Shown piece after piece: positions 1-47,826 of a stretch of DNA of 47,826 nucleotides (within the stretch, counting starts at the first letter, position 1; every line of letters starts with the position of its first letter). The stretch spans positions 1-47,826 of the forward strand of contig DATGFS010000045.1 of assembly GCA_035308905.1 (NCBI GenBank), read 5' to 3'. The position numbers were made by a program, and so were the translations under genes. Under the pieces are notes generated by a model. It saw nothing but the letters and a program-made list of their open reading frames with translations. It was not told where the DNA came from and did no database searches. This DNA comes from a bacterium. Lineage in GTDB: Bacteria; Sysuimicrobiota; Sysuimicrobiia; Sysuimicrobiales; Segetimicrobiaceae.

Positions 1-2
1 AG

Positions 3-104
3 GAGACCTATAACAACGTCCGGCCGCACCAGGCGCTCGGCTACCTGACTCCGAACGAGTACATCCGCCGCTGGAAGGCGGCGCAGCCTGCCACACGCTC
101 ATGA
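3..104 (+). CDS. IS3-type transposase, C-terminal fragment (cut by window edge)
   Basis: The first complete codon of an open frame running in from outside the window is at base 3 and the frame stops with TGA at 102-104. The 33 visible residues contain YNNVRPHQALGYLTP, the classic end of the DDE integrase catalytic domain (rve) of IS3-family and related transposases. Only the last part of the enzyme is visible, so its integrity cannot be judged. It marks the right end of an insertion sequence just upstream of the restriction-modification cassette. Confidence 0.85.
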   Translation, partial: ETYNNVRPHQALGYLTPNEYIRRWKAAQPATRS

Positions 105-523
105 GGAGGCAAAGTCTTTCGGATCTACTGGACCAGTACAGAAACTTTACACGGCGACTTAGTAATGGTATATAAGTTGTAAATGACGCTCTCATTTGGA
201 CTATTTCGTCGGTTCCACTCGCGCTCTGCCAGGCGCATAGAGCGTCCGTCTGAAGTAGTGTTAGTTCCGCCCAAGTGGAAGCGGCTCGAAAGTGGCATGT
301 TCGTGAATCTTAACGACACTCCTGAAGCCGAGAACCGTATTCTCTACGGAATGGACAAGGACGAACCGGACGATGTTAGTGAGTGGTCAGGTCTCTCGAC
401 GCGAAGGTAGTTTCCCCGCTTAGCGCTATAAGTTCTGGCTCCACAAGTTGGTCACAAGGATTTAGCGTCCCGCAAAAAGAACCAAACAGATGTTCGTCTA
501 ACCTGTTTTCCGCGAGGGATAGG
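105..523. other. Spacer between IS end and methyltransferase
   Basis: About 420 bases with no recognised gene. The first 50 bases probably contain the terminal repeat of the insertion sequence, but its partner lies outside the window. A plus-strand frame of 75 codons (183-410) has a protein-like middle section (VLVPPKWKRLESGMFVNLND) but no ribosome binding site and no family I recognise. It may be a degenerate or very small gene. The promoter of the methyltransferase operon should lie here; no clear -35/-10 pair was seen. Confidence 0.4.
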
Positions 524-1495
524 ATGCGCGGTCACGGTCCGTTTTCGATCGAATTGTGCGCTGGGGGCGGGGGCCAAGCACTTGGACTCGAAGCGGCTGG
601 GCTCCAACATGTGGCCCTTGTGGAGATCGATAAGCCATCGTGTGCGACGCTCATCGCGAACCGACCTGCGTGGAACGTGGTTTCTGATGATGTCGCGTCC
701 TTTGATGGCCGCAGCTTTCGCGGAATCGAGCTGTTGGCGGCCGGCCTTCCATGTCCGCCCTTTTCTGTCGCAGGCAAGCAACTTGGGCACCGCGATGAAC
801 GGAATCTATTCCCCGTCGCATTGAGGCTGATCGATGAGATTAGGCCATCCGCCGTAATGATCGAAAACGTGCGGGGCATCCTCGAAACCTCCTTCGATGA
901 CTATCGAAGTTATATCATGGGCAAACTCAAGAAGTTGGGCTATTGGAGTGATTGGAGACTGCTCAACGCATCTGATTGGGGCGTGTCCCAACTGCGGCCA
1001 CGAGCGGTCCTCGTGGCTGTAAAGCGGAGCATGGCGGAAACCTTCAGTTGGCCGAAACCGTTGGCTGATTCTCCGCCACCAGTTGGGGAAGTGCTTTATG
1101 ATCTGATGGCGTCACGCCGGTGGAAGCGTGCGAAGGCATGGCAGAAAACCGCCGATAAGATCGCGCCAACCATTGTTGGTGGATCACACAAGCACGGAGG
1201 GCCAGATCTCGGCCCCACGAGAGCTCGTCGTGCTTGGGCTGCACTAGGTGTTGATGGTCTCGGAATCGCTAATGAACCGCCAGCGCGTGATTTCGTAGGA
1301 ATGCCCAAGCTCACTATTCCGATGGTGGCGCGACTACAGGGGTTTCCCGATAGCTGGCAGTTTGTTGGGCGGAAAACGCAGGCTTACAGGCAGGTCGGGA
1401 ATGCGTTTCCACCGCCGGTCGCCCGCGCTGTGGGCGAAAGCATAAGAACGTGCGTCTCCCTGGGGGCTAGAGTTTTTAGCTTCTCAGTCTCGTAA
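524..1495 (+). CDS. DNA (cytosine-5) methyltransferase
   Basis: Transfers a methyl group from S-adenosylmethionine to C5 of cytosine in a specific DNA site and is likely the protective half of a type II restriction-modification system. With the start at 524 the protein has 323 residues, the usual length. Visible motifs in order: motif I FSIELCAGGGGQALGLEAAG (about 7-26), the catalytic PCPPFS loop with Cys77, the ENV motif (114-116), and motif X, YRQVGNAFPPPVARAVG, near the C-terminus. Start 524 is chosen because a GAGGG lies just upstream and the protein begins directly before motif I; an in-frame start at 383 would add 47 residues unlike any methyltransferase. A candidate nuclease begins 9 bases downstream and vsr follows, so the three form one operon. 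Confidence 0.93.
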   Translation: MRGHGPFSIELCAGGGGQALGLEAAGLQHVALVEIDKPSCATLIANRPAWNVVSDDVASFDGRSFRGIELLAAGLPCPPFSVAGKQLGHRDERNLFPVALRLIDEIRPSAVMIENVRGILETSFDDYRSYIMGKLKKLGYWSDWRLLNASDWGVSQLRPRAVLVAVKRSMAETFSWPKPLADSPPPVGEVLYDLMASRRWKRAKAWQKTADKIAPTIVGGSHKHGGPDLGPTRARRAWAALGVDGLGIANEPPARDFVGMPKLTIPMVARLQGFPDSWQFVGRKTQAYRQVGNAFPPPVARAVGESIRTCVSLGARVFSFSVS

Positions 1496-1504
1496 GCGCC
1501 GAAG

Positions 1505-2341
1505 ATGCGGTCGCCAAATGCCCAATTGGCGGTCGAGGAATTCGACAAGCTTCTTAAGCAGTCGAATTGGACCGCGCAGGATGCTTGGAAAGGAATCGCT
1601 GTACTTCTTCTGACATGTGAGATCTGGCGCAATAGCGCCTGGCAGCCCTTTCACGGAACGGTCGTATATCGCGAAGCAAACGATTTTCCGGACGTGGGCA
1701 GTGGCAGAAGCAATGAGGTCCTGACCCGTTCTCAGCGTCTTACCAACTACCTAGCATCTAGACTTGGTGGTTCTCCGGCTGAATTGTGCTCACTTGTAGG
1801 AGCGTACTGGCGCCAGCCGCAGATTCGCGACTTGCAGCCTCATAATCTCGTCGGCCATGCGTTCCGTTCTCTGACAGTCCACATCCTTCAACGCTTCGGT
1901 GATCCTGGCATTGGTTATGAGGAGGAGGTTGATGCTGGCGCATTATTTCCGGGAGCGCAATTACACACGCGGAGCAAACGGCCAAAGATTGACATAGTGG
2001 CCAAGCGCGGTGGTCTCCTTGTTGCGCTCCTCTCGGTGCGCTGGAGATTCCGCCACGATCGCGTTGACGTCGTGGACGAAGCTCAGTCATACGTACCGGC
2101 GGCTATCCGTCAAAATCGGAATTGCAAGTTCTACGCGGTTCTTGGCGAGTGCTCTCCGAGCCGCCTAGAGAAGGTCTTATTCAATACCTACTCGCAGCAA
2201 TTTCCAAACGCCGCCATATGGGGAACTGTACATTTTCATCCTGAAATGATTACTGACAGCGAGAGCCTTGCCGAAAATGGCCGGCTCAAGGGGCTGCAAA
2301 GTCTGGCATGGCTTATCGGAGAAACGAGTAATTGGCGCTAG
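1505..2341 (+). CDS. Candidate type II restriction endonuclease
   Basis: A 278-residue protein lying between a C5 methyltransferase (9-base gap) and vsr (starts 1 base after its stop). This position is typical of the cognate restriction enzyme. It has no clear relative I can name. The stretch KIDIVAKRGGLLVALLSVRW (161-180) followed by RFRHDR resembles the core of PD-(D/E)XK nucleases, where an acidic residue (Asp163) at the start of one strand is followed by a charged residue on the next strand. The usual catalytic lysine would be Arg179 here, so the active site assignment is tentative. No membrane segments. The role is inferred mainly from context. Confidence 0.65.
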   Translation: MRSPNAQLAVEEFDKLLKQSNWTAQDAWKGIAVLLLTCEIWRNSAWQPFHGTVVYREANDFPDVGSGRSNEVLTRSQRLTNYLASRLGGSPAELCSLVGAYWRQPQIRDLQPHNLVGHAFRSLTVHILQRFGDPGIGYEEEVDAGALFPGAQLHTRSKRPKIDIVAKRGGLLVALLSVRWRFRHDRVDVVDEAQSYVPAAIRQNRNCKFYAVLGECSPSRLEKVLFNTYSQQFPNAAIWGTVHFHPEMITDSESLAENGRLKGLQSLAWLIGETSNWR

Positions 2342-2342
2342 G

Positions 2343-2822
2343 GTGACTGCTGTGGACAAGATTCCGCCAGCTCGCCGTAGTGCTAACATGCGCGCGATCA
2401 AGAGCAAGAATATGGTGCCGGAAATGGAAGTGCGCTCCTTAGTACATCGAATGGGCTACCGCTATCGTCTTCACGCAAAGGAGTTGCCTGGAAAGCCTGA
2501 CCTCGTGTTTCCGAGGCTTCGCAAGATAATTTTTGTTCATGGCTGTTTCTGGCATAAGCATAAGGCTTCGACATGCCGCATCGCGCGCATTCCGAAATCC
2601 AACGTCGCTTATTGGCTGCCCAAATTGGAACGCAACCGGTTGCGTGACAACAAAGCCTGCTCAGTCCTAAGACGGCACGGCTGGGAGGTCTTGATCGTCT
2701 GGGAATGTCAAATCAATCGGCATCAGGGGCTCGCGAATCGTGTCGAGCGCTTCCTAAAAAGCAGCACACGGCGGGCTCGAAATGGTAAGATAGGTCGCGG
2801 CGCCGGCGTAGCTCAGCGGTAG
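2343..2822 (+). CDS. vsr: Very short patch repair endonuclease (Vsr)
   Basis: Vsr nicks next to T:G mismatches made when 5-methylcytosine deaminates, so it accompanies C5 methyltransferases. Family hallmarks: RRSANMRAIKSKNM near the N-terminus, GKPDLVFPRLRK with the active-site Asp53, and FVHGCFWHKH (about 64-73). The GTG at 2343 follows the preceding stop by one base and gives 159 residues; a GTG at 2352 is also possible. The conserved domain ends near residue 140. The last codons run on and the stop lies 21 bases inside the tRNA-Thr gene, so mRNA and tRNA sequences overlap. The partners are the methyltransferase and candidate nuclease upstream. Confidence 0.93.
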   Translation: MTAVDKIPPARRSANMRAIKSKNMVPEMEVRSLVHRMGYRYRLHAKELPGKPDLVFPRLRKIIFVHGCFWHKHKASTCRIARIPKSNVAYWLPKLERNRLRDNKACSVLRRHGWEVLIVWECQINRHQGLANRVERFLKSSTRRARNGKIGRGAGVAQR

Positions 2823-2876
2823 AGCAGCTCATTCGTAATGAGCAGGTCATCGGTTCAAATCCGATCGCCGGCTCCA
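2802..2876 (+). tRNA. tRNA-Thr (anticodon CGT)
   Basis: A full cloverleaf can be drawn: acceptor GCCGGCG / CGCCGGC, D arm GCTC...GAGC, anticodon stem GCTCA / TGAGC around loop TTCGTAA, T arm ATCGG TTCAAAT CCGAT, discriminator T and an encoded CCA at 2874-2876. The anticodon CGT reads ACG threonine codons. The gene sits exactly at the junction between the restriction-modification cassette and the Cas1-PolB element. The stop codons of both flanking convergent genes fall inside it. tRNA 3' ends are common insertion sites for integrating elements, including some casposons. Confidence 0.95.
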
Positions 2877-3895
2877 GGCCTTTTCAGCGGATCAACTTCG
2901 TCAGCAAGTCCGCTCGCCCACGTTGCCCAATCATCAAGCTCTGGGTCAGAAGGGATAGCAGACAACTTTGCTCGTACGTAGTTACGTATAAGATTTGCAC
3001 GTTGCCACGCTTCAACTTCTTGCAGTAACCTCTGCAACTCTTCCTGCTTCTCGCGTCGGACCTGTTCGAGTTGCCGACGTCTCTCTTCCTCGGCGCGCCA
3101 CTTGCGCTCACGTTCTTCCCGCTCCAAGCGCTGCCTGCGAAAAGCGGCGGCTGCCGTGATCAGACCTGCGATGACATCGTTAAGCTGATCCTCTAAACGT
3201 CGCGTCTTCGCGTCGCTCCATTGCTTACGAATGCCGGTTGTCCATGAATCGATTGTCAATACGAGTTGCCCGGTCGGCTGGAATTCTGTCCGCCATTCCG
3301 GTTCCCACGCATATCGCCGTTTCTCCGGATCCACTCGAATCCGCAACTGCTTGTGGCGCTCCTTAAGCCAAAAATCAACAATCTCATCGTCAATCTTGAC
3401 GCGAGGATAGTGCTGTCTGTTGGGATCGACCGAAACTGCGTATCCTCGTTGCGTGAGTTCCTTCAGCAGGGTGTTCAGAATACGCAGTCGCCGGCGCTCG
3501 ACGCTCGATAAGCTGCCTGATGCCTTTTGTAGCCAGTTGCGGACAATAGGATGCGCATTGGCGAGGCTCTTTGTGACAACGATGGTCGCGTTTGCTTGCC
3601 GCTCTGCCCGTAGCTTTGCCTCAATTTCCACAAAGCGCGGGCCTTTCGACGCCTCTGGCGGCTCAATGAGGACGATGTCGCGAGTTCCGGCTTCCAAATC
3701 CGGCAGCGACGGACGCCCTACGGCCTTGCCGTATCGTAGCTTTGCCCAGTAGCCGAGTCCCGGCGTTGGCACCTTACCTCGGCGACACGCCTTCGCTAAG
3801 GCTACATCGGAGATGCCGAGTTTCTTGGCGAGCCGCGACATGGGTTCAGTCCACACCATGTCGTAGAGCTGTTGACGGGTGAATTGGTGGCCCAA
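2855..3895 (-). CDS. HTH and coiled-coil protein of unknown function
   Basis: 346 residues starting with TTG at 3895, preceded by a strong GAGGAGGG about 8 bases away. The first 50 residues look like a helix-turn-helix DNA-binding unit (RQQLYDMVWTEPMSRLAKKL, then GISDVALAKACRRGKVPTPG). The middle is unassigned, and residues about 250-300 are a highly charged coiled coil rich in R, E and Q. I do not recognise the family. It is the last gene of the leftward arm, 66 bases after cas1, and its final codons and stop lie within the 3' end of tRNA-Thr on the opposite strand. It might be a DNA-binding partner of the integrase or simply cargo. Confidence 0.75.
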   Translation of the reverse strand: MGHQFTRQQLYDMVWTEPMSRLAKKLGISDVALAKACRRGKVPTPGLGYWAKLRYGKAVGRPSLPDLEAGTRDIVLIEPPEASKGPRFVEIEAKLRAERQANATIVVTKSLANAHPIVRNWLQKASGSLSSVERRRLRILNTLLKELTQRGYAVSVDPNRQHYPRVKIDDEIVDFWLKERHKQLRIRVDPEKRRYAWEPEWRTEFQPTGQLVLTIDSWTTGIRKQWSDAKTRRLEDQLNDVIAGLITAAAAFRRQRLEREERERKWRAEEERRRQLEQVRREKQEELQRLLQEVEAWQRANLIRNYVRAKLSAIPSDPELDDWATWASGLADEVDPLKRPGAGDRI

Positions 3896-3961
3896 TTGTA
3901 GGCCCTCCTCATATATTACGTTACTCCTGCGCTTGGCTCGACGTAGTTTTCATCGCCATGC

Positions 3962-5353
3962 TCATCCCCGACTGCCCGCAGGCCGCTTCGGTATGACCAT
4001 GCCTCGAATCTGATTGGCACGTACGATACCCGGACGGCGCTTCGCCCGCGCCTCGGGGGTCCAGGCCGGATCGCAACCCTCAGCGCGCATTTGAGCGCGC
4101 GCGTCCGCTCCCTGGCGCGCGAGCCGCCTTTGTACGTGCTCCTTCCACCACGCGGCATAGCAGGTCCGGTTGCAGAATGGCCTGCCGGATGGAACGACGG
4201 CTCCGCAGACACGGCAAACAGAGTTCGAAACGCTCCTTCGTGACGGAACCTTGCGGGCAGGGTGAATCTTTGCGTGATCGCGATACGTGCCCCTCAGCAC
4301 GGCGATCACATGTGCCACGATAGGCTCAACAGCGCGCCGAAAAATCGGTAGCCATCCACGCAGCTTCGCCGCGAACTCTTGATCCAGCCGGCACCGTCCA
4401 TCCCGTAAGAGCCAAAGCTCGCCTGGGCGGAAGCGATGATCAAGGATCAAGTCGAGAACATGTCGGTCTGCAACAGGGCGTAGCGGTTCCATGAGATCGT
4501 AAATGAAGCTCATCCGGCCATCGTCGTCAACATGCAGAATGCCCAGGGTGGGATCGAGTCCAACGCTATGCGTGGCGATGAGGACTTCAGCTTCAAGCAG
4601 CGCGTAGCCATAATTCAGGCATGCATTGATCGGGTCTGTCGCGAACTGAGGGCTTCGGCCACGAGACAAGACCGAATGTCGGCCCGGAAACTTGCGCCAG
4701 TGATCCGCGACAATCCGGTCATAGGAGAGCGGGGAGAATTTGGCGCCCAAGCCCGCATACGCCATCCAGTAAGTGCCCGCACTTTCAGCTTCCACCTGTC
4801 GCAAGGTCTCCACGGTGTCAGCGGTCTCAATCTTTCGCAGAAGGTGCGTTCCGAGAGCATCAGCTGTATCGCGGAGCTTTGTCTCAGAGAGGCCCAAATG
4901 GACCTGATGCTCATCAACGCGGTCGGCGTATTCACGAAGAAGCGCTGTCTGCCTGCGGATCTTTTCACCCAGTAGGTAGCGGCCCAGGCTGAGACCGGCG
5001 GGCTCCATGATCGCCAAAGCCTGGGATCGGCGCAGCGGGCCCCGGGCCACGCCACCCGATCCTGGGAGAACAACCCACCGCAGTGAGCCGCCCTGATCAC
5101 AGGCGACAATGGCCGCGCCGTTCCCGGCGGTCCAATCCAGCGCGTTAAGAGAGGCCCATCCGGAACCCGCGAGGAGCAACACTCGGTCTACTCTCGCGGT
5201 CGCGCGAGTGATTCTGCGCGTCTGCTGAGCGGCCTCCAAAGGAAATCCATCTGTAATTTCAAGTTGATGACGCCGGACGCGGAGACGGACGTTCTGACCG
5301 GTGACGGTGACAATCTCTTTGGGATTGCGGACGGTGCTATACTGACGCTGCAT
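3962..5353 (-). CDS. cas1: Cas1-family integrase (casposase) with C-terminal zinc finger
   Basis: A 463-residue Cas1, longer than the 300-340 residues usual in CRISPR systems. The metal-binding active site is intact: Glu188 in EAESAGTYW (the family's E-G-x-A-A-x-x-Y-F motif), His274 in GILHVDDDGR and Asp286 in YDLMEPLRP. The N-terminal beta domain runs to about residue 100, the helical catalytic domain from about 105 to 365. The extra C-terminal part has four cysteines (C380, C383, C394, C398) in a zinc-finger arrangement followed by an Arg-rich tail. A good Shine-Dalgarno (GGAGGGGAGG) precedes the ATG. With PolB nearby and no cas2 or CRISPR array, it most likely integrates and excises the element's DNA instead of acquiring spacers. 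The C-terminal finger could contribute target or end recognition. Confidence 0.95.
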   Translation of the reverse strand: MQRQYSTVRNPKEIVTVTGQNVRLRVRRHQLEITDGFPLEAAQQTRRITRATARVDRVLLLAGSGWASLNALDWTAGNGAAIVACDQGGSLRWVVLPGSGGVARGPLRRSQALAIMEPAGLSLGRYLLGEKIRRQTALLREYADRVDEHQVHLGLSETKLRDTADALGTHLLRKIETADTVETLRQVEAESAGTYWMAYAGLGAKFSPLSYDRIVADHWRKFPGRHSVLSRGRSPQFATDPINACLNYGYALLEAEVLIATHSVGLDPTLGILHVDDDGRMSFIYDLMEPLRPVADRHVLDLILDHRFRPGELWLLRDGRCRLDQEFAAKLRGWLPIFRRAVEPIVAHVIAVLRGTYRDHAKIHPARKVPSRRSVSNSVCRVCGAVVPSGRPFCNRTCYAAWWKEHVQRRLARQGADARAQMRAEGCDPAWTPEARAKRRPGIVRANQIRGMVIPKRPAGSRG

Positions 5354-5432
5354 CGGCGGTTCCTCCCCTCCAAGGTTGGTGCTGCCGGTGCCACGCCCCC
5401 GGGCCGTTCGCAGCGGTCGCGGGGGTCTTCAA

Positions 5433-6146
5433 TTAAAGTGCTCGCACCCCAATCCATCCCACAGAGTGGGGTGTGAGCCGATGCAAGGTACCCGGGGCTC
5501 TCACCCCATCAGTGATCTTCAGATAAACGAGTTGCGGTTCGCCGTACGGCTTGAAGTAGCGAAAGACGATGGGATTCTTGGGAGCACGCTTCAGCCGTCG
5601 CTGGACTTGCCGTCGGGTCCAGCGCCTTCTGCATGGCGGACAGGCTCGCGTCTTTCCGTAGGCTGGGAATACCCTCGCGCAAAGCGGACATACCTTCCAT
5701 TTTCGGCGGAGCGCTACTTTAGCTTGACGCTCGACGATCCGAAGAACAGTGTTGACGCCTAGAGGATGCCAACCTTCAATTAGATGCGGGTTCCCTTCGA
5801 TTAAGAAACGTTCGGTCTCCACCATCTCAGGGGTATCCTCATACGCCATGCGTTCCACAGTGTCGGTCCATTCCGGCGGATATTTCACGTCGAACAGCTC
5901 ATGCCGCGTCCGCGCTGCCTTGGGCGAATGAATGGGTTTCGCTGGGACGGTCATCCGCTCGCCATCCGGCCCCACAAGCGGCAACTGGGCCCGATGATAG
6001 AGCCATGTCAAAGCAAAACGACGCGTACGTTCCAGAATGTCAGACACATCGCCCCAGATGAGGCCATATTTGCGCGTCAAGCGCTGCGGTGCGTAAAGGA
6101 AGGTCAAAAACTCTCCGAGATCTCTAGGCCATCGGACGTCGCTCAT
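5433..6146 (-). CDS. Zinc-finger protein of the Cas1 arm, unknown function
   Basis: 237 residues with no family I can name. Residues 153-172 hold a C-x2-C-x12-C-x2-C zinc ribbon (CPLC ... CPPC) followed by a very basic stretch with VQRRLKR. The C-terminal tail of the neighbouring Cas1 also has a four-Cys finger followed by VQRRLARQ, so the two may carry related DNA-binding modules. The N-terminal half is mostly acidic/aromatic without a recognised motif. It is the first gene of the leftward arm, 79 bases before cas1 and facing the operator region at 6235-6263. Likely a DNA-binding accessory factor; this is inference from composition and position. Confidence 0.75.
   Translation of the reverse strand: MSDVRWPRDLGEFLTFLYAPQRLTRKYGLIWGDVSDILERTRRFALTWLYHRAQLPLVGPDGERMTVPAKPIHSPKAARTRHELFDVKYPPEWTDTVERMAYEDTPEMVETERFLIEGNPHLIEGWHPLGVNTVLRIVERQAKVALRRKWKVCPLCARVFPAYGKTRACPPCRRRWTRRQVQRRLKRAPKNPIVFRYFKPYGEPQLVYLKITDGVRAPGTLHRLTPHSVGWIGVRAL
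5441..5477 (-). terminator. Hairpin between zinc-finger gene and cas1 (possible attenuator)
   Basis: CTCGCACCCC (5441-5450) and GGGGTGTGAG (5468-5477) pair over 9 of 10 positions with a 17-base loop. On the transcribed minus strand the hairpin ends inside the last codons of the zinc-finger gene and is followed by CACTTTAATT, a poor U-tract. It could lower read-through into cas1 or stabilise mRNA ends. Weakly supported. Confidence 0.3.
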
Positions 6147-6234
6147 CTCTGATTTCCAAGGCCCAGATACGAGTTTGGCCCCCCTCTACGGTGCTTTCGG
6201 ATCACTTAGAAATTTCGGCAGGCGCGCGACATAT

Positions 6235-6263
6235 CCTGTCACTGTAACAGTCACTCAAACAGG
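6235..6263. promoter_or_regulatory. Palindromic operator in the divergent control region
   Basis: The perfect palindrome ACTGTAACAGT (6241-6251) is nested in an outer pair CCTGT (6235-6239) / ACAGG (6259-6263), and GTCACT is also directly repeated within it. It lies between the two divergent arms and runs into the ribosome binding site of the excisionase-type gene (AGGAGGTGATGG then ATG at 6273). Such a site suits repression by one of the element's own HTH proteins, controlling at least the polB arm. The sequence structure is seen; the binding protein is inferred. Confidence 0.5.
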
Positions 6264-6272
6264 AGGTGATGG

Positions 6273-6485
6273 ATGACGAAGGCATTGGCACCGCAATCAC
6301 GATGGATCTTGCCCTCGGAGGCCGCCCGGATCATCGGCGTGAGTCCCGGCTACGTGCGGTCACTCGTCGATGCGGGCCGTTTGAAAGCTAAGCGCGGCCC
6401 GCTAGGGGTGCGGCTGATCGACAGGTCTGCCGTCGTCGCGTTCGCGCAAGAAAGACCGCAGAAACGCGAGGTAAGCCGGGCCTAA
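6273..6485 (+). CDS. Excisionase-type helix-turn-helix protein
   Basis: A 70-residue protein with a strong ribosome site (AGGAGGTGATGG). It matches the MerR-like/HTH_17 excisionase fold: LPSEAARIIGVSPGYVRSLV is the helix-turn-helix, followed by the short wing DAGRLKAKRGPLGVRLI and the closing helix RSAVVAFAQE. In elements with tyrosine recombinases such proteins (Xis) bend DNA for excision or act as repressors. No tyrosine or serine recombinase is encoded here, so its partner may be Cas1, or it is simply the regulator of the divergent promoters. It opens the rightward arm. Confidence 0.88.
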   Translation: MTKALAPQSRWILPSEAARIIGVSPGYVRSLVDAGRLKAKRGPLGVRLIDRSAVVAFAQERPQKREVSRA

Positions 6486-6545
6486 CAAAAAGGAAGGCCC
6501 GCGCTGCTGGCGGCGGCGCGGGACCTCAAGATCGGGAGCGGTTGC

Positions 6546-6602
6546 ATGGCGATGATAACAGATGGCCATCAGTTCGTCTATGACATGGCCAGAGCGCTGT
6601 AA
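6546..6602 (+). CDS. 18-residue leader peptide
   Basis: A short frame of 18 codons (MAMITDGHQFVYDMARAL) with GGGAG about 9 bases ahead of its ATG. Its TAA overlaps the ATG of the next gene as TAATG, a layout typical of translational coupling. Upstream, CCCGCGC and GCGCGGG between 6496 and 6524 can form a hairpin. It may only couple translation of the downstream HTH gene, which lacks its own ribosome site. Confidence 0.45.
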   Translation: MAMITDGHQFVYDMARAL

Positions 6603-7129
6603 TGAAACGACGCCGCCCTGCGCGTCCGCGGAAGGCTATGTCATCGCCTCACAAACGTAAGCGCAAGGCGGATGCGCGAAAGCTCAACGCCCGCCAGCGC
6701 CAGAATTACGAACGTTCCCTCCACGCCTTAAGCCTCATGCGTCGAGATAAGTTGCCGTTGAACAGGGCGGCTGAGCAAGCGGGCACTAGTCCGGACACGG
6801 TCGTACGGCTCGTCCGCCCCGCGCTGAGGCGAGTCCGTGGACAGTGGAGAGCCAAACCCAGAGACCGGCTGGAGCGCCGCATGCGATTTTACGACGACGC
6901 GGGGAGCTTGTTCATCAAAGTTCTTTCCTCTACCAGTGCGTCCCGCATCGGCGACTATCACAATGCCATGGACGAGTATTCGAGGACGGGCGAGATCTCG
7001 AAGCTGGTGCCATTCAAGGGGAAGTGGGTGCTCGACGCGCGAGGCAAACGCCGGTACTTCCTGACCGACCCAACGGTTATCAGGCGGCTCACCAGGGCCA
7101 ACGTCTTCCAGTTTGAGTCTATCTACTAA
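6602..7129 (+). CDS. Small HTH protein of unknown function
   Basis: 175 residues. The basic N-terminus (RRRPARPRKA, then KRKRKADARK) leads to a likely helix-turn-helix, LPLNRAAEQAGTSPDTVVRL (about 53-72). The rest (RMRFYDDAGSLFIKVLSS ... VFQFESIY) is not assigned. Translation probably starts at 6602, coupled to the 18-codon leader; ATG 6638 is an alternative. It is followed 14 bases later by the HNH gene, so it belongs to the polB operon. A DNA-binding role in replication or transposition is plausible but unproven. Confidence 0.75.
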   Translation: MKRRRPARPRKAMSSPHKRKRKADARKLNARQRQNYERSLHALSLMRRDKLPLNRAAEQAGTSPDTVVRLVRPALRRVRGQWRAKPRDRLERRMRFYDDAGSLFIKVLSSTSASRIGDYHNAMDEYSRTGEISKLVPFKGKWVLDARGKRRYFLTDPTVIRRLTRANVFQFESIY

Positions 7130-7143
7130 AGGAGGTCTCATAC

Positions 7144-7581
7144 GTGGACGCGGACTGCACGCAGCCGCGCAAGCGGATAACCAGACATGAACGGAAACGG
7201 CAGCACCTCGGCTCGTCCGCGCCGACCTGTCTGAGTTGTGGTTGTATCGCGGTCGAGATGCTGTTCGCCGTCCGGGCATGCGAACTTCCGCGATGGTTCC
7301 TCGAAAAGCATCACCTCGCCGGCCGGGTCGCGGCCAACATGACGGTCGTGCTGTGCCGAAACTGCCATGCAGTCGTGTCAGACCGCCAATACGATCATGA
7401 TGCGCGCCTGCGCTGTCCGAGCACCGGCCAAGAACGCCTTGCCGCGCTGCTCCAAGGCCTTGCTGATTGGTTCCAGGTACTGGGGACCTGGTTGCTGGGG
7501 TTGGCTGGGTACTTAGAGGAGTGGGTTCGTTGGATTCTCGACGCGATGCAGGGTCCTGGCCCAAGCGGGGCACCAGCATGA
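7144..7581 (+). CDS. HNH endonuclease
   Basis: 145 residues starting at GTG 7144 with GGAGG 8 bases upstream. The HNH fold is visible: zinc pair C29/C32 (CLSC), the catalytic strand EKHHLAGR (His56/His57), Asn65, and CRNCHAVVSD carrying C71, C74 and His75. The C-terminal third (residues about 100-135) is rich in W, L and G and could be an amphipathic or membrane-associated helix pair, unusual for HNH enzymes. Its stop overlaps the polB start (ATGA at 7578-7581). HNH nucleases are regular casposon passengers; the substrate is unknown. Confidence 0.88.
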   Translation: MDADCTQPRKRITRHERKRQHLGSSAPTCLSCGCIAVEMLFAVRACELPRWFLEKHHLAGRVAANMTVVLCRNCHAVVSDRQYDHDARLRCPSTGQERLAALLQGLADWFQVLGTWLLGLAGYLEEWVRWILDAMQGPGPSGAPA

Positions 7582-10500
7582 CCGCTCCTGTTCAGGATGT
7601 CCAGCGAATTACGGCAGCGGTTCGGTGCTTAGCGCTACCAAGGGCGACACGCCGCGCCATCCGGAAAATGAGGCCTTACGGGTGGCGCAGCTTGCGCCTC
7701 GGCGGGCGGGTCCTCGTCCTCGATACAGAAACCACGACCGACCAATATCAGAACTTGCTATTCGGAGCATTCCACATCTATGAGCATAAGAACGGCCGTT
7801 ATCATCTTGTCCACAAGGGTTTGATTCTTGGGGATGTGCTCACGCAGCTGCAAACCGATGCTATCGGTTCCTTCGCCCGCGATAATAACTACAAGATCTA
7901 CTCTCGGTATGAACTTGTTCGACACGTATTCTTTCCCGAAGTCTACGAAGCCGGGACCCTCTGCGTCGGATTCAATCTACCGTTCGATCTCTCGCGGCTC
8001 GCGGTACGGGCGGTGCCGGGCCGGAAACGGTGGCGCGGAGGCTTCACACTCTACCTCGTGGATTCGAAATGGTTTCCAGGCATCCACGTCAAGTCCATCG
8101 ACAACAAGCGAGCCTTCATCGAGTTTGTGGCCTATAGCGGTTTGGAGAAGCACGAGGCGACGGGACACCGAATCTTCCCCGGCCGCTTCTTAGACCTTCG
8201 GACGTTGGCGTTTGCGCTCACCGGGACGGGTCACAGTTTGGCTAGCGCCTGTGGCTCCTTCGGAACACGACATCAAAAGTTCGATGCTGAAAGCCACGGA
8301 GCAGTGAGTATTTCCTATCTACGGTATAGTACGCGGGACGTTCTTGCCACCTGGGAGCTTTACGAAGCTCTCGTTGCGGAGTGGAACCGGCATCCCTTCG
8401 CCATCGTCCCTACGCCGTTTGAGGTCGGGCGGCAACCGGAAGCGTTTCTGATCACGCACGCGTATAGCCCCGCCAGCCTTGGCAAGGCCTACATGCGGGC
8501 GATGGGCATCCGCCCGTTCCCCTACTTCCAACCGCAGTTCCGCAAAGCCGTGCTCGGACACGCGATGGTGTCGTACTTTGGGGGCCGGAGCGAGTGCCAT
8601 ATCCGGCGGCGAATCGTGCCGGTCACGTACGTTGATGTGCTCTCCATGTACCCAACCGTTTGCGTCCTTCAAGGGCTGTGGAAATTGATTTTCGCCCGCG
8701 AAATTCGAGTGGAGGACGTCACCGACGAGATCCGCAGCTTTCTCGATGGCGTGACCCTCGCCGATTTCTTCAAGCCGGCCACGTGGGCCCGCTTCTCTGT
8801 GCTCGTCGAGGTTGATCCTCGCGGCGCCATTTTGCCGGTTCGGGCCCCATACGTCGAGGACGGTGATTACCAGATTGGCCTCAATATGGTCGGCGGTGCG
8901 AAACACGGACTGCATTTATGGTACACGCTGGCCGATGCTGTCGCGTCGAAGCTGCTGTGCGGCCGCAGCCTGGTGATCCGTCGGGCCCTTCGGCTTCGTC
9001 CGGTGGGCGTCAAGGAAGGCCTCCGTTCGGTCAAGTTACTGGGAGAAGTTCATGTTGACCCTCGGACGGACGATTTCTTCCGCGTGTTGATAGAGAAGCG
9101 GCATACTTTTCAACAGGCGAAACGCCGGGCTGAGCTTGCGGGTGACGATGCCAAAGCCCGGTACTTCGATGGTCTCCAGCACGGCCTCAAGATCCTCGCC
9201 AACGCGATGAGCTATGGGATCTTCGCAGAGATCGACGAGAAGCTGACGGGAGCCAAGGACGCCGAAATCTTTGGCCTGCGGCATTTCTCAACGTCGATTT
9301 CGAAAGAAGAGCATCCCGGGCCGTTCGCGTTTGCTCCACTCGCTGCGTTTATCACCGGAGGGGCCCGATTACTTCTGGCGATGTGCGAAGTGGAACTGTC
9401 GGCGCACGGAGCCACCTATGCATTTTGCGACACGGACTCTATGGCCATCGTCGGGTTGTCTGAAACTGTGAAAGTGGTTCGGGAACGATTTGCTGCGCTC
9501 ACTCCCTACACATTTGGCGGGGACCTTCTCAAGCTTGAGGACGAGAACATTCCTGATCCACGCGCTGCAAGGGATAAACAGCTCTATTGCTATTCCATCT
9601 CAGCCAAGCGGTACGTCCTATTCAACATAGCAGACGATGGAAGCATCCTGCTCCGCAAGAGTTCCGAGCACGGACTCGGCCACTTGCTTTCGCCGTACGC
9701 CAACGACGAGAAGAAGTGGATGGAGCAGCTTTGGACGGCGGTGCTTCGTTGGGAGCAGGGTCAGGATGCCAACCTGGGACAAAGCTTGTCCTTTGCCGAT
9801 CTTCCAGCCCTGGGCGTTCTTCCGATCTCCAACGCGCATGTTTGGGAACGGTTCGACCGGATCAATACGAAATATGATCCGAGGGCCAAGAAGCGCGTTG
9901 GGCGGCCCTCCACCCAGCAAGTGAAACCATTCAACTTCATGCTCGTGGCGTATCCGGCTACAGGCGACGTGACGACAGGAGGCGAGGCGTATTGGAGCGA
10001 CCGGCCGAACGGCCGGACCGCAAACGGAAAATCCTCGCATCAACCAATCCGCCCTATCGCGCCGTATGAACGATACCCAAGAAAGTGGCCTAGCTTACCG
10101 TGGGTAGATCTCCATACCGGCCGCCCGGTGTCGCTCGCGTGGGGAAGCAGAATGCCCGGGTTTTCAATGGGGCTCGTCCGTGTCCAGACGTATCGAGATG
10201 TACTGCACCGATACGTGACGCACCCCGAGGCGAAAGCCGCGGGGCGGGATGGCCTGCCGTGCGCTCCGCACACGAAGGGCGCGTTGTCACGCCTTCGGGT
10301 CCACATCACGGATGTCGTTCATATTGGGAAGGAGTCAAATGAATTAGACGAAGTACAAGCAGGTCTAGTGATTCCACGTAGCGCGTACGTTTACTACCTC
10401 GATAGAGACGAAGAAGCAAATAACCTCCGGTCGAAACTCAAGCAAATTCCGAGGCGGTTTCTTCAGAGAGAGGCCGGCTTATCCAGGGCCATGTTGAAGA

Positions 10501-10589
10501 GAACGCTGAATCGTCACACGTTGCCACATCGAAAGAACCGTCTTATTCTCATGAAGGCTGCAAAGGCTTGGCAGGACACGTCTCACTGA
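7578..10589 (+). CDS. Family B DNA polymerase with 3'-5' exonuclease
   Basis: 1003 residues from the ATG at 7578, which overlaps the HNH stop as ATGA. Exonuclease motifs: Exo I DTET (Asp49, Glu51), Exo II NLPFD (Asn133, Asp137), Exo III YSTRD (Tyr250, Asp254). Polymerase motifs: A, DVLSMYPT (Asp353); B, KILANAMSYG (Lys538, Asn542, Tyr546, Gly547); C, CDTDS (Asp618, Asp620); and the KRY site at 677-679. All catalytic residues are present. The spacing between motifs A and B (about 185 residues) is long, and roughly 300 residues after KRY are unassigned. It presumably replicates the element or fills gaps at its ends. RNA- versus protein-primed subtype was not determined. Confidence 0.96.
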   Translation: MTAPVQDVQRITAAVRCLALPRATRRAIRKMRPYGWRSLRLGGRVLVLDTETTTDQYQNLLFGAFHIYEHKNGRYHLVHKGLILGDVLTQLQTDAIGSFARDNNYKIYSRYELVRHVFFPEVYEAGTLCVGFNLPFDLSRLAVRAVPGRKRWRGGFTLYLVDSKWFPGIHVKSIDNKRAFIEFVAYSGLEKHEATGHRIFPGRFLDLRTLAFALTGTGHSLASACGSFGTRHQKFDAESHGAVSISYLRYSTRDVLATWELYEALVAEWNRHPFAIVPTPFEVGRQPEAFLITHAYSPASLGKAYMRAMGIRPFPYFQPQFRKAVLGHAMVSYFGGRSECHIRRRIVPVTYVDVLSMYPTVCVLQGLWKLIFAREIRVEDVTDEIRSFLDGVTLADFFKPATWARFSVLVEVDPRGAILPVRAPYVEDGDYQIGLNMVGGAKHGLHLWYTLADAVASKLLCGRSLVIRRALRLRPVGVKEGLRSVKLLGEVHVDPRTDDFFRVLIEKRHTFQQAKRRAELAGDDAKARYFDGLQHGLKILANAMSYGIFAEIDEKLTGAKDAEIFGLRHFSTSISKEEHPGPFAFAPLAAFITGGARLLLAMCEVELSAHGATYAFCDTDSMAIVGLSETVKVVRERFAALTPYTFGGDLLKLEDENIPDPRAARDKQLYCYSISAKRYVLFNIADDGSILLRKSSEHGLGHLLSPYANDEKKWMEQLWTAVLRWEQGQDANLGQSLSFADLPALGVLPISNAHVWERFDRINTKYDPRAKKRVGRPSTQQVKPFNFMLVAYPATGDVTTGGEAYWSDRPNGRTANGKSSHQPIRPIAPYERYPRKWPSLPWVDLHTGRPVSLAWGSRMPGFSMGLVRVQTYRDVLHRYVTHPEAKAAGRDGLPCAPHTKGALSRLRVHITDVVHIGKESNELDEVQAGLVIPRSAYVYYLDRDEEANNLRSKLKQIPRRFLQREAGLSRAMLKRTLNRHTLPHRKNRLILMKAAKAWQDTSH

Positions 10590-10943
10590 CACCGACCGCG
10601 CCAAGAGCAGATTCTAAAGGTGCTGTTTTCGGTACAGAAACACGGCTGAAAACAGGTGGCGAAACCGCATACAAGCCGCCTTTAGACCTGAATTGAGACC
10701 CTGCGGAAACGGCCTATTTGCAAGCGTTTGCGGAGCGTTGGCACCAATAGTGGCTACCCATATGTCGGCCAACTGGCAATAAAACTCACCCAAAAACAGG
10801 AAGGGTGTAAACTTCGAAAGAAACCAGAGTGACCGTTCAGATGTTTAAGCCGCTCGTGGTGCGGAAATTTGTTAGTTGCCACGGTTGACTTGATCAATGT
10901 GAACTGGGCAACGCGCCGGAGGGCAACCTGAAGCCAATTGCCA
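10590..10943. other. Noncoding stretch after polB; candidate right end of the element
   Basis: About 350 bases without a convincing gene. CTGTTTTC (10623-10630) and GAAAACAG (10648-10655) form an 8-base inverted repeat, and CACCC / GGGTG (about 10787-10807) form a second small hairpin. Neither is followed by a T-run. If the casposon-like element ends here, its right terminal repeat should lie in this stretch, but no copy of the tRNA-Thr 3' end was seen. Confidence 0.4.
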
Positions 10944-11639
10944 ATGCCGATGCAAACAACTAGGTCATGGACTCGTAAAATAGCATTCGTTCTCGGCGAA
11001 CAATCGCTTCGCCAAATCCTCACCATCATGTCTAGCGTTTCGGAAGATATCGGATACATACTTGAATGCTCGGACAGATCCACAATCACATGCTCATCCC
11101 TGGACGAAGTGCTCGGTTTTCAGAATTCCAAACGGCGAAGAATCCGTGGGCTGATTTTGCACACCCCTTATGATCAACCTACCTATGTTCAAGTCAGATT
11201 CCGTGAGGACGTTTCCCTCGACCCGATAGAATGCACAGTTCGCGGAAATGATGAAACGGTACTCATTCTCTCGAGCAGACTTGATGACTCGATCTCTTCT
11301 TTGACGCAGTGGTACGGTGTCTTGGCTTTCTACAGTACGGCTTGGCTTTTGCTTCTGACCACTGGCCTACTGTTGCTCGGTCTCATCGGGATAGGGGCCT
11401 TTGGTCATCCCGATCACGCGACAAACGAAAGAATTGAAGGGTTACGACTCGGTGGCGTGATTCTCGCAACTGTCTTTCTCACGTTTGGTGTCACTTGGGT
11501 ACAAAATGCACTCTTCCCCAGATCTGTCTTTCTTATCGGGGACGGACGAAGCCGCTACAACAGGATTGTATTTTTCCGGAGAAGCCTTATCCTCCCATTT
11601 TTGATTGGTCTTATCGTGTGGCGGGTGACGACGCGATGA
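10944..11639 (+). CDS. Membrane protein of unknown function
   Basis: About 231 residues from ATG 10944 (TTG 10938 and ATG 10950 are also possible; no strong ribosome site). The N-terminal 125 residues look soluble; three hydrophobic segments follow: STAWLLLLTTGLLLLGLIGI, GGVILATVFLTFGVTWV and LILPFLIGLIVWRV. The family is not recognised. Codon use is like the island rather than the chromosome to the right. It may be cargo of the island or of an unrelated insertion. Confidence 0.6.
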   Translation: MPMQTTRSWTRKIAFVLGEQSLRQILTIMSSVSEDIGYILECSDRSTITCSSLDEVLGFQNSKRRRIRGLILHTPYDQPTYVQVRFREDVSLDPIECTVRGNDETVLILSSRLDDSISSLTQWYGVLAFYSTAWLLLLTTGLLLLGLIGIGAFGHPDHATNERIEGLRLGGVILATVFLTFGVTWVQNALFPRSVFLIGDGRSRYNRIVFFRRSLILPFLIGLIVWRVTTR

Positions 11640-11741
11640 TTCCTTCGTCATGTGACCACTTGTTCGACATGCGGGGGGGCTCCATTTGGGCGTGTTTGTC
11701 CAGATTTAAATAGAAATAAAATGTGTTTGCGAACGGGCCTT

Positions 11742-12035
11742 TTACCAGTCTGCGTGTGATTCTGCGGTGCGTCCTACTAGCCACAACGCGCCAATAATCC
11801 CCGCCGCCCACAACCCCCACGTTACGAACGCTGGTCGCGGCGTCCCGGTTGCGCGCGCAGGCGCGGCGGGTGCGTTGGCCGGCTCCGGCGCGACATGCAC
11901 CTGCCAATGCCGGTGCAGCGCCGTCTTCGAAACTGCGTATTCGGCCGCGATGTCCCGGAACGAATCGCCCTCTTGCAAAGCCTGATTTATGGCCTCGCGC
12001 TGCGCGTGCGTGCAAATGGTGCAGGGTCGTCCCAC
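11742..12035 (-). CDS. Small HTH protein with C-terminal membrane anchor
   Basis: 97 residues. The N-terminus, MGRPCTICTHAQREAINQAL, has a CxxC...H pattern leading into a helix-turn-helix (RDIAAEYAVSKTALHRH), a domain frequent in small regulatory or phage-like proteins. A proline/alanine linker precedes one transmembrane helix (VTWGLWAAGIIGALWLVG, about 69-86). A membrane-tethered DNA-binding protein is implied. It stands alone, convergent with the preceding membrane-protein gene, at the right edge of the less GC-rich zone. Confidence 0.75.
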   Translation of the reverse strand: MGRPCTICTHAQREAINQALQEGDSFRDIAAEYAVSKTALHRHWQVHVAPEPANAPAAPARATGTPRPAFVTWGLWAAGIIGALWLVGRTAESHADW

Positions 12036-12194
12036 GACGAAACCCTCCTATGTACGGTAACAACGAGATCTCGCTTCAATTGTACCGGGACATGGACCAC
12101 GGTCCAATGTAACGGCTAAGTCAGACAGGTCTGGCAGACGTTAAGAAAACGGGCAGGGGGCTCATTTCCCGAGGCTTGTCTAGTACCCCACGGC

Positions 12195-13304
12195 GTGACC
12201 GAGGATCGGGAATCCGAAGCACTCCTCATGGTCGGCCTTGCCTATCTCCATGCGGAATCGTTTACTGAGGCCGCGGCGTGGCTCAACCGGGCCCACGAAG
12301 CGGCCTCAGACGGCGACGAGCTGCTGGAGGCGCGCATCGACCTCGCGCTCGCCTACATCGATCAAGGCCACGGCCACAACCTTCGCGCGTGGCGGCGCGC
12401 CGAGCGCGTCCTTCGTGTGCTCGCGCACAGCGGAGATCGGCCGACGCTGGTGCGCGCGCAGGCCTGCCTCGGCCGGAGTAAACTTGCGGCCGGCGACCTG
12501 CCCTCGGCCGCATGGACCTTTGAGGCGGCGCTCCATCTCCTCCCCGCGCCGGATGCGGATCCGGCCCCGGCCACATCCCTGCACTACTATCTCGGGATTG
12601 CGCGGGAACGTATGGGCCAAACCACCGAGGCCGCGGACGCCTACCGCAAGGCATTGGAGGTCGCGGAGTCGTTCGCCGATTCGCGGCATGCGGGAGCCTG
12701 GCACGTCGGTCACGCCGTAGCGTCCGTCGAGGACGGATCGTTCGACGCCGCGATCGCGCACGCAGGCGAAGCAATCGCGGTTTACGACACACTGCAACAT
12801 AAGCGGCGGCTCGCGGACATTCACTGGCGGTTGGGCGATCTTGAGGCCCGCGCGGACCGGTGGACGGAGGCGCAGCGGCATTACTCGGCGAGCATTGCGA
12901 TCTACGGCGCCGCCCGGCAGGTCCGTGGCGCGGCGCGGACGTTTGGCGCGTTCGTTGACGCCGTGCACGCCCGGCTGCGACCCGACGTCGTGCGGGCGAT
13001 CGGCGAGATGGCGCTCGTTCTGTTCCCCGACGACGGCTGTGCGTCTACGGACGACGATCGCGCGGCGACGCTGTGGCTGCGCGGCACGATCCAGCGCTTG
13101 CTCGGCCGTCTCGAGGATGCCGGCGCCTCGCTTCGTGAGAGCCTGCGGCTTTTTGAGGTACTTTGCCGTGCCGAAGAGCTCAAAATGATCCGCCGCGAAC
13201 TCGCCCTGCTCGCCGTAGAGTCGGACGATCTTGCGACGGCCCGCGAGTACATCGCGGCCCTTCGCGCGACGGCGGAATCCCCGCAGGTGCCGGCGGCGCT
13301 GTAG
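12195..13304 (+). CDS. TPR-repeat protein
   Basis: 369 residues from GTG 12195, almost entirely tetratricopeptide-like helical pairs (for example YLHAESFTEAAAWLNRAHEA, and GQTTEAADAYRKALEVAESF near residue 150). TPR arrays bind peptides or partner proteins. The protein resembles the sensory C-terminal part of TPR regulators but has no DNA-binding domain of its own. No signal peptide, so cytoplasmic. Partners are unknown. It is the first gene with the high-GC codon use of the rest of the window. Confidence 0.75.
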   Translation: MTEDRESEALLMVGLAYLHAESFTEAAAWLNRAHEAASDGDELLEARIDLALAYIDQGHGHNLRAWRRAERVLRVLAHSGDRPTLVRAQACLGRSKLAAGDLPSAAWTFEAALHLLPAPDADPAPATSLHYYLGIARERMGQTTEAADAYRKALEVAESFADSRHAGAWHVGHAVASVEDGSFDAAIAHAGEAIAVYDTLQHKRRLADIHWRLGDLEARADRWTEAQRHYSASIAIYGAARQVRGAARTFGAFVDAVHARLRPDVVRAIGEMALVLFPDDGCASTDDDRAATLWLRGTIQRLLGRLEDAGASLRESLRLFEVLCRAEELKMIRRELALLAVESDDLATAREYIAALRATAESPQVPAAL

Positions 13305-13454
13305 CACGACGGCCGGATAGGCGCGAACAGGAGTTGTCGGCGTCGCCGGGTAAATCGTGGGCCGTGCTCGTCCTGCCGTGGTAAGACGCTCCGACGAATC
13401 AGCCCGATCGATACGGTCGCCGTGCTCTCCGCTCAATAAAAGGGGGGTGTGTAC

Positions 13455-13808
13455 GTGGAGAAGCTTCGGACGCCATTGCAGATCACGGCTATATACATTC
13501 TGCTGGTTGGGCTGTCTTCGCTCACGCCGGGTATCGTGCGCGCGGTCTTCGGCTACGACGTCAAGGATACAGGCGTACTCCTCGTCCTGGCGGGGACGTT
13601 CCTCGGGTTCGGTGTGGTCCTCTGGACCATCGCCGGCGACGTCGGCAAGCACGGCGGTCTTGCCACGTCGGTCGTTATCGCGCTCGTACTCGAGATTCTG
13701 TTCCTGCTGTGGGGCTGGATCGGTGGCATGTTTACGGTCCGAAACGTCGGCATTCCGGTCGTCATCAACATCATCCTAGTCGTTTGGATCTGGTCGGCGA
13801 AGAAATAA
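13455..13808 (+). CDS. Small integral membrane protein
   Basis: 117 residues from GTG 13455, preceded by AGGGGGGTG; GTG 13449 is an alternative. Four hydrophobic stretches: ITAIYILLVGLSSLTPGIV, GVLLVLAGTFLGFGVVLWTI, SVVIALVLEILFLLWGWIGG and VVINIILVVWIW. Family unknown. It is a single gene, ending just before a strong terminator hairpin shared with the convergent winged-helix gene. Confidence 0.75.
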   Translation: MEKLRTPLQITAIYILLVGLSSLTPGIVRAVFGYDVKDTGVLLVLAGTFLGFGVVLWTIAGDVGKHGGLATSVVIALVLEILFLLWGWIGGMFTVRNVGIPVVINIILVVWIWSAKK

Positions 13809-13814
13809 GACGAA

Positions 13815-13847
13815 GGCCTCGCGGATCGCGCTGCGATCCGCGAGGCC
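13815..13847. terminator. Bidirectional transcription terminator
   Basis: A perfect 15-base stem (13815-13829 with 13833-13847, GGCCTCGCGGATCGC and its complement) with a three-base loop lies between convergent genes. On the minus strand it is followed by TTCGTCTTATTTCTT, a good U-tract; on the plus strand the tract is absent and a second palindrome (GGCCCGTCGACGGGCC) follows. It works best for the leftward gene at 13878. Confidence 0.8.
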
Positions 13848-13877
13848 CGTCGACGGGCCGGGAAAAGCCGGCGTCCG

Positions 13878-14111
13878 CTACAGACTCTGGCGGGTCAGGT
13901 AATCTAGTCCGCGGCTGGTGATCGTTGCCCGTTTGGCTCCATTGTTCTGCTTGTTCCACGCCACCAACGCATAGTCCGCGCAGTAGAGCAGGTGGCGATC
14001 CACCACGTCCTTCTCCAAACCAAGGGTCTTCGCCAGCGTCGCGCTGTCGATGCCCTGTGGCGCGTCTCGTAGTGCGGCAAGTACGCGGTTCCGGTCGTTG
14101 TCCAGGGGCAT
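13878..14111 (-). CDS. Small winged-helix protein
   Basis: 77 residues. The whole protein fits a winged helix-turn-helix: NRVLAALRDAPQGIDSATLA, KTLGLEKDVVDRHLLYCADY, then the wing with KRATITSRGLDYL. Likely a DNA-binding regulator or a free-standing winged-helix domain. The target is unknown. It ends before the terminator at 13815-13847. Confidence 0.7.
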   Translation of the reverse strand: MPLDNDRNRVLAALRDAPQGIDSATLAKTLGLEKDVVDRHLLYCADYALVAWNKQNNGAKRATITSRGLDYLTRQSL

Positions 14112-14198
14112 CGAAGCCCTCCCTCTCCCGCCGCAGCCTTGCGTGTTCTTGACACTATACGCCCCCCGGTCCGCATTAGCAAGGACGCGCGATGCCTT

Positions 14199-14522
14199 CT
14201 ACGCGAGGAGGCCCCCGATAATCGCTCCCAGGAGGAGCGGGCCGACGTGCAGCAGCAGGACGGCGAATACGCCAAGTCCAATAACGGCGCCTAATAGAGG
14301 GATGCCCGTGAGCGCCGATCCTAGGAACGTCAGGGCGACGCCGGTGACGACCATCGGCAGGAACACCGCGAGGATGGCCGCGCCGACGTCTCCGGCCTTC
14401 TTCCCGCCGACCACGCCGGCGATGAGGGGACCGGCAACCGGCAGCCAGAATAGCAGCAGCGAGATGATAAACATCCACGTCATGGCGCTGGCGATGCTTC
14501 CCCGCCGTTTAGGCTCTGTCAC
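14199..14522 (-). CDS. Small membrane protein of unknown function
   Basis: 107 residues, with three or four hydrophobic segments including MTWMFIISLLLFWLPVAG, LAVFLPMVVTGVALTFLG and a glycine-rich C-terminal segment (FAVLLLHVGPLLLGAIIGG). It resembles the small DUF5518-like membrane proteins but I cannot confirm the family. Divergent from the membrane protein gene at 14597, so the two share a 74-base promoter region. Confidence 0.7.
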   Translation of the reverse strand: MTEPKRRGSIASAMTWMFIISLLLFWLPVAGPLIAGVVGGKKAGDVGAAILAVFLPMVVTGVALTFLGSALTGIPLLGAVIGLGVFAVLLLHVGPLLLGAIIGGLLA

Positions 14523-14596
14523 GCTCTAACGTTACAATTTCGCGACACGTTTGTGTTGGCATACGGTCGGTACATACAGCCTGTCGGGGGTGGGCG

Positions 14597-15241
14597 ATGG
14601 AGCAGCTCCAACGCAACGGTGGCACGGCGGGCATCGTCACGGCGGTCTGTCTGGCTCTGCTCTTTATTCTCTTCATCGGCAGTGGTTTGGATCCGCAGAC
14701 GGCGCAGGACCCCGCCAAGGCCCTTCCCCTCATGGGCCAGAAAGCCGGCCTCTTCGGGGGCATCGGCCTCCTCGGCCTCCTAGCCTCCGGGTTCGGCATC
14801 ATTTTCACCTTCGGCCTTTTCTCCCGTCTCCGGGAGAAATCCCCGACGCGCGCCGCGGCCAACCTGGGTCTCGCCGTCGTGGGACTCACCCTCCACGCGT
14901 TCGGCGCGGCCCTGCTCTGGCAGGGGGGACAGATGCTGGTCGCGCTCTCGGCTAAGGATCAGACGGCGGCCGGGCACGCGTGGATCGCGCTGGGCGCGGT
15001 CAACCAGAGCCTGATGGCGGCCGCGAACGGGTTCACGGGCGCCGCGGTCTTCGCCGCCGGGTGGGCGATTGTCGATACCGGCGTGATGCCGAAAAGTCTC
15101 GGGTGGGTGGCGCTGGCCGCCGGGATCGTCGCGATGCTTCAGGTGTTTAGCACGCAGATGGCCCTGATGGGTCTCGGGTTCGTGCTCGTGATCATCTGGC
15201 TGGCCTGGGGCGGCGTGCAGCTGCGGCGATCGCCCGCATAG
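14597..15241 (+). CDS. DUF4386-like integral membrane protein
   Basis: 214 residues with about six membrane segments, starting with IVTAVCLALLFILFIGSG after a short cytoplasmic N-terminus and ending with LGFVLVIIWLAWGGVQ. Layout and length resemble DUF4386-type proteins of unknown function. ATG 14597 is preceded by GGGGGTGGGCG. It is followed 7 bases later by a PNPOx-type flavoprotein gene, probably in the same transcript. Confidence 0.65.
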   Translation: MEQLQRNGGTAGIVTAVCLALLFILFIGSGLDPQTAQDPAKALPLMGQKAGLFGGIGLLGLLASGFGIIFTFGLFSRLREKSPTRAAANLGLAVVGLTLHAFGAALLWQGGQMLVALSAKDQTAAGHAWIALGAVNQSLMAAANGFTGAAVFAAGWAIVDTGVMPKSLGWVALAAGIVAMLQVFSTQMALMGLGFVLVIIWLAWGGVQLRRSPA

Positions 15242-15248
15242 GAGTCAC

Positions 15249-15665
15249 ATGGCACGACGGCTCAGTGACGACGATATCCAGCAGTTCCTGGCGACGCGGG
15301 AAGTCGTCGTGCTGTCCACTGTTCAACCGGACGGCTCGCCGCTGGCGATGCCGGTGTGGTTCGTGCACGACCGCAAGGGCGTGACGATGATCAGCGAAGC
15401 CGACACGCAGAAGGTCCGCAACCTCCGCCGCGATCCTCGCGTGTGCGTCGTCGCCGAATCGGGGTCGCGGCAGGACGCGCGCGCGGTGATGATCGGCGGG
15501 CGTGCGGAGTTCGTTCCGGAGTCGCCCGCACGACGCGAGCTCGTGCGGGCGCTGCTCGACAGGTATAGTCCCAATCTCGGACGCCGGTGGGGCGGCGACG
15601 CGATGCCCGCGGATCGTGTAATGTTCCGGATCATTCCGGCATGGGTGCGGACGTACGGGATGTGA
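15249..15665 (+). CDS. PNPOx-type flavin/F420-binding protein
   Basis: 138 residues of the pyridoxamine 5'-phosphate oxidase-like split beta-barrel: VVVLSTVQPDGSPLAMPVWF (about 19-38), then KVRNLRRDPRVCVVAE and MIGGRAEFV. Members bind FMN, F420 or heme and reduce or oxidise small substrates; many are F420-dependent. Which cofactor is used here cannot be told. GGAGT lies ahead of ATG 15249. Confidence 0.85.
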   Translation: MARRLSDDDIQQFLATREVVVLSTVQPDGSPLAMPVWFVHDRKGVTMISEADTQKVRNLRRDPRVCVVAESGSRQDARAVMIGGRAEFVPESPARRELVRALLDRYSPNLGRRWGGDAMPADRVMFRIIPAWVRTYGM

Positions 15666-15677
15666 CCGGAACGCCTT

Positions 15678-15704
15678 TTGACAGCGGAATGCCTCGCCTA
15701 TAAT
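15678..15704 (+). promoter_or_regulatory. Promoter of tRNA-Val
   Basis: A perfect -35 TTGACA (15678-15683) and a perfect -10 TATAAT (15699-15704) are separated by 15 bases; reading the -10 as TAATAT (15701-15706) gives the preferred 17. The tRNA begins 20 bases downstream. This is the clearest housekeeping promoter in the window. Confidence 0.8.
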
Positions 15705-15724
15705 ATGGAAGGTACCTTTCAGGC

Positions 15725-15799
15725 GGGCGGTTAGCTCAGGGGTAGAGCGCATCCTTCACACGGATGAGGCCGCAGGTTCAAGACCTGCACCGCCCACCA
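15725..15799 (+). tRNA. tRNA-Val (anticodon CAC)
   Basis: Acceptor GGGCGGT / ACCGCCC, D arm GCTC...GAGC, anticodon stem CATCC / GGATG around loop TTCACAC, T arm CAGG/CCTG with TTCAAGA loop, discriminator A and encoded CCA (15797-15799). The anticodon CAC reads GTG codons, common in this GC-rich genome. Confidence 0.96.
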
Positions 15800-16023
15800 C
15801 GCACCCTGCTGCACCGGACTGCACGAGATTGCTCGAAGCCGCGTCACTGCTCGCTTTCAGCCATTCTGGCAATTGGAACGCGTGACCGTCGATTGTGCCC
15901 TGCGGGAAACACAAGGTCATCGAGCCATTCCACGGTCCGACCATTTGAGAGTACGGAAGCGCTCGAGGATGCCGCGGTCTTGATCGCGGTGGCGATGCCC
16001 TCTACCATACGTGGCGGAGCTCC

Positions 16024-16800
16024 ATGCACGACACAGGGGGGCACATGCAACGCGCCGGCCGCACCGGACCGAAGGGAGCGGAGCACGACCGCTTGACCGC
16101 GCTGCTGGCGTCCTCGCCGCTTCTCAAGGGCCTGAGCCCGGGCCAGTTCCGCGAGGTCGCCGCGTCGGCCCAGCATCGCACGGTCAAGCCGCACGGGCTC
16201 TTCTTCCGCCAGGGTGACCACGCGACGTTCATCTATGTGCTGCTGACCGGTGAAGTGAAGCTGACGCACATCCACCCCGACGGCCAGGAGGTGATCCACC
16301 GCATGATCTGGCCGGGCGAGGTCTTCGGCGGCATCGCGGCATGGGGCGAGACCGTGTACCCGGTGTCGGCCGAGGCGATCCAGGCGAGCGAAGCGTTCGC
16401 CTGGGAAGGTCCCACGATGATGCGCCTGCTCGAGCGGTACCCGGCCGTCGCGCTGAACACGCTGCACCTCATGATCGCGCGCGTCCACGAGCTGCAGAAT
16501 CGCGTGACGGAACTGACGATGGAGCGGGTGGAGCAGCGCCTGGCACGAGCGTTCCGCCGGCTCGCGGCGCGCGTGGGGCGCCGCGTCGATCGGGGGATCC
16601 TCATCGACCTGCCGCTGTCCCGACAAGACATCGCGGAGCTGACGGGAACGACCCTCTACACCGCCAGCCGCATCATCAGCCATTGGGAGGCGCTCGGCGT
16701 CGTCGAGGCCGGCCGGGAGCGCGTGCTGATTCTGAGTCCTGATCGGCTCGACGCCATCGCGGAGGCCTCGCCGGTGAAGTCCGGGAAGACGGTCGAGTGA
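16024..16800 (+). CDS. Crp/Fnr-family transcription regulator (NnrR/Dnr-like)
   Basis: Up to 258 residues (ATG 16045 is an alternative start). The N-terminal cyclic-nucleotide-type effector domain (FFRQGDHATFIYVLLTGEVK, then PGEVFGG) is followed by the long dimer helix and a C-terminal winged helix (LSRQDIAELTGTTLYTASRI). The recognition helix keeps the Ser-Arg pair (TASR) that reads TTG half-sites in Fnr-type proteins. The N-terminal cysteines that bind an Fe-S cluster in Fnr are absent, so a nitric-oxide or heme-sensing type (Dnr/NnrR-like) is more likely. Neighbours are nitrogen-oxide genes, two of which carry a TTG-N8-CAA box upstream. Confidence 0.88.
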   Translation: MHDTGGHMQRAGRTGPKGAEHDRLTALLASSPLLKGLSPGQFREVAASAQHRTVKPHGLFFRQGDHATFIYVLLTGEVKLTHIHPDGQEVIHRMIWPGEVFGGIAAWGETVYPVSAEAIQASEAFAWEGPTMMRLLERYPAVALNTLHLMIARVHELQNRVTELTMERVEQRLARAFRRLAARVGRRVDRGILIDLPLSRQDIAELTGTTLYTASRIISHWEALGVVEAGRERVLILSPDRLDAIAEASPVKSGKTVE

Positions 16801-16825
16801 GCCGCGCCGCCGGTGCGGCGGCCCC

Positions 16826-16867
16826 TTGTTCCAGCGCAAAGACCCCAACGCCGATCCGCGGTTTAAT
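16826..16867 (+). promoter_or_regulatory. Crp/Fnr box and -10 for the hemerythrin gene
   Basis: TTGTTCCAGCGCAA (16826-16839) is a TTG-N8-CAA dyad. Its centre (16832.5) is 41.5 bases before a start point at about 16874, and the hexamer TTTAAT (16862-16867) sits exactly at -12 to -7. This is the geometry of a class II Crp/Fnr-activated promoter. The same 16 bases (TTGTTCCAGCGCAAAG) recur at 20069. The adjacent Crp/Fnr gene is the obvious candidate activator. Confidence 0.7.
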
Positions 16868-16911
16868 GGGGATGGCCGCCGCCGAAGACGCGGAGGCGTG
16901 GAGGGACGGCG

Positions 16912-17634
16912 ATGACTACGGCAACGGCACGTGAGGCACTGCGGCACCATCACGAGGAGCTGGCCGGCAAAATGACAGGATACGCGGACGCGCTGACCGG
17001 CGGCGCGTCCGCGGCCGATCCGGCACCGTTCGTTCGGTTCCTGCGCGAAGAGCTGCTTCCCCACGCGGCCGGAGAGGACCGGTACCTGTATCCGGCGGTC
17101 GAGCCGCTGCTCAAGGCGCACGGCATGGCCACCGCGACGATGCGGATGGATCACCGGGCGATCGAGCGCTACGTCGGGGCGATCGAGGAGACGGCGGGAC
17201 GTCTCCGGAACGCCGAGGGCGCCGCGCGCATCGAGGCCGTGCGGGATCTCACGCGCTTGACGTGGCAGCTCCAAGCGCTGTTCGAGGTCCATTTGCAGAA
17301 GGAAGAGCAGGTGTACATGCCGGTCCTGGGGCAGTACGCGCCGGAGGCCGAACAGCAGCGCATCATCGCGCAGATGCACGAGGCGCCCGGGGAGCGGCCG
17401 GCCGCAGACGCGCAGCCCGACCTCGACGTCAGGAGGCTGGCGCCCGCCCGGCGTCACGCGGCCATCTTCGCGACGTTTGAGACGCTCGGTTCGGGGCAGG
17501 CGTTCGTCCTCGTCAACGATCACGATCCCAAGCCGCTCTACTACCAGTTCCAAGCGGAGCAGCCGGGGAAGTTCACCTGGACGTATCTCGAGCAGGGGCC
17601 GGAGGTCTGGCGGGTGCGCATCGGCCGGTCATGA
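16912..17634 (+). CDS. Hemerythrin-like HHE domain plus DUF2249 protein
   Basis: 240 residues. The N-terminal four-helix HHE domain has candidate di-iron ligands in RHHHEE (about 11-16), LLPHAAGED (His51, Glu55), MDHRAIE (His81, Glu85) and FEVHLQKEEQ. The C-terminal 80 residues (RHAAIFATFETLGSGQAFVL, then NDHDPKPLYYQF) are a DUF2249 domain. Hemerythrin-DUF2249 proteins accompany denitrification and nitric-oxide detoxification genes and may protect or repair iron-sulfur centres. The gene has its own Crp/Fnr-type promoter and is followed by a MIP18-type gene. Confidence 0.9.
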   Translation: MTTATAREALRHHHEELAGKMTGYADALTGGASAADPAPFVRFLREELLPHAAGEDRYLYPAVEPLLKAHGMATATMRMDHRAIERYVGAIEETAGRLRNAEGAARIEAVRDLTRLTWQLQALFEVHLQKEEQVYMPVLGQYAPEAEQQRIIAQMHEAPGERPAADAQPDLDVRRLAPARRHAAIFATFETLGSGQAFVLVNDHDPKPLYYQFQAEQPGKFTWTYLEQGPEVWRVRIGRS

Positions 17635-17683
17635 GCTCGCATGCGCGCCCGCGCAGCGCCGGGAGGGCTGAGGTGGCGGTTCG

Positions 17684-17980
17684 ATGGTGACGGCCGAGCA
17701 GGTGCGGGACGCGCTCCGCGGGGTCGTCGATCCCGAGCTTGGAGCGAGCATCGTCGATCTCGGCCTGGTCTACGACGTCCAGGTGATCGGGTCCAAGGTG
17801 TTTGTCACGATGACACTGACGACGCCGCTGTGCCCGATGAACGAGATGATCCCGGAGGCCGTGCGCCAAGCCGCCGCCGCACTCCCGGACGTCGGCGGCG
17901 TCGATGTCGAGCTGGTGTGGACACCTCCCTGGGAGCCTCAGATGATGTCCCGCGAGCTCAAGGAGCGGTTCGGCTGGTGA
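17684..17980 (+). CDS. MIP18/DUF59-type Fe-S cluster assembly factor
   Basis: 98 residues: VRDALRGVVDPELGASIVDL then GLVYDV, and LTTPLCPMNEMIPEAVRQAA with the conserved Cys near residue 50, ending in WTPPWEPQMMS. This is the SufT/PaaD/MIP18 fold that helps insert iron-sulfur clusters. Next to hemerythrin-DUF2249 genes such proteins are thought to support maturation or repair of Fe-S enzymes damaged by NO. Start ATG 17684; it is likely cotranscribed with the upstream gene. Confidence 0.9.
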   Translation: MVTAEQVRDALRGVVDPELGASIVDLGLVYDVQVIGSKVFVTMTLTTPLCPMNEMIPEAVRQAAAALPDVGGVDVELVWTPPWEPQMMSRELKERFGW

Positions 17981-17998
17981 CCCCCGCCGGCGCGCCCT

Positions 17999-18502
17999 CT
18001 ATGGTGCGCCGCGGACCAGCATCACGCCGAGCGCCAGGGCTGAGACCGAAAGGATGAGCATCAGCCGTCCGACCCATGCGGCCGCGCGGCGCAGGCGCCG
18101 CGTGCGCGGCGAGCCGGGATCCGCGAGCGCTGCCTGAGTGAACCGGGGGCCCACGATGAGATCGTGCCAGGCACTGATCGCAAGGATCAGCGCCACGAGC
18201 ACGAGCTTGATGCCGAGGATGTGACCGAATCCGCCCTGCCACAGCGATCCGTCCCGCACCTCCGCCCAGCCGTATCCACGAAAGTGGAGGGTCCAGATCC
18301 CCGTCGCAACGAGCAGGCCCAGCGTCGTCCAGGCGATCCACCGGAATTGAAGCGCGACGGCGTGGATCAGCGGCACGGCCACACTCTGATACGCGGGCCT
18401 GCGGAGGACGGGCAGGACGGCGGCCGCGAGGAACACCATGCCGCCGATCCAGATGCACGCAGCGAGGATGTGCAGCGACACGGCAAGCACGTACCACGCC
18501 AT
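17999..18502 (-). CDS. CopD-like membrane protein
   Basis: 167 residues from an ATG at 18502 that overlaps the stop of the upstream NnrS gene (TAATG). Four membrane helices: YVLAVSLHILAACIWIGGMV, HAVALQFRWIAWTTLGLLVA, ILGIKLVLVALILAISAWHD and LMLILSVSALALGVMLV. Conserved His residues in helices 1, 2 and 3 suggest heme or copper binding as in CopD/DUF4149-type proteins. It is the last gene of the cupin-NnrS-CopD operon. A longer upstream start would lie inside NnrS and is rejected. Confidence 0.8.
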   Translation of the reverse strand: MAWYVLAVSLHILAACIWIGGMVFLAAAVLPVLRRPAYQSVAVPLIHAVALQFRWIAWTTLGLLVATGIWTLHFRGYGWAEVRDGSLWQGGFGHILGIKLVLVALILAISAWHDLIVGPRFTQAALADPGSPRTRRLRRAAAWVGRLMLILSVSALALGVMLVRGAP

Positions 18503-19572
18503 TATCGCCTCCGGGCTTCCAGCGCGGTGCGCAGGGTGTTGGCCACGAAGGCCAACACCGCGAGGACGCCGAGTAACCCGCCCCACCGCCGGATGTCGCC
18601 GAGGCCGCTCAGATCGCCGCACAAACGCACGATCAGCGAGACGTTGAGGAGCGCGAGGGGCGCGTAGAAATCAGCCCGATACGGGACCGTCCCGCCCAGC
18701 ACCGCCGGCAGGATGATCGGTGCGTGCGCGAAGATCATGGCGAACACGAAGCCGAGGAAAAGCGCGTGCAGCGTCGCGTCGTAGAGCGGACCGGCGATTG
18801 ATCCGCCGAACAGGATCCATAGGCTCCCGCTGATCCCCAGCCAGACATAGCCGGAGAGCAGGCTCACCGCGATGAACCGCGGGAGTCCGGCCTGCCGGAC
18901 CGTGTATCGCGCGATGTCGAAACGCAGGAGCCATAGCGCGAGCCCGAGCATCCCCAGTCCTTGGAGACGCGCGCCGGCGTCTGCCTCGCGTAACGTCAAG
19001 AGGAGCCCGGCCAGATAGACCGAGACGACAGTCAGGAAAATGCCGCGGCTCAGCGGTGCCGGCCGGCCGAGACGGCTCAGCTCCAGGCGTTCGCCCACGA
19101 TCGTGAGCACGAGGAAGCCACCGAACCAGAATACCGCGCCGTAGACGGGCACGCCCGCGAGCCAGCGGGCGTTACCGATCATCCAGGCGAGCGCTCCCAC
19201 TCCCATCACGCCGGTGAAGAACGCCGGGTGGCGGCCGAAGCCGGACGCGAAGATCGCCACCAGCCCTCCACTCGCCAGAGTCATGAGCACCGGGGCCGCC
19301 GGCGCAGGAACGCCGAGCAGCAGGACGAGGCCGCCGAGTCCACTCAGCAGCGGCACGGCGTATGCGGCCGGAGGGCCGAGCGCTACGGCCCGCTCGAGGC
19401 CGATGAGGGTCCCGAGGAAACCCGACACCATGAGCGGCCCATGAGCCAGGGGCAGGGCCGGCTCGAGCGGCGGCAGCGGCCACCCGATTCGGATCAGTCC
19501 CGCCCACAGACCGGCCAGCAGCGCCAGCACCCCGAGCGCGGCGAGGGGCAGGCGGATCCGGCGGGCGATCAC
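18502..19572 (-). CDS. nnrS: NnrS family heme-copper membrane protein
   Basis: 356 residues with about 12 hydrophobic segments. Features fitting NnrS: PLAHGPLMVSGFLGTLIGLE near residues 41-60 and ATLHALFLGFVFAMIFAHAP (about 265-284) with paired His residues. NnrS binds heme and copper and protects cells from NO-driven metabolic stress; it is regulated with denitrification genes. The gene starts at GTG 19572, 8 bases after the cupin stop, and ends in a TAATG overlap with the CopD-like gene. Confidence 0.85.
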   Translation of the reverse strand: MIARRIRLPLAALGVLALLAGLWAGLIRIGWPLPPLEPALPLAHGPLMVSGFLGTLIGLERAVALGPPAAYAVPLLSGLGGLVLLLGVPAPAAPVLMTLASGGLVAIFASGFGRHPAFFTGVMGVGALAWMIGNARWLAGVPVYGAVFWFGGFLVLTIVGERLELSRLGRPAPLSRGIFLTVVSVYLAGLLLTLREADAGARLQGLGMLGLALWLLRFDIARYTVRQAGLPRFIAVSLLSGYVWLGISGSLWILFGGSIAGPLYDATLHALFLGFVFAMIFAHAPIILPAVLGGTVPYRADFYAPLALLNVSLIVRLCGDLSGLGDIRRWGGLLGVLAVLAFVANTLRTALEARRR

Positions 19573-19580
19573 CCGCGAAC

Positions 19581-19949
19581 TTATTGCCAGCGTCCGCGCC
19601 GCAGCCCCGCGGCGACCCCGGCGTGGTCCGCATCGGTCGGCGGCGGAGTGACGACGTTGAGGACAACGAGCCGGGTGGCGGCCCTGAGCCCTCGGGCCGT
19701 TCCCGCCGGCGCAAACGCGACGGCTCCCGGCCCGATCGCTTCCTCGCGGTCGCCGAGGGCCAGGGTTCCTTCGCCTTCCAGCACGGCGATCGTGAGGTCG
19801 ACCCCCGGCCGGTGAACGGGGATGAACTGACCGGGTTCAAGGCAGACCAGCAGCACTTTGACGCGGTCGCTCTGAGCGATCGGGACGGGATTGAAGCGCT
19901 CGGGCGTGAACGCCACGGCCGTCCGGTACGAGCTCATCAGGGCGCTCAT
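19581..19949 (-). CDS. Cupin-domain protein
   Basis: 122 residues of a single beta-barrel: PGQFIPVHRPGVDLTIAVLE then EGEGTLALG (first cupin motif) and GPGAVAFAPAGTARGLRA (second). One His of the usual metal set is visible, so metal binding is uncertain. The start at 19949 is chosen for its strong GGGAGGAG; an earlier in-frame ATG adds 25 low-complexity residues. It heads the leftward cupin-NnrS-CopD operon, sharing the control region 19950-20155 with the Rrf2 gene. A small-molecule sensor or NO-related metal chaperone is plausible. Confidence 0.82.
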   Translation of the reverse strand: MSALMSSYRTAVAFTPERFNPVPIAQSDRVKVLLVCLEPGQFIPVHRPGVDLTIAVLEGEGTLALGDREEAIGPGAVAFAPAGTARGLRAATRLVVLNVVTPPPTDADHAGVAAGLRRGRWQ

Positions 19950-20068
19950 CGACGCTCCTCCCTTACACGCTGCCGTGCCGTGTTCCCCCGCGGTGTCCCC
20001 GTCGGCGGCTACGCCGCCTCTCAACGTCGTACGCCGTGAAGCCTATCGCGAAGCGGGGCCGGCCGTCT

Positions 20069-20111
20069 TTGTTCCAGCGCAAAGCCGCGGCCGAGCGCGC
20101 TCTGGTATTCA
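20069..20111 (+). promoter_or_regulatory. Second copy of the Crp/Fnr box, with -10 for the Rrf2/nirK genes
   Basis: TTGTTCCAGCGCAA (20069-20082) is identical over 16 bases to the box at 16826. The dyad centre at 20075.5 predicts a start near 20117. TATTCA at 20106-20111, preceded by TG at 20103-20104 as in an extended -10, lies within one base of the expected -10 position. The box also faces the divergent cupin-NnrS operon, though no clear -10 is seen in that direction. Confidence 0.65.
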
Positions 20112-20155
20112 AATATCAGATCAAAAAGGTCCGTTGAGTCCGTCTTGGAGGGGCA

Positions 20156-20752
20156 ATGAAGCTCAGTCGAGAGAGCAAGTACGGCCTGGCCGGCCTGATC
20201 TACCTCGCCCGGCAGCGGCCCGGCACCGTGCTGGCCGTGAAGACGGTGGCCGCCGCGCAGGCCCTGCCCGGAACGTTTCTCGCGAAGACGTTCAGCCGGC
20301 TGGCGCATCATGGGGTCCTACGCTCGCATCGCGGGCGGCGGCGGGGCTACGAACTCGCCAGAAATCCCCGGGAGATCAGCGTCCGCGAGATCCTCGAGGA
20401 CATCGAGGGACCGGATCTGTTCGCGCGCTGCATCTTCTGGAGCGAGGGGTGCTCGGAGCAGCGGCCCTGCCTGTTGCACGAGTCCTGGAATGCGATCCGG
20501 CCGCGGATCGCCGAATCGCTGGCGGCACTGACGCTCGCCGACTGCGCAGATGGCCGAACGGCGCCCATCGCGCTCTCACAAGGATGGCGGATCGGCCGTC
20601 CTTCGAACGAAGCTCAAACGGGGAGGGAGACTCATGTTGATGTCGATCGCGAAGTGTCTCGTTCACCGGTGCGCACCGCTGGCGGCCCTGGCCGCGCTCG
20701 CGGCGCTACTCGTCGCTCCGGGAGCGCCGACGGCCTCGGCGCAGAACGGTGA
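20156..20752 (+). CDS. Rrf2-family regulator with three-cysteine cluster motif (NsrR-like)
   Basis: 198 residues. The N-terminal winged helix (MKLSRESKYGLAGLIYLARQ, LPGTFLAKTFSRLAHHGVLR, GRRRGYELAR) is followed by Cys92, Cys99 and Cys105 in an RCIFWSEGC...PC arrangement. In NsrR and IscR three such cysteines hold an iron-sulfur cluster that senses NO or cluster status. GGAGGGGC precedes ATG 20156. Rrf2 proteins usually end near 150 residues; here the frame runs on and overlaps the first 119 bases of nirK in another frame, and the tail is low-complexity. It likely controls nirK and the divergent nnrS operon. Confidence 0.9.
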   Translation: MKLSRESKYGLAGLIYLARQRPGTVLAVKTVAAAQALPGTFLAKTFSRLAHHGVLRSHRGRRRGYELARNPREISVREILEDIEGPDLFARCIFWSEGCSEQRPCLLHESWNAIRPRIAESLAALTLADCADGRTAPIALSQGWRIGRPSNEAQTGRETHVDVDREVSRSPVRTAGGPGRARGATRRSGSADGLGAER

Positions 20753-21596
20753 GAATGGGTTCTACGACGCCGCGCTTCCGGCCGTCGGGAACCAGCACGT
20801 CAAGCAGATCACGATCGTGGCCCGCGACACCGTCCAGGCGATCGCCCCGGGCGTCAAGGTGCCGCTCTGGACCTTCAACGGTTCGGTCCCGGCGCCGTTG
20901 ATTCACGTGCGGCAGGGCGACGAGGTCCGGGTGGCATTCGTGAACAAGACGCCGATGTCGCACTCTGTCGACTTCCACGCCGCGACAACGCCCTGGAACG
21001 TGTGGTACCAGCCGGTAGCCGCCGGCAAGACGCTCAACTTCAGCTTCATCGCCAAGGACCCCGGCGTGTTCATGTTCCACTGCGGCACGCCGCCGGCGTT
21101 CATGCACATCAGCAGCGGCATGTACGGCGCCGTCATCGTCGACCCGAAGACCCCGCTGCCGCCGGCCAAAGAGTTCGGGCTGATCGAGAGCGAGTTCTAC
21201 GTCCGGGCGGGCGCGAACAACACCTACCAGCCGGATGCGCAGAAGGTCCTCGACGTCAAACCGGACTACGTGGTGTTTAACGGCATCGCCGACCAGTACC
21301 AGGAGCACCCGCTGACCGTACGCGCCGGGGAGCGCATCCGCCTGTACGTGCTGAACGCGGGGCCAACGTTGTTCTCGGCGTTCCACGTGATCGGCTGGAT
21401 CTTCGACAAGGTCTACGTCGACGGCAACCCGGCCAACGTGTTGCGCGGCGTGCAGACCTACGGCATCCCGCCGGGCGGCGGCGCGATGTTCGAGTTGACG
21501 ATCGACCAGCCCGGACTCTATCCGTTCGTCACGCACGCGTTCGCGTACACCAGCAAGGGCGCCGTGGGCGTCATCAAGGTCCTGCCCGCCAAGTAG
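20634..21596 (+). CDS. nirK: Copper-containing nitrite reductase (NirK/AniA type)
   Basis: 320 residues with a signal peptide (LAALAALAALLVAPGAPTAS, cut near ASA), so exported. NirK reduces nitrite to nitric oxide. Two cupredoxin domains carry a complete set of sites: type 1 copper His110, Cys150, His158, Met163; type 2 copper His115, His149, His301; catalytic Asp113 and His251 (in FHVIGWIFDKVY, close to AniA). ATG 20634 is chosen because GGGAGGGAG lies just upstream and the signal peptide begins there. The gene is downstream of the Rrf2 gene and inside a nitrogen-oxide cluster with nnrS and hemerythrin genes. A two-domain multicopper oxidase of other function is the alternative. Confidence 0.82.
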   Translation: MLMSIAKCLVHRCAPLAALAALAALLVAPGAPTASAQNGENGFYDAALPAVGNQHVKQITIVARDTVQAIAPGVKVPLWTFNGSVPAPLIHVRQGDEVRVAFVNKTPMSHSVDFHAATTPWNVWYQPVAAGKTLNFSFIAKDPGVFMFHCGTPPAFMHISSGMYGAVIVDPKTPLPPAKEFGLIESEFYVRAGANNTYQPDAQKVLDVKPDYVVFNGIADQYQEHPLTVRAGERIRLYVLNAGPTLFSAFHVIGWIFDKVYVDGNPANVLRGVQTYGIPPGGGAMFELTIDQPGLYPFVTHAFAYTSKGAVGVIKVLPAK

Positions 21597-21654
21597 GGAG
21601 ACACAAGGAAGCCGCCGTGAGCCATCGCTTCCGCGGCTGACAGCTGCGCGCCCG

Positions 21655-21691
21655 CCGATTCCGGCGCCCGCACTCGGAGCGCCGGAATCGG
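21655..21691. terminator. Hairpin between convergent nirK and membrane protein genes
   Basis: A perfect 13-base stem (21655-21667 with 21679-21691, core ATTCCGGCGC / GCGCCGGAAT) with an 11-base loop sits between convergent genes. It is well placed for a bidirectional terminator but has no T-run on either side. Confidence 0.45.
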
Positions 21692-21787
21692 TGCGGGTGT
21701 ACACTCTGACGCTCTCCGGAGGCCGGACGCAGGCCACCACACGCGCCGGCGAGGTGCTGCACACGCAGTTCACGGGTGCGGCTCTGA

Positions 21788-23176
21788 TCAGGAAATGCGC
21801 CACCGCCATTCGAGCGTCAGCACTCCGGTGAGCGCCGGCGGCACCCACCGATACGCCAGCATGTAGGCGAGAATGAACGCCCCGGCGGCAAACAGCGCAG
21901 CGCCTCCCTGCGCGGCCCCGGGCGCGTCGGTCCATATGCCGTAGGCCAGCCCCACGACCCCGAGGTTGCTGAGCCACAGCGCCACGCGGCCCGGCCGGGG
22001 ATTGTAGGGCGCCGGCTGGCGCGGGATCGCGAGCACGTCGGGGATTGTCGCGCGGTAATACCACATGAGAAACGGCGTAATCTTGTAGAGCTGTCCGATA
22101 ATCGCCTGAGTCACCCATCCCAAGAGGAAGAGCGTCGCGGCAACCTCGCCAAGCCGGTCGGGCGGATCGGTCTGGAGCAGCCCGGCGCCCCACCCTGCGG
22201 CGATCGCGGCCAGCACAATGGAGTAGGCCGCGACCGCGTACCAGTGCGCGACGTTCAAATCCGGAGCCGGACTGCGCCGGCGGGCAATCACATGGACGAT
22301 CTCGGCGACGAAGAGGAGGAGCGCGCCCGCGGCGATGAACGCCGCAGCGCGCAGAAGCCACGCTGCGGGAGCGGCGACGCCGGCCACTACCGAGGCGATG
22401 GCGGCGACCGCCAACATCAGGATCGCGGCACCCCGTCGCGTATTCGCGACGCGCGCGCCGTGGACGAGCGGCACCAGCCGGTAGAACACCCCGACCACCA
22501 TTAAGCCGAACCAGCCGCCGAGCCCAAGGGTGAGGTGGACGACGAGCCCTCGATGGGCGACGAGAATACCGGGCCAGAAGACCCACCGGAGATTGGCCGA
22601 GAGCAGCGTGCCCCACAGCGCGACCAGCACGAAGCATCCTAATGCCGCGGGGATATGCGGACTCAACACGGCGCGCTTCGGCCCCGCCGAGACGACCGTC
22701 GCGCCCAGCACCGCGACGAACCACCACGCCGCCAGGTTGACGCCGGCGCCTCCGAGGGCGGCGAGACCATAGCGGCCGGCTGCGAACCCGGCAAGAACGG
22801 TCACCGTGCTCGCGGCGAACGTCAGGAACAGCCACGGGATCGTGCGCTCGCCGCGAATCCTCACGCCGAGCAGAACCGGCGCCATCTGCGCCGCGGCGCC
22901 CAGGATCGTCATCGTCCCCCACGCGAGCGTGGAGAGATGCGTGGCGACGAAGGCCGGACGCGATTCGTAGGCGCCCTGCGCGAGCGATCCGGCTGTGGCT
23001 ACGAGTGCCAGGCCAAGCGCAGGAAAGGCAATACCGACCGACGTCCACGTGAACCAGGTGCCGAAGGTGAAGGCGAGCGGTCCGCCGGCAGGCCCGCTCT
23101 CCGCGGGCGGGGTCGGGCCGTGGGGGGCCGGCCGGGACGTGCCGTTAGCGCGTTTTGCCACGGACGGGTCGAGCAC
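21788..23176 (-). CDS. Polytopic heme-copper/NnrS-like membrane protein
   Basis: 462 residues with about 12 membrane helices after a proline-rich cytoplasmic N-terminus. Histidines lie in helix positions typical of heme-copper proteins: FVATHLSTLAWGTMTILG, LVAHRGLVVHLTLGLGGWFG, VFYRLVPLVHG and EIVHVIARR. It looks like the NnrS/cytochrome-oxidase-subunit-I-like proteins found with nitric-oxide genes, but the full ligand set of an oxidase or NO reductase is not evident. It starts at GTG 23176, overlapping the end of the DUF488 gene by 32 bases, and converges on nirK. A role in NO metabolism is inferred from context. Confidence 0.72.
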   Translation of the reverse strand: MLDPSVAKRANGTSRPAPHGPTPPAESGPAGGPLAFTFGTWFTWTSVGIAFPALGLALVATAGSLAQGAYESRPAFVATHLSTLAWGTMTILGAAAQMAPVLLGVRIRGERTIPWLFLTFAASTVTVLAGFAAGRYGLAALGGAGVNLAAWWFVAVLGATVVSAGPKRAVLSPHIPAALGCFVLVALWGTLLSANLRWVFWPGILVAHRGLVVHLTLGLGGWFGLMVVGVFYRLVPLVHGARVANTRRGAAILMLAVAAIASVVAGVAAPAAWLLRAAAFIAAGALLLFVAEIVHVIARRRSPAPDLNVAHWYAVAAYSIVLAAIAAGWGAGLLQTDPPDRLGEVAATLFLLGWVTQAIIGQLYKITPFLMWYYRATIPDVLAIPRQPAPYNPRPGRVALWLSNLGVVGLAYGIWTDAPGAAQGGAALFAAGAFILAYMLAYRWVPPALTGVLTLEWRWRIS

Positions 23177-23543
23177 GCCGGGTGCGGCCGCGCTCCCTCT
23201 CGAGCATCTCCTTGATGACCACGGCCTGATTGTGGAGCGGATCGCGCGCGCCGAACACGAGCGTCAGCTTTCCTTGACGGGCGTATCCGGCGAGTTCCTC
23301 GAGGAGCGCGCCTTTCGCGGCTAATTCTCGCCGGTACCGTGCGCGGAATGTTTGCCACCGGACGGGATCGTGGCCGAACCACTTGCGCAGCCCGGTGCTC
23401 GGCCCGAGCTCCTTGAGCCAGGCGACAGCCTTCAGGCGTTCCTTTGAAACGCCGCGGGGCCACACGCGGTCGACCAGCACCCGCGGGGCGTCGCCGCGGC
23501 CGGGCGGATCGTAGGCCCGCTTCAACGTAACGGTGAGCCTCAT
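23145..23543 (-). CDS. DUF488 (YeaO-like) family protein
   Basis: 132 residues: VTLKRAYDPPGRGDAPRVLV, DRVWPRGVSKERLKAVAWLK, WFGHDPVRWQTFRARYRREL and TLVFGARDPLHNQAVVIKEM match the DUF488/YeaO family in order. Function is not established. ATG 23543 has GGGAGGTG just upstream; earlier in-frame starts add about 98 residues unlike the family. It may be transcribed together with the membrane protein gene downstream, which it overlaps by 32 bases. Confidence 0.9.
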   Translation of the reverse strand: MRLTVTLKRAYDPPGRGDAPRVLVDRVWPRGVSKERLKAVAWLKELGPSTGLRKWFGHDPVRWQTFRARYRRELAAKGALLEELAGYARQGKLTLVFGARDPLHNQAVVIKEMLERERGRTRRARPVRGKTR

Positions 23544-23805
23544 GGCCCACCTCCCGGTACAGATTATCGACAATCGCTTAGGATCGGTCGATCCGATTCC
23601 TGCGTTCCTGGGGGTCACGAGGCCCGAAATGGCCGACTTTACCCGGGCAAATGTCCAACAGGAATGCGGGGGGCAAAATGGGAAACCTGCATCGAGGTCA
23701 AACGGGCCGCACGCCTGGGTGGCCGTCGCCACAGACCCCCTACATCGTTTCCGAGCTCGGCAGGCGACAGGAGGAACCTTCCATGCAGAATTTTCGGGTT
23801 CGGCC

Positions 23806-26800
23806 GTGAAACTCGACGCCCTCAAATGGCGCTGCATCGGGCCGCCGCGCGGCGGCCGCGTCGTCGCCGTCGCGGGTGACCCTGAGGACCGCGAGGTGTT
23901 CTATTTCGGCGCCTGCGCCGGCGGCGTCTGGAAGACAACCGACGGCGGCATGTACTGGCGCTGCGTCAGCGACGGCTATCTCAGCTCGGCCGCGATCGGA
24001 GCGCTTGCCGTCGCGCCCTCAGACCCGAACGTTCTCTACGCCGGCACGGGTGAAACCGAGATCCGGCTCGACGTGTCGTACGGCGATGGTGTGTACAAGT
24101 CCACCGACGCCGGCCGCACCTGGCGCCACCTCGGCCTCCGCGAGACCCGGTTCATCGGGCGCATCCACATCCATCCGCAAGACCCCGATCTCGTCTACGT
24201 CGCCGCGCTCGGCGACGTGTTCGGCCCGAACGAGGAACGCGGCGTGTTCCGGTCGCGGGACGGCGGCAGGACGTGGAGCAAGGTGCTCTATCGGGACGCC
24301 AATTCGGGCGCCGTCGACCTCTCGATGGACCCGCGCAATCCCCGCATCCTCTTTGCGGGATTCTGGCAGACGCGCCGGAGCTTCTGGAACCTGTCGAGCG
24401 GCGGGCCGGGAAGCGGCCTGTTCCGCTCGACGGACGGCGGCGACACCTGGACAGAAATCTCGCGGTATCCCGGGCTGCCGGCCGGTCCCCTCGGCAAGAT
24501 CGGCGTCGCGGTGTCGCCCGCCCGCGCCGGCCGCGTCTGGGCGCTGGTGGAGACCGAACCCGAGACGACGGGACTGTACCGCTCGGACGATTACGGCGAG
24601 ACTTGGACGCTCGTCTCGTCCAACCGCGACCTCATGCACCGGCCCTGGTACTACACGCACGTCTTCGCCGACCCCGGCCACGGCGAGACGGTCTACGTCG
24701 CCAATTTTCAGCTCTGGAAGTCCACGGACGGCGGGACAGACTTTACCGAGATCCAAACGCCGCACGGCGACAACCACGATCTGTGGATCGATCCTGCCGA
24801 TCCGAAACGGATGATCGAGGGCAACGACGGCGGCGCCTGCGTGAGTACGAACGGCGGCGAGACGTGGTCGACGATCTACAATCAGTTGACGGCGCAGTTC
24901 TACCGCATCGACATCGACAACCAGTATCCCTATCGCGTGTACGGCACGCAGCAGGACAACAGCTCGATCTCGGTGCCGAGCGCCACCGCTTGGGGCGCGA
25001 TCGCTCTCGGTGACTGTTCCTATCCCGGCACCGGCGAGAGCGGCTTCATCGCCGTCCATCCGGACGATCCCAACATCGTCTACGTCGGCGCGATCGGCTC
25101 CAGCGTCGGCGGCGCCGGGGCGCTGCAGCGGTACGATCACCGCACCCGGCAGATTCAGTTGGTCAACGTCTGGCCCGAAGAGTCGACCGGCGTCGCGCCC
25201 AAGGACATGCGCTACCGTTTCGCCTGGACGTTCCCGATCGTCTTCTCGCCGCACGACAGCGGCACGCTCTACGCCGGCGGCAGCCACGTGTTCCGCAGCC
25301 GCGACGAGGGCATGAGCTGGGAGGAAATTTCCCCCGACCTGAGCCTCAACGACAAGAGCCGCCAGGGGCACTCCGGCGGCGACATCACGCACGAGAGCGC
25401 CGGCGCGGAGGTGCACGCGACCTGTGCGTCGGTCGCCCCCTCGCCGCACCGGCGGGAGGAGATCTGGGCCTCGACCGACGACGGGCTCGTACACGTGACG
25501 CGCGACGGCGGCAAGACCTGGCAGAACGTCACGCCGCCCGGCATGCCGGAGCTCGCCTACGTCGGCTGCGTCGAGATCTCGCGGCACGACCCCGACACGA
25601 TCTACCTCGCGGCGACGCGCTACAAGCTCGCGGACTACCGGCCGTACCTGTTCCGGAGCACCGACGGCGGGCGGCATTTCGAATCGATCAACGGCGATTT
25701 TCCGGAGGGCGAGATCACCCGCGTTGTGCGGGCCGATCCGGTTCGCAAGGGCCTGCTGTTCGCCGGCACCGAGACCGGCGTCTACGTGTCCGTGAACGAC
25801 GGGGGCAACTGGAACCGCATGGGCGGCGGCCTCCCGGTCGTCCCGGTCTACGACCTCAAGATCAAGGACGGGGATATCGTGGCCGCCACCCACGGCCGGT
25901 CCTTCTGGATCCTGGACGACATTACGCCGCTCAGAAGCGTCGCCGAGGGCAACAAGGGACCTCGGTTGTTCGAGCCGCGCCCGACGGTCCGCACGAAGCT
26001 GCACTTCGGGGCCCTCCGAAATCTTCGGCCGAGCGGCGTCGCGTTCGGGATAGCCATGGGCCTAGGCGGCGGGATCCGCACCTTCCGCAGGCCGGACGGG
26101 ACAACGGGCCGCGAACATCTCGACGTCGGCGAGAACCCGCCGAACGGTGCGATCATCTACTACTGGCTCGACGACGGCGCGTCCGGGCCGGTGGCCCTCA
26201 CGGTCCGTGACGCCTCGGGGGCCGCGATCGCCACGTTCCGCAGCGACGATACGGCGCTGGCCGCCGCGAAGCGGCCGCCGGTTCGTCCGGGGCTCAATCG
26301 GTTCGTCTGGGATCTCAAGTATCCCGGACCGGAGCGGCTCGACGCGAGTCTCGCGCCGCCCCGCAACAAGCAGCTGGCGGAGCCGGCCGAGCCCACGCCC
26401 GGTCCCACGGTGGTGCCGGGACGTTATCGGGTGGAGTTGCTGGTTGGCGCGGAGACCTCGGCCGCGGAGTTCTCGGTCGTGAAGGATCCCCGCCTGTCGA
26501 CGACGTCCGAGGCGTACCGCGCGCAGTTCGAACTGTTGCGGGAATTGACGGGCTCGCTCGGCAAGGTCAACGCCACGGTCAACCGCATCCGCCGGCTGAA
26601 GCGCCGGCTCGGGGTGCTGGCCGAGGGAGCAGGCAACGAGACGCGCGAGCTGGCCGAGCGGGCGGCGGCCGTGGCCCGGCAACTGTCGGCCGTCGAAGCC
26701 GTACTGGTGGACGTCCATCGCGAGTCGGATCGCGACGTGCTGCGCAACCCCGCCGGCCTCAACGATACGCTCGTGGACCTGATCAACACTGTCTCCGTTG

Positions 26801-26961
26801 CCGATACCGCGCCGACGAAGCAGGCGGCGGCCGTCTCGAAAGAGCTCATGGCGCGCGTCGATGCCGAAATCGGCAAACTCGAGCGGCTCATCGCGACGGA
26901 GATCGCCGCGGTCAATCGCTTGGCCATGGAGCGCGCGGTCGAGACGTCGGGCGGCGGCTGA
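23806..26961 (+). CDS. Large beta-propeller (BNR/sortilin-type) protein
   Basis: About 1051 residues. The N-terminal 760 residues hold repeated Asp-box (SxDxGxTW) units such as STDAGRTW, SRDGGRTW, STDGGDTW and SDDYGETW, typical of VPS10/sortilin-like and sialidase-like propellers. The C-terminal part has a beta domain and two coiled-coil helices near 930-1045. No signal peptide, so probably cytoplasmic, which is unusual for this fold. Start: GTG 23806. The good ribosome site (GGAGG at 23769-23773) instead serves ATG 23783, which opens an 8-codon frame ending in TGA that overlaps the GTG (GTGA). Either translation is coupled or one base is missing. Substrate unknown. Confidence 0.85.
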   Translation: MKLDALKWRCIGPPRGGRVVAVAGDPEDREVFYFGACAGGVWKTTDGGMYWRCVSDGYLSSAAIGALAVAPSDPNVLYAGTGETEIRLDVSYGDGVYKSTDAGRTWRHLGLRETRFIGRIHIHPQDPDLVYVAALGDVFGPNEERGVFRSRDGGRTWSKVLYRDANSGAVDLSMDPRNPRILFAGFWQTRRSFWNLSSGGPGSGLFRSTDGGDTWTEISRYPGLPAGPLGKIGVAVSPARAGRVWALVETEPETTGLYRSDDYGETWTLVSSNRDLMHRPWYYTHVFADPGHGETVYVANFQLWKSTDGGTDFTEIQTPHGDNHDLWIDPADPKRMIEGNDGGACVSTNGGETWSTIYNQLTAQFYRIDIDNQYPYRVYGTQQDNSSISVPSATAWGAIALGDCSYPGTGESGFIAVHPDDPNIVYVGAIGSSVGGAGALQRYDHRTRQIQLVNVWPEESTGVAPKDMRYRFAWTFPIVFSPHDSGTLYAGGSHVFRSRDEGMSWEEISPDLSLNDKSRQGHSGGDITHESAGAEVHATCASVAPSPHRREEIWASTDDGLVHVTRDGGKTWQNVTPPGMPELAYVGCVEISRHDPDTIYLAATRYKLADYRPYLFRSTDGGRHFESINGDFPEGEITRVVRADPVRKGLLFAGTETGVYVSVNDGGNWNRMGGGLPVVPVYDLKIKDGDIVAATHGRSFWILDDITPLRSVAEGNKGPRLFEPRPTVRTKLHFGALRNLRPSGVAFGIAMGLGGGIRTFRRPDGTTGREHLDVGENPPNGAIIYYWLDDGASGPVALTVRDASGAAIATFRSDDTALAAAKRPPVRPGLNRFVWDLKYPGPERLDASLAPPRNKQLAEPAEPTPGPTVVPGRYRVELLVGAETSAAEFSVVKDPRLSTTSEAYRAQFELLRELTGSLGKVNATVNRIRRLKRRLGVLAEGAGNETRELAERAAAVARQLSAVEAVLVDVHRESDRDVLRNPAGLNDTLVDLINTVSVADTAPTKQAAAVSKELMARVDAEIGKLERLIATEIAAVNRLAMERAVETSGGG

Positions 26962-27350
26962 TGGCGGCGTGGACGAACGACGAACTCGACAAGATCGGAA
27001 CGGCGGAGGAGCTGGAGATCGCGACGCTCCGACGCGACGGCACGCGGCGAAATCCGGTGACGATTTGGGTTGTTCGCCACGGCGACGACCTCTACGTTCG
27101 CTCTGTTAAGGGGCGAGCCGGCGCCTGGTTCCGCGGCACTCAAGCGCGCCGCGAAGGCCATATCGAGGCCGGCGGTATCGATAAGGACGTCACCTTCGTG
27201 GACGCCGGCTCCGACATCGACGACCAGCTTGATGCCGCGTATCGCACCAAGTACCGGCGTTACGCCGCAAGTATCGTCAACCACATCGTGAGCCCGCAGG
27301 CACGAGAGGCGACAATCAAACTGATGCCGCGCGCAACGAGATCCCCCTGA
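26961..27350 (+). CDS. DUF2255-like protein
   Basis: 129 residues. The ATG at 26961 overlaps the previous stop (TGATG). WTNDELDKIGTAEELEIATL, TIWVVRHGDDLYVRSVKGR and AWFRGTQARREGHIEAGG fit DUF2255, small proteins related to the FMN-binding split barrel used for nitroreductase-like activities. The partner is the propeller protein, with which it is translationally coupled. Function unknown. Confidence 0.82.
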   Translation: MAAWTNDELDKIGTAEELEIATLRRDGTRRNPVTIWVVRHGDDLYVRSVKGRAGAWFRGTQARREGHIEAGGIDKDVTFVDAGSDIDDQLDAAYRTKYRRYAASIVNHIVSPQAREATIKLMPRATRSP

Positions 27351-27357
27351 AGATGGG

Positions 27358-27867
27358 TCACCGGCGCCGCCCGGACGCGCGGCGATGCGGTGCAGGAGCG
27401 GCGCGACGGAGCCCGGGGCCGTCCGGCGTCAGGCCGGGTGCGACCACGCCGGATAGTTGCGTCGAGTGGCCTCGGAACAAGGCAATGAGTTTCCCAGCCC
27501 GAGTGGTCACCGTGACGTCGTAGACTCCCGTCCGGCCGCCGCGGTGCCGCTCGACCGCGTCCGCCACGAGCACGTCGCCCTCATGGGCGCTGGCGGCGAA
27601 CGTGATCGCGCAGTGATTGGCTACCGTGACCGCATTGTACGAGTTGCAGGCGTACGCGAACGCGGAATCGGCGAGTGTGAACAGCATGCCGCCGTGGCAG
27701 ATGTGGTGTCCGTTGCACATCTCCGGCCGCACGGACATGCGCACCCGGCCGCGGCCGGGTCCGACAGCGAGCACCCGCATCCCGAGCGCCCGGCTTGCCT
27801 GATCCTGGGCCCACATCGCATCGCGGGCGGCCTCGGCAATCCGCTGCGGGGTTGGACGGCGCGTCAT
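27358..27867 (-). CDS. PaaI-type hotdog thioesterase
   Basis: 169 residues. The hotdog-fold core is clear: RPEMCNGHHICHGGMLFTLA (about 48-67, with the HGG loop and the following acidic Asp) then DSAFAYACNS, and CAITFAASAHEGD. PaaI enzymes hydrolyse phenylacetyl-CoA and related thioesters. Other paa genes are absent here, so the substrate is open. The last 30 residues are Pro/Arg-rich. Single gene facing the DUF2255 gene. Confidence 0.9.
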   Translation of the reverse strand: MTRRPTPQRIAEAARDAMWAQDQASRALGMRVLAVGPGRGRVRMSVRPEMCNGHHICHGGMLFTLADSAFAYACNSYNAVTVANHCAITFAASAHEGDVLVADAVERHRGGRTGVYDVTVTTRAGKLIALFRGHSTQLSGVVAPGLTPDGPGLRRAAPAPHRRASGRRR

Positions 27868-28326
27868 GGCTCACTCTCCAATGCTGCAGAGTCTCGTCAT
27901 ATTTCAAACCATTCTCGCCGCCGGGATCATTATCTTGGGAGGATTGGTCGAAGGGTACCGGGGGACCGATTCCGTGCTGCCGCCGTTACGATCGAGGGGA
28001 ATACCTTACCCCCGGGCGTCCGATGACGCCGGCCGGTTGACGCGGTCCAAGCGCCCGCGGAACTGCCGGCTCTACGACCGGCGGCCGGGCAGGAGACGGG
28101 ACAGCAGACTCGCCAGCCGTGGGCCCTGCGGCATGGTACGACCGCCGCGGCGAGTTGCCGACCGTAATTCGTTCTCCAATTGCTCGGCCGTCAGTCCCGA
28201 GCTATTAGACCGGCCGGACGTGCCCGTCGGTGACCGGCGCCGGCCGCGCCGGCCGCGCCTCCTTTTAGAGGTCCAGGGGTCTTAGAGGTCCAGGGGTCGG
28301 CCGCGCCGCGGGAGAAGAATGGAGGC
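27868..28326. other. 459-base spacer with repeats
   Basis: No convincing gene. A plus-strand frame (27866-28285) begins with a membrane-helix-like stretch but continues as low-complexity Arg-rich sequence typical of noncoding GC-rich DNA. GCCGGCCGC is tandemly repeated near 28240, next to the 17-base duplication at 28265-28298. The promoter of the ureohydrolase operon must lie here. Confidence 0.5.
28265..28298. repeat. Perfect 17-base tandem duplication
   Basis: TTAGAGGTCCAGGGGTC occurs twice in immediate succession (28265-28281, 28282-28298), about 28 bases before the ureohydrolase start. It may be a slippage product or a tandem binding site. Confidence 0.85.
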
Positions 28327-29289
28327 GTGTCCGTCCGTCTCACCCCGGTTCCGGCCGGCCGTCCGACGTTTCTCGACGTGGAACGGTGCACGGATCTCCG
28401 CGCGCTCGCATCCGACGTCGCCGTGATCGGCGTGCCGTTCGGCGCGCCCTACGACCTGCAGACGGCGGCGTCGCAGAGCCGCGCGCCGGCGGCGCTGCGC
28501 GAGCAGTCCATGCGGTACGTCCCCTGGTACGCGACGAACTACGACTTCGACTTCAGCGGCGAGCTGTTCGCCGGACGGGCCGTCCGGATCGTCGACTGCG
28601 GCGACGTGGCGATGGTGCCCGGCCGCTGGGACGAGACATCGCGCGCGACGACGGAAGCGGTCAAGGAGATCCTCGACAGGGGCGCCGTGCCGTTCGTTCT
28701 CGGGGGCGACGACTCGATCCCGATCCCGGTGCTGCGGGCCTACGCGGAGCAGGCGCCGATGTGCATCGTACAGATCGACGCGCACATCGACTGGCGCGAC
28801 GAGCGGGAGGGCATCCGCGACGGACTGAGCAGCCCGATGCGCCGGGCGTCCGAGATGCCCTGGGTCCGCGGCATGGCGCAGATCGGGCTTCGCGGGTTCG
28901 GCAGCGCCCGACGCGGAGAGTTCGACGACGCGCGGGCCTACGGCTCCGTGCTGATCGGCGCGTCCGAGGTGCACCGCGGCGGCGTCGAGGCCGCGCTTGG
29001 CCGGATTCCGGACGCCGAGCGATACTTCATCACGTTCGACGTGGACGGCCTCGATCCGTCCGTCGCGCCGGCGGTCGCCAGCCCGGCCTTCGGCGGCCTC
29101 ACCTACGACGAGGCGACCGGCATCCTCCGCGGTGTCGCGGGACGCGGCCGTGTGGCGGGCTTCGACGTGGTGGAGATCATGCCGGATCTCGACGGCGGGG
29201 ACCTCACGTGCCGGGTCGCCGTCCGGCTCATGTTGAATCTCCTCGGCGCCCTCGCGCATGCCGGCCGGCTCGGCGGCCGGCCGCTGTGA
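28327..29289 (+). CDS. Ureohydrolase (arginase/agmatinase family)
   Basis: 320 residues from GTG 28327. Ureohydrolases use two manganese ions to release urea from guanidino compounds. Visible motifs: GGDDS (126-130), DAHID (151-155) and DVDGLDP (238-244). In almost all family members the first motif is GGDHS, whose His is a metal ligand; here it is Asp129, which alters the metal site and may mean another substrate. Other ligands are intact. It is followed 1 base later by an M20-type gene and then an importer, so it likely acts on an imported guanidino- or amidino-like nitrogen compound. Confidence 0.88.
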   Translation: MSVRLTPVPAGRPTFLDVERCTDLRALASDVAVIGVPFGAPYDLQTAASQSRAPAALREQSMRYVPWYATNYDFDFSGELFAGRAVRIVDCGDVAMVPGRWDETSRATTEAVKEILDRGAVPFVLGGDDSIPIPVLRAYAEQAPMCIVQIDAHIDWRDEREGIRDGLSSPMRRASEMPWVRGMAQIGLRGFGSARRGEFDDARAYGSVLIGASEVHRGGVEAALGRIPDAERYFITFDVDGLDPSVAPAVASPAFGGLTYDEATGILRGVAGRGRVAGFDVVEIMPDLDGGDLTCRVAVRLMLNLLGALAHAGRLGGRPL

Positions 29290-29290
29290 A

Positions 29291-30484
29291 ATGAACGCCG
29301 GCCCCGCCCGCACCGCCCCGGTGGATGAGCGCTACCTCGTCGACACGTTGTCCCGCCTCGCGCGCGTTCCGACCGACGTCCTGCTCGGCTTCAACACGCT
29401 CATGGAGCCGGACGATCCGAAGCTGGTTCATTACGTGCAGGATGTGGTGCGGCCGGAGCTGGTCGCGATCGGCGTCTACGATCTCCTCGACGTGCCGCGC
29501 AACAATCTCGTCGCGCGGCTCGGCGCCGGCCGCTCGGGCCGCGCGCTGCTGATCCAGAACTACACGCCGGCGCAGCACCACAACCTCATGGACGAGCCGT
29601 TTTCCGGCAAGGTCGCGAACGCCGCGGCCTACGGCTGCCCCGAGCCCGCGGTGTTCGGGCAGGGCGTCAGCCAGAACAAGGCCCACCAGGCCGTCATGCT
29701 CGCCGTCCTCAAGATGCTGGTCGAATCCGGCGCGCGGCTCGAGGGCACCTTGTACTGGGCGGTCAACAACGAGGGCCGCAGCAGCCACGAGTGTTCGGAC
29801 GCGATCATCAAGGCCCTCGACCCCACGCCGTCGTTCGGCATCATTCAGATCGGGACCGGCCTCAAGATCTCGCTCGGGAACCGCGGCCGCGTGGACGTCA
29901 ACGTGCATGTGAAGGGGCGCGCCGCCCACTCCAGCACCCCCTCGGAGGGGCTCAGCGCGATCGACGCCGCCAACGAGGTAATCAACCGGCTCCGCCGGCT
30001 CAAGTGGGCGGACCGGCACCCCCTCCTCGGCGGCCGGCACGCGATCGTCTACAAGATGCGCTTCGAGCCGGTCGCCCCGCACACGCTGCCGGCGGAGGCG
30101 TTTCTCGCGGTCGACCGGCGTCTGCTGCCGGGCGACGACCCGGAGATCGCGACCGACGAGGTGCGCCGCGCCATCGGCGACATGGCGCCGTACGAGGTCG
30201 CCGTCGAGACCGGCGTTCTGATGTGGCCCGCGCTGGTCGATCCGCACCTCGACTGGGTGGCCGCGCTCGGCGCCGCGCATCGCAGCGTGACCGGCGCCGA
30301 CGCCGAGACCGTGTACGGACAAGGCACCTTCGACGCGGGCGGTCCGTGCCGGCTGGGCGTTCCCACGGTGATGTACGGCGCCACCGGCGGGGTCTGGCCG
30401 ACCGGCGCTGACTTCGTTCCGATTTCGCAGGCCGTCGCCGAGGCCGAGGTGCTGGCCGGTTTGATCCGTTCCCATCTGGGCTGA
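29291..30484 (+). CDS. M20-type metallopeptidase-like protein with altered metal motifs
   Basis: 397 residues from ATG 29291, one base after the ureohydrolase stop. The M20 architecture is recognisable: the lid domain begins with NVHVKGRAAHSSTPSEGLSA and the C-terminal catalytic lobe ends with GTFDAGGPCRLGVPTVMYG. The usual metal motifs differ: where G-H-x-D is expected it reads QNYTPAQHHN; the Asp of GxGxxDxKG reads GQGVSQNK; and the DEE pair reads NNEGRSSHE. It may be a diverged hydrolase with other ligands or a non-metal enzyme. It belongs to the catabolic operon. Confidence 0.78.
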   Translation: MNAGPARTAPVDERYLVDTLSRLARVPTDVLLGFNTLMEPDDPKLVHYVQDVVRPELVAIGVYDLLDVPRNNLVARLGAGRSGRALLIQNYTPAQHHNLMDEPFSGKVANAAAYGCPEPAVFGQGVSQNKAHQAVMLAVLKMLVESGARLEGTLYWAVNNEGRSSHECSDAIIKALDPTPSFGIIQIGTGLKISLGNRGRVDVNVHVKGRAAHSSTPSEGLSAIDAANEVINRLRRLKWADRHPLLGGRHAIVYKMRFEPVAPHTLPAEAFLAVDRRLLPGDDPEIATDEVRRAIGDMAPYEVAVETGVLMWPALVDPHLDWVAALGAAHRSVTGADAETVYGQGTFDAGGPCRLGVPTVMYGATGGVWPTGADFVPISQAVAEAEVLAGLIRSHLG

Positions 30485-30521
30485 GCAGCACCGCAGAGCA
30501 GGACCTCAAAGGGGGAGAGGC

Positions 30522-31565
30522 ATGGACGAAACGTCTTCACTCACCACAGCTCCGACTCGACGTCTGACCCGCCGGACGCTGATCCGGGCCGGCGCGTTTG
30601 CCGCTGCGTCCGGCGCGGCCGGGGTCCGGCGGCTCGGCGGCCCGCGCGAGGCGCGGGCGGCGGGCCTCACGAAAGCGACGCTGCGCTTGAATTTCAACCC
30701 GAACGCCGAGCACGCGCCGTACTACCTCGGCAAGAAGAAAGGCTTCTACTCGCAGCAGGGCATCGACCTCACCATCCTGCCGGGCACCGGCTCGTCGGCC
30801 GCCGTGCAGCTCGTCGGTGCGGGGGACAGCATGTTCGGCGTCGCGGTCGCCGACGCCGTCACCGTCGGGCGCGCGCAGAAGATCCCCGTCGTCTCGCTCG
30901 GCGTGCTGCTGCAGAACAGCCCGACGGTGCTCGCCTCGCTCAAGAGCAGGAACATCACGAAGCCCACGGACCTGTACGGCAAGAAAGTGGGCGACAACCC
31001 GGCCAGCACCGTGCACGCGTTCTGGAACGCGTTCCTCAAGATCAACAACCTCGACGCGGGCCGCATCACCGTCGTCAACGTGACCGCGTCCGTGGGGCCG
31101 CTGGTCGCAGGCAGCATCGACGCGGCCGGCCTCTTGCTGACCAACGAGGTCGTCGTGATCGAGAGCCGCGGCCTCCCGATGAACATCATCAACTACGCCG
31201 ACTATCACGTGAAGAGCTACGGGCAGACGATTTTCACCAGCGAAGGGCTCCTGAACCGCGACCGCGACCTGGCGAAGCGCATGGCGCTGGCGACGTTCAA
31301 GTCGTGGACCTACACGCTCGACCACGTCGACGAGGCGGTCGCCGCGCTGGCTGAGGCGATTCCCGAGACCGACAAGAAGCTCGAGACAGCGAAGTGGCCC
31401 GCCATCAAGAGGCTGGTCTGGAGCGCCGACGCGAGGGCGCACGGCTTCGGCTACCAGTCGCTCGAGGGGTGGGCGCAGACCTACAACACGTTCCGGGCCG
31501 GCGGCATGATCCAGAACGACTTCGACCCGAAGGCGCTGTTCACGGACGTCGCGCTCCAGAAGTAA
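30522..31565 (+). CDS. ABC transporter substrate-binding protein (NMT1/SsuA-like)
   Basis: 347 residues with a twin-arginine signal (TRRTLIRAGAFAAASG), so probably exported folded. The mature part is an NMT1/THI5-SsuA type binding protein: NFNPNAEHAPYYLGKKKGFY, then GSSAAVQLVGAGD and YGKKVGDNPASTVHAFW. These capture small ligands such as sulfonates, taurine or thiamine precursors. GGGGGAGAG precedes the ATG. It is the first of three importer genes (binding protein, ATPase, permease). Confidence 0.9.
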   Translation: MDETSSLTTAPTRRLTRRTLIRAGAFAAASGAAGVRRLGGPREARAAGLTKATLRLNFNPNAEHAPYYLGKKKGFYSQQGIDLTILPGTGSSAAVQLVGAGDSMFGVAVADAVTVGRAQKIPVVSLGVLLQNSPTVLASLKSRNITKPTDLYGKKVGDNPASTVHAFWNAFLKINNLDAGRITVVNVTASVGPLVAGSIDAAGLLLTNEVVVIESRGLPMNIINYADYHVKSYGQTIFTSEGLLNRDRDLAKRMALATFKSWTYTLDHVDEAVAALAEAIPETDKKLETAKWPAIKRLVWSADARAHGFGYQSLEGWAQTYNTFRAGGMIQNDFDPKALFTDVALQK

Positions 31566-31571
31566 GGGGTG

Positions 31572-32342
31572 ATGGCGAGCGCGATCGAGGTTGAGCGTGT
31601 CGGCCTGACCTACGGCTCGGAAGGCAGCGCGCGCCGCGTCGAGGCCTTGCGCGACGTGGGCTTCACGGTCGGCGAAGGGCAGTTCGTCTCGATCATCGGC
31701 CCTTCCGGGTGCGGCAAGTCGACGCTGCTCAAGATCGTCGCCGACCTGCTGCCGCCGTCGACCGGACGCGTGTCGGTCTTCGGGGAAGACGCGCATCGGG
31801 CGCGGGAGCGGCAGAGTTTCGGCTTCGTGTTTCAGACGCCGCTCTTGTTCCCGTGGCGGACGTCGCTCGACAACGTGGCGTTGATGCTCGAAATTCAGGG
31901 CCTCGGCCGCGCGGAGCGCCGCGGGCGCGCCCGGCAGTTTCTCGAGCTCGTGGGGCTCGCCGGCTTCGAGGCCTACCGTCCGAACGAACTGTCGGGAGGG
32001 ATGCAGCAGCGAGTCGCGATCGCGCGGGCGCTGTCGTTCGAGCCGCGCATCCTCCTGATGGACGAGCCGTTCGGGGCCCTCGACGCGATCACGCGCGACC
32101 GGATGGGTGTCGAACTGCTCCGCATCTGGGAGCGGACGCGCAAGACCGTGCTCCTCGTGACGCACAGCATTCCGGAAGCGGTGCTGCTTTCCGACCTCGT
32201 GATCACCTTCACGCCGCGGCCGGGCCGGGTCCGGGCCGTGCATCCGATCGATCTGCCGCGTCCCCGGACTCAGGAGATGCGGCTGTCGCCGGGTTTCATC
32301 GACTACTCCCGGATCCTCCTGAAAGAGCTCGAAGGCGAATGA
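31572..32342 (+). CDS. ABC transporter ATP-binding protein (SsuB/TauB-like)
   Basis: About 256 residues (GTG 31569 is an alternative start). Counted from that GTG: Walker A GPSGCGKST (44-52), signature LSGGMQQ (141-147), Walker B ILLMDEP (161-167), and LLVTHSIPEAVLLSD with the switch His. It belongs to the nitrate/sulfonate/taurine importer ATPases. The stop overlaps the permease start (ATGA). Confidence 0.95.
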   Translation: MASAIEVERVGLTYGSEGSARRVEALRDVGFTVGEGQFVSIIGPSGCGKSTLLKIVADLLPPSTGRVSVFGEDAHRARERQSFGFVFQTPLLFPWRTSLDNVALMLEIQGLGRAERRGRARQFLELVGLAGFEAYRPNELSGGMQQRVAIARALSFEPRILLMDEPFGALDAITRDRMGVELLRIWERTRKTVLLVTHSIPEAVLLSDLVITFTPRPGRVRAVHPIDLPRPRTQEMRLSPGFIDYSRILLKELEGE

Positions 32343-33157
32343 CGGCGTCGGCGCGCGAGGTTCGCGAGAGGAGCGCGCTGCGGGAGGGCGCGGCCGCGGT
32401 CGCGGGCAACGTCCCCGCGGCGATCTTCTTCCTGCTGCTGCTGGTCGCGTGGCAGGTCGTCGTCGACGCGCGCCACGTCAGCGATTTCATCCTGCCGAGT
32501 CCGCTCGTCATTCTGCGGACGACGGTGCGGTATTTCCCGCTGATGATGCGGCACACGTGGACCACGACCTACGAGATCGCCCTCGGCTTCGTGATCGGCA
32601 ACGCGATCGCGGTGGTGATGGCGCTCCTCATTGTGAACTCGCGCCTCATCGAGAAGGTCTTCTATCCGCTGCTGATCGCCTCGCAGACCATTCCGAAAGT
32701 CGCGATCGCGCCGCTGTTCATCATCTGGTTCGGGTCCGGCATCGCGCCGAAGGTGATCATCACCGCGGTGATCTGCTTCTTCCCGACCGTGGTGAATACG
32801 GTCCAGGGCCTCAAGGCGACGGACGAGAACGCGATCGACCTGCTGCGGTTGGTGGCGGCGTCCCGCGTCCAGGTGTTCACGAAGCTGCAGTTTCCGAACG
32901 CGCTGCCGTACTTCTTCGCCGGGCTCAAGATCTCGATCGCGCTCGCCGTCATCGGCGCGATCATCGGCGAGTGGGTCGGCGCGAACTCGGGGCTCGGCTA
33001 CGTGATTCTGTACTCCACGCAGACCCTGCGGACCGATTTCCTGTTTTCCGCGCTGTTCCTGATCTCGGTGTTGGGCGTCCTGCTGTACCTGGCCGTCGTC
33101 CTGCTGGAGCGCGTGTTCTCGTGGCGCGCCTCGGACCGGCCCGTCGGAGGCCTGTGA
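32339..33157 (+). CDS. ABC transporter permease (SsuC-like)
   Basis: 272 residues from ATG 32339, coupled to the ATPase gene by ATGA. About six membrane helices; the conserved cytoplasmic coupling loop is at LRLVAASRVQVFTKLQFPNA followed by LPYFFAGLKI, and GEWVGANSGLGYVI is the usual C-terminal signature. It completes the SsuABC-like importer. Confidence 0.94.
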   Translation: MTASAREVRERSALREGAAAVAGNVPAAIFFLLLLVAWQVVVDARHVSDFILPSPLVILRTTVRYFPLMMRHTWTTTYEIALGFVIGNAIAVVMALLIVNSRLIEKVFYPLLIASQTIPKVAIAPLFIIWFGSGIAPKVIITAVICFFPTVVNTVQGLKATDENAIDLLRLVAASRVQVFTKLQFPNALPYFFAGLKISIALAVIGAIIGEWVGANSGLGYVILYSTQTLRTDFLFSALFLISVLGVLLYLAVVLLERVFSWRASDRPVGGL

Positions 33158-33161
33158 GCCG

Positions 33162-34637
33162 ATGCTGACCGGGGTCAAAGGCGAGGCCGTCCTGGCCTTC
33201 GACGGACGGGGCCACCGGCTGCTGCGGAACGGCATCGTCGTCTTCGAGGGCAACACCATCACGTACGTCGGCGCCGGGTACCCCGGGCGGCTCGACGCGG
33301 TCGTGGATACGGGCCGCTGCCTCGTCCTGCCGGGGTTCGTCAATATTCACACGCACGGCGGGGCCGAGCCGGGCGGTCGGCTGATCCTGGACTGCGGGCG
33401 GGCGGACGCCTTCAACACCGGCTACATGAACGTGCAGACGACGCGGCCGGGACGGCGCCACATCGGGCAGCGCGAAGATCCGGCGCTCGGCGCCCGCCAG
33501 TACCTCGCCGAATGCGTCCGGCACGGCTCGACCACGGTCGTCAACGTCGGACAGGGCGGACGCGAGTTGATCGCCGCCGCGCGCGAGATCGGCGTGCGCC
33601 TGTACGCGGGTCCGCGCTACGCCGGGGCGGTCTATGTCGAAGAGACACCCGGCCGGATCGAGTACCGGTGGGACGAGGCGCGGGGCGAGGCCGGCCTGCG
33701 GGAGGCTTGCGAGTTCGCCGCCGAGGCGGCACGCGACGGCGGCGGCCTCGTCACCGGGATGCTCTGCCCGCACGCCGCCGACACCTGCGGCGAGGCGCTG
33801 CTCGCCGCGACGATGCGCGCGGCCGACGACCTCGGCGTCCGGGTGCAGATCCACGCCGCGCAGGGCCTGTTCGAGTTCACCGAGATGGTGCGGCGCACGC
33901 AGCTCACGCCGATCCGGTGGCTCCACGCCCGCGGGGTGCTCGGGCCGCGGACGATCCTCGGCCACGCCATCTTCCTCGACCACCACCCGCTGGCGCCGGC
34001 GCCCGGCCGGATCGACCTGGATCTGCTCGCGGCATCCGGCGCGCACGTGGCGCACTGCCCGCTCGCGCTGGCCCGGCGCGGCTGGGCGCTGCACTCGTTC
34101 GACCGCTACCGGCGCGCCGGCGTCAACGTCGCGATCGGCACCGACACCTGCCCGCGCGACATCGTCGACGAGATGCGGTGGGCCTCGTACGTGTGCAAGC
34201 TCGTAGAGGGCGACTTCACGGCGGGGCAGCCTGCGGACGTGATCAACGCCGCGACCTTGGGCGCCGCCGCGGCCCTCGGGCGTGACGACCTGGGGCGGCT
34301 TGCGCCGGGCGCGCGCGCCGACATCGCGGCCTACCGCCTGGACCAGGTGCGCGTCGGGCCGGTGCTCGATCCGGTGCGCAGCCTCATCCACTATGCCGCG
34401 GGCGGCCCCGCGGCACACGTCTGGGTGGACGGCCGGCGCGTCGTGGAGTCGGGCGCCGTCGCCGGCGTCGACGAGGCGCGGCTTTCCGGGGACGTGCAGC
34501 GCATGGGCGAGCGTCTCTGGGCGGACGTGCCGGAGTGGGAGGGCAGCGGCCGGACGGCGGAGCAGATGTGTCCGCCGGCGTTTCCTCTTCTCGATCAAAT
34601 CGAACCAGTCGATCACGTCGAACCAGGGAGCCGATGA
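33162..34637 (+). CDS. Amidohydrolase, ATZ/TRZ type (first of two)
   Basis: 491 residues. Metal-dependent TIM-barrel hydrolase of the group with chlorohydrolases, cytosine/guanine deaminases and SsnA. Metal and active-site residues: His63/His65 in NIHTHGGAEPGG, His231 in QIHAAQGLFEF, His268 in LGHAIFLDHH and Asp328 in IGTDTCPRD. The C-terminal 60 residues rebuild the beta sandwich. It begins 4 bases after the permease stop and is followed without a gap by the LLM oxidoreductase. The substrate is probably a nitrogen heterocycle or amidine. Confidence 0.92.
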   Translation: MLTGVKGEAVLAFDGRGHRLLRNGIVVFEGNTITYVGAGYPGRLDAVVDTGRCLVLPGFVNIHTHGGAEPGGRLILDCGRADAFNTGYMNVQTTRPGRRHIGQREDPALGARQYLAECVRHGSTTVVNVGQGGRELIAAAREIGVRLYAGPRYAGAVYVEETPGRIEYRWDEARGEAGLREACEFAAEAARDGGGLVTGMLCPHAADTCGEALLAATMRAADDLGVRVQIHAAQGLFEFTEMVRRTQLTPIRWLHARGVLGPRTILGHAIFLDHHPLAPAPGRIDLDLLAASGAHVAHCPLALARRGWALHSFDRYRRAGVNVAIGTDTCPRDIVDEMRWASYVCKLVEGDFTAGQPADVINAATLGAAAALGRDDLGRLAPGARADIAAYRLDQVRVGPVLDPVRSLIHYAAGGPAAHVWVDGRRVVESGAVAGVDEARLSGDVQRMGERLWADVPEWEGSGRTAEQMCPPAFPLLDQIEPVDHVEPGSR

Positions 34638-35636
34638 ATGCCGCGACAGCACGTTGAGTTTGGACTCAGTCTCCCCAACCGGGCCGTGCTCTTCGGCCTC
34701 GACCCGCGGGTGCTCTTTGAGACCGCCGATCAGGCCGAAGCCTCCGGCGTCTTCGACTCGGTGTGGGTCGGCGACAACTTCACCTCGAAGCCCCGCCTCG
34801 AGTCGATCGTCACCCTCGCGGCGATCGCGGGGCGCACGACCCGGATCAAGCTCGGGACGATCTGCCTTGCGAGCTTTCCGCTGCGCCATCCGCTGGTGCT
34901 GGCACTGCAGTGGGCGAGCCTCGACCTCGCCTCCGGCGGCCGCACGATCCTGGCCGTCTGCGCCGGCGGCAGCGACAGGATGGGGCCGCAGTTCGCGGCC
35001 GAGCTCGCCGCGATGGGCGTCGCCTCCAAGGAGCGCATCGGCCGGCTCGAGGAGGGGATCGCGCTCCTGCGCGCGTTTTGGTCCGGCCCGGTTACGCACC
35101 ACGGGAAGTACTACCATTTCGACCACGTCGATCTGCTCCCGCGGCCGGAGCGCCGGATCCCGATCGTCCTCGCGGTCAACCCCAACAGCCCCGATCCCGC
35201 TGTGACCGAGCGCGCGATGCGCCGCGTCGCGCGCCTCGCGGACGGATGGCAGACCGACGGCACGCCGCCGGCGGTATTCCGGGCGCGCTGGCGCCAGATG
35301 CAAGAGTACGCGGCCGAGTACGGCCGGGCGGACGAGGTGACCCACAACAGCCTCCACCTGATGGTCAACATCAACGACGACGTGGCGAAAGCGAAGCGGG
35401 AGGCGGTCGAGTTCCTCGATCACTACTACGGCGCCGGCAGGATCAGCCCGGAGAAGCTCGACTCCTGGCTGGCCTTCGGCTCTCCGGCGGCCGTCGTGGA
35501 CAAGGTCATGGCGTTCGTCGACGCCGGCTGCAACACCGTGGTGATGCGGTTTACCTCGCCGGACCAGCGCGGACAGCTCGAGCGCTGCGTCGCCGACGTG
35601 ATGCCCAAACTCAAGGGCGCGGTCGCCGTCTCGTGA
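34638..35636 (+). CDS. LLM-class flavin-dependent oxidoreductase
   Basis: 332 residues, starting at the base after the previous stop. Luciferase-like TIM barrel: FGLSLPNRAVLFGLDPRVLF, ASGVFDSVWVGDNF, RTTRIKLGTICLASFPLRHP and AVCAGGSDRMGPQF. Such enzymes use FMNH2 or F420; many oxidise or reduce small nitrogen or sulfur compounds, or open rings. It sits between two amidohydrolases in the catabolic operon. Confidence 0.92.
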   Translation: MPRQHVEFGLSLPNRAVLFGLDPRVLFETADQAEASGVFDSVWVGDNFTSKPRLESIVTLAAIAGRTTRIKLGTICLASFPLRHPLVLALQWASLDLASGGRTILAVCAGGSDRMGPQFAAELAAMGVASKERIGRLEEGIALLRAFWSGPVTHHGKYYHFDHVDLLPRPERRIPIVLAVNPNSPDPAVTERAMRRVARLADGWQTDGTPPAVFRARWRQMQEYAAEYGRADEVTHNSLHLMVNINDDVAKAKREAVEFLDHYYGAGRISPEKLDSWLAFGSPAAVVDKVMAFVDAGCNTVVMRFTSPDQRGQLERCVADVMPKLKGAVAVS

Positions 35637-35697
35637 CCCCGGCGCGCACCCGGGGTCGCGGAGCCCCCCGGCCGCGGCCCCGGCGACCGCGGCCCCG

Positions 35698-37188
35698 GTG
35701 ACCGCGGACCTCCTCGTCGCCGCCGGCTCCGTGCTCGCGCGCGGAGCCGGCGAACTGCGTGCGTCGTTCAAGGCGCTGGATATGCTCGTCGACGGCGGGC
35801 GCATCATCGCCCTCGAGCCGCACGGGCGCATCCCGGCCGGCACCGCGGCGTCTGGAGGCGGGAGGCCGGGCGCCGCGAGGGAAGTGCTCGACGTCTCCGG
35901 CCGTCTCGTGCTGCCGGGCCTCGTGAACGCGCACTCGCACTCGTACGGCCAGGTCTGCCGCCACTGCCTCAACGACGACACGCTCGAGCCGTGGCTGCCG
36001 CGGGCGATGGCGTACGCGGGCGGAATGACCCCGGCCGACAGCGCGCTCGCGGCCCGCCTGCACGCCGCCGATGCACTGAGAAACGGCGTCACGCTGCTGC
36101 TCGACCACGCCCGGCTCGCCCCGGATCACGTCGAGGCCGCGGTCGACGCCTACGAGCGGTCCGGCCTGCGCGTGGCCCTCGCGCCGCAGATCGGCGACCG
36201 GACGATCGCGGACTCGCTGCCCGCGCTCGATCCGGCGCTGCACGCGGTCATCGCGGCGGCCGACCGGTGGGCGCCGCGCACCGCCGCCGGCCTGCTCGGC
36301 ATGATGCGGTCGCTCGTTCACCGGACCGCCGGCCGGAACTCCGTCCGGACGCTGGCGGGGCCGTCGACCGCCGAGCGCTGCACGCCCGAGCTCCTCAACG
36401 GCCTCTCGGCGCTGGCCCGGGAGCACGGGCTCGCCGTCCACACCCACCTGCTCGAGTCGCGGGTGCAGCGGCGCGGCGGAGATCCGCTCGCCGTCCTCGA
36501 GTCGGCCGGGCTCCTTGGCCCCCGCACCACGCTCGCGCACTGCGTTCATCTCGGCGCCGCCGACCGCGCGCGCATCGCGGCGTCGGGGGCGGCCGTCGTG
36601 CACAATCCCCTGAGCAACCTCGCGACCGGCGCCGGGTACTTCGACCTGCGGGCGGCGCTCGACGCGTCGGTGCGGGTGGCCTTCGGCACGGACGCGTTCA
36701 ACTGCGGCGGATCGCAGGACTGGCTCGCGGCGGTGCGCGTCGGGGTGACGCTGCGGCGGCCCGAGGAGCCTTCGGCGCGCTGGGTGCGGCCCGCCGATGC
36801 CTGGTGCAGCGCGGTGGAGAGCGCCGCCTCGGCCCTCGGCTTCGGCGACGTCGCCGGGCGTCTGGAGCCCCGGCTCGGCGCGGACTTTCTCGTCGTCAAC
36901 CCGGCCGCCGCGGGCTGCTACGCTGGACCGGACTGGCTCGATCAGCTGGCCTACGCGGGCGCGGGCTTCGGCGGCGGACTGGAGCGCGTCTACGTCGGAG
37001 GGCGGCTCCTCGCCCGGAACGGACGGCCGCTGCACCTCGACGAGGCGGCGCTGGCGCGCGAAGCCGCGGCCGCGTACGAGCGCATCGAACGCACCACCCG
37101 CGATGCCCAGGCCGTGGCCGCGGCGCTGCGGCCCCCGCTCACGGTGTTGAGCGAGCTGGCGGCCGGCCGGGCGCGCCGGGCCGAGTAG
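35698..37188 (+). CDS. Amidohydrolase, ATZ/TRZ type (second of two)
   Basis: 496 residues from GTG 35698. Same superfamily as the gene at 33162 but clearly diverged. Metal residues: His79/His81 in NAHSHSYGQV, His248 and His250 in HTHLLESR, His281 in LAHCVHLG, Asp330 in FGTDAFNCGG. The upstream 60 bases are a tandem GACCGCGGCCCCGG-type repeat. It is followed 3 bases later by the peptide-type permease, implying a common transcript. The substrate may be the product of the first amidohydrolase. Confidence 0.92.
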   Translation: MTADLLVAAGSVLARGAGELRASFKALDMLVDGGRIIALEPHGRIPAGTAASGGGRPGAAREVLDVSGRLVLPGLVNAHSHSYGQVCRHCLNDDTLEPWLPRAMAYAGGMTPADSALAARLHAADALRNGVTLLLDHARLAPDHVEAAVDAYERSGLRVALAPQIGDRTIADSLPALDPALHAVIAAADRWAPRTAAGLLGMMRSLVHRTAGRNSVRTLAGPSTAERCTPELLNGLSALAREHGLAVHTHLLESRVQRRGGDPLAVLESAGLLGPRTTLAHCVHLGAADRARIAASGAAVVHNPLSNLATGAGYFDLRAALDASVRVAFGTDAFNCGGSQDWLAAVRVGVTLRRPEEPSARWVRPADAWCSAVESAASALGFGDVAGRLEPRLGADFLVVNPAAAGCYAGPDWLDQLAYAGAGFGGGLERVYVGGRLLARNGRPLHLDEAALAREAAAAYERIERTTRDAQAVAAALRPPLTVLSELAAGRARRAE

Positions 37189-37191
37189 GGC

Positions 37192-38112
37192 ATGGGCCGG
37201 TACCTCGCCGCCCGCACCGCGGCCATTCTCGGCACGCTGCTCATCATTTCGCTGTTCGTGTTTATCGTGATGCACGCGATTCCCGGCGGCCCGTTCGACG
37301 AGGACAAGATGCCGCTCCCGCCGGCGAGCAAGGCCAACATTCTTCGCAGCTACGGCCTCGACCGCCCGCTCTCGGAGCAGTACGTGCGCTTCGTCTGGAA
37401 CGTCGCGCATCTCAACTTTGGCGTCTCGTATCAGAGCCCCGGCGAGTCCGTCGTCCATCTGCTGGGCCGGGTCTGGCCGGTGACCATGCACCTGGGCGGG
37501 ATGGCCCTGGCCATCGCGCTCGCCGGCGGCCTCTCGCTCGGGGTGACGGCCGCCCTGCGGCAGAACACCCCGGTCGACTATCTGACGACCGGTGTCGCGG
37601 TCTTCGGCCTCGTCGTCCCGCATTTCGTGCTGGGCAGCCTGCTGATTCTGATCTTCAGCACGATGCTGGGGTGGCTGCCGGCCGGCGGATGGGACGCCCC
37701 GCGCCAGTGGATCCTCCCGACCCTGACCTACTGCCTCGCCCCGCTCGGGCTCGTCGCACGCTACACCCGCGTCAGCGTCCTCGAAGTGCTCGGAGCCGAC
37801 CACGTCCGCACCGCCCGCGCGAAGGGCCTGGCCACCCGTCGCGTCGTCTTCCGGCACGTGCTCAGAAACGCGCTGGTGCCGCTGCTCACCGTCATCGGGC
37901 CGCTCTTTCCCGACCTGCTGACCGGTTCGATCTTCGTCGAGGGCATCTACCGCGTGCCGGGCCTCGGCCGCTACTTCGTCACCAGCGTTTACGACCGCGA
38001 CTATCCCATGATCATGGGACTCGCGCTGCTCGCCGCGCTGCTGGTCAGCGTGATGTACCTAGTCAGCGACCTGTTCTATCTCCTCGCCGATCCGCGGATC
38101 CGGTACACTTGA
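37192..38112 (+). CDS. Peptide/nickel-type ABC permease (DppB-like)
   Basis: 306 residues with six membrane helices: N-terminal RTAAILGTLLIISLFVFIVM, the coupling loop region DHVRTARAKGLATRRVVFRH, and the C-terminal FPDLLTGSIFVEGIYRVPGL followed by GRYFVTSVYDRDYP, all typical of DppB/OppB. The stop overlaps the start of the DppC-like gene. Confidence 0.95.
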   Translation: MGRYLAARTAAILGTLLIISLFVFIVMHAIPGGPFDEDKMPLPPASKANILRSYGLDRPLSEQYVRFVWNVAHLNFGVSYQSPGESVVHLLGRVWPVTMHLGGMALAIALAGGLSLGVTAALRQNTPVDYLTTGVAVFGLVVPHFVLGSLLILIFSTMLGWLPAGGWDAPRQWILPTLTYCLAPLGLVARYTRVSVLEVLGADHVRTARAKGLATRRVVFRHVLRNALVPLLTVIGPLFPDLLTGSIFVEGIYRVPGLGRYFVTSVYDRDYPMIMGLALLAALLVSVMYLVSDLFYLLADPRIRYT

Positions 38113-39020
38113 TGAGCGCCACTGTTCCCGGCGTCGGCGGGCCCTTGCCGGTGGACCTCGGCCGCCCGCCCGCGCGGGGGGCGGGCCGTCGTGGCTGGAT
38201 GCGCCGCCTGCGGCGCAACCCGATGGCGGTGGCCGGGGCGGCGGTCGTCGCCTTCCTGATCTTTCTCGCGCTCGCCGCGCCCTGGATCACGCCGGTGCCC
38301 TACGATCGCGCCAGCTTCGGCGAGGCGTACCAGTTCCCGTCCGCGGCCCACTGGCTCGGAACGGATGCGATCGGCCGCGACTTTTACACCCGGATCGTCT
38401 ACGGCGCTCGCGTGTCGTTGATCGTGGGGTTCACGGCGCAGGCGATCGCGCTCGCGGTCGGCCTGCCGCTCGGCCTCGCCGCCGGCGTGCTCGGCGGCCG
38501 GACGGACTTTCTCATCATGCGGGCCGTCGACACGCTGACCGCGTTTCCGCAGCTGCTGTTTGCGCTCCTGATCATGGTCGTGCTCGGTCCGGGCCTCGGC
38601 AACATCCTGCTCGCGATCAGTGTCCATGCGTGGATCCCGATCTGCCGGCTCACGCGGGCGCAGTGCCTTCGGGAGCGCGAGCGCGAGTACGTGGAGGCGG
38701 CACGGGCGCTGGGGGCCGGCGAGGTGTCGGTCGTCACGCGCCACGTCCTGCCGAACATCCTCGCGCCGATCGTCGTCGCGGTCACGCTCGGCATTCCGCA
38801 GGCGATTTTTACCGAGGCCGCGCTCAGCTTCCTCGGGCTCGGCGTGCGGGCGCCGACGCCGAGCTGGGGGCAGATGGTGGGCGAAGGTGTGACCAACATC
38901 CGCTATTACTGGCACCTCGCGCTCTTTCCGTCGGTCATGATCGCCGTCACGATGGCCGGCTTCACCCTGCTGGGGGACGGTGTCCGCGATGTGTTGGACC
39001 CCCGCGCGTTGAAGCACTAG
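38112..39020 (+). CDS. Peptide/nickel-type ABC permease (DppC-like)
   Basis: 302 residues from ATG 38112 (overlap TGATG). N-terminal OppC-type segment (RRLRRNPMAVAGAAVVAFLI), HWLGTDAIGRDFYTRIVYGA, coupling loop EYVEAARALGAGEVSVVTRH, and the signature PTPSWGQMVGEGVTNI at the C-terminus. It pairs with the DppB-like protein. No DppD/DppF ATPases follow, so ATPases must be encoded elsewhere. Confidence 0.95.
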   Translation: MSATVPGVGGPLPVDLGRPPARGAGRRGWMRRLRRNPMAVAGAAVVAFLIFLALAAPWITPVPYDRASFGEAYQFPSAAHWLGTDAIGRDFYTRIVYGARVSLIVGFTAQAIALAVGLPLGLAAGVLGGRTDFLIMRAVDTLTAFPQLLFALLIMVVLGPGLGNILLAISVHAWIPICRLTRAQCLREREREYVEAARALGAGEVSVVTRHVLPNILAPIVVAVTLGIPQAIFTEAALSFLGLGVRAPTPSWGQMVGEGVTNIRYYWHLALFPSVMIAVTMAGFTLLGDGVRDVLDPRALKH

Positions 39021-39084
39021 GACCGCGGGATGCGCCGCCGGTGCACCCGCCGGCAGAACGACACAGAGGGGGAGGCGAGCAGTG

Positions 39085-40785
39085 ATGCATCGCATGCGTA
39101 TGCCCCGGAGCCGGGTGTGGGTCGCCGGTCTCCTTGTTGCCCTCGTCGTGTTCGGCCCCGGGTACGGGCCGGCGGTCGGCGCCGCCACCGTGAACTCGGT
39201 GGGCGTGGCGCTGCCGTCCGACGCCGCCCCGCCGTCCAAGCAGGTGCTCACGCTGATCGGCCGCGAGGGCACGTACCTCGACTGGAGCAAGACCGTGCAG
39301 AAGGGCCAGTGGATGCCCGGCCTCATGAGCGATCCCCTGGTGATGCAGGACTACAACTCGGACATCAAGCCGCTCGCCGCCGCCCGGTGGGCCGTCTCCC
39401 AGGACGGCCGCACCTGGACGTTCTCGCTGCGGCCGGGACTGCGCTGGTCGGACGGCACGCCGCTCTCGGCGTCCGATTTCGTCTACACGATCCGCCGCAT
39501 GGCGAACCCGGAGACCGGCTTCGACGTCGCCTGGTACTTCTCGGCGATCAAGAATTTCAAGGAGGCCAACGAAGGGAAGGCCAAGCTCGAGGACATCGGC
39601 GCGGTCGCCGTCAATCCGACCACGCTCGCGATCAGCACGGCCGAGCCGACGCCGTATCTCCTCATGCTGCTCAGCGATCTCTACGTCGTGCCCGCGCACG
39701 TCGTCGCCAAGACCGGCGATCCGTGGTCGCAGTCCGCCGACACGGCGGTCTCGTCCGGGCCGTTCAAGCTGGCCTCGTGGGAGCGCGACAAGCAGCTCGT
39801 CTTCGTGGCGAATCCCGCGTACGCCGGCATCCGCAAGCCGTACCTCGAGCGGATCGTCTACAAGGTCGGGCAAGACCAGTCGTTCTTCCCCGCGTACCTG
39901 TCGAACGAAGTCGACGCGATCCCGTGGATCTACGAGGGGCCGCTCGGCCCGTCCGATCTCGCGCGGATTCAAAGCGACCCGCGCCTGCGGCGGGAGGCGC
40001 ACATCTGGCCGTACTTCCAGACGTGGTGGATCGCCTTCGGCGGCGACCAGACCGCGTTCAAGGACCCCCGGGTGCGGAAGGCGTTTGCGATGGCCGTCGA
40101 CCGTGACGCGATCATCAAGTCGGTCCTGCGCGGCATGGCGGTGCCGGCGTACGGCATGCTGCCGCCGGGCTTCCACTGCGCGCAGCCGGCGCGCCTCAAG
40201 GGTGCGCAGCCCTACAATCCGGCCGAGGCGAAGAAGCTGCTGGCGGAGGCCGGCTACCCCGACGGCCACGGCTTCCCGAAGTACGATCTGGACCTCCGCG
40301 CCGCGTCCCCCACGATCCAGGCCGCGGGCGAGGCAATCCAGGCGATGCTCAAGCAGAATCTCGGCGTCGACGTCGGCGTCCAGAATCTCGAGCGCAAGCT
40401 CTTCATGGACCGGCTCAACAAGTACGATCTCCCGCTCGTGGTGGTCCCGTGGGAGTACGACTACGCCGACGCCAGCAACTTCATGAACATCTACAAGAGC
40501 GGCGGCCGGCATCCGTGGTCGAACGCCGACTACGACAAGGCGGTCGTCGCCGCCAACTCCACGATGGGCGACGCGCAGCGCTGCGCGATGTACCGGCGGG
40601 CCGAAGACATCCTGGTGCGGGATCCCGGCGCGGTGTTCCTGTGGCATCCCACCGTCACCCAGTTGTGGAAGCCGTGGGTGAAGGGGCTGATCAACAAGAC
40701 CAACAAGTACGGCTTCGTGTCCTGGTCGCGTCCGTCGAAGGCCGATATGCCGCCCTACATCTACATCGGGAACGAGAAGCCCTGA
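39085..40785 (+). CDS. Family 5 extracellular solute-binding protein (DppA/OppA-like)
   Basis: 566 residues from ATG 39085 (the GTG before it is also possible); GGGGGAGG lies upstream. A signal peptide (VWVAGLLVALVVFGPGYG ... VGA) shows export. SBP_bac_5 features: WTFSLRPGLRWSDGTPLSAS, DFVYTIRRMANP, DPRVRKAFAMAVDRDAIIKS and AKKLLAEAGYPDGHGFP. It delivers peptides or other bulky ligands to the DppBC-like permeases upstream. Confidence 0.95.
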   Translation: MHRMRMPRSRVWVAGLLVALVVFGPGYGPAVGAATVNSVGVALPSDAAPPSKQVLTLIGREGTYLDWSKTVQKGQWMPGLMSDPLVMQDYNSDIKPLAAARWAVSQDGRTWTFSLRPGLRWSDGTPLSASDFVYTIRRMANPETGFDVAWYFSAIKNFKEANEGKAKLEDIGAVAVNPTTLAISTAEPTPYLLMLLSDLYVVPAHVVAKTGDPWSQSADTAVSSGPFKLASWERDKQLVFVANPAYAGIRKPYLERIVYKVGQDQSFFPAYLSNEVDAIPWIYEGPLGPSDLARIQSDPRLRREAHIWPYFQTWWIAFGGDQTAFKDPRVRKAFAMAVDRDAIIKSVLRGMAVPAYGMLPPGFHCAQPARLKGAQPYNPAEAKKLLAEAGYPDGHGFPKYDLDLRAASPTIQAAGEAIQAMLKQNLGVDVGVQNLERKLFMDRLNKYDLPLVVVPWEYDYADASNFMNIYKSGGRHPWSNADYDKAVVAANSTMGDAQRCAMYRRAEDILVRDPGAVFLWHPTVTQLWKPWVKGLINKTNKYGFVSWSRPSKADMPPYIYIGNEKP

Positions 40786-41858
40786 CGAGTAAGCCGCGGG
40801 CCGGCAGCGGGGCTGCCGGCCCCGATCCACGCGCCCTCCCCGCGGTCGTCGTCCTGTACGGCACGAATCGTCCGGGCGGCCTCGAGCCGGTGGCGGAGGC
40901 CGCGGAGATCCGGTACGCTGCCTCCCCGGACGAATTCCGCTCAGCGCTTGAGGGCGCGCAGGCGCTCTTTGTGGCCGACTTCCGTTCCGGGATGCTTCGG
41001 GACGCGTGGGCGCACGCACGCGACCTCCGCTGGATCCACCACGGCGGCGCCGGCGTCGATCCGCTCCTCTTTCCCGAACTCGTGCGCAGCTCCGTCGTCC
41101 TCACCAACTCGGGCGGCGTTTTCGACCGGGCCATGGCGGAGTACGTGCTCGGGCTGATCCTGGCGTTCGCGAAAGACCTTCCCCGCACGCTCGAGCTGCA
41201 GCGCCGCCGCGAGTGGCGGCACCGGGAAACCGGAGGCCTGGAGGGCCGCACGGTGCTGGTCGTGGGAGCCGGGCGCATCGGAAGCGAGATCGGCCGGATC
41301 CTGCGTGGCGCGGGCATGCGCGTGCTCGGGGTCGCGCGGCGGCCGCGCCCGGCCTTGGCCGTAGCGCAATCGCCGGGCCGGCCCGGCGCCGCCCCACCGG
41401 ATGCCGCCTTCGAGCGCGTCGTGGGCATCGCCGGCCTTCACGCGGTGCTGCCCGACGCCGATTATGTCGTCTTGTCTTTGCCGCTGACCCCGGAGACCCG
41501 CGGCCTCTTCGGTGCCGACGCCCTCGCGCGCATGAAGCCCACCGCGCGCCTGATCAACGTGGGACGCGGCGCCGTCCTGGACGAGGCCGCGCTCCTAGAC
41601 GCGCTCCGGTCGCGCCGGATCGCCGGCGCGGCGCTCGACGTCTTTGCCGACGAACCTCTTCCCGCCGATCATCCCTTCTGGGACCTGCCGGGGGTGATCG
41701 TCTCGCCGCACATGTCGGGCGATTTTGTGGGCTGGCCCGCGGCCGTCTCCGGGCTGTTCGTGGAAAACTTCCGGCGGTGGCGCGCCGGAGAGCCGCTCCT
41801 TAACGTGGTGGACAAAGAGCGCGGCTACGTCCCAACGGCTGAGCCTCCGGGGTCCTGA
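40782..41858 (+). CDS. D-2-hydroxyacid dehydrogenase
   Basis: About 358 residues if translation starts at CTG 40782. NAD-binding motif GAGRIG (162-167); catalytic Arg262 in INVGRGAV, Glu291 in FADEPLP and His310 in SPHMSG, all present. The conserved N-terminal lobe (AVVVLYGTNR, GVDPLLFPEL) requires a start before base 40833, but no ATG, GTG or TTG exists in frame between 40782 and there. CTG overlaps the previous stop as CTGA, mirroring the ATGA overlaps elsewhere in this operon, so a CTG start is the best guess. It may reduce or oxidise an alpha-keto acid made by the operon. Confidence 0.85.
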   Translation: MTSKPRAGSGAAGPDPRALPAVVVLYGTNRPGGLEPVAEAAEIRYAASPDEFRSALEGAQALFVADFRSGMLRDAWAHARDLRWIHHGGAGVDPLLFPELVRSSVVLTNSGGVFDRAMAEYVLGLILAFAKDLPRTLELQRRREWRHRETGGLEGRTVLVVGAGRIGSEIGRILRGAGMRVLGVARRPRPALAVAQSPGRPGAAPPDAAFERVVGIAGLHAVLPDADYVVLSLPLTPETRGLFGADALARMKPTARLINVGRGAVLDEAALLDALRSRRIAGAALDVFADEPLPADHPFWDLPGVIVSPHMSGDFVGWPAAVSGLFVENFRRWRAGEPLLNVVDKERGYVPTAEPPGS

Positions 41859-41898
41859 TCGCGCGGGCCCTGGCCGCGCGGGTCCTGGTCGCGGGGTC

Positions 41899-42726
41899 TC
41901 ACCCTTCGAAGCCCGGAAACCAGTGCGCGGCGCTCCAGCGCAGATAGCGGTCCGCGAGCAGCTCGAGCGATTTGCGCGCTGCGGGAAACTCTTCGGCCAG
42001 CGCGTCCAGCACGCGGCTTTGCCCGCCGTCCGCCGCCAGTCCACGGGTACGGGAGGCGGCGAGACGGTAGAACCGGCGGCCCTGCGCTTCGTAGGAGGCG
42101 AGCGTCGGCGGCACCGCGCGCTCGCGGCCGGCACGCACCGCCCGGCCGAGCGACCGCGAGAAAATCCCGCTCTCGAACAAGGCGATGTCGCCGATGCGCC
42201 GGAAGATCCAGGGTGCGGCGTCATCCGCCGGGGCGGCGTGGCCGCCGGCGAGCCCGGAGAGGGCGATCATGTCCTCCAGGCTCGACGTGTTGAACCGCCG
42301 TCGCACGTAGTGGTCGCGCCGCCGGACGAGGACCGTGACCGACTCGTTCCGGACGAATGACGTCAGCAGCGACACGAGATATCCCCAGATCCCGGGCTCC
42401 GCGATGAACCGGCGGACCTGGGTCGCGTCGAACACCGCGACCGTCTCGTCCGCGCGGCGTTCGAGCGTGTACGGCTTCTGATGAAGATCGCGCGCGACCC
42501 GGCGGAGCAGGACGCTGAACACCAGCCGCGGCGACACGCGCAGCAGCGCCTGCTCGTCTCCGAGAAGGCGGTTGACCAGGCGATCGTCCTCGAGCATCAC
42601 GTCGAGGAGGTCGCGCCGCTCCCGGAGACGCGCCGGCGCATCGGATGATCGTCCCGGCTCCGCGGCGCCCGCCGTTTCGGCGACAAAGTGCAGGTCTTCG
42701 TCCGTAAACCTCTCAACGTCGGCCAT
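41899..42726 (-). CDS. Conserved-looking protein of unknown function
   Basis: 275 residues from ATG 42726 (GAGGACGG upstream); an earlier ATG adds 37 unlikely residues. Soluble, rich in Arg, Leu and Ala, with helical segments such as ERRDLLDVMLEDDRLVNRLL and SPRLVFSVLLRRVARDLHQK and a final WSAAHWFPGFEG. I recognise no domain. It is divergent from the sensor gene at 42937, and the two may share control. Confidence 0.65.
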   Translation of the reverse strand: MADVERFTDEDLHFVAETAGAAEPGRSSDAPARLRERRDLLDVMLEDDRLVNRLLGDEQALLRVSPRLVFSVLLRRVARDLHQKPYTLERRADETVAVFDATQVRRFIAEPGIWGYLVSLLTSFVRNESVTVLVRRRDHYVRRRFNTSSLEDMIALSGLAGGHAAPADDAAPWIFRRIGDIALFESGIFSRSLGRAVRAGRERAVPPTLASYEAQGRRFYRLAASRTRGLAADGGQSRVLDALAEEFPAARKSLELLADRYLRWSAAHWFPGFEG

Positions 42727-42936
42727 TCCGTTCCGTCCTCGGGTCAAATTTCTGCCCAGATTTCTTCGAACGCCTGTGCGGCTCCTGGGAGATCGGGTGC
42801 CTATCCGGGCGACGTAAGACCAAGCATGTATCGACAATGTTCGACGAACATGTCAAGGTGGCATGTACTGGACCTTATTGGTCCAGTTCAAGACTTGACG
42901 GTAGCGGTCGCTCTCGATCCGGCCGGGGGGAAGTCG

Positions 42937-45900
42937 GTGTCGAGCACGGTTCCACTTGTTACCGCGGAGACTCGCGGCCCGAATCGCATCGAACGGCGCC
43001 CGCGCGCGGTTCCGCGAACGCGCCTGTGGCACCGGGTCTCCGTCCGTCTTGCGCTGATCATCGTGTGCTCGGTCGCGCTGACCTCCGGACTGACGATGTA
43101 CGACGCGTTCGAGGCGCGCCGCGCGGCGATCGGGGAGATCGGGCAGGACACCCAGCGCACCGCGCGCCTCGCATCGGCAGCCAACCAACAACTGATCCAC
43201 GCGACCGATTCGATTCTCGCCGCGCTCGCCGTCGCGCCCGCAATTCAGCACATGGATTGGCCCGCCTGCCGGCAGCTCCTGTCAAAGGCGTTGGGGCTGA
43301 ATTCGGTCTATGCCAACTTCGGTGTCGCCGGCACTGACGGGACGGTCGTGTGCAGCGCGCGGCCGCTCTCACGGCCCGTGAATATCGCGGACCGCGAGTA
43401 CTTCCAGTTGGCCCTTGCCACACAGGCCTTTTCGATCGGCGGCTACCAGATCGGCCGCGTCGTCGGCACGCCGACCCAGAACTTTGCCCTGCCCGTGGTT
43501 GATGCGACGGGTGCCGTGCACCACGTGATTTACGCGGCCGTCGACCTGAGATGGCTCAGGCGATTGGCCGGTACGATGGACCTGCCGGCCGGCTCGACGA
43601 TCAACATCTCCGACGCTCGCGGGCGAGCGCTGGTCCGCTATCCGAATGTCGCCGGCCTCATCGGGCGCACCATGCCCTACGCGGACGTCATCGCGTCCGT
43701 CGGCAAGGACGGTCTGGCGATGACGCAGCGGATAGGCCTCGACGGCGTCTGGCGCGTCTACGGGATCGTCCGTCTGACCGCTCAGCCGCAGTATGAGGAC
43801 ACGTATCTCAGCGTGGGCATCCCCGTGTCGGCCGTGGTCGCGCCGGCTCAGCGTGCGTTTCTGAGGAACTTGACGTTGGTGCTCGTGCTTGGTCTCCTGA
43901 CCGCCCTGGTGGCGCTCGGCGGCGCGGCGCTTCAGGTGCAGCGGCCGCTCGACGCGCTCACCCGGGCGGCCAAGCGGCTCGCCGCGGGCGATCTCAGGGC
44001 CCGCGCCGGGTCGGCCGCGCCGGCGGGCGAGCTGCGCCAGGTGCTCGACACGTTCGATGAGATGGCGTCCGCGCTGGAGCGGCGCACCACCGCCCTTCAC
44101 GACGCGCAGGCCCGCTATCGCGCCCTCGTCGAGCAGTCGCTCGCCGGCGTCGCCGTCTTGAACGCGGAGAAGGTCCTCTACGCGAACGACGCCATAGCGA
44201 AGATCCTCGGGTACACGCCCGAGGAACTCGTCGGCCGGCCGGGTCCGCACCGGGACTTGGTGCATCCTGAGGACCGAGCGCTCGCGGCCGAAAGACTGCG
44301 CCTGCGGTTCGCGGACGATCACGACCCTATCCACTACACGTTGCGCTTTCTTCGCAAGGATGGGTCCATCGTGTACGCGGAGGTGTTCGGCCGCAGGATC
44401 GCGTACCAAGGGCAGCCGGCGGTGATCGTCACCGTGCTCGACATTTCCGCCAGGCTCCGGGCTGAGGCGGCGCTGCGCGCGAGCGAAGAAAGCTACCGGA
44501 GCCTCGTCGACCGGGTGCCCGTCGGACTGTACCGTACCACGGCAGACGGTCGCTTCCTACAGGTCAACCCGGCCGGGCTCGAGATCATGGGCTATCCGGA
44601 TATGGAGACTGCCGCCGGCCTGAGCGCCGGCGACCTCTACGCCGACCCAGAGGATCGCCGCCGATTCCGGTCGACGATGGAGCGGGACAACGTCGTCGAT
44701 AGCATTGAATACCGGCTGCGCCGTCCCGACGGATCGGTCATCTGGGTGCGCGACCGCGCGCGGGCGATGCGCGACGGCCGCGGCGGCGTGCTCTACTTCG
44801 AAGGCTTTATGGAGGACGTCACCCGGCAGCGGCAGGCCGCCGAGGAGCAGGCGCGGCGCGCGGCCGAGCGAGAGGCCTTCCACGAGCTCAGCGTCGGTCT
44901 GCGAAGCGCCCGCACCTCGCGCGACATGTACACGATCGTCGTCGAACATGTGAAAGCGGTGGTGGGCGCGGGATTCGTCTCTCTCAACCTGCTGGACGCC
45001 GAACGCCGGCAGTTCACGCGGGCACACTCCTCCGGCACTCTCCTTGGAGGCACAGACCCGGTCTTTCCCCTGGCCGGAAGTCTCTCCGAGCCGGTGATCG
45101 AGACGGGCAGGAGCCGCGTCCTCGATCTCCTGACGGCGGCGGTGCCGGCGTGGTGGAATCGATCCCCGCTGGGCGCGTTCGGAGCGGTTGCCGTCGTCCC
45201 GGTCCGCACGGAAGACGCGACGATCGGAACGATATTGGCGGCCCGCCTGCGGGAGTCGGGCGCGGTGCCCTTCACCGAGGTGGAGCTGCAGCAGCTCCAG
45301 GGGATCGCGGAGATCAGTGGAATCGCGATCCGGCGCGCGGAACTGGCCGAGAGCCTGGCGCGCCGCGTCGAGACGCTGACCGCGCTGTACGGCGGCGCCG
45401 AGCGGCTGGCCGGCAGCCTCGACCCGGACCGGCTGGCCGTCGACGTGGTCCGGACCTGCGTCGAGTCGTTCGGCCTCCGGATGGCATCGCTCGCCTATCT
45501 CACGGACGAGGATACCCCGGTCATGGCCGCGCACTACCCGTCCGATTCGGAGGGTGTCCAGACCGCGGACGGCCGCGTGCTCGACTTCCGGCAGATCGAC
45601 CCCGAGACATGCCGCGCCCTCCGCGAAGCGGAGTCACCGGTCATTCGTCAGCTCGCCGGGGACCGGGACCACCCGGCGTGGGAGAGCGCGGCCCTCGTGG
45701 CGGGGATGCGCAGCGCGGCGTTTGTCCCGCTGATCAGCCGCGCGAAGCCCTTCGGATTCCTTGTCCTCTACAGCGATCAGGTGGAGGCGTTTACCACCGA
45801 GCGCGTGGAGTTCTTGACCGCGTACGCGCATCAGGCCGCCGCGGCCCTCCAGAACGCGCGCCTGTTCGACGACGCCGAGCGGCGGCTGCGCGAGCTCGGG

Positions 45901-47100
45901 GCGCTCAATGACATCGACCGCGCGGTGCGCAGCAGCCTCGACCTGCGGGTCATCCTTCAGGTGCTGCTCGACAAGGCCGCGGCCGAGCTCCAGGTCGACG
46001 CGGTCGACGTCCTGCTGCTCGATCCGGAGACGCAGACGCTCAGCTGCCCCGCCTCCCGCGGATTCCGAGGCGACGCCGTGCGGCGCGTCCGGCAGCGGCT
46101 CGGCGATGGATATGCCGGTCAGGTGGCGTTGAGCGGCCGGCCCGTCAGCCTCGGCAATTTGAACGGCGCCGCGGAGTCGGTCTGCGGCCGCCACGTGACG
46201 GGCGAAAGCTTCGTCTCCTATTACGCCGTGCCCCTCGTGGCCAAGGGCGTTGTCAAGGGAGTGTTGGAAGTCTACCGCCGGTCGCCGATGGCGCCGACGC
46301 AGGAGTGGCACGCGTTCTTCGAGGCCCTGGCGGGGCAGGCGGCGATCGCCATCGACAACGTGTCGCTGTTCGACGACCTGCACAGGGCGAACGCCAGTCT
46401 CCGGATGTCCTACGACGACACGCTCGCCGGATGGTCGCGCGCGCTCGACCTCCGGGACCGGGAGACGGAGGGACACTCCGGGCGCGTGGCCCAGTTGACC
46501 ATCACGCTCGCGCGGGCGATGGACGTCCCGAAGGCGGACCTGGTCCACATCCGCCGCGGCGCGCTCCTGCACGACATCGGGAAGATGGGCGTCCCCGACG
46601 CCATCTTACTCAAGCCCGGCCCGCTCACCGAGGCGGAGTGGAAGACGATGCGGCACCACCCCGCGTACGCGCGCCAGCTGCTCGAGCCCATCGCCTACCT
46701 GCGCCGGGCGCTCGACATCCCGTACTGCCACCACGAATGGTGGGACGGGACCGGATACCCGCAGGGTCTGTCCGGCAGCCAGATTCCCCTTGCCGCCAGG
46801 ATCTTTGCGGTCGTGGACGTGTGGGACGCTTTGCGGTCCGATCGGCCGTACCGGCCGGCCTGGAGCGTCGAGCTGGTCCGGGCGTACGTCCGGGACCAGG
46901 CCGGCACGCAGTTCGATCCCGCGGTCGTCCGCAAGTTCCTCGAGCTGCTCGACCGGGGCGCCCTCCTCGATCCGGCGGCGCCGGAGTCTATGGCGCCGGA
47001 ATCAACGGCGCCTGGGCCCGATCAGTCCACCAGGGCGGACGGAGCCGCCGCGGACGAAATCGCCGGGCTGCCCGCGCGGGCCGCCCTGGAGCGAGGGTGA
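42937..47100 (+). CDS. Multidomain sensor with HD-GYP output (c-di-GMP phosphodiesterase)
   Basis: About 1387 residues from GTG 42937, which has GGGGGGAAG just upstream; in-frame ATGs at 42826 and 42850 lack a ribosome site. Order: TM helix 36-54, periplasmic dCache-like domain to about 300, TM helix 306-330 (LVLVLGLLTALVALGG), HAMP to about 385, PAS 392-515, PAS 516-640, three GAF domains (about 648-800, 811-975, 983-1145), HD-GYP 1157-1355. The HD pair is in GALLHDIGKMGVP (about 1211-1212). The GYP motif reads HHEWWDGTGYP, with Trp where the family usually has Arg. It probably hydrolyses cyclic-di-GMP in response to an external ligand. Confidence 0.93.
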   Translation: MSSTVPLVTAETRGPNRIERRPRAVPRTRLWHRVSVRLALIIVCSVALTSGLTMYDAFEARRAAIGEIGQDTQRTARLASAANQQLIHATDSILAALAVAPAIQHMDWPACRQLLSKALGLNSVYANFGVAGTDGTVVCSARPLSRPVNIADREYFQLALATQAFSIGGYQIGRVVGTPTQNFALPVVDATGAVHHVIYAAVDLRWLRRLAGTMDLPAGSTINISDARGRALVRYPNVAGLIGRTMPYADVIASVGKDGLAMTQRIGLDGVWRVYGIVRLTAQPQYEDTYLSVGIPVSAVVAPAQRAFLRNLTLVLVLGLLTALVALGGAALQVQRPLDALTRAAKRLAAGDLRARAGSAAPAGELRQVLDTFDEMASALERRTTALHDAQARYRALVEQSLAGVAVLNAEKVLYANDAIAKILGYTPEELVGRPGPHRDLVHPEDRALAAERLRLRFADDHDPIHYTLRFLRKDGSIVYAEVFGRRIAYQGQPAVIVTVLDISARLRAEAALRASEESYRSLVDRVPVGLYRTTADGRFLQVNPAGLEIMGYPDMETAAGLSAGDLYADPEDRRRFRSTMERDNVVDSIEYRLRRPDGSVIWVRDRARAMRDGRGGVLYFEGFMEDVTRQRQAAEEQARRAAEREAFHELSVGLRSARTSRDMYTIVVEHVKAVVGAGFVSLNLLDAERRQFTRAHSSGTLLGGTDPVFPLAGSLSEPVIETGRSRVLDLLTAAVPAWWNRSPLGAFGAVAVVPVRTEDATIGTILAARLRESGAVPFTEVELQQLQGIAEISGIAIRRAELAESLARRVETLTALYGGAERLAGSLDPDRLAVDVVRTCVESFGLRMASLAYLTDEDTPVMAAHYPSDSEGVQTADGRVLDFRQIDPETCRALREAESPVIRQLAGDRDHPAWESAALVAGMRSAAFVPLISRAKPFGFLVLYSDQVEAFTTERVEFLTAYAHQAAAALQNARLFDDAERRLRELGALNDIDRAVRSSLDLRVILQVLLDKAAAELQVDAVDVLLLDPETQTLSCPASRGFRGDAVRRVRQRLGDGYAGQVALSGRPVSLGNLNGAAESVCGRHVTGESFVSYYAVPLVAKGVVKGVLEVYRRSPMAPTQEWHAFFEALAGQAAIAIDNVSLFDDLHRANASLRMSYDDTLAGWSRALDLRDRETEGHSGRVAQLTITLARAMDVPKADLVHIRRGALLHDIGKMGVPDAILLKPGPLTEAEWKTMRHHPAYARQLLEPIAYLRRALDIPYCHHEWWDGTGYPQGLSGSQIPLAARIFAVVDVWDALRSDRPYRPAWSVELVRAYVRDQAGTQFDPAVVRKFLELLDRGALLDPAAPESMAPESTAPGPDQSTRADGAAADEIAGLPARAALERG

Positions 47101-47181
47101 TGCCGGCCGCGCTCGTGGCGTTCGCCGCCGGGTAGGGTCCGTCCCGGGGACACGCGGGTCGGGGAGCACCACCAAAAATAG

Positions 47182-47214
47182 AAGCGCGGCCGGCGAAACC
47201 CGCCAGCCGCGCTT
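47182..47214. terminator. Bidirectional terminator between HD-GYP and S41 genes
   Basis: AAGCGCGGC (47182-47190) pairs with GCCGCGCTT (47206-47214), with an inner GGCG/CGCC extension. On the minus strand the stem is followed by CTATTTTTGG, a good U-tract, so it terminates the S41 protease gene; on the plus strand it follows the HD-GYP gene. Confidence 0.8.
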
Positions 47215-47238
47215 TACGTCGATACGGGTCCGCGGCTG

Positions 47239-47826
47239 TTACGGTGTTTGGAAGCCGACGGCTCCCGCCGCTCGGATCGCCGCCTGCAGCTGCGGGTCGA
47301 CGCCTTGCTCCATGTCCGCCTCGCCGAGCGGTACCGCGACATCCGGCGAGATCCCCACCGCTTCGACGACGTGCCCGCCGGGAGTCGTGATGCGCTCCAC
47401 CGTCACGGACATGCCGCCCTCCGGAAGGGCGACGTCGATTGCTCCGCCGAGGGCGCCGGCCGTCTTCTCGCCGATGATCTGCGCCCGATGGAGGTCCTTG
47501 AAGGCGCCGGTCACGATCTCCGATCCGGACGCGCTGCCGGCGTTCGTCAGTACGACCAGCGGCACCTGGGCGAACGGTGAGGGGCCCATCGTCCGCAGCA
47601 GGCTGGACGACTCCCGGTCCACCACGCGGGCGATTGGGGAGCCGTTCGTGAGGAAGAGGCCCGCCACGCCGTCGGCCTCGCTGATCAGCCCGCCGGGGTT
47701 GCCCCGCAGGTCGAGGATGACCGAACGGATCTGGCCCTGCTCGGCGAGCCCGAGCAGCTGAGCCCGCATGTCGCGCGCCGCGCCCTTGCTGAACTCGAAC
47801 AGCCGCACGTAGACGACTCCCGGCTC
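47239..47826 (-). CDS. C-terminal processing protease (S41), 3' part only
   Basis: The frame stays open to the window edge; 195 residues are visible and the N-terminal export signal and PDZ domain lie outside. Visible catalytic-domain motifs: VVYVRLFEFSKG, LDLRGNPGGLISEADGVAGL, the Ser loop NAGSASGSEI and the Lys motif IGEKTAGALGG, so both catalytic residues are present. CtpA/Prc-type proteases cut periplasmic or extracytoplasmic substrates near their C-termini. Terminated by the hairpin at 47182-47214. Confidence 0.93.
   Translation of the reverse strand, partial: EPGVVYVRLFEFSKGAARDMRAQLLGLAEQGQIRSVILDLRGNPGGLISEADGVAGLFLTNGSPIARVVDRESSSLLRTMGPSPFAQVPLVVLTNAGSASGSEIVTGAFKDLHRAQIIGEKTAGALGGAIDVALPEGGMSVTVERITTPGGHVVEAVGISPDVAVPLGEADMEQGVDPQLQAAIRAAGAVGFQTP

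Follow-up and report, generated by a model that had tools for sequence, protein, structure and literature searches.

Two identical copies of a short palindromic box very probably serve as docking sites for the Crp/Fnr-type regulator encoded beside the first of them. As judged from their sequences, the regulator and its operator pair are of the known NnrR kind, a well-supported assignment that is new for this lineage, in which we found no report of an NnrR-type operator pair. NnrR, known from soil proteobacteria, turns on nitrogen-oxide genes. We hold it to be highly probable that both boxes are operators of this NnrR-clade protein, which would act as a class II activator of a hemerythrin operon and a cupin operon. 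The stretch of DNA that was analysed (the window, 47,826 nucleotides) carries the following features of this system.

16024 to 16800, plus strand: Crp/Fnr regulator of the NnrR clade, 258 amino acids (Pfam cNMP_binding and HTH_Crp_2; tree; residue alignment).
16826 to 16839, plus strand: NnrR-type box 1 with a TTG-N8-CAA core; the identical 16-mer extends to 16841.
16912 to 17634, plus strand: hemerythrin-DUF2249 protein (PF01814 and PF10006), first gene past box 1.
17684 to 17980, plus strand: SufT/PaaD-like metal-sulfur cluster assembly factor (PF01883).
17999 to 18502, minus strand: CopD-like membrane protein (PF05425), last gene of the minus-strand operon.
18502 to 19572, minus strand: 12-helix membrane protein without a Pfam domain, with a predicted heme-copper-oxidase fold.
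19581 to 19949, minus strand: cupin protein (PF07883), first gene of the minus-strand operon, whose order is kept in relatives.
20069 to 20082: NnrR-type box 2, palindromic, in the divergent region.

The 16-base sequence TTGTTCCAGCGCAAAG was present in exact copies at 16826-16841 and 20069-20084, as the earlier note had claimed, and no further match with three or fewer mismatches was detected in the window. A search of the genome (4,006,053 bases, 81 contigs) with the 14-base core TTGTTCCAGCGCAA returned two exact matches, the window's own pair, no one-mismatch match and 21 two-mismatch matches; the reversed pattern, as a control, gave more (43). Box 1 lies between the stop codon of the Crp/Fnr gene (16800) and the ATG of the hemerythrin gene (16912), and box 2 between the cupin start and the ATG of an Rrf2 gene (20156). 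The random or intragenic occurrence named in the earlier note as evidence against its claim was thus not seen, both exact core matches being intergenic. As the box is genome-unique and intergenic at both places, and as sharing of an exact 16-mer between the two box gaps has a chance expectation of about 2.5e-5, the repeat was considered real. The palindrome has 5-bp arms and an 8-base loop, and box 1 lies 26 bp past a stop codon, features that would also fit an RNA hairpin such as a terminator, or a repeat arisen by chance. This reading is highly improbable given the chance expectation, the lack of any terminator-like or T-run site at the boxes and the conservation of the box across phyla with a -10 at fixed distance. 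Neither a terminator nor an ordinary sigma-70 promoter was found in either box gap.

The protein encoded at 16024-16800 contains no cysteine and so lacks the Fe-S-binding cysteines of FNR, which confirmed the earlier description of a Crp/Fnr gene without them next to box 1. A maximum-likelihood tree of 53 sequences had as its reference points FNR and CRP of E. coli, DNR of P. aeruginosa, NNR of Paracoccus and FixK/FnrN of rhizobia. One clade of 26 rows, with a support of 99/99, united the protein and its orthologues with seven proteobacterial NnrR; this clade also takes in proteins from Chloroflexota, Acidobacteriota, Planctomycetota, Desulfosarcina and Myxococcota. FNR/FixK, DNR/NNR and CRP were all placed outside. 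By this tree the protein is a member of the NnrR clade. Its recognition helix (GTTLYTASR, in NnrR GTTLHTVSR) follows the NnrR-type pattern GTTL[HY]T[VA]SR, without a Glu at the CRP-181 position. Tyr93 of R. sphaeroides NnrR has been reported to be important in vivo (PMC8510549). Matched through Rhodobacterales and Rhizobiales NnrR relatives, Tyr112 of the window's protein falls on the YP motif that full-length proteobacterial NnrR have at 92-93 and is the Tyr93 equivalent, which the residue alignment showed to be absent from the MEDS-Crp paralogues of the window's family.

Orthologues of the regulator are patchy in the phylum, being found among 43 genomes in 7 of the 12 of the window's family and in four genomes of two other families. 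Its best plasmid-borne matches were Azospirillum and rhizobial regulators. Most of these best matches are Crp/Fnr regulators encoded next to genes for nirK-nirV, NnrS, DUF2249, DUF1858 and metal-sulfur assembly, and the labels of plasmid proteins (NnrR, NNR, FixK) come from gene context and similarity, not from tested function. A relative on a Desulfosarcina plasmid adjoins norR, hcp and DUF1858 genes.

The operator was compared with published sites. TTGTTCCAGCGCAAAG agrees with the NnrR consensus ctTTGcgnnnncgCAAag (PMC1274295), with one half-site, TTGTT on the left, departing from TTGCG; boxes of relatives read TTGCGC..GCGCAAAGA. The window's box is one base different from the NnrR-dependent nirK box of B. 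diazoefficiens, TTGTTGCAGCGCAA (PMC6710368), and likewise one base off the Azospirillum box between nnrR and DUF2249, TTGTTCCAGCACAA. Five genomes of the window's family (G001, G002, G005, G007 and G009) have NnrR-type boxes next to the orthologous regulator gene or the operon to which it belongs. We also examined 80 NnrR-clade loci from named genomes of Chloroflexota, Acidobacteriota, Planctomycetota, Desulfobacterota, Myxococcota and Alphaproteobacteria. The pattern TTTG[CT]N6[AG]CAAA gave 75 matches in 56 of the 80 loci. Controls with the pattern reversed or re-spaced gave 2-3, and an FNR-like variant 4; because many loci are close relatives, these counts are not independent events. Genes linked to the box behind nnrR in other phyla include nosZ, hcp, an nrfA-like gene, DUF1858 and hemerythrin-DUF2249. 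The proposal of a Crp/Fnr operator was upheld, the box being of the NnrR type, genome-unique and enriched beside NnrR-clade regulators. The adjacent cysteine-less protein likewise held as its likely regulator, as it belongs to the NnrR clade and most orthologues have the box beside their gene. What the earlier note had called the operator of a regulator of this lineage stood as a Crp/Fnr regulator and its operator, and that wording proved too vague: an NnrR box with an NnrR-clade protein is not particular to the lineage. Since the boxes are NnrR-type sites, a known denitrification switch would also be present in a poorly known lineage.

Another Crp/Fnr protein, for example the MEDS-domain Crp on contig 30, could bind the boxes instead of, or along with, the adjacent protein, because MEDS-Crp loci of the family carry the same kind of box. 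In the tree, MEDS-Crp is sister to the NnrR clade, and in four genomes (G003, G004, G008, G011) the upstream intergenic region holds TTG[CT]G[CG][CT]AGCGCAA, in 3 of the 4 with a TAnnnT -10. These sequences suggest that MEDS-Crp is a type of regulator that shares its operator with NnrR. However, no such box turned up around the MEDS-Crp genes of the window's own genome (L086), the recognition helices differ (TSPYT in MEDS-Crp, TTLYT in the 16024-16800 protein) and the box of most orthologues stands next to the NnrR-like gene, which makes binding by another regulator unlikely. Fusions of a MEDS domain to an NnrR-like Crp were observed at L088 (G008), L091 (G011), L089 (G003) and L087 (G004) and at positions 68025-72521 of contig 30 of the window's genome (G000:C30), and in several relatives the MEDS-Crp genes adjoin PAS-domain sensor genes.

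At a class II Crp/Fnr promoter the box centre lies at -41.5 from the start site. In the window, two -10 elements come into question.

16862 to 16867, plus strand: -10-like TTTAAT, 22 bp past box 1 (centre -41.5), facing hemerythrin-DUF2249; relatives have a peak at offset 22.
20040 to 20045, minus strand: -10 TAGGCT, 23 bp from box 2, facing the cupin operon.

Offsets of TAnnnT were measured after CAA, with every box taken in both orientations. A peak was found at offset 22, which brings the centre of the box to -41.5 as at class II promoters. Here non-alphaproteobacterial loci had 13 of 50 against a background of 0.46 per offset, and the window's family 6 of 24 (background 0.05). In alphaproteobacteria, TAnnnT stood at offsets 21, 22 and 23 in 34, 22 and 11 of 240 (background 0.32). 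TTTAAT at box 1 is without the A at position 2, and TAGGCT at box 2, at offset 23, misses the ideal spacing by one base; together with box 2 (20040-20082) it made up the one place in the genome where box plus TAnnnT matched. We infer class II spacing at the boxes from the fitting distance of these -10-like hexamers and from the strong lineage-wide peak. Class II spacing as such, as proposed earlier, is in line with the family and cross-phylum peak. The more specific claim, a -10 at this distance in both copies, held for TTTAAT at 16826 and was not confirmed at 20069, where the hexamer that faces nirK (GTATTC/TATTCA) is not a TAnnnT and TAGGCT faces the cupin gene.

The genes on the other side of box 2, and a second conserved element in front of them, bear on what this box controls.

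20104 to 20117: second conserved element GGTATTCAAATATC upstream of Rrf2-nirK, a candidate Rrf2 operator or promoter.
20156 to 20638, plus strand: Rrf2-family regulator (PF02082) with a C-x6-C-x5-C motif.
20550 to 21596, plus strand: NirK-like two-domain copper oxidase (TIGR02376, 185.6 bits, under the cut-off of 296.3).

The earlier note had placed the second box before the divergent cupin and Rrf2-nirK genes. Box 2 lies 72 bp ahead of the Rrf2 ATG, and alphaproteobacterial NnrR activates nitrite reductase genes (PMC1274295), both of which would fit box 2 mainly controlling Rrf2-nirK. The NirK-like gene neighbours box 2, but the -10 of box 2 faces away from it: no TAnnnT was found at the right distance toward Rrf2-nirK, and the relative G001 has the same asymmetry, with TACAGT at offset 22 toward the cupin gene and no TAnnnT toward Rrf2. 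Furthermore, a separate element, GGTATTC-N2-ATATC, precedes Rrf2 in the window's genome and in G002; G001 has a looser version of it there. In G002, Rrf2-nirK is relocated without an NnrR box upstream and the GGTATTCAAATATC-type element is kept. Control of nirK by box 2 is accordingly doubtful; the -10 favours the cupin operon, and the link of box and nirK is not conserved in the relatives examined. The conserved element together with the C-x6-C-x5-C motif, with which the Rrf2 protein likely carries an Fe-S cluster, suggests that nirK is under the Rrf2 protein, so that Rrf2-nirK is more likely governed by its own Rrf2 element than by box 2. The 20104-20117 element overlaps the place of the nirK-facing -10 proposed in the earlier note.

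NO sensing, DNA binding and activation by the 16024-16800 protein would, if the two operons are its targets, proceed as follows. By homology to NnrR, it would sense nitric oxide or a related nitrogen oxide. The regulator dimer would bind TTG-N8-CAA centred at -41.5 and recruit RNA polymerase as a class II activator. Rightward from box 1 this would switch on hemerythrin-DUF2249 and the Fe-S assembly factor, which is probably in one operon with it, and leftward from box 2 the cupin protein, the heme-copper-fold membrane protein and CopD. An Anaerolineae locus has a similar two-domain hemerythrin-DUF2249 gene behind nnrR and a box, and an assembly factor of the SufT/PaaD kind also adjoins rhizobial nnrR.

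With alphaproteobacterial NnrR (R. sphaeroides, B. diazoefficiens; PMC1274295, PMC6710368) the window's protein has in common the clade, the recognition helix and the Tyr93 equivalent. The box there is likewise TTG-N8-CAA with a CGCAAAG half, and the neighbours are of the same kinds (nirK, DUF2249, metal-sulfur assembly factor). The window differs in its phylum, in the left half-site TTGTT, in having two boxes genome-wide and in that its strongest predicted promoters lead to hemerythrin-DUF2249 and to cupin/heme-copper-fold/CopD, not to nor or nirK. Outside Proteobacteria, a Nitrospira MAG was also reported to have an NnrR-clade protein with the Tyr93 equivalent, and 19 target genes were predicted there with a motif from other bacteria (PMC8510549), whereas the window offers two unique boxes, and box and -10 are conserved across relatives. 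FNR/FixK and DNR/NNR share with the window the Crp/Fnr superfamily and the TTG-N8-CAA core, and DNR/NNR also the link to nitrogen oxides; however, they form separate tree branches and keep the recognition-helix Glu, where the NnrR clade has Tyr or His, and FNR has Fe-S cysteines that the window's protein lacks. A precise nitrogen-oxide regulator-operator pair would be at hand for a largely uncharacterised bacterial lineage. The NnrR box with -41.5 spacing is readable in several phyla, and NnrR targets would thus become predictable in uncultivated bacteria tied to nitrous oxide turnover.

The regulon in the window's genome appears to consist of just the two box sites, as degenerate box patterns showed no excess over reversed controls there. 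The genome search for further boxes at class II distance, recommended in the earlier note, gave only the 20040-20082 site, and the small regulon it expected is in line with this. Elsewhere in the family the regulon seems larger, because box plus -10 exceeded controls in G007, G009 and G005 (e.g. 14 against 2 in G007, TTGC form). Among the genes downstream of these sites are those for FAD-dependent reductases, for DUF1858 and for a protein resembling molybdopterin oxidoreductases, and part of the sites may belong to other Crp paralogues. In G007 the numerous box-plus-TAnnnT sites, on contigs C73, C9, C46 and C68, point to a regulon of far greater size. Two single one-mismatch matches (G009:C66:441 and G009:C100:3698) were set aside, as no supporting gene context was seen.

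The 18502-19572 protein had been labelled NnrS in the earlier note, an identity which the sequence did not support. It gave no Pfam match up to E = 5, BLASTP showed no similarity to either of two annotated NnrS proteins, and a profile of it, made from five close sequences only, so that very remote kinship is possible, did not match seven NnrS proteins. It is syntenic with cupin and CopD in relatives, and in G034 CopD lies immediately behind nnrR and a box. An AlphaFold2 model, built from five sequences (mean pLDDT 73), aligned over 346-348 residues with CcoN of cbb3 oxidase (Z 26.9) and with nitric oxide reductase NorB (Z 25.1). In a second look the fold comparisons with CcoN and NorB spanned Z 24-27; Foldseek by itself gave a weak result (best E 0.09, to NorB). 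From the model, a divergent heme-copper-oxidase fold is predicted. The five orthologues have only three invariant histidines, and a canonical heme-copper site needs more than three. This unannotated membrane protein is a candidate NO-handling factor. Tentatively, NnrR, box and fixed -10 spacing may form a cross-phylum nitrogen-oxide switch that here drives an undescribed NO-handling or NO-reducing heme-copper-fold family; if true, this role would be new to the lineage. A second large membrane protein, at 21788-23176 on the minus strand, was at first taken to be NnrS-like and has only a weak COX1 match (E 0.0038); it may be a further heme-copper-type protein of the nirK locus.
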